This document shows positions 1-23,458 of a DNA stretch of 23,458 nucleotides, one piece after another. The stretch's first letter is position 1; each line of letters begins with the position of its first letter. The DNA is taken from the IMG/VR virus record IMGVR_UViG_3300015373_000041, positions 1-23,458 of that record. One strand, written 5' to 3'. Source of the stretch: a virus. Position numbers and translations under genes: made by a program. The notes below the pieces were generated by a model. It worked only from the letters and a program-made list of their open reading frames with translations. It had not been told where the DNA came from and did not search any database.

Positions 1-1
1 C

Positions 2-1312
2 TTGATCCCCGGGTCACTCGCTTTGTGTGATGTCGAGTACCACGGCGCACAACTCGACAGGAAGTTCTACGAGAAGACGTCCAAGGATCTCGCCCGTCGA
101 TCGAAGCCCATACTCGAGCGTCTGCAGAAGAACACGGAGAAAGAGGACTTTAATCCGAACTCGCATCAGCAAGTCAAGAAGCACGTGTACGAGGTCCTGG
201 GGATGCCGTTGGCTCGAGAAGGACAGCACACTGCTCGCCGCGGCAAGTTGAAGGAAGGTCCTACTGCAAAGGCAGTCCTCAAGCACCTGGTCAAGGCACA
301 CCCGGAGAGAGACCCGAACGGCATCATCGCTGACATCCTGCAGTACAGGAACCTGACGAAGAATGCCGGCACTTACGTCAACGGAATGCTCTCTCGAATC
401 GATGACGACGACCGCATCCGTGGCAACTTCCTCCCCCATGGCACGAGCACAGGGCGCCTGTCATCGAACAACCCGAACCTCCAGAACATCCCAGAGGCGT
501 CACACACGAAGATCGAAGTACGGAACGGCTTCGTCGCTCCTCAGGGGTATGGCCTGATCGCTGCCGACTACTCGCAACTCGAATTGCGGATCGCAGCCCA
601 CTGCTCTGATGACGACAACTTCTGCCAGATGTTTATCGAAGGACGCGATCCCCACCAGGAGGTCGCCTTCGCGTTCTTCCAAAAGCCTTCTGATCAGGTC
701 ACACCCTACGAGCGGTACATGGCCAAGTGTGTGAACTTCGGCGTCGTGTACGGGCGCGGCGCTGAATCGATCGCGCTCGGTCCGGAGATGGAACACGTGG
801 TTGAGATCGGCGGCAAGCGCTGGACGACCTCTGAGGTGAAGGAATTCTTCGACAAGTTCTTTGGTCATTTCCCTGACTTCTTCGTGTGGTGCGAGCAGCA
901 GAAGCAGTTCGCCTACAAGAACCAGTACATCGAGTCTCCTCTCGGGCGCAAGAGACGTTTCCCGATGATCCCGCGCAACGATGGAGGCGCGGTCGGACGT
1001 CAAGCAGTGAACACACCGATCCAGGGCACAGCATCTGACTTCACCCTCTCGTCCCTCATCCGCATCAACAAGCGGTTCAAGACGGAGAAGATTCCTGCCC
1101 ACCTGATCCTCACGATCCACGACGCTAACTACGCCGAGTGCCACCTGGACGCAATCGATGAAGCAGTCGAGATCATGCGTGAGGAGATGGAGGACAAGGT
1201 GCCTCTCGAAAGCAGGGTGCCATTTGAGGTCGAAATCAAAGTCGGACATCGTTGGGGTGACCTCGAGAAAGTCAAAGATTTGCCAAGCGCGCTCTTCGTC
1301 TCTGAGGATTAG
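2..1312 (+). CDS. polA: DNA polymerase family A (Pol I/T7-like), C-terminal polymerase part, cut by window edge
   Basis: Template-directed DNA synthesis, presumably phage replication. The frame is open at the left edge and its apparent first codon is TTG, so the N-terminal part (any 3'-5' exonuclease domain) lies outside the window. The visible 436 residues start near the beginning of the polymerase domain (EYHGAQLD, residues 12-19). Family A motifs follow in order: GTSTGRLSSNNPNLQNIP (147-164), motif A DYSQLELR (189-196), motif B from R238 through K242, NFG and Y250 (RYMAKCVNFGVVYG), and motif C IHDA (372-375). The position equivalent to E. coli F762 is Phe. Motif C is atypical, HDA where HDE is usual. 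The stop at 1310-1312 is followed by a 104-base gap before the next plus-strand gene. Polymerase identity is certain from the motifs; the specific subfamily is not. Confidence 0.95.
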   Translation: MIPGSLALCDVEYHGAQLDRKFYEKTSKDLARRSKPILERLQKNTEKEDFNPNSHQQVKKHVYEVLGMPLAREGQHTARRGKLKEGPTAKAVLKHLVKAHPERDPNGIIADILQYRNLTKNAGTYVNGMLSRIDDDDRIRGNFLPHGTSTGRLSSNNPNLQNIPEASHTKIEVRNGFVAPQGYGLIAADYSQLELRIAAHCSDDDNFCQMFIEGRDPHQEVAFAFFQKPSDQVTPYERYMAKCVNFGVVYGRGAESIALGPEMEHVVEIGGKRWTTSEVKEFFDKFFGHFPDFFVWCEQQKQFAYKNQYIESPLGRKRRFPMIPRNDGGAVGRQAVNTPIQGTASDFTLSSLIRINKRFKTEKIPAHLILTIHDANYAECHLDAIDEAVEIMREEMEDKVPLESRVPFEVEIKVGHRWGDLEKVKDLPSALFVSED

Positions 1313-1402
1313 AGAGCATCCGCAGGTGAGTTGTCGGGGCCTGCACTCTTAACGAGAGCGCCTCGGAGAATCGTTAGACACAAACTCGCGGGAAATGGGA
1401 TG

Positions 1403-1408
1403 TATCGT
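1403..1408 (+). promoter_or_regulatory. Possible -10 element for a leaderless transcript
   Basis: TATCGT fits the actinobacterial TANNNT -10 pattern and ends 8 bases before the ATG at 1417, so transcription could begin at or next to the start codon. The gene has no Shine-Dalgarno sequence, which fits leaderless translation. No convincing -35 box is visible. The same gap carries a short inverted repeat (TAACGA 1350-1355 with TCGTTA 1371-1376) that could be an operator or the end of the polymerase transcript. Confidence 0.35.
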
Positions 1409-1416
1409 GCCCCCGC

Positions 1417-1977
1417 ATGAGATCACTCATCGCGGTGGTCGTCGCAGGGGCTCTGCTGTTTGCTGCCTCTTCGATGGCTGCTCCACAACCCGACCCCTCA
1501 CCCACAACCTACTGGCAGATCAGAGGTTGCGCTCACCACCATCGTGAGCATGTGGCGAGGAACCACATCATCGACATCCTCACCTCACCAGCGGTCCTGA
1601 CAAGGCACCGGTGGCGGTCAGTGTGGCACTTCACTGTCTGTGTGAAGTACCGCCAGTCACACCTGCGACTGCGCCACACAGTCAAGAAGTTCATGCACGA
1701 ACGGCGCTCGAATATCTACGCTCTCTTGTTCGCACGATACCCGTCCTGGGTCCACTCCAAACTCGCGTCGATCGCAGCATGTGAGTCGGGAGGCAGCCCG
1801 ACCGCGATCGGCGGTGGCGGTGCGTACCGAGGCAAGTACCAGTTCTCGTTCTCGACGTGGGGCGTTGTCGGCGGGTCAGGTGATCCTGCCGCTGCATCTG
1901 AGTCTGAGCAGGACTACCGTGCGGCGAAACTCCTTACGGAGCACGGCGCAGGTCACTGGCCTGTCTGTGGTGCCTGA
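1417..1977 (+). CDS. Secreted Rpf/transglycosylase-like muralytic protein
   Basis: Predicted exported peptidoglycan-cleaving protein of 186 residues. The N-terminus is a typical signal peptide (MRS, then a hydrophobic stretch to about residue 20, with cleavage likely near SMAAPQ). A middle region of about 75 residues, rich in His and Arg, is not recognised. Residues 112-186 form a resuscitation-promoting-factor-like lysozyme fold: IAACESGGSP with catalytic Glu123, then YRGKYQFSFSTW, and the terminal WPVCGA with a conserved Cys. Cys122 and Cys184 could form the usual disulfide. An in-frame TAG at 1375 and the lack of other start codons fix the start at ATG 1417, although no ribosome binding site is present. 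It lies apart from the lysis cassette on the opposite strand, so its role could be early or host-directed. It may instead act in lysis. Confidence 0.88.
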   Translation: MRSLIAVVVAGALLFAASSMAAPQPDPSPTTYWQIRGCAHHHREHVARNHIIDILTSPAVLTRHRWRSVWHFTVCVKYRQSHLRLRHTVKKFMHERRSNIYALLFARYPSWVHSKLASIAACESGGSPTAIGGGGAYRGKYQFSFSTWGVVGGSGDPAAASESEQDYRAAKLLTEHGAGHWPVCGA

Positions 1978-1997
1978 AAATAAAATGGGATAAACGG

Positions 1998-2026
1998 TTG
2001 ACGTTCGTAGAACCAGCCGTTATTGT
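1998..2026 (+). promoter_or_regulatory. Sigma-70/SigA-type promoter of the RNA gene
   Basis: TTGACG (1998-2003, five of six consensus bases) is separated by exactly 17 bases from TATTGT (2021-2026, TAnnnT core). Transcription would start at about 2033, immediately before a perfect 7-bp hairpin. It sits 20 bases after the stop of the Rpf-like gene and reads away from it. Confidence 0.65.
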
Positions 2027-2032
2027 CGTGGT

Positions 2033-2400
2033 TGTCGGGAGCACATATTCCTCCCGAAGAGCGAGTAACTACCTCGTGAGAAACGATGCTCAGGCTTTGA
2101 GGGGCTACGGTCCCAAATATGATGCCGCAGCGGACGTCTCACGAGGTGACTCTCGCTCGGTCAAGTCCTCACACGGAGATACCTGGAGGGACTGCACGGT
2201 GACTCGCCTCGTCGGTAACGCGGACGAGGTCTATGTAAACCACAGCCCGAGAGAGGTGCGACCACTGCCTACGCCACACGCCGTATGAGCGGTAAGCGGA
2301 TGACCAAGAACCTAGAGTTCGGGTGACGCAGGCAAAAGAGAAGTGGACCATGAACTGCGAGTTCGGGCCGGCTGGGAACCCTCAGTCGGCCTTCTCTTTT
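2033..2400 (+). ncRNA. Candidate structured non-coding RNA, about 365 nt, class unknown
   Basis: This stretch has its own promoter and terminator and is packed with perfect inverted repeats. In order: TCGGGAG/CTCCCGA (2035-2041 with 2051-2057); GAGCGAG/CTCGCTC (2059-2065 with 2152-2158), stacked outside ACCTCGTGAGA/TCTCACGAGGT (2071-2081 with 2137-2147); AGTCC/GGACT (2164-2168 with 2189-2193); CCTCGTC/GACGAGG (2207-2213 with 2223-2229); GAACT/AGTTC (2352-2356 with 2360-2364); and GCAAAAGAGAAG/CTTCTCTTTTGC (2332-2343 with 2391-2402). The last helix closes a junction holding the two final hairpins. A weak open frame (TTG 1998 to TGA 2288) begins on the -35 box itself and has no convincing protein character. 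No tRNA cloverleaf or tmRNA feature was found. The class and function are unknown; the architecture alone argues for an RNA gene. Confidence 0.6.
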
Positions 2401-2402
2401 GC
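2332..2402. terminator. Bidirectional intrinsic terminator between convergent units
   Basis: On the plus strand, GGCCGGCTG (2366-2374) pairs with CAGTCGGCC (2383-2391), nine pairs with one G-U, followed by TTCTCTTTT (2392-2400), a classic intrinsic terminator. A perfect 12-bp inverted repeat (2332-2343 with 2391-2402) surrounds it and places A-rich and U-rich runs at opposite ends. The minus-strand transcript leaving the lysin gene at 2408 therefore also ends in a stem with CTTCTCTTTT. It separates the plus-strand RNA gene from the late operon. Confidence 0.8.
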
Positions 2403-2407
2403 TACGG

Positions 2408-3130
2408 TCAGACGTCCCAAGATTCGACGTAACCAATCTTCGAGGCTACGTAGTTCCTGATCCATTGCTCTCGAGTTCCTGGCGTCCCGTTTTGCAGAGT
2501 GATCGTCCTCTGTAGGTACGGGTCGTCCGGACCTCGGTGAGCCCACACGTCCGTCCACGCCGGCGCGTTCCACGACCCACAGGACAGCCACCCTGCGATC
2601 CGAGACCGTTCGCGGTGGTGCGACACAAACGGAGCAGCGTAGTATTCCTCACGCTTCTCTCTCAGGTGTGAACACAAGCGCGAGATCGAAACGGACACAT
2701 CAAGTGCTCGATCGATCGCAGCAGGATCACCCTGAGGAGTTGAGAACTGTACGACGCCTAGATCTGCGCGAAGAATACCACTCCTGATGTACGTAGGCGA
2801 CTGAGCACCGAAACGGTACCCGCTCTCACCTTCGATCATCCCTTGTCCGAGACCTTCAGGCACACCGTTCGAGAACAGTTCGAGCGCGTGCAGGCAGAAC
2901 GCTCTCTCGGTCCCAGGTCCACAGATCCCATCCACCTTCACACCGAGTGAAGCTTGGAGAGCGCGTAGCGCTTTGTCTGTGTCCTGACCGAAGACGCCGT
3001 CCACTCGCGCAAGAGAACACGCCTCTTGGAGGGCGATGACATCGTTCCCCCTCAGGGGTCCCCCGTCCTCCGCTGAGATGAGGCGCAGCGGACGTCCGAG
3101 GAACCCCTGCGAGTAGAACGGGTAAGTCAT
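2408..3130 (-). CDS. Endolysin: peptidoglycan-binding domain plus lysozyme/transglycosylase-like domain
   Basis: Cell-wall hydrolase of 240 residues, last gene of the late operon. Residues 26-80 form a PG_binding_1 domain (LRGNDVIALQEA, VDGVFGQDTDKALRALQ, VDGICGPGTERAF). From about residue 85 the sequence resembles a goose-type or transglycosylase-like catalytic domain: GMIEGESGYRFGAQ (97-110; Glu100 or Glu102 would be catalytic), GVVQFSTPQG and a Trp-rich C-terminus. ATG 3130 is chosen because it overlaps the holin stop (ATGA). An upstream GTG/TTG extension would read through the holin gene in another frame with no family resemblance. No signal peptide is present, so it should depend on the holin. 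A catalytic domain placed after the binding domain is the reverse of many endolysins. The bond cleaved is inferred only. Confidence 0.85.
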   Translation of the reverse strand: MTYPFYSQGFLGRPLRLISAEDGGPLRGNDVIALQEACSLARVDGVFGQDTDKALRALQASLGVKVDGICGPGTERAFCLHALELFSNGVPEGLGQGMIEGESGYRFGAQSPTYIRSGILRADLGVVQFSTPQGDPAAIDRALDVSVSISRLCSHLREKREEYYAAPFVSHHRERSRIAGWLSCGSWNAPAWTDVWAHRGPDDPYLQRTITLQNGTPGTREQWIRNYVASKIGYVESWDV

Positions 3131-3411
3131 GCTGGCGGGTGCTGGGGGTCGTCCCCCGCTGCCACGACGTTCGCTGCTGCTGCGTTGAGGGTGACTGCCT
3201 GCTCGTACTTGCCACGGTTGTCGAGCCACTTGAACACGGTGCTAGCGAGCGCGAGGGCGCCGGCGACGAACAGCGCTGTGAGTTCCGTTCCATCCAGGTT
3301 TGCACCCGGGACGATCGTGCCCACCCAGGTCACGATTGCTCCTGAGATTGCAGCGAGGAGTGGAGTAAGCAGTACGACGATCCGTCCGATGTAAGGATTC
3401 TCTGGATCCAT
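3127..3411 (-). CDS. Holin (two membrane segments)
   Basis: Small membrane protein of 94 residues expected to open the cytoplasmic membrane for the lysin. It begins MDPENPYIGRIV. Hydrophobic segments lie at about 10-33 and 42-62, followed by a charged KWLDNRGKYEQ region and a hydrophilic Ala-rich tail. This layout matches the actinophage holins that sit beside lysins. A strong ribosome binding site (AAGGAGG) precedes ATG 3411, and the stop overlaps the start of the downstream lysin. It lies between two lysins. Confidence 0.82.
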   Translation of the reverse strand: MDPENPYIGRIVVLLTPLLAAISGAIVTWVGTIVPGANLDGTELTALFVAGALALASTVFKWLDNRGKYEQAVTLNAAAANVVAAGDDPQHPPA

Positions 3412-3420
3412 TGGGCCTCC

Positions 3421-4041
3421 TTAGAGTGTTCCGTTTCGGTCATCAAGCACACGCCTGAGGACCCTCTTCTGGTTTGGGTCGCTCTCGCGACGCCACATCC
3501 GCTCGACCTTGTGGTACGAGCGCTTGACAAGTCGGTTCCAACGATGCCACCGCTTACCCTTGCCTGACCGCGCTTCCTGTGCTCGTTTGCGACGGCGGTA
3601 AAGAAGAGTCGCAGAGGCGTGCCGTTGACGAGGTCCAAGGATACGAAGCGGGTTCACCTTCGGATGCCACACGCCAGATCGGTAGCGGATGTGCCACCAC
3701 TCCCAGGACGCGTCTGACCACCGCTTCGCGTATCCGAACGGCGCACCAATCTGATCGACGGCAGCACGCTGTGCTGCTGACGAGAGGTCGACTGCGAGCG
3801 CCCACCCGTGGTTCGAGGTACCAGGCGTGGCAGCGTTCGAGCCGAAGACCTGCTTCGCGAGTACCTGCATGGCGTAGGTCCTGTAGGTCCTACCTACTGC
3901 CCCGTCGTAGATCGCCATGTTGACCGGTGTCAGCAGATCCATCGCTCTGTAAGCGAGCGCAGCCTCTTTCAGGAGACCGTGGTTGACCCCTGGGATCGAC
4001 ATTCGAGCACTCGAGGGGATCTGGCCGTTAGCGAATGACAT
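3421..4041 (-). CDS. M15/VanY-type peptidase endolysin with a basic C-terminal tail
   Basis: Predicted peptidoglycan peptidase (L-Ala-D-Glu or D-Ala-D-Ala type), 206 residues. The zinc-binding pattern of family M15 is visible: SNHGWALAVD (76-85), giving His78 and Asp85, then WEWWHIRY with catalytic Glu114 and the third ligand His117. The usual Gly in SxHxxGxAxD is Ala81. The catalytic domain ends at about residue 130. The remaining 75 residues are strongly basic, with many Arg, Lys and Trp, and match no wall-binding domain I recognise; they may bind teichoic acid or membrane. The start ATG 4041 follows AAGGG with almost no spacing, so translation may rely on coupling. It precedes the holin by nine bases. 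Confidence 0.88.
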   Translation of the reverse strand: MSFANGQIPSSARMSIPGVNHGLLKEAALAYRAMDLLTPVNMAIYDGAVGRTYRTYAMQVLAKQVFGSNAATPGTSNHGWALAVDLSSAAQRAAVDQIGAPFGYAKRWSDASWEWWHIRYRSGVWHPKVNPLRILGPRQRHASATLLYRRRKRAQEARSGKGKRWHRWNRLVKRSYHKVERMWRRESDPNQKRVLRRVLDDRNGTL

Positions 4042-4055
4042 CCCTTGGCACGCTA

Positions 4056-4075
4056 CAGTAGCAACGAGGCTACTG
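4056..4075 (-). other. Small hairpin over a stop codon upstream of the M15 lysin
   Basis: CAGTAGC (4056-4062) and GCTACTG (4069-4075) form a perfect 7-bp stem with a 6-base loop. It covers the stop codon (4070-4072) of the upstream membrane protein gene and lies 15 bases before the lysin start. No U-run follows, so it is more likely a translation or RNA stability element than a terminator. Confidence 0.4.
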
Positions 4076-4531
4076 GTCCTTTGCTTTGTGAACCTTCCGC
4101 TTTATGCACTCAGGCGGAACACGTGTCGCTATCTCTGACTGCTTCGATGCCTTGACATCTGTTTTCTGCCGCTCCACACCTCTGATGATCGCCTGGTTAA
4201 GTTGTGTGTTCTTCTCACCAGGAGGAATATTGCGAATGAAGTTTTGTGTGTCTGCTAGCGTCTGCTGCTGAGCTTGCAACCTGTCAACAGAAGCGTTGTG
4301 AACGTTCACTAGGACTACGCACATCTGGTTCGTCAGGATCTCGTTGCTTTCTACAACACTCGAGAGATCGTCTTGTGTGTTCTCGAAGGACAGCAGCGCG
4401 AAGGCAACGATCCCAGTAATGACGATCAACCAAAGGTCCCGGTACCAATTCTCGCGAATGAGGCGGGTCTTTCGAGGAACCTCTTCTCCATTGATCTGAG
4501 TCCCCTCACTTGGACTATCGTGCTCGATCAA
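4070..4531 (-). CDS. Single-pass membrane protein with extracytoplasmic coiled coil
   Basis: 153 residues, family not recognised. A charged N-terminus of about 30 residues is followed by one membrane segment (DLWLIVITGIVAFALLSF, about 32-49). A Gln- and Asn-rich, probably coiled-coil region follows (about 52-115), with two cysteines: Cys72, and Cys142 in VPPECIKRK. This topology puts the C-terminal part outside the membrane. It overlaps the upstream gene by four bases and lies directly before the M15 lysin. A role in lysis (holin partner, antiholin or spanin-like function) is inferred from position only. Base composition here is visibly lower in GC than in the structural genes. Confidence 0.7.
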   Translation of the reverse strand: MIEHDSPSEGTQINGEEVPRKTRLIRENWYRDLWLIVITGIVAFALLSFENTQDDLSSVVESNEILTNQMCVVLVNVHNASVDRLQAQQQTLADTQNFIRNIPPGEKNTQLNQAIIRGVERQKTDVKASKQSEIATRVPPECIKRKVHKAKDQ

Positions 4532-4740
4532 GGATGCCTTCCCCTGTGGCTCCCGTTACGGGTCTTGTGGAAGTCGCGGACAATTTGGCAGGTGTGGAAG
4601 ACGAGCGTGATGGCGAGTAGCACGCAGGCTGCAACAACTGTGAAGTCGTTCCGGTCGTACGTGGTAAACACCACCGCTGCAGCAGCCACGACAACTGCAG
4701 GGGAATACAGATAGATATAACGCAGGCAGGACCGCTTCAT
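4528..4740 (-). CDS. Small two-segment membrane protein, holin-like
   Basis: 70 residues. A short basic N-terminus (MKRSCLRYIY) leads into a hydrophobic segment (about 11-28, with AVVVAAAAVV). A polar turn containing DRND precedes a second segment (about 34-51), and the protein ends in a basic, His-containing tail. This is the general plan of a class II holin, but no family was recognised. ATG 4740 overlaps the stop of the upstream gene and its own stop overlaps the next start, so it is tightly coupled in the membrane-protein cluster. Confidence 0.65.
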   Translation of the reverse strand: MKRSCLRYIYLYSPAVVVAAAAVVFTTYDRNDFTVVAACVLLAITLVFHTCQIVRDFHKTRNGSHRGRHP

Positions 4741-4961
4741 TTCTTGCCTCCTTGCAAGAAGGTCTCGAGCCCCTGGGCGCCTGCGAAGAACAGCGCCGAG
4801 ATAGCGAGCGCGCTTCCACGGATCTCCGTGTGAAGGAAGACCTCGTGAGCAGCGATCGCGAGTCCCAGGACTCGAGCGATGTTTGATATGAGAACGGTGA
4901 ACCGATCTTGACCGTTCCCGTTACGAAAACCATTTCCCACATTAGTTACCTGAATGCCCAT
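4737..4961 (-). CDS. Small membrane-associated protein, unknown function
   Basis: 74 residues from ATG 4961. An earlier TTG at 4997 is possible but would overlap the previous gene by 56 bases and has no ribosome binding site. A polar Asn/Gly-rich N-terminus (NVGNGFRNGNGQD) precedes two moderately hydrophobic helices (about 23-42 and 48-66, ISALFFAGAQGLETF) and a Lys-rich end. Function is unknown. Its place in the membrane-protein cluster suggests a lysis or envelope role. The start overlaps the end of the upstream gene by 20 bases. Confidence 0.6.
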   Translation of the reverse strand: MGIQVTNVGNGFRNGNGQDRFTVLISNIARVLGLAIAAHEVFLHTEIRGSALAISALFFAGAQGLETFLQGGKK

Positions 4962-5160
4962 TGCCGTTTCGCTTGCCGAGCAAGTACCCAGAAGCAAACC
5001 CGATGGTAGCAGTCAAGAAACCAGTGAAGGCCCCGATCAAGCGTAGTGTTATCGTCTCGTTAACTCCTGACACGATCACAACAGTCATGCCAGCACCAAG
5101 GAACATGAGCAGGACGAATGCTCCCACCATGACCTTGTAGAACAACTCATTCGAGGTCAC
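4942..5160 (-). CDS. Small two-segment membrane protein, holin-like
   Basis: 72 residues. Hydrophobic segments at about 10-32 (VMVGAFVLLMFLGAGM) and 40-62 (LIGAFTGFLTATIGFASGYLLG) are separated by SGVNETITLR and followed by a positively charged, Asn/Gly-rich tail. The GTG start at 5160 forms a GTGA overlap with the stop of the fibre gene, so it is first in the membrane-protein cluster behind the tail genes. A holin or holin-partner role is plausible. The clearer holin candidate lies between the two lysins. Confidence 0.65.
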   Translation of the reverse strand: MTSNELFYKVMVGAFVLLMFLGAGMTVVIVSGVNETITLRLIGAFTGFLTATIGFASGYLLGKRNGNGHSGN

Positions 5161-6230
5161 GTCTTGATCAGGAAGCAGACAGTACCGAACGGCACGACAT
5201 CGAGGTCAGTGTTGACTGCCGCCTGTGACGCGATCGTGTGGGAGTGAGAGTTGACCGTGTGCGAGTGATTCCCCTGCGAGTCAGTGCCGCCACCATGGTG
5301 GTGAGCGATCCCGGTAGACGACACAGCAGTATAACCAGCAGCGAACTCAGTGTTACCGATCTCGTTCGTCGTCAAGACACCGTGAATGTGAGCGCCGGCA
5401 GTATTGGTTCCAGGAGACGCAGTCCCAGTTGCTGCTCCGTGATCGTGCGCGGGCACCTGGTGGTTGTGCCAGGGTGTCCTCGAGGCAACAGCGACTCCGT
5501 CGTTCTTCCCGATCGTGTCAACGTCAGCGTTTGTCCCCTTGCCGACGAGCGCACGTCCTCTGTAGTCAGGCAAGTTGAACGTCGAAGACCCATCACCTAC
5601 ACCATACGTAGTTGAGATCTTCCCAAACAGAGTAGAGAAGGTTGTCCGCGAAACCGCCCGCCCGTCACACAGCAGCCACCCTGAGTCCTCTGATCCTGCT
5701 GTGACGTTGTAAGCGACTGACTTCACGTCGCCTACCTTCCAGATCGAGTCAGCAATAGCGGAAGCAAGTTTCGCAAGCGTCACGCTTCCGTCAGTCGGGA
5801 CCCGCTGGTCAGACAAACGAGCGTCGTTACCCGCGCACGCCTGCGTGGCACCTGTGCCTAGCGTTCGTCTTGAAGCAGTGCCAGCAGCAGCATCAGACGC
5901 GAGCGCTAGCTTCGACTCCGCGATTGCTGCGCTTGCGTTGATCTCGGCGTTCGTGATCGTGCCGTCCACAATGTGGGCTGCTGTGACGACATCTGCAGCA
6001 AGGCCCACGACACGCCAGGTGCTGCCGCTATCTCTGTAGAGGACACCTATGTCAGTTGCGTAGTACCACCTGCCCCTAATCGATGGTGAAGGTCTTGACC
6101 CGAGCGCACCTTCTGCGAGATCGATCGCCGCGTTATCAAGCGCGTTCGCGATCGCCTGCATCTGGGAGGGGCCATTCGGCGGGTCACTCGAGGCTGGGTA
6201 GGGGATCGCGAGGCGTGTGGTGGTCGGCAT
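5157..6230 (-). CDS. Tail fibre with phage tail collar domain
   Basis: Host-recognition fibre or baseplate appendage, 357 residues. The N-terminal 60 residues (MPTTTRLAIPYPASSDPPNGP, then WYYATDIGVLYRDS at 55-68) resemble fibre base sequences of other phages. Residues 90-135 carry a module (NAEINASAAIAESKLALASDAA, ASRRTLGTGATQ) also found twice in the spike gene. Residues 165-232 are a tail collar domain (VGDVKSVAYN, GWLLCDGRAVSR, FNLPDYRGRALVGKG). The C-terminal part is rich in HxH motifs (HNHQVPAHDH, AHIH, HSHTVNSHSHT), expected to bind metal in a thin fibre tip. The start abuts the previous stop (TAGATG). Confidence 0.88.
   Translation of the reverse strand: MPTTTRLAIPYPASSDPPNGPSQMQAIANALDNAAIDLAEGALGSRPSPSIRGRWYYATDIGVLYRDSGSTWRVVGLAADVVTAAHIVDGTITNAEINASAAIAESKLALASDAAAGTASRRTLGTGATQACAGNDARLSDQRVPTDGSVTLAKLASAIADSIWKVGDVKSVAYNVTAGSEDSGWLLCDGRAVSRTTFSTLFGKISTTYGVGDGSSTFNLPDYRGRALVGKGTNADVDTIGKNDGVAVASRTPWHNHQVPAHDHGAATGTASPGTNTAGAHIHGVLTTNEIGNTEFAAGYTAVSSTGIAHHHGGGTDSQGNHSHTVNSHSHTIASQAAVNTDLDVVPFGTVCFLIKT
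5826..5963 (-). repeat. Fibre module shared with the spike gene (third copy)
   Basis: Residues 90-135 of the fibre repeat the AIAESKLALASDAA...ASRRTLGTGATQ...GN module that occurs twice in the spike protein. Protein similarity is near-complete over the core. DNA similarity is lower than between the two spike copies. Confidence 0.8.
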
Positions 6231-6425
6231 CTATCCGGTTCCGTTCTTCCTCAAGGTCTCCTCGAGGTTTGCTTGAGCATCGTATGTCATTTGACGGATT
6301 AGACCTTTCAGAGCATTCTGCTGCTGAGTGGGCATCCCAGTCGTTTCGACTGCACCGAACAAGCGACCCCGCAGACGGTTCATATCGTCACGGACACGCT
6401 TGATCGCCTTCTCGTTAGGTGCCAT
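6231..6425 (-). CDS. Small hypothetical protein between gpI and fibre genes
   Basis: 64 residues, charged and probably helical (MAPNEKAIKRVRDDMNRL...LEETLRKNGTG). ATG 6425 is chosen because AGGAGG lies five bases before it. It starts inside the last codons of the gpI gene and ends directly against the fibre start. Family not recognised. Position and size suggest a fibre-assembly or baseplate accessory factor, but nothing in the sequence shows this. Confidence 0.7.
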   Translation of the reverse strand: MAPNEKAIKRVRDDMNRLRGRLFGAVETTGMPTQQQNALKGLIRQMTYDAQANLEETLRKNGTG

Positions 6426-7011
6426 AGGTGCCTCCTGGCGTTTCAGCCATGAGATCAGCCCACGTAGGCGACTCAGAGATGGTGTTCGTCCAGTCAGGAT
6501 CTGTCGCGATGACCTGCGACCAGATCTGACCACTGTTAACAACGTAAGTCAAAGAGATATCCGCCGGAACAACCTTGTTAAGTTCCGCGAGGACTTGAGC
6601 AGAATTCGGCGTCTGGTCTGTGTAAGACACAACGGTCAATTTGTCTGCTCCTCCATCACGCTGGATCACCGTGACAGTCTTACCGCCAGTGAGGTACCGC
6701 TGTGCCGCGTCAACGATCGACTTGATAGTACCCCGGATCTGGTTCGGCGCGTCCCGTACCCACTGACGTTCCTCCGCTTCAGTGAGGCCCATTGGCAAGC
6801 GTTCTCCGACATATTGCGCGAGGTACGGAAGTGCTTCTCTTGGACACCTATCTACATCAAGGAGAATTGTCCAACCCTCGAAGTCATCTTCTGTATCGAG
6901 TGCGTACAACTCTACCTGCGAGAACATCTCGCCGATCGACCTGAGGTAATCCTCGAGGTCTGCAGTTACCCAAGGCTCATGTGCTTCTACAAGGTCGTCA
7001 GCGACACTCAC
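6415..7011 (-). CDS. Baseplate wedge protein, P2 gpI-like (tail protein I)
   Basis: 198 residues. Tail protein I proteins act with gpJ and gp25/gpW in the baseplate wedge and connect fibres. The region DVDRCPREALPYLAQYVGERLP (about 52-73) matches the family's characteristic 'C-P...LPYLA' stretch, followed by ERQWVRDAPNQIRGTIKSIVDAAQRYLTG (81-109), the usual 'R..I......+++GT..ai..a' region. The order gp25, J, I, fibre is the canonical contractile-tail order. GTG 7011 overlaps the stop of gpJ (GTGA). Confidence 0.85.
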   Translation of the reverse strand: MSVADDLVEAHEPWVTADLEDYLRSIGEMFSQVELYALDTEDDFEGWTILLDVDRCPREALPYLAQYVGERLPMGLTEAEERQWVRDAPNQIRGTIKSIVDAAQRYLTGGKTVTVIQRDGGADKLTVVSYTDQTPNSAQVLAELNKVVPADISLTYVVNSGQIWSQVIATDPDWTNTISESPTWADLMAETPGGTYGT

Positions 7012-8138
7012 GTAATTGTTCCAGTCATTGTGCCTGGGCGGGGCAGCGGGTAAGACCCAGCCATCGTCCAGTTCGACCCGGACGCAGACCCTGCTGACCC
7101 TGTAATCGAAACAGACGTGACGTAAGCAACTCCATCAACGTCACCGATGTAATCGATAAGCAAGTTCGCACGGACGACGGGCTCGAGTTCCCAAGTAGGG
7201 ACGACTGTTACCCCCTTCGGACGTGCCCAGTTCGGCGGAGACAATAGTTCTGTGAGCATCGCGTCGATACGCGCCTTTAGGTCCGTCTGGTTGACACTCG
7301 GCCTTGCCTTGACCGTGTAGGTCACCGAGATCGTTGTGTAGGTCGGGTCGTTCAGAGTCAGGACCGTGTTGACAAGCTTGTACTGCTCGAAGTCAGCGAG
7401 AAGCTCGTTCTTCACTGCTGTTGCTACAACCTCTCCAGCACTGTCAACAACTGCGACGTTCACAGCGCGGTCACCTGCGTGCACCGCTGCTGCCCGCCCT
7501 ACTCCAGCCTTCGAGACAGCCCACATCTCGAAATCACGCGTCGTGATCAGAGTCTTCGCTTGCAGCATCAAATCCGCAGACAGGTTGTTTTGGTAGTCAG
7601 TATCGTCCTCAGGGTCAGTACCATTTGCAGTTGCTGGTCCAAGGATCACGTCATCGAGTCCCGCAAGGCTTGAAATCGGAGTGACTACTGACCCTGTAAG
7701 CCCGTTCGCTTCTTCACCTGAAATCGCAGCCGTGACTGGCACACCTGACGCAGCAATAGTTCCGACAGGCACAGTTGTTTCTGAGTCAACGCGGAACGCG
7801 TACCCGTCAACGTCAATCTCGAAGTCCTGTGGGATCGTGTACCCAGCAGTATCGATGAATATGAACGTGGCAGTAGAAGTGGCAGGAGACCCTGGGTCGT
7901 AGGGGCGCCCGATCAGTTTGGTTCCGTACTCCCTGAAGATTGCTGGAGGCACCTGTGCACACGTCTGAGCAGTGTCTTCTGCCATATGCGAGAGTGTCTC
8001 GATCTGAATGACCTCAGGGTCGCCATCATTCGGCTCCCACCCAGGCCACCTGTCAGCAAGACGATCGACCGCGTCGTCAGCGAGCGTCTGAGCATCGACT
8101 TCGATCGGGACCTCAACGAAGAAGTCACTTGCTTCCAT
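7008..8138 (-). CDS. Baseplate wedge protein, P2 gpJ-like (Baseplate_J family)
   Basis: 376 residues, wedge component of a contractile-tail baseplate. The N-terminal part has the family's RYGTKLIGRPYDPGSPATSTATF-type sequence (here FREYGTKL, about 68-90) and the TIPQDFEIDVDGYAFRV stretch (about 100-116). The centre has DTDYQNNLSADLMLQAKTLITTRDFEMWAVSKAGVGRAAAV (about 185-225), typical of J proteins. The C-terminus repeats the beta-rich VTYTVKARP and ARIDAMLTELLSP pattern. It starts on a TAATG overlap with the gp25 gene. Confidence 0.92.
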   Translation of the reverse strand: MEASDFFVEVPIEVDAQTLADDAVDRLADRWPGWEPNDGDPEVIQIETLSHMAEDTAQTCAQVPPAIFREYGTKLIGRPYDPGSPATSTATFIFIDTAGYTIPQDFEIDVDGYAFRVDSETTVPVGTIAASGVPVTAAISGEEANGLTGSVVTPISSLAGLDDVILGPATANGTDPEDDTDYQNNLSADLMLQAKTLITTRDFEMWAVSKAGVGRAAAVHAGDRAVNVAVVDSAGEVVATAVKNELLADFEQYKLVNTVLTLNDPTYTTISVTYTVKARPSVNQTDLKARIDAMLTELLSPPNWARPKGVTVVPTWELEPVVRANLLIDYIGDVDGVAYVTSVSITGSAGSASGSNWTMAGSYPLPRPGTMTGTIT

Positions 8139-8458
8139 TACGCGTCTACCTCCACGTCAACTGAGATGTGGCGTGTCGCAGCGTCTGCCGCGTCTGCCCA
8201 CTCCACTGCACTTGCCCTACCACGAGGCTCGAAGGTACGGAGAGCGTCCTCGAGCGATCGGGTGTCGATAGGTATATTCGCGAACTCAGGGAACGGCCAC
8301 CCGAACTCAGGACGGTCGTCCCGGAATCCTAGCGGGCACCTGACGATCGTGTTCTCACAAGAGCGAACATGCTCCTCTGTGTCCTGTTCGACGCACACAA
8401 CCTTTCCGTCTGTGCCTCGGCGGAATGGGTACTCGAAGTGTGGTCGATCAAACTTCAT
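8138..8458 (-). CDS. Baseplate wedge protein, gp25/gpW-like lysozyme-fold protein
   Basis: 106 residues. gp25 proteins nucleate the wedge that triggers sheath polymerisation. Family hallmarks are visible: an N-terminal FEYPFR segment, EQDTEEHVRSCENTIVRCPLGFRDDRPEFGWPFPEF (about 25-60), where phage gp25 proteins have 'I...I..il.t..GeR...p.fG'. Four cysteines are present. The ribosome binding site before ATG 8458 is weak (AGTAGG); the spike gene stops only three bases earlier, so re-initiation is likely. Confidence 0.85.
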   Translation of the reverse strand: MKFDRPHFEYPFRRGTDGKVVCVEQDTEEHVRSCENTIVRCPLGFRDDRPEFGWPFPEFANIPIDTRSLEDALRTFEPRGRASAVEWADAADAATRHISVDVEVDA

Positions 8459-8461
8459 TCT

Positions 8462-9718
8462 TTAACCTACTCTCACTGGTAGAACCTTCAGCCAGCGGTT
8501 CAGCCACGCGCCCGTACCCGCCGACGCCTTGTACTGCATTTTCACCACGTCGGAGGCCGCGAGCGTGCGGCGCATCTGACCGGAGCCCGCACTGCCCTGA
8601 GCCGTCGCGGGCGTGATGCCCGCCGTGGCCTGATAGGACACGATCTCGTTATCTGACGTAGCCGCAGTCCCGAGCTTCAGTGCAGCAATGAGCGTCGAGT
8701 TGCCCGTCGCTGAGATGAACCCAAGCGCACCACCGCGTAGCTCGTAGTCGCCAGCGAGCGGAACCGTGACTTGCGGCCCCACGGTGGCAGCCAGATCGCC
8801 GTAGGCAGCGTTCGCGCGGGAGGAGTTCGTCAGGATCTCGTCGCTGAGCGGAGGTCCCCCGACGTACACCCACCGCTTCCCGGCGGGCTGACTCGCTATG
8901 TACTTAAGGTGCCAATAGATGCCATTTGTAGCATCTGCTGTATAGTAGACCTCATCACCGTCCGCTGGGCTCCCAGGAAGGGATGTAACAACAGGTACCA
9001 AAAGTTGATAAGTACCTGAGTGAGTGTGGTTGCCAGGTGCAGCTTGGGTAGCACCTGTACCGAGTGTCCGGCGTGACGCAGTTCCTGATGCTGCATCAGA
9101 AGCAAGAGAAAGTTTCGACTCCGCAATCGCAGCTGCTGCGTTGACATCTGCATCAACGATTACACCTGCACCGATCTGAGGATTCGGGTAACTCCCAGAC
9201 AGGTCACCTCCGGCAGAGCCTCCTGGGCTCGGTGCCGCGTTTCCGGGCATTGCCTGTAGGGCACCAGGTCCTAGAGTCCTTCGCGAAGCAACACCGGAAG
9301 CAGCATCTGAAGCAAGAGCAAGTTTCGACTCCGCAATCGCAGCGCCCGCGTTGACATCCGCGTTAACGATGACGCCTGCACCAATCTGTGGATTCGGATA
9401 GGTGCCACTCAGATCTCCACCTGCTGGTCCTGCAGGAGGATTCGAATTTTGCTCACGGGACCACCCGACAACCCAGATGTCTCCATCGTCATCGAACGCT
9501 ACTACACACGTGTCCCCAACCTGGGGCAATGACGCACCTGGGATGCTCCAGTTCTCAGATGGTATTGTGTACTCGAGGACCTTACTGTAGTTCGTCAGGA
9601 CGACAGACATCTTGTCGAGCGCGTCCACCGGAGCATAAATCACCCTGGCTCGCGCAATCGGAACACGCGCTGTGCGCTCTGGTCCGCCAGTAAGGTCAGC
9701 GAGGGTACTGCCCGTCAT
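8462..9718 (-). CDS. Composite baseplate spike (gpV/gp5-like OB domain) with fibre repeats and beta-rich C-terminus
   Basis: 418 residues. Residues 16-88 form an OB-fold-like spike base (ARVPIARARVIY, PQVGDTCVVAFDDDGDIWVVGW). Residues 100-160 and 170-230 are two copies of a GGDLSG(T/S)YPNPQIGAGV module, spaced exactly 70 residues apart. Residues 243-295 (VTSLPGSPADGDEVYYTAD, KRWVYVGGPPL) resemble the linker found in many phage fibres. Residues 315-418 are beta-rich and resemble a C1q/TNF-like receptor-binding head (VTVPLAGDYELRGGALGF, RRTLAASDVVKMQY). It therefore seems to join a puncturing spike base to a receptor-binding fibre. GC content rises abruptly in the last 430 bases. It overlaps the hub stop (ATGA). 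Confidence 0.82.
   Translation of the reverse strand: MTGSTLADLTGGPERTARVPIARARVIYAPVDALDKMSVVLTNYSKVLEYTIPSENWSIPGASLPQVGDTCVVAFDDDGDIWVVGWSREQNSNPPAGPAGGDLSGTYPNPQIGAGVIVNADVNAGAAIAESKLALASDAASGVASRRTLGPGALQAMPGNAAPSPGGSAGGDLSGSYPNPQIGAGVIVDADVNAAAAIAESKLSLASDAASGTASRRTLGTGATQAAPGNHTHSGTYQLLVPVVTSLPGSPADGDEVYYTADATNGIYWHLKYIASQPAGKRWVYVGGPPLSDEILTNSSRANAAYGDLAATVGPQVTVPLAGDYELRGGALGFISATGNSTLIAALKLGTAATSDNEIVSYQATAGITPATAQGSAGSGQMRRTLAASDVVKMQYKASAGTGAWLNRWLKVLPVRVG
9029..9211 (-). repeat. Spike module, copy 2
   Basis: Encodes residues 170-230 of the spike. It matches copy 1 at the protein level except at a few positions (T/S, N/D, G/A) and shares long identical DNA runs, including the bases for AAIAESKL. 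Confidence 0.9.
9239..9421 (-). repeat. Spike module, copy 1
   Basis: Encodes residues 100-160 of the spike, from GGDLSGTYPNP to the PGN that ends the unit. Copy 2 starts 210 bases downstream in coding direction, an exact 70-codon period. Confidence 0.9.
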
Positions 9719-11583
9719 ACCTTCCTCACTCCAAGGTGGACGTGGTTCCAGTGGTTCCCACCTTCGTTCGTGCGGTAAATGATCTGGAAGCGGTACCCGT
9801 CGTGAGTCGCGTTGAAGAGGCCACCTGAAGGGTCAATACTGATGTCGAATCGCCGTGCTAGACGCTTGAACAGTGCGTCCATCTGAGGTGTCGGAGACGA
9901 CCCGTTGGACATGTCTGCTGCCCAAGCCTCGTCAGGCGGCCCCTGATGGTCAGATTGTCCACCACTGACTGTCGGACCATGCCGCGCGTTCGCAGCATCG
10001 TTCGAGTCAATCGTGATACTGATTCCCTCTTCCCGAGCAATCGGGATCACGATCTGGTTGATGATCTGCCTCGGCGTCCCGTCGATCGGGCCACCAGTCG
10101 TGTCAAGTTGTCTCTCAACGACCTCGGGGGCAGGCTCAGGTGCTGGCTTCGTCGGCTGCTTGAGTGTGAACGTTGAGGACAAGCGGTCTTCATTGCGCTC
10201 GATTTCAGAGATCAGCCACCTGCCAGGCAACTCGATTGTTGATCCGACAGAAGCAGGACCGAACCCCTCGAGGTCGAACACCTGACCTGCTCTGAACTCA
10301 AACGGCTTACACAGCAAATCGAGCGTCATCTCGGTTGCGATCCTGCGCGTGTCCCAGTCGTAGTTCCAGTCGACAACAGACGCGTCAGACCTCCGGATCA
10401 CAGCAGCAGGCTTCTGCCGAGCGAGCGTCGGCTCAGAATCGAAATAGACGTGATTCCCGTCGAAGAAGAACGCCCACCTGACTTCGTCCGCGAGACGGTT
10501 CGCAGCAGCCCAAAACGTCTCATGCGGATTCTGCTGAGTCCCGACATCGAAGTTGTACTGCTTGTAGCGAGAAACAGACGTGAACTCAGACCCGCCGTAA
10601 GCGTCGATCAACGCCTCTGCCTCGTCGCGATAGACACCGTAGAAGTTGGCAGGCTGTCCTGACGCCTCTACACGTGTCGCAATCTCACCAGGGTCTTTGA
10701 CACCCTGCCTAGCAAGATTGATCGCTCCTCCTGCTTGGAAACCCTTCCCACCGAGCAGGAACGAGCGAGCCATCCCCTCCGTGTCATTGATGTTGAATAC
10801 ACCACCACCAACGTTACCCTGGAAGACACCGCCGTACTGGGACCCTGACTGGTTCATCTGCACGACGAAGGACGACTCACCGATGCCCGCGCAGACCTCC
10901 GCGATGACTGCTATCCGTGGTGCATCGAGGTCAGCAGCGACATCAAGCGCTCGAGCGACCTGATCGAGTTGAGCAGGGGACGCTTTGACACCTTTGATCG
11001 TCAGGTTCTTCCTGCGGTGGATCCCTCCGTCCTTGTTCGCTTCTCTCTGGTTGCCAGTACGCTGGTGCTTCTGACGAGCAACTCTCTGCTTCTTGTGCAA
11101 CTCACGTGAGTGGAACTCAATCCCACCACCCTTCTTCACGTGGTCGCAGAGCCACTTGACGAATTCAGCGCGAGTCGTCTTTGAGCGCGACTTCGCTTTG
11201 ACGGGCCCCTTCTCCATCATCAGAAGTACAGCAGACCGTTCCATGAACGTCAGATCCAGCGTGTGCGCTGCAGAGACGCCTATCTGTGTGAGACGCCACC
11301 AGAACCTCGAGCCCCTCGGGTAGTTAACGTCTATCGCGTCGAGACGCCCGTCCTTATTCGGGTCGAAGAACTTGGAGTCGAGCAGGTCGAACTGTGGGTC
11401 AACGAGCGACACAGTAATGGTGCTCGAGCCGTGGATCGTGTCAGTGATCTTGACCGTCTGGATCGCTGACGCCAACTCGACCTTGTGAATCTTCTTGCCA
11501 CGCCCCTTCTGTGTTTCCTTGAGCTGGCGGGCAATGAAATCCTTGTCCGGCCCCTCGAGTTTAAATGTCGTGTCGAAGGACAT
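9715..11583 (-). CDS. Baseplate hub (gpD-like) carrying two peptidoglycan-hydrolase-like domains
   Basis: 622 residues. The flanks form a gpD/XkdQ-like hub: residues 30-165 (VELASAIQTVKITDTI, STITVSLVDPQFDLLDS) and 333-478 (SRYKQYNFDVG, ETFWAAANRLADEVRWAFFFDGNHVYFDSEP, GRWLISEIERN). Inserted at about 200-332 is a transglycosylase-like domain (QLDQVARALDVAADLDAPR, CAGIGESSF with candidate Glu236, GGVFQG, DEAEALIDAYGG). After a Pro-rich linker (479-489), residues 503-622 form an M15-like peptidase domain (SDHQGPPDEAWAADMSNG with His546 and Asp557; HWNHVHLGV with His614 and His616). These would cut the wall during DNA entry. Its start directly abuts the LysM protein's stop (TAGATG). Enzyme activities are inferred from motifs. 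Confidence 0.87.
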   Translation of the reverse strand: MSFDTTFKLEGPDKDFIARQLKETQKGRGKKIHKVELASAIQTVKITDTIHGSSTITVSLVDPQFDLLDSKFFDPNKDGRLDAIDVNYPRGSRFWWRLTQIGVSAAHTLDLTFMERSAVLLMMEKGPVKAKSRSKTTRAEFVKWLCDHVKKGGGIEFHSRELHKKQRVARQKHQRTGNQREANKDGGIHRRKNLTIKGVKASPAQLDQVARALDVAADLDAPRIAVIAEVCAGIGESSFVVQMNQSGSQYGGVFQGNVGGGVFNINDTEGMARSFLLGGKGFQAGGAINLARQGVKDPGEIATRVEASGQPANFYGVYRDEAEALIDAYGGSEFTSVSRYKQYNFDVGTQQNPHETFWAAANRLADEVRWAFFFDGNHVYFDSEPTLARQKPAAVIRRSDASVVDWNYDWDTRRIATEMTLDLLCKPFEFRAGQVFDLEGFGPASVGSTIELPGRWLISEIERNEDRLSSTFTLKQPTKPAPEPAPEVVERQLDTTGGPIDGTPRQIINQIVIPIAREEGISITIDSNDAANARHGPTVSGGQSDHQGPPDEAWAADMSNGSSPTPQMDALFKRLARRFDISIDPSGGLFNATHDGYRFQIIYRTNEGGNHWNHVHLGVRKV

Positions 11584-12348
11584 CTACTTCCGGGACTTCT
11601 TCCTCTGAGATACTGACCTCACCTCGAGGGACAGATGAGTGTGCTGCTGTACCGTTACAACAGCCAGTTGCCTTAGCCTGTTCCCGTCATCATCTCGAAG
11701 TGGGTTTTCGTCCCATTCGATGTTCGAGATCCGCCACTGAGGAGCAGCAGGGTTCTGTGGAGACCATTGGTAATTCGGAGGCACAAGCGGCAGGATCCGC
11801 CCAGTGTTGTCTGTAGTCGAGATCCTCAAGATCGCTGCTGCCCCAGCAGACGCACCCTTGAAGTTCCCGCGACCTGCCATCCGCTCAAGCAGAGCGATGC
11901 GGTCCTCGACGCCAGCACCATCCCGCCCGCGCACCTGCTCAAACCTGATGGGGATCTCCATGACGAGAGGGTTGTAACCCTCGAAGTGAGTTAGTCCCGT
12001 ACGCCCAGGACGATCGAGAACACCCAACCTCTGGTACCCGTCCACCGTCCGTGGTGCCTGGTCCCCTGCGAGGACTGAGAACGTGTCCGCACGACGGAGT
12101 GTTCCAGGGACACGAATACGCATCTTGTCTGTCTTGCGACGAGGCTTATGGTGCAAGACAGTCCGGACAGAGCGGATCTTGTTGAGTTTCGCGATCGCAC
12201 GCGCGTCCTCAGGGTGACCCCGTCGCGCGGCAATCTTCTGGACAGTGTCGCCTGCCTTCGTGTGGACCCAGATGTACTTCTTGTAGTCGACGTCCGCGTC
12301 TGCCTCGACTGCGAACGTGATCAACTGTCCGAGAGAAGAACGTGGCAT
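11584..12348 (-). CDS. LysM-containing baseplate/tail protein (gp53 or XkdP-like)
   Basis: 254 residues. Residues 26-81 form a LysM-type domain (WVHTKAGDTVQKIAARRG, AIAKLNKIRSV, MRIRVPG). In contractile tails such proteins sit between tube and hub and bind the hub rather than peptidoglycan. The rest (LVMEIPIRFEQVRGRDG, ALLERMAGRG, QWRISNIEWDENPLRDDDGNRLRQLAVVTVQQH) matches the usual beta-rich core of tape-measure-adjacent tail proteins. It lies between tape measure and hub, the standard position, and starts in a TAATG overlap with the tape measure stop. The C-terminus is strongly basic. Confidence 0.85.
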   Translation of the reverse strand: MPRSSLGQLITFAVEADADVDYKKYIWVHTKAGDTVQKIAARRGHPEDARAIAKLNKIRSVRTVLHHKPRRKTDKMRIRVPGTLRRADTFSVLAGDQAPRTVDGYQRLGVLDRPGRTGLTHFEGYNPLVMEIPIRFEQVRGRDGAGVEDRIALLERMAGRGNFKGASAGAAAILRISTTDNTGRILPLVPPNYQWSPQNPAAPQWRISNIEWDENPLRDDDGNRLRQLAVVTVQQHTHLSLEVRSVSQRKKSRK

Positions 12349-14225
12349 TAGGACGTGGACCTCTTCTTCACCGACTGCCTGTGCGTGTTCTTTGCGACCT
12401 CACGCCCGTCGAGGTAAGTGCGGTGGTGGATCACGATGTCTGGTGCTGGTCCTGCCATAGCACCAGCAGCAGCGGGACGTGGACCCATCGGAATTCTCCG
12501 GGGGCGCCGCTCACGTCCTGGACGTCCTGTGAGCGGGTTGAAGTTCTCGTACCTGAGCGGCGCACCTGCAGTAGGTCCGCCAATGTGACCGACCTCACCG
12601 ATCGTCCCTATGTCCGGTCCTGGCAGTTTGTTGAAGGTATTAATGGCTGCGTTCACAAACCCGATGAAGTCGTTTAGACGATCGATCATCCAGTTCAGTG
12701 CTGAGACAAACGCTGACTTGATCGCCCCAGGAATCGATTTGAAGGCGCCTACCACGTCTCCAATAGCGCTCACGATGTCTCCCAAGTGTGTGACGACCAA
12801 CCCGAGAGGCGAGTGCTTCAGGAGCCACCATACGACCTTGACAGCGTCCCGGAACCAACCCCACTTCGTGTAGGCGTAGATGACTGCTGCTGCAAGAGCA
12901 GTAACCCCCAGTGCTACAGCGCCAGCAGTAGACGCGAGAGCGGCACCTGCCGCTACGACAGCGCCAAGAAGTATCAGGAAAGGCCCAAGGACGCCTATAG
13001 CAACAAGAGCAATGACGATGAACTTCTTCTGGTCAGGCTCGAGTCCACGGAAGGCCTTCGTCACCTTACCGAGCCAACCCACGATGTCGTGCAGGACAGG
13101 GGCGAAGGAAGTACCCATCTCGATCGCGAGGACCTTGATGTTTGCCATGAACCGGTTCCACTGGTAAGACATCGACTTTGACTGCTGCTCGAGCGCCTTT
13201 GCTGTCGCTCCAGTATCGCCCTGCATCCCCTTCAGGTCCTTGCCTGCTGCCTTCGAGTTCTTCCCTGTCAGAGCAAGTACGCCACCAAGTGCTCTGATGT
13301 TCGGGAACAACTGAGCAACTGCTGCCTTCGACCCATCTGTGGTCCCGATGATCGCCTCAAGTGCGCCCTGGAAACCTTTCTGCTTGATCAAGGCTTCACC
13401 TGACTCAACACCCAGGTCCTTATAGGCCTTCTTGAGACCCTCACCAGGCTTAATCAGCGCCTGCATCAGGTTCCTGATGCGAGTGAACGTCTCTGGCGCT
13501 CCGAGACCTTGCTTCGTCATCGTCGCAGTAGCAGCGCCAACCTCACGAAGGTTGACACCAAGTGACGCGGCAAACGGCAGAGTGTCACCGATATTCTGAG
13601 ACAGTTCCTCGAACGTAATTACGCCCAGGTTCACCGTCTGGAAAAGCGTGTCACTGACTGCTCTTGCCTTGTCCGCTCCGAGGCGGTAAGCGTTAAGGAC
13701 AGCAGCCATTGCATGTGTCGAAGTCGCAGCGTCAGTGAGGCCGGCAGTAGCAGCCTTCGCTGAGTTCTTCATGATGACCAGTGACTCGCGAGCGTCGAAC
13801 CCAGACGAGACGAGGTCGTACAGTCCCTCAGCAAGTGTTTGAGGCGCCTGGGCAGTTGGACCCGCGAGTGCCAGGACGTCCTTCGACAACCTCTGCAACG
13901 CCCGCTCCGGCAACTGAGCGATCGAGTTCACGTTCCGCATGGCGCGGTCGAAGTCGATCGCCAGTTTACCGGAGACAGCAGCAGCACCCAGAATGGGGAA
14001 CGTCAACGCAGAAAACGCAGAACCTGCACCCTTCAATCCTCTACTGACAGCACCAAGCTTCTTGCCTGTCCCGTTGAGGACAGTACTGAACCTGCCGAGA
14101 CCTTTCGTCGCACCTTCCGTCTTCGCCTTAGTACGACCAACTGCATTCCCAACAGAGTCAACAGCTCGCGCAGTGGACCTCGCCCCTGCGGCGCGGAGTC
14201 TGAGAAGGAGTGTGTCTTCAGGCAT
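12348..14225 (-). CDS. Tail tape measure protein
   Basis: 625 residues; sets tail length and travels out with the DNA. The N-terminus is Lys/Arg-rich and helical. Residues 85-320 fit the PhageMin_Tail family (FDRAMRNVNSIAQLP, LAEGLYDLVSSGFDA, THAMAAVLNAYRLG, FEELSQNIGDTLPFAASLGV, KQGLGAPETFTRIRNLMQAL). Hydrophobic segments span about 402-451, followed by an aromatic stretch (WGWFRDAVKVVWWLL). The tail end is Pro/Gly-rich. This is short for a tape measure; at about 0.15 nm per residue the tail would be roughly 90 nm. The start lies five bases after the chaperone extension's stop, with no clear ribosome binding site. Confidence 0.93.
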   Translation of the reverse strand: MPEDTLLLRLRAAGARSTARAVDSVGNAVGRTKAKTEGATKGLGRFSTVLNGTGKKLGAVSRGLKGAGSAFSALTFPILGAAAVSGKLAIDFDRAMRNVNSIAQLPERALQRLSKDVLALAGPTAQAPQTLAEGLYDLVSSGFDARESLVIMKNSAKAATAGLTDAATSTHAMAAVLNAYRLGADKARAVSDTLFQTVNLGVITFEELSQNIGDTLPFAASLGVNLREVGAATATMTKQGLGAPETFTRIRNLMQALIKPGEGLKKAYKDLGVESGEALIKQKGFQGALEAIIGTTDGSKAAVAQLFPNIRALGGVLALTGKNSKAAGKDLKGMQGDTGATAKALEQQSKSMSYQWNRFMANIKVLAIEMGTSFAPVLHDIVGWLGKVTKAFRGLEPDQKKFIVIALVAIGVLGPFLILLGAVVAAGAALASTAGAVALGVTALAAAVIYAYTKWGWFRDAVKVVWWLLKHSPLGLVVTHLGDIVSAIGDVVGAFKSIPGAIKSAFVSALNWMIDRLNDFIGFVNAAINTFNKLPGPDIGTIGEVGHIGGPTAGAPLRYENFNPLTGRPGRERRPRRIPMGPRPAAAGAMAGPAPDIVIHHRTYLDGREVAKNTHRQSVKKRSTS

Positions 14226-14229
14226 ATTG

Positions 14230-14951
14230 CTAGGCGTTCATCTCTTGCTGCTGCCGAGCCGCCTGCGCGCGGCGTGTAGCGAGAAGTTTGTCAGTGACTG
14301 CGTCTAACCAGACGATGTACCCAGGATCAGATCCGTAGTACAGTGCTACCGTGTCTACGGTTAGACCCAGCAACGCTGCGTCGTGGGCGAGTTGCGTTAC
14401 TGGGTCTGACCAAAATCCTTTCCGACTTCCTCGTTGACCTCTGGCCTACGTGTCGTCATCCACTCCTGCCACTGCTGCCACAAGATGGCGACATTCGTGT
14501 CCCCCACCAGCGCGATAAGCGCTTGACGAGGCGTTACCTCTTGAGGGAGGTTCTTGCCAGTCGCACGTGCGAGGTCCTGCCACGTATGGTCGACCTTACG
14601 GCGACGCTGGGGACCCTCTGAGTCAAGGATCTCGAAGAACCCTTCCGTCCCGAGGACGATCTGGTCAGCGGCGACGTACAGTTCGCGAATCGCAGGGACC
14701 TGGTTGCGCTCGTGCTTCGTGACGATGCGCCGCAGTGACTCCCACCCGACGAGACGCAACTCAACAGCGAGGATGTCATCAAGAGTTGGAACTGGGAAGA
14801 CGGCACTGATCGTCGTCTCGAGTTCCTTCGACCTCTGCTGGAGTCGCTCAGCGAGTGACCCGGGCTCAGCAGACGTCTCCTCAACATGAATCCCACCTGA
14901 GAAGCGCTCTTCCGCCTCCTCGACCGCCTTGGTGGCGCTCGACTCATCCAT
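14230..14951 (-). CDS. Tail assembly chaperone, long form made by -1 ribosomal frameshift
   Basis: The frame one base back from the short chaperone is open from 14445 to TAG 14230-14232 and lacks any ATG or GTG start that could serve it alone. An in-frame TAG at 14446-14448 means switching must occur between 14445 and 14399. The slip site is most likely CGGAAAGGATTTTGG (14424-14410), at AAG or at UUU in the run of four U; it is not a perfect X XXY YYZ heptamer. The product would be about 240 residues. Its extension (WSDPVTQLAHDAALLGLTVD, VALYYGSDPGYIVWLDAV, then a Gln/Arg-rich end) looks like the usual second chaperone part before a tape measure gene. The +1 frame closes after about 25 codons. 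Confidence 0.8.
14397..14951 (-). CDS. Tail assembly chaperone, short form
   Basis: 184 residues, the lambda gpG-like partner that binds the tape measure protein during assembly. It is acidic at the N-terminus (MDESSATKAVEEAEERF) with a domain from about 50 to 175 (VPTLDDILAVELRLVGWESLRRIV, KVDHTWQDLARATGKNLPQEVTPRQALIALVGDTN, WMTTRRPEVNEEVGKDF). Its place between tube and tape measure is diagnostic. A strong ribosome binding site (AGGAGGT) precedes ATG 14951. A minority of ribosomes should shift to -1 near the end to make the longer form. Confidence 0.85.
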   Translation of the reverse strand: MDESSATKAVEEAEERFSGGIHVEETSAEPGSLAERLQQRSKELETTISAVFPVPTLDDILAVELRLVGWESLRRIVTKHERNQVPAIRELYVAADQIVLGTEGFFEILDSEGPQRRRKVDHTWQDLARATGKNLPQEVTPRQALIALVGDTNVAILWQQWQEWMTTRRPEVNEEVGKDFGQTQ

Positions 14952-14985
14952 CGACTTAACCTCCTACTAGAACTTGACCTTGGTA

Positions 14986-15399
14986 CTACGCTGCGAGTTC
15001 GTCGCAGTCCACGACGATCTCATACAGAGCGACATCTGCACCGCCGCCCATGTCCGGCAGGTTTGCTGCCTTCAGTGTGCCCCGCTTCGTGGTCGTCGCT
15101 CCTGTGGGGGTGCGGTCAGGGTTGAGCCACGCAAGCGTGACCCTTACCGGCTGCCACCCGACACCCGCCTCGAAAGTCGGATGCCAAGTTGCGACCACAT
15201 CGCTCATGTTCGTCCTGACCGTCAGGTCAGAACGAGACGCGGGACCTCCAGCAGACACCTCGCGGCCCATGCCGCCAGGACGTGCCTTCGCACTGTCTGC
15301 CTCGAGGTTTCCGCCCTCTGCTTCCTTCCACGAATCCCCATAGGGCACGCCCTCGAGCGATACGCGGATGTCAGCCTGGTCCTCTCGAATGTACGCCAC
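14986..15399 (-). CDS. Tail tube protein
   Basis: 137 residues, forms the inner tube inside the sheath. The sequence is beta-rich and compact: MAYIREDQADIRVSLEGVPYGDSWKEAEGG, ADSAKARPGGMGREVSAGG, SDLTVRTNMSDVVATWHPTFEAGVG, GTLKAANLPDMGGGADVALYEIVVDCDE. The 'ARPGGMG...V.lGG..' and 'lTV....d' pattern is usual for tube proteins of actinophages. It sits directly after the sheath gene. AAGGAGG lies eight bases before GTG 15399. High G/C-ending codons fit high expression. Confidence 0.87.
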   Translation of the reverse strand: MAYIREDQADIRVSLEGVPYGDSWKEAEGGNLEADSAKARPGGMGREVSAGGPASRSDLTVRTNMSDVVATWHPTFEAGVGWQPVRVTLAWLNPDRTPTGATTTKRGTLKAANLPDMGGGADVALYEIVVDCDELAA

Positions 15400-15412
15400 T
15401 TTTCTTGCCTCC

Positions 15413-16537
15413 TTACGGCTGCGACACCTGGCCCGTGACCGGGATGGTCACGAGATCGATTAGGACCGCCTTGGCGTGCATCGACAGACGCGCCTCCAGG
15501 ACGGCATGGAGTTCTCCCTGAGCGATTGAGGGCACTGTGTTGATCGCCGCTCCCACCTCGACCGCGAAGGCGTCCTGCGGCGTCTCTCCGAACAGTCCGT
15601 CCACACCGTATAGCTGGAGACAGACGTCATCGATCTCACCCTTGAGGCTCGCTGCGAGGCGACCCTTGCCGTCGATCGTGCGGAAGACGTACGGCTCTCC
15701 GACCTGCATGGCACGCGCCTTCAGGTACATGCGAGTCCTCGAGCAGTTGAACTGCCAGTACGGGACCTCAGTCGACTGAGCGACCGCTGTCTGGAATCCG
15801 TACAGTTCGAGAACTCCGTAGATCGTTGCGAACGTGTTGATCCCCGCATTGAGCATCGCCTCGCGGTCGACAGCGGAGAAGTTCGACTGGAAGGAGGTCA
15901 CGTACTGAAGCGGGAAGTCGCGACCTGCGGCAGCCCGATTCGGGTTCCCGAGGGAATCCGCTCGCGCAATCAGCGCAGCCACGACAGGCGAAGGCGGGAT
16001 GGTCCTGACCGAACCTCCGACGACTCCTGACGGTGCTGGTACCGTCAGCCACGGACCGAACAGCGCGCCGTGCTCAGCGTCAGCGAGCGCCCGGAGCGTA
16101 CCCGCCAAGGTCGTGAGCTGAGCCACCGACTGACTTGTCGGCGGATCGAGGACAGCGACCCGGTTGTTGTTCTTCGCGTGGGCGAGGATTGTGGTGTAGA
16201 GAGCCGCATCGTTCGTCCCGCCGATGATCGAGACTTGACCCGGACCGAGGTCCGGAAGGAATCGATCGAGCGCCTGGGCAGCAGTACCGTCCTGACGTGA
16301 GATGTACGCCTGCTTACCTCCCTCAGCGAAGAAGGCGTCCACGGCATCGAAGAGCGCCTGGTTGTGGCCTGCCCTCGCGCCGAACTCGGTGGCGAAGTCA
16401 GACATCGAGCGAACGATCTTCGCCTCTGTGGTTGATCCCGAAGCCGACTGACCACCCACGAACCAGGTCCCCGTGTCTACCGGGATTCCGCGAGCGACCC
16501 TTGCGGTACGGGCGTTGACCTGAACTCCAAGGCTCAT
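15413..16537 (-). CDS. Tail sheath protein
   Basis: 374 residues, the contracting outer layer of the tail; its presence shows myovirus-type morphology. Recognised regions: GTWFVGGQSASGST (23-36), the DFATEFGARAGHNQALFDAVDAFFAEGGKQAYISRQ stretch (47-82), the VSIIGGTNDAAL and AKNNNRVAVLDPP region (98-134), the GPWLTVPAP and PPSPVVAALIARADS part (about 162-195), and the conserved C-terminal sheath domain (FNCSRTRMYLKARAMQVGEPYVF, then the last 90 residues). A ribosome binding site (GGGGAG) precedes ATG 16537. G/C-rich third positions fit a highly expressed virion protein. Confidence 0.95.
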   Translation of the reverse strand: MSLGVQVNARTARVARGIPVDTGTWFVGGQSASGSTTEAKIVRSMSDFATEFGARAGHNQALFDAVDAFFAEGGKQAYISRQDGTAAQALDRFLPDLGPGQVSIIGGTNDAALYTTILAHAKNNNRVAVLDPPTSQSVAQLTTLAGTLRALADAEHGALFGPWLTVPAPSGVVGGSVRTIPPSPVVAALIARADSLGNPNRAAAGRDFPLQYVTSFQSNFSAVDREAMLNAGINTFATIYGVLELYGFQTAVAQSTEVPYWQFNCSRTRMYLKARAMQVGEPYVFRTIDGKGRLAASLKGEIDDVCLQLYGVDGLFGETPQDAFAVEVGAAINTVPSIAQGELHAVLEARLSMHAKAVLIDLVTIPVTGQVSQP

Positions 16538-16541
16538 TGGG

Positions 16542-17195
16542 TCACTCCCCTAGGTCGGATTGTGGTGTTCTTCCTATCACGTCTATTCCCACGCTGCCAA
16601 CCGTCACGAGGTCTTCGAACGGTTCGTCTGGTGTTGATGGGTCGGGATCATACGGTTCGCCTGCAGGCCCAACTCCTGCCTGCACTGACTTGTCTACGTG
16701 GACAAGGTACGCACCGATGCCCGCAGCGAGGTATCGTCCTGCCCCTGAAGGGTCTGCTACTGCAGCAGTGTTGGTCCCATGCCAGGTTACTTCGCCATCC
16801 CACGTTGGGTCTGCCTGAACCATGACACGTCGGACACACCCCTCGAAGAGTGCTGCGAGACGCCGTGTCTCTGACGGCGTCCGCCCCTTCACCACACTCG
16901 ACACCACAACGTTCCAATCCGACGAGTAGTAACCGTCTCCGTCGTACTGAGGTGTCCCCTCCGTGTTCGCAGTGGTCACGATCACAGCAGGCAGGATGTG
17001 GTCAGGGAACTCATCGTCATCGAGCGTGTTGGCGTAGGACTCGTCGTGTGGGAGGTCGAACTTGATCCCAGGACGTTCCCGCTCCATCTGACGAAGATAG
17101 GTAGGCAACCACAGCGACAGCATCCCGAGGACCATCTCATCAACATCTGTGTTGACGATCAGGGGCCCGAAGTCTGCTGCGCGGACAGGAGTCAC
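16542..17195 (-). CDS. Tail terminator/neck-type protein
   Basis: 217 residues. The sequence MVLGMLSLWLPTYLRQMERERP (21-42) and ALFEGCVRRVMVQ (about 114-126), with a beta-rich core, suits tail terminator and neck proteins that cap the tail and join it to the head. Similarity is general, so the name rests partly on position: directly upstream of the sheath and after the virion morphogenesis gene. An acidic Pro-rich tail (EPYDPDPSTPDEPFED) closes the protein. GTG 17195 overlaps the previous stop (GTGA). Confidence 0.65.
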   Translation of the reverse strand: MTPVRAADFGPLIVNTDVDEMVLGMLSLWLPTYLRQMERERPGIKFDLPHDESYANTLDDDEFPDHILPAVIVTTANTEGTPQYDGDGYYSSDWNVVVSSVVKGRTPSETRRLAALFEGCVRRVMVQADPTWDGEVTWHGTNTAAVADPSGAGRYLAAGIGAYLVHVDKSVQAGVGPAGEPYDPDPSTPDEPFEDLVTVGSVGIDVIGRTPQSDLGE

Positions 17196-17590
17196 GCAAT
17201 CACACCCCCAACGCCCCGCGTAACGAACTCGAGCAAGGTGATCGGAATCTTCTTGCGTTCTGTCGGCTGCAACTTCAGGACGGCACTCTTGCCCTTCTTG
17301 TCCTTGTGGAAGCGGGCGTAGTAAACCTCAGTACCGAAAACGAGTTCCTGGGCATGGGCCTCCCTGATGGCATCGTTTGCTTGAGGCTGAGTAAGCGACT
17401 CCATGAGGCGACCTGTGTCCACGTACTTGCCGTGGTATCGCTTGAAGAGACGCTTCTCGCCTTCCTCGAGCATCTGCGACACGACCTCGAACCCAGGACG
17501 CATGTCTCTCGCCCTGTAAGAAATCTTCTTGAGTTTCCCCTCTGCCTCGTCAAACCCGAAGGCCTGAATATCAAAGGTGACTCCAGCCAT
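17192..17590 (-). CDS. Phage virion morphogenesis / tail completion protein (PF05069-like)
   Basis: 132 residues, basic. The motif GKYVDTGRLMESLTQPQANDAI (54-75) with FGTEVYYARFHKDKKGK (about 85-101) and ERKKIPITLLEF is the hallmark of this head-tail completion family, related to Mu gpG and lambda-type neck proteins. It starts on a TAATG overlap with the connector gene and ends in a GTGA overlap with the tail terminator-like gene, so the three neck genes are translated together. Confidence 0.8.
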   Translation of the reverse strand: MAGVTFDIQAFGFDEAEGKLKKISYRARDMRPGFEVVSQMLEEGEKRLFKRYHGKYVDTGRLMESLTQPQANDAIREAHAQELVFGTEVYYARFHKDKKGKSAVLKLQPTERKKIPITLLEFVTRGVGGVIA

Positions 17591-18282
17591 TAGGCGATGC
17601 TCCTCAGGAGACGAACCTGCTTGAGTTCTTCCTGAACGGAGGACTGCAGGTTAAGGATCGCCTGATTGAAAAGCGTCCGCCACAACTCGACGCCAGAGTT
17701 GTCTAGACCTTCCTTGAAGTAACCGCCCTCGATCAGCATGGCAGTGTAAAGCGCGACCGCGTGCTTCACACCATCGAAGTGAACGTCTGAGAAGCGAGGC
17801 TCTGAGATCTGGTTGAGGACAGCACCTACCGATTGATCGATCAGGTTCTCAACTTCGTCTACAGACGGACGTGTCGTCTCGGTGAACTCGCGCACTTCAC
17901 CTCCGCCTCCTGAGGCAGTCCTCGTCTGCTCGAGCGCCACGATGTCGTCAAGCGTCGGGCGCACGTTCTCAGGCTGGACGATGTCGTAGGGGACGGGAGG
18001 ACTGACCCCTGCTGCAGCAACGTGAAGCGGGATGAAGGTCTCATACTCTGGGGGCTCAGGATCTCCTGTCCTCCATACCAGGTTGTAGTCACCTGGCAGA
18101 ACTGGCGCCTCCGTTGCGACTGACCACTCGCTCGTATCCGGATTGAGCGACGCAACACGCCAGAAGGACTGAATGGCTCGCGTGACCGGGTCTTCGATGC
18201 GAGCACCAAGAGGCCAAGCGCCTGACAACCCGGCAGGGTCGATCAGGGTAGCGATGAAAGGTTGGTCAGCGATTGCCTGCAT
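17590..18282 (-). CDS. Head-tail connector/adaptor-like protein
   Basis: 230 residues. An N-terminal beta-rich part (1-90: PFIATLIDPAGLSGAWPLGARI, SFWRVASLNPDTSEW) and a C-terminal helical part (108-225: LDDIVALEQTRT, RPSVDEVENLIDQSVGAVLNQ, HAVALYTAMLIEGGYFKEGLDN, LFNQAILNLQSSVQEELKQV). The helical part resembles gp6-like connector proteins that dock below the portal. ATG 18282 is the first possible start, since an in-frame TGA lies six bases upstream, and it lacks a clear ribosome binding site. The gap before it is filled by a hairpin. Exact family is uncertain. Confidence 0.68.
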   Translation of the reverse strand: MQAIADQPFIATLIDPAGLSGAWPLGARIEDPVTRAIQSFWRVASLNPDTSEWSVATEAPVLPGDYNLVWRTGDPEPPEYETFIPLHVAAAGVSPPVPYDIVQPENVRPTLDDIVALEQTRTASGGGGEVREFTETTRPSVDEVENLIDQSVGAVLNQISEPRFSDVHFDGVKHAVALYTAMLIEGGYFKEGLDNSGVELWRTLFNQAILNLQSSVQEELKQVRLLRSIA

Positions 18283-18292
18283 GTCTCAGTAC

Positions 18293-18341
18293 GTGACAGA
18301 GGCCACCCAGGATGTGAAGTCCTGGGCAGCCTCGTGGTCAC
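18293..18341 (-). other. Intergenic hairpin before the connector gene
   Basis: Three perfectly complementary blocks line up: GTGAC/GTCAC (18293-18297 with 18337-18341), GAGGC/GCCTC (18299-18303 with 18329-18333) and CCAGGA/TCCTGG (18307-18312 with 18320-18325), separated by small internal loops. It fills most of the 68-base gap. There is no U-run in minus direction, so an RNA stability or attenuator role is more likely than termination. Confidence 0.6.
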
Positions 18342-18350
18342 GATGTTCGA

Positions 18351-18659
18351 TCAGGGCGTGTAGCCCGCGTCTCGAAGCGCCTGGCGCTTCTCGTCTGCCT
18401 TCATGGACGAGGCGCCTTCGATGCCGGCGGCCTCAACCGCATCATCGAGATCCTCGCCCTTGAGATCAGCGATCGGGTCTGCAGCGTCCTCACTGACGAC
18501 GTGACCCGAGACGACCTTCTCGTCCGTCTCCTCGACGTCCGAGTTGTTGACGGGTTCGTACCCGACAGGGAACACATCCCCAGCGACGACGACACGACGG
18601 ACCTCGACCCCTGAGCTGTTGTCGACTGCGTAGGTGTTTCGGAGAGCCTTGTAGCCCAC
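18351..18659 (-). CDS. Tandem paralogue 2: small protein with C-terminal SAP/Rho-N-like motif
   Basis: 102 residues. The first 55 residues (VGYKALRNTYAVD, GDVFPVGYEP, SDVEETDEKV) repeat the neighbouring upstream protein. The last 40 (DLKGEDLDDAVEAAGIEGASSMKADEKRQALRDAGY) look like a HeH/SAP or Rho N-terminal helix-extended-helix motif, often found at the end of small virion or head proteins in actinophages. GTG 18659 is chosen because homology to the paralogue begins exactly there and the GAGGAGG ending the previous gene serves as ribosome binding site. The two genes overlap by one base (TAGTG). A longer frame upstream is a shadow. Position suggests a head accessory protein; function unknown. 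Confidence 0.75.
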   Translation of the reverse strand: MGYKALRNTYAVDNSSGVEVRRVVVAGDVFPVGYEPVNNSDVEETDEKVVSGHVVSEDAADPIADLKGEDLDDAVEAAGIEGASSMKADEKRQALRDAGYTP

Positions 18660-18835
18660 TACTCCTCCTCGTTCCGGTAACCCACGATGCCGTCCACTGC
18701 GACCTCGTCCGTCTCTTCGACGTCCGACTTTGTCTCCGGCTCGTACCCAGAGGGAACGAGGTCCCCTTCCGAGACAAGGCGGCGAGCCCCAGCAGCGTCG
18801 ACCGCGTAGGTGGTCTTTGTTGCCTTGTATCCCAC
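18659..18835 (-). CDS. Tandem paralogue 1: small acidic protein behind the capsid gene
   Basis: 58 residues, GTG start at 18835 with ribosome binding site AGAAAGGAG. Sequence blocks VGYKATKTTYAVD (1-13), EGDLVPSGYEP (23-33) and SDVEETDEVAVDGIVGY (37-53) correspond in order to the next gene. The end, NEEE, is encoded by bases that double as the ribosome binding site of that gene. It probably forms a small beta domain. Placement directly after the capsid gene, past a hairpin, fits a head decoration or head fibre-base protein, but this is inference. Confidence 0.75.
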   Translation of the reverse strand: MGYKATKTTYAVDAAGARRLVSEGDLVPSGYEPETKSDVEETDEVAVDGIVGYRNEEE

Positions 18836-18855
18836 TTCGGTGTCTCCTTTCTGAC

Positions 18856-18889
18856 CGTCGCCCGAGTGACAAGGATCACCCGGGCGACG
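18856..18889 (-). other. Hairpin between capsid gene and the tandem paralogues
   Basis: CGTCGCCCGAGTGA (18856-18869) pairs with TCACCCGGGCGACG (18876-18889) over 13 of 14 positions with a six-base loop. On the minus strand it lies 21 bases after the capsid stop codon and is followed by GTCAGAAAGGAG, not a U-run. It could stabilise the capsid mRNA end or reduce read-through into downstream genes. Confidence 0.65.
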
Positions 18890-18909
18890 TGTTCAGAATT
18901 GACCCCTCC

Positions 18910-20259
18910 TTACGGAGTCGTGTCCGCCTGGGCGAAGGACGCCGGGCGCCACACGGGGAAGGCGACCCGGGCCTCGGCCAGGATCGTCACCCGGTTCCGG
19001 ATGAAGTCATCCTGGTCGCTGTCCGACGTCTTGACGTTGACGCCCTCACGGACGAGCAGAGTCGCCCCGCGGGAGTCACCGACGAGCGGAGACGCCTGGG
19101 CGATCGCGGTGGTCGGCGTGATCGCCAGCCCCCAGATCGTCGCAGCCGCCATCGTGCCCGGACCTCCGTAGAGGTACTGGCCTGCGCGGTTCGTACCGCT
19201 CGAGCCACCCGTCTCACGCAGCAGAAGCAGGTCCTGCCAGGCGAGCGGGTTCAGGGCAGCGAAGTTGGGCTCCGCCTCAGCCAGGATGACCACGGTCATG
19301 GCACGCAGGATCGCGTCCGCGATGTTGTCACCCGAGACGAACGCCGGCGCACCGAGACCCGTCTGGTTGAGAATCCCCTTGAGGTTCTGGCCAGTGCCGT
19401 CACCTGCGATGACCTGGGACTCGATCTTCCGCCGCACGTCGTACGGCAGAAGGGTGTTGATGAGCGTGGCGAGACCCGCCGCGTCATCCATTGCCTGCCG
19501 GTTGACCTTCACCCAGCCGGCAACCGTGCGAACGGGCGCCGTAGCGTCCGCGAGCACGAGACCTGCCTGAGGCTTGACGGCACCCTCTGCCACCATGCCA
19601 GCAGACCCGGGAATCGACTGGACCTGGACGTACTCGATGGAGTTCGAATCCGTTGTTCCAGTCGGGATCAGGTCGAGCAGACGCAGGGGACGCAGAAGCG
19701 GCGCGACTAGCCCACGTGTGTCGGGCTGGATCAGGCCTGCGGACCCTGTCGAATCGACCGGTGCACCGGGAGCCGTGGGCAGGTCAGCGAGGAACGACGC
19801 TGCCTGGTCACGGTTCGCGATCTCACCCAGGACGACAGTGCCGAACTTCGCCGAGGACGAGAAGATACCGGCAGCGCGAGCCTGCTGGTATGGGCTGTCC
19901 TCGCCGGCGAGAAGACGGTGACCGTTCCAGCCTGACACCTGCTGGGCACGATCCACCACCTGCTCAGCGACACCTGCAGGGTCGCCACCTTCACCGAGCA
20001 TCTCGAGGATGCCCCGCTCGGCGACCGTCAGGTCAGCGATCTCGTCATCGATCGACCCGACCGCTCGAACTGCCTCCTGGGCAGCCTCGAATTCGGGCAT
20101 CTCGGTGATCTTCTGAGCACCATCCTGCGAAACGTCAGCGAAGGCCTCCCTCGCTGCGTCCCGCTCTCGGATCTTCGTGGCACGCCGTGAGCGTGCCTCA
20201 CGAAGTTGCTCCTGGACCTCCTTGAGGCGATCCTGGAGTCCTGCGGTTGCAGTTGCCAT
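18910..20259 (-). CDS. Major capsid protein, HK97 fold
   Basis: 449 residues. Residues 1-90 are a charged, helical delta/scaffold-like region (QDRLKEVQEQLREARSRRATKIRERD). The mature part, from about 115, has typical HK97 elements: GLIQPDTRGLVAPLLRPLRLLDLIPTG, GWVKVNRQAMDDAAGLATLINTLLPYDVRRKIESQVIAGDGTGQNLKGILNQTG (spine helix and P-domain loop), LNPLAWQDLLLLRETGG, and AEARVAFPVWRPASF at the end. The upstream S49 protease presumably removes the N-terminal region. A ribosome binding site GGAAAGGAG precedes ATG 20259. Very G/C-rich third positions suggest high expression. Confidence 0.95.
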   Translation of the reverse strand: MATATAGLQDRLKEVQEQLREARSRRATKIRERDAAREAFADVSQDGAQKITEMPEFEAAQEAVRAVGSIDDEIADLTVAERGILEMLGEGGDPAGVAEQVVDRAQQVSGWNGHRLLAGEDSPYQQARAAGIFSSSAKFGTVVLGEIANRDQAASFLADLPTAPGAPVDSTGSAGLIQPDTRGLVAPLLRPLRLLDLIPTGTTDSNSIEYVQVQSIPGSAGMVAEGAVKPQAGLVLADATAPVRTVAGWVKVNRQAMDDAAGLATLINTLLPYDVRRKIESQVIAGDGTGQNLKGILNQTGLGAPAFVSGDNIADAILRAMTVVILAEAEPNFAALNPLAWQDLLLLRETGGSSGTNRAGQYLYGGPGTMAAATIWGLAITPTTAIAQASPLVGDSRGATLLVREGVNVKTSDSDQDDFIRNRVTILAEARVAFPVWRPASFAQADTTP

Positions 20260-20295
20260 CGCTGGCGTTTCTCCTTTCCTACAGTTGACTACGCG

Positions 20296-21318
20296 CTACG
20301 TCAAGGTATCGACAATGGCGAGCAGTTCGTCCTTTGTGTAGACAGTGTCACCACTTTCCTCGACCTCTTCGGTCTCGGAGTGGGTGCCTGCCTCGTACTC
20401 CTCTGACCCTAGGAGCGACCTTGAGCGGGTACCTGACCCACCTCCGCCCTGGAGACGCTGAATCGTCACCTCGAGCGGCTCGACACGGTCTGCCAGACCC
20501 GAGTCGACGGCACGCTTCGCCGTCTCGACACGACCCTGACCGAAACCATTCCGCACGTCAGTCACTGACGCACCCCTCCCCTTCGCCACGTCCTTCACGA
20601 AGAGGGTGTAGAAGTCATCAACGCCTTGCTGGATAGCAGCGCGTGCGTCGTCATCGAGGGGACCGTAGGGATTCCCCTCCGTCTTGAACTTGCCGGCGGA
20701 GATCAGCGAGACATCGACGCCCTCCTTCTCGAGGGCTCCCGACAGGTCGTGGTGCTCTGTGAAGACACCAATCGACCCTACCTCGCCAGATGGCGTGACG
20801 ACGATCTCCTTCGCCTGTGACGCGATCCAGTACGCACCGCTCGCCGCCATCGTGTTCGCCACCGCCACCACTGGCTTCTGAGCGTTGGCGGCTCGAACCT
20901 CCGCTGCTGTCTCCGGGACAAGGTCGACCAGACCTCCTGGTGAGTCGATGTCGAGGACGATCGTACTGACCTCTTCCGACCCGACTGCCTCTCGCAGGTT
21001 CTCCCGGAACTGCTGCAGTCCCGAACCGAGTCCGAAGAGCATCGCGAGGAGTGACACGTTCGGAGTGAGAAGACCCTTGAGCGGAATGACCGCTGTGCCA
21101 CCTGCCTGCTGGATGGGCCTACCCGCGCGAACGTCCATGTCCGTTGCCATGTACTCGGCAGCAGCCTCACGCATGGCACCTGCCGTAGCGCCGTTCTTCC
21201 GCAGTTCGGTGATTGCGGACAGAAGTTCAGGGCGGATCGCCCAGATGCGACCTTCTGCCTCGAGGAGCCAGGCTAGGTCGCCCAGACCCGTCTCAGTCGT
21301 CTGCGTCTCGTCGCTCAC
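20296..21318 (-). CDS. S49-family capsid maturation protease (SppA-like)
   Basis: 340 residues. Acts as prohead protease on the capsid N-terminus. Motifs: VIPLKGLLTP (78-86), IVLDIDSPGG (120-129), NTMAASGAYWIASQA (155-169) with catalytic Ser160, GEVGSIGVF (178-186), and SAGKFKTEGNP (207-217) with catalytic Lys212. A Gly-rich linker (291-296) leads to an acidic C-terminus (SETEEVEESGDTVYTKDELLAIVDTL), which could be a scaffold tail or its cleavage target. The GTG start overlaps the portal stop (GTGA). The order portal, protease, capsid is canonical. Confidence 0.93.
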   Translation of the reverse strand: MSDETQTTETGLGDLAWLLEAEGRIWAIRPELLSAITELRKNGATAGAMREAAAEYMATDMDVRAGRPIQQAGGTAVIPLKGLLTPNVSLLAMLFGLGSGLQQFRENLREAVGSEEVSTIVLDIDSPGGLVDLVPETAAEVRAANAQKPVVAVANTMAASGAYWIASQAKEIVVTPSGEVGSIGVFTEHHDLSGALEKEGVDVSLISAGKFKTEGNPYGPLDDDARAAIQQGVDDFYTLFVKDVAKGRGASVTDVRNGFGQGRVETAKRAVDSGLADRVEPLEVTIQRLQGGGGSGTRSRSLLGSEEYEAGTHSETEEVEESGDTVYTKDELLAIVDTLT

Positions 21319-22664
21319 GTCAGCACCTTCTCGTAGTCAGCGTCATGGGATCGGACATGTAGCACACGCGCCTGCTCCTGGCCCGCTGGAGTTCCAGTTG
21401 GTACCGGAGTCTGCCCAACGGGCTGGAGGTTATTGAACGGGAGGTAGAACTCGTCCATCATCGGGTTGTCCGACCTGGGTTGGTTGAGGTACGTACGCCC
21501 CTCGTTCGGCGTGTAAAGGGCAGACGAGATCGCTTCACGCAGAGCCTGGATCTCCTTAAGGCGATCGCCTCGAAGAACTGCTCCGAAATCGAACTCGAGA
21601 TAGATATCATCGAGTTGCATGAACTCACGGACAAGCGTCGCGTTCAAGATCTGCTCGATCAGTACGAGCGGAGGACCGATGCAATCCGTGTAGATCATCT
21701 GCCGCTGTACTTCGATGTTCGAGAACGTTGCCTTGTCGAGGATACCCATGAAGGGCGGCGGGATCAGGTACACCCCGACGATCTCATCTCGCGCAACGGT
21801 CCTCTGCTCGATCAGGGCAGCCTCTTCAGCAGAGTTCCCAACAGGCTTCCAGTCGAGGCCCGGTGGGAGCAGTGCTGGTTTGCCGGCGTTCTCTGGCATC
21901 GCGTAGAGTGCAGTGATGTCAGCGCGAAGCTGCTGCATCAACTGCTGCCGCTCTACTGGATCAAGACCCAAGAAGTCGTCTGATGCTGTGATCGCTGACG
22001 CAGGACGAGCGCCGTTCGCGAACATCGCCTGCTGGTACCGCTGTGCTGCGTCCTCGATCTTGATGGTCGTCCCAAGCTGTTGAAGAGGTGACGTGCCGAT
22101 CTGACCTGCAGGTGACCACCACTTGCAGTGGACAAGAGAATCAATGCCGACGTTTCTCGCCGTCATCGGATTATCAATGTCCACCTTGAACCCAGCAATG
22201 TCTCTGAACGAGTAAATCGGGTGTGCGAACCGCCAGTCCCGTGGCGTGAACTTGATCATGTCCCTCGCACCCTGCTCGACCTCACACAACGAGTTGCCGT
22301 GGACGAGGATGGGGCCTAGGAGGCTTTGAACTAGTCCTCCAACATACCCTCGCTCCCACGGACGAGAGAGTGAGTCAGGCAGTGGGTGGTTCTCTGGCCT
22401 AAGGCGCACACGAGAATCTTCCCCTGTGCGACGGTAGGTCTTCAGTGGGACACGAATGGCCCAAGTGAGCATCCGCATGACCGCCGCTGCGATCCAAGGC
22501 TGAGTCTGAAACAAGCGCGTGTACGAAACAGGCCTGTTCCCGATCATCGTCAACTCAAGCGGGATGATCCCCTCTGGGCCCAGCAGTGAGGACGACCTGT
22601 TTAGGTCGCCTCTTCCCGGTGCAAGTTCGACCGGGACTCCTGAGTCATCAATTAGCGCTGGCAT
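21315..22664 (-). CDS. Portal protein (HK97 family)
   Basis: 449 residues; forms the dodecameric DNA entry ring. Recognised: SYTRLFQTQPWIAAAVMRMLTWAIRVPLKTYRR (47-79), LGPILVHGNSLCEVE (115-129), YSFRDIAGFKVDIDN, HCKWWSPAGQIGTSPLQQLGTTI (about 178-200), and the clip/stem region GKPALLPPGLDWKPVGNSAEEAALIEQRTVARDEIVGVYLIPPPFMGIL (about 261-309), typical of the family. The Pro-rich C-terminus follows FNNLQPVG. ATG 22664 lies 17 bases inside the end of the upstream membrane protein gene. Confidence 0.94.
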   Translation of the reverse strand: MPALIDDSGVPVELAPGRGDLNRSSSLLGPEGIIPLELTMIGNRPVSYTRLFQTQPWIAAAVMRMLTWAIRVPLKTYRRTGEDSRVRLRPENHPLPDSLSRPWERGYVGGLVQSLLGPILVHGNSLCEVEQGARDMIKFTPRDWRFAHPIYSFRDIAGFKVDIDNPMTARNVGIDSLVHCKWWSPAGQIGTSPLQQLGTTIKIEDAAQRYQQAMFANGARPASAITASDDFLGLDPVERQQLMQQLRADITALYAMPENAGKPALLPPGLDWKPVGNSAEEAALIEQRTVARDEIVGVYLIPPPFMGILDKATFSNIEVQRQMIYTDCIGPPLVLIEQILNATLVREFMQLDDIYLEFDFGAVLRGDRLKEIQALREAISSALYTPNEGRTYLNQPRSDNPMMDEFYLPFNNLQPVGQTPVPTGTPAGQEQARVLHVRSHDADYEKVLT

Positions 22665-22974
22665 TCATCTCCGCCGGAGATACGTCCTGGACGTAGGCGA
22701 CATTAGTACGGGGCACGCGCACTACTCCTTTGGCGTTGACTTGTCCACCACCAGTGGTCAAGTGCGCTGCCTCAGCAAGTTCGATGTACGCCTCAGTACT
22801 CACAGTGACTACACCCCGAATCGACTCACCCGCGAGCGTCGTGATCACGGTGGTCGACTTCTCTCTGACGAGGCCGTACTGGGACTCGTCCACGTAGTGC
22901 GTCCTACCGATGTAGAAGTACATGAGCGTAATGCTCAACACGGTGAAGCACACGATCGCTACAACTGGAATCAC
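22648..22974 (-). CDS. Small single-pass membrane protein between terminase and portal
   Basis: 108 residues, family not recognised. A hydrophobic segment at about 3-22 (PVVAIVCFTVLSITLMYFYIG) is followed by a soluble region (THYVDESQYGLVREKSTTVITTLAGESIRGVV...). The second half is beta-rich (VNAKGVVRVPRTNVAYVQDV). The GTG start overlaps the terminase stop (GTGA). Its location inside the packaging module is conserved in some actinophages. It might bring packaging or capsid assembly to the membrane, but there is no direct evidence. Confidence 0.7.
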   Translation of the reverse strand: MIPVVAIVCFTVLSITLMYFYIGRTHYVDESQYGLVREKSTTVITTLAGESIRGVVTVSTEAYIELAEAAHLTTGGGQVNAKGVVRVPRTNVAYVQDVSPAEMNASAN

Positions 22975-23458
22975 AACCCCTCGATTCTATAGTCCTCAAC
23001 CTTACCCGGAACCTGCTTGCCATCCTGACCTTCGATGACCGGCGAGGTCGCGACGTTCAATGCCATCGCGAGAGCGTCGAAGGAGTCGATCGGAGTCGAT
23101 CCATCAGGCGCCTCACCTCGCCACCTCTTGTTGCCTGCCGTCATCTTCGCAACGGCAGACAACACCTGAGTGGAAAACTCCTCAGGACCGTCCCACTCGA
23201 TTTTCTGCCCTTCGACGTACTCACCCAACTTCATCGACGCCATCTCGAACGGTGTACCCTGTCCGTGGTCAACGATCGTGATGCCGTGCTGCTCCTCGAG
23301 TTCCTCTGCGACGTCTCCTCCTCCCTGAGCACGGTCGAACGCGAGGATCATGTCTGGCCACCGCTCACGCATCATCTCGAGGATCGTTCCAACGTCCCGT
23401 GTCCTGCGCCGCTTGCCCTCCTCAGGCGGCAGCAGGATCACGGGTCCAGCAACTCGCA
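22971..23458 (-). CDS. terL: Terminase large subunit, C-terminal nuclease part, cut by window edge
   Basis: The frame stays open to the window edge, so only about the last 162 residues are visible; the N-terminal ATPase is outside. The visible part fits the RNase H-like nuclease domain: DMILAFDRAQGGGDVAEELEEQHGITIVDHGQG (metal-binding Asp in LAFD, then the G..VAEEL helix), FEMASMKLGEYVEGQKIEWDG, FSTQVLSAVAKMTAGNKRWRGE, and IDSFDALAMALNVA, whose Asp is the third metal ligand of this family. An internal GTG at 23441 is not the true start. First gene of the visible late operon, directly upstream of a small membrane protein and the portal. Confidence 0.88.
   Translation of the reverse strand, partial: RVAGPVILLPPEEGKRRRTRDVGTILEMMRERWPDMILAFDRAQGGGDVAEELEEQHGITIVDHGQGTPFEMASMKLGEYVEGQKIEWDGPEEFSTQVLSAVAKMTAGNKRWRGEAPDGSTPIDSFDALAMALNVATSPVIEGQDGKQVPGKVEDYRIEGL

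Follow-up and report, generated by a model that had tools for sequence, protein, structure and literature searches.

Two convergent gene blocks of a soil bacteriophage meet at a gap (approximately 1978-2407), which raises the question of whether this gap holds an RNA gene of its own. The window, i.e., the whole stretch of 23,458 nucleotides analysed here, corresponds to positions 1-23,458 of the metagenome-derived IMG/VR virus record IMGVR_UViG_3300015373_000041. The gap is filled by the candidate RNA region and is flanked by the following genes, some of whose names are based on synteny and on reading of the translations.

2-1312, plus strand: family A DNA polymerase gene, facing the gap
1417-1977, plus strand: gene for a transglycosylase-domain protein (PF06737)
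2408-3229, minus strand: lysin gene, facing the same gap from the opposite side
Beyond the lysin gene: small genes, an M15-type peptidase-like gene, and tail, capsid, portal and terminase genes

Promoter-like start and terminator

The original prediction placed a promoter and a terminator at the two ends of the candidate RNA. The promoter hexamers with 17-base spacing and the GC-rich hairpin with a U-run at the 3′ end are indeed present.

1978-1997, plus strand: A/T-rich, UP-element-like tract (14 of 20 bases A/T), directly 5′ of the -35 box
1998-2026, plus strand: sigma-70/SigA-type promoter candidate, TTGACG-17-TATTGT (consensus match only)
2332-2402, plus strand: terminator with an outer stem (2332-2343/2391-2402), an inner GC-rich hairpin (2365-2392) and a U-rich tail (consensus match)

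In the promoter candidate, TTGACG (1998-2003) and TATTGT (2021-2026) are separated by a 17-nt spacer. The same promoter criteria are satisfied by three sites in the window, both strands included, and a TTGAC -35 element is found only in the one at 1998-2026. Only 0.19% of the 20-mers in the window are as A/T-rich as 1978-1997, and this rare tract and the promoter candidate occupy precisely the space that separates the transglycosylase stop codon from the RNA. At the opposite end, the hairpin at 2365-2392 consists of 12 pairs, 8 of which are G-C, and is followed by TCTCTTTTGC. The terminator is the strongest among those listed for the window. It ends at 2402, just ahead of the stop codon of the opposing lysin gene, and may in addition act as terminator for the lysin operon. 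As judged by consensus only, the region has its own promoter and its own terminator, as expected of an independent phage non-coding RNA.

Folding of the candidate RNA

The region 2033-2402 as a whole has a predicted folding energy of -156.7 kcal/mol (z -4.35). None of 100 dinucleotide shuffles was as good, in agreement with the original prediction of a fold better than shuffled controls, and the z value is the lowest among 156 370-nt windows on both strands. Ordered pairing had been proposed for all 370 bases. This proposal holds for the 5′ domain (2033-2160; z -5.59, 0 of 200 shuffles as good, rank 2 among 732 128-nt windows) and for the terminator domain (2290-2405; z -3.91 relative to shuffles), but not for the middle part (2160-2328), which shows no folding excess (z -0.44, 62 of 200 shuffles as good). 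The real, beyond-chance structure is that of the 5′ and terminator domains. The weight of these z values is limited by the controls: 128-nt windows at 18241, 19457, 18817 and 23041 reach z values of -5.0 to -5.8, and a z of -4.23 was obtained for an unexceptional coding segment of the sister phage (described below); the windows with similar z values elsewhere are coding or intergenic.

Folding of the minus strand is almost equally good (z -3.41 for the whole region and -5.57 for the 5′ domain); therefore, the folding energy alone cannot set the strand. Two features hint at the plus strand: the C(UACG)G tetraloop at 2105-2110, whose stem includes a G-U pair, and the direction in which the promoter and terminator point. 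The predicted structural elements are as follows.

2033-2160, plus strand: 5′ structured domain, consisting of the P1 hairpin followed by a rod of P2, P3 and an apical hairpin
2035-2041/2051-2057, plus strand: P1 hairpin, 7 bp, a perfect inverted repeat
2059-2065/2152-2158, plus strand: P2, 7 bp, mean pair probability 1.00
2070-2081/2137-2148, plus strand: P3, 12 bp, mean pair probability 0.96
2101-2114, plus strand: apical hairpin GGGGC-UACG-GUCCC, 5 bp with a C(UNCG)G tetraloop, pair probability 0.98
2207-2229, plus strand: lone 7-bp hairpin CCUCGUC/GACGAGG (arms 2207-2213/2223-2229), pair probability 0.98-1.00

Perfect inverted repeats of 7, 7, 11, 7 and 12 bp, all of which had been noted earlier, were located at their expected positions. 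The 11-bp repeat (2071-2081/2137-2147, with 55 nt between its arms) lies inside P3. The rod of the 5′ domain extends over approximately 100 nt and is capped by the C(UACG)G tetraloop, and the hairpin at 2207-2229 is the sole exception in the otherwise unremarkable middle region. A loop-rod contact (pseudoknot) may form between CAUAUU (2044-2049) and AAUAUG (2116-2121). The strict 5-bp match between these segments was reached by 8 of 300 shuffles of the 5′ domain and by 71 of 300 shuffles of the whole RNA, so that the contact is only suggestive.

The same structures could instead form the 3′ UTR of the operon that carries the polymerase and transglycosylase genes. The RNA would then arise by read-through, a structured and partly bidirectional terminator would separate the convergent operons, and there would be no RNA gene. 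The region lies exactly where the plus-strand polymerase and hydrolase genes meet the minus-strand structural/lysis operon, and 2332-2402, with its A-rich 5′ arm and U-rich 3′ arm, would suit termination from either side. In a co-linear phage (locus L011), too, a hairpin is present where the convergent genes meet. However, the junction in L011 is only about 130 bp, and a terminator alone needs neither 300 nt with a rod of z -5.6 lying 170 nt upstream nor, within the gap, a promoter preceded by an A/T-rich tract. We regard this explanation as unlikely, if still credible.

Duplicated 22-nt element

The 3′ part of the candidate RNA contains a repeat, which was detected as a self-match.

2302-2323, plus strand: 22-nt repeat copy 1, GACCAAGAACCTAGAGTTCGGG, hairpin GAAC-5-GUUC
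2346-2367, plus strand: 22-nt repeat copy 2, hairpin pair probability 0.93

The two copies are 44 nt apart and identical at 18 of 22 positions, with all four differences in the loop or bulge; the self-match score is better than that of all 60 shuffles (60/60). Copy 2 lies in the 5′ half of the terminator, between the outer and inner stems. The pattern of differences, as read from the two copies, would fit a kept hairpin and equally a kept DNA palindrome. Indeed, the inverted repeats might constitute a DNA element, i.e., a site for replication, recombination or protein binding in which folding is incidental. The palindromes do not differ in quality between the strands, and the duplicated GAAC-N5-GTTC is itself palindromic and could be a protein-binding site. 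In contrast, there is no GC-skew turn at the candidate region, the 22-nt repeat was not found elsewhere in the window, related loci have only poor 4-mismatch matches to it, and the promoter, terminator and UNCG loop are all oriented for a plus-strand RNA. A DNA element thus appears quite improbable.

Coding potential

As the original prediction had noted, the sole open frame of the region (1998-2288) begins on the -35 box. A short orphan protein gene overlapping the structured stretch is very improbable: a 96-codon open frame with a TTG start does exist (96 amino acids), but its start codon falls on the -35 box, its codon score of -0.03 bits per codon is below those of all 23 phage genes of the window that were used (0.12-0.44), and its product has no significant match in Pfam, PHROG, NCBIfam or phage genomes (tblastn). 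Likewise, a peptide-pattern scan of 2.9 million viral contigs and 85,000 genomes gave no relatives of the frame; such a scan needs short exact matches and detects close relatives only. With no codon signature, family match or relative, conservation as a protein does not oppose the RNA reading, and the region appears to code for no protein, as is the case for an independent phage non-coding RNA.

Known RNA families, related phages and the swapped cassette

A covariance search against 4227 Rfam families, including GOLLD and ROOL, gave no match at the gathering score, which bears out the earlier impression that the region resembles no known RNA class. Under permissive settings, the best chance matches were to eukaryotic families (E 1.1 and 2). 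Scans of IMG/VR and GTDB genomes for exact patterns of the frame peptides, the internal repeat and the stem pair detected no second member, a single-sequence covariance model and a DNA search detected no homologue in six related virus records, and BLAST of phage and plasmid records likewise gave none. Because no second member was found by any of these approaches, the designation as a new structured RNA class is unsupported.

Three matches or stretches were considered and rejected. A 29-nt match in L005 (86%, E 0.008) falls within a gene with a product that is matched by QueF models; a 15-nt match in L003/L006, situated in a collagen-like gene, was judged to be due to chance; and a stretch of about 570 nt 3′ of the polymerase gene in L011 holds small ORFs and has no fold excess.

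The nearest phage is IMGVR 3300018481_000854 (L002/L005/L007/L010), whose polymerase is 80% identical, followed by 3300018481_000065 (polymerase 53% identical); 3300046729_000010 (L011/L013) is co-linear with the window (baseplate 49%, capsid 66%). The candidate RNA is absent from all three by DNA and model search. In the sister phage 3300018481_000854, a DUF3152 gene comes after the polymerase gene, then a different lysin gene on the opposite strand, and similarity returns at window position 3193. The wall-hydrolase/lysin cassette has therefore been exchanged (window approximately 1385-3190 versus L002 approximately 7386-8785), and the RNA lies in this swapped cassette of about 1.8 kb, between flanks that are 80% (polymerase) and 67% (peptidase-like gene) identical in protein sequence.

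Comparison of these phages gave several other observations. A non-coding strip directly 3′ of the polymerase gene (window 1320-1370 versus L002:7334-7385) shows 77% conservation in the two sister phages but no folding excess. On the minus strand, the 68-nt gap at 18283-18350, between the genes at 18351-18872 and 17590-18282, is nearly all one perfect hairpin (14 + 6 bp, z -4.65) with no U-run; this hairpin is absent at the equivalent place in the co-linear phage (z -0.73). Upstream of the sister-phage polymerase (L005:83-3617), there are genes matching QueF and QueC models. Other genes of this stretch read like QueD, QueE and FolE from their sequences, which would make up a 7-deazaguanine pathway, and the pathway perhaps serves DNA modification in the sister phage.

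Proposed function

Promoter-like and terminator sequences, folding of the 5′ and 3′ domains, the absence of a coding signal and the hairpin duplication are the observed features of the region. On balance, we think it probable that the region is a self-contained, lineage-restricted non-coding transcription unit of the phage, with a candidate RNA of about 370 nt. From these features we infer its transcription and the ends of the RNA, together with its stability, its binding of a protein and its role, as follows. Host RNA polymerase would initiate at approximately 2033, directed by the TTGACG/TATTGT promoter and the A/T-rich tract preceding it, and would stop at the hairpin-U tract at approximately 2402 to give the 370-nt RNA. 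The 5′ third would fold into a hairpin and a long UACG-capped rod, and the 3′ third would be the terminator domain with two small GAAC/GUUC hairpins. Such an RNA would most likely be stable and abundant and act as itself, with the rod resisting decay. The hairpins may serve as protein-binding sites, one example being a decoy function while the phage takes over its host; given a non-coding transcription unit, we consider this protein-binding or decoy mode possible, somewhat short of probable. No antisense fit beyond chance was found to the 29 phage translation starts, which would favour a structure-acting RNA over a base-pairing regulator. It is doubtful that the candidate represents a new class, which would be defined by a UACG-capped rod, a possible loop-rod contact and duplicated protein-binding hairpins in a swappable lysis cassette.

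As it stands, the candidate is a single-copy prediction. If transcribed, it would be a compact addition to the few non-coding RNAs of phages, and it would indicate that such RNAs can be lineage-specific cargo of the variable lysis region that homology-based annotation does not see.

Comparison with known phage RNAs

GOLLD and ROOL, which are large structured RNAs of phages and prophages with unknown function, are a more remote analogue in kind (PMC12286853). GOLLD often exceeds 800 nt (PMC12286853), whereas the candidate is about 370 nt. GOLLD and ROOL have covariation-supported multi-helix folds, in contrast to the two significant domains only, both predicted, of the candidate; they are often, but not obligatorily, located near tRNA islands (PMC12286853), whereas no tRNA or tmRNA was detected in the 23-kb window by ARAGORN.

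Abundant non-coding RNAs were demonstrated by RNA-seq and northern blotting in the cluster A mycobacteriophages L5, D29 and StarStuff, in which about 500 bp are transcribed and the right-end region has a toxic effect on M. smegmatis (PMC5712189). Like the candidate, these RNAs are phage-encoded, non-coding and little conserved, with no ORF of note and a strong promoter (PMC5712189). They differ in being expressed from the early promoter Pleft at the genome end with no clear terminator (PMC5712189), whereas the candidate is placed between convergent genes, ends in a candidate terminator and is predicted from sequence. The RNA of phage ICP1 is approximately 800 nt and is the top ICP1 transcript by RNA-seq, whereas the candidate is 370 nt and predicted only; like the candidate, the ICP1 RNA occupies an orf-less gap adjoining lysis genes and was proposed to be a stand-alone RNA (PMC7567579).
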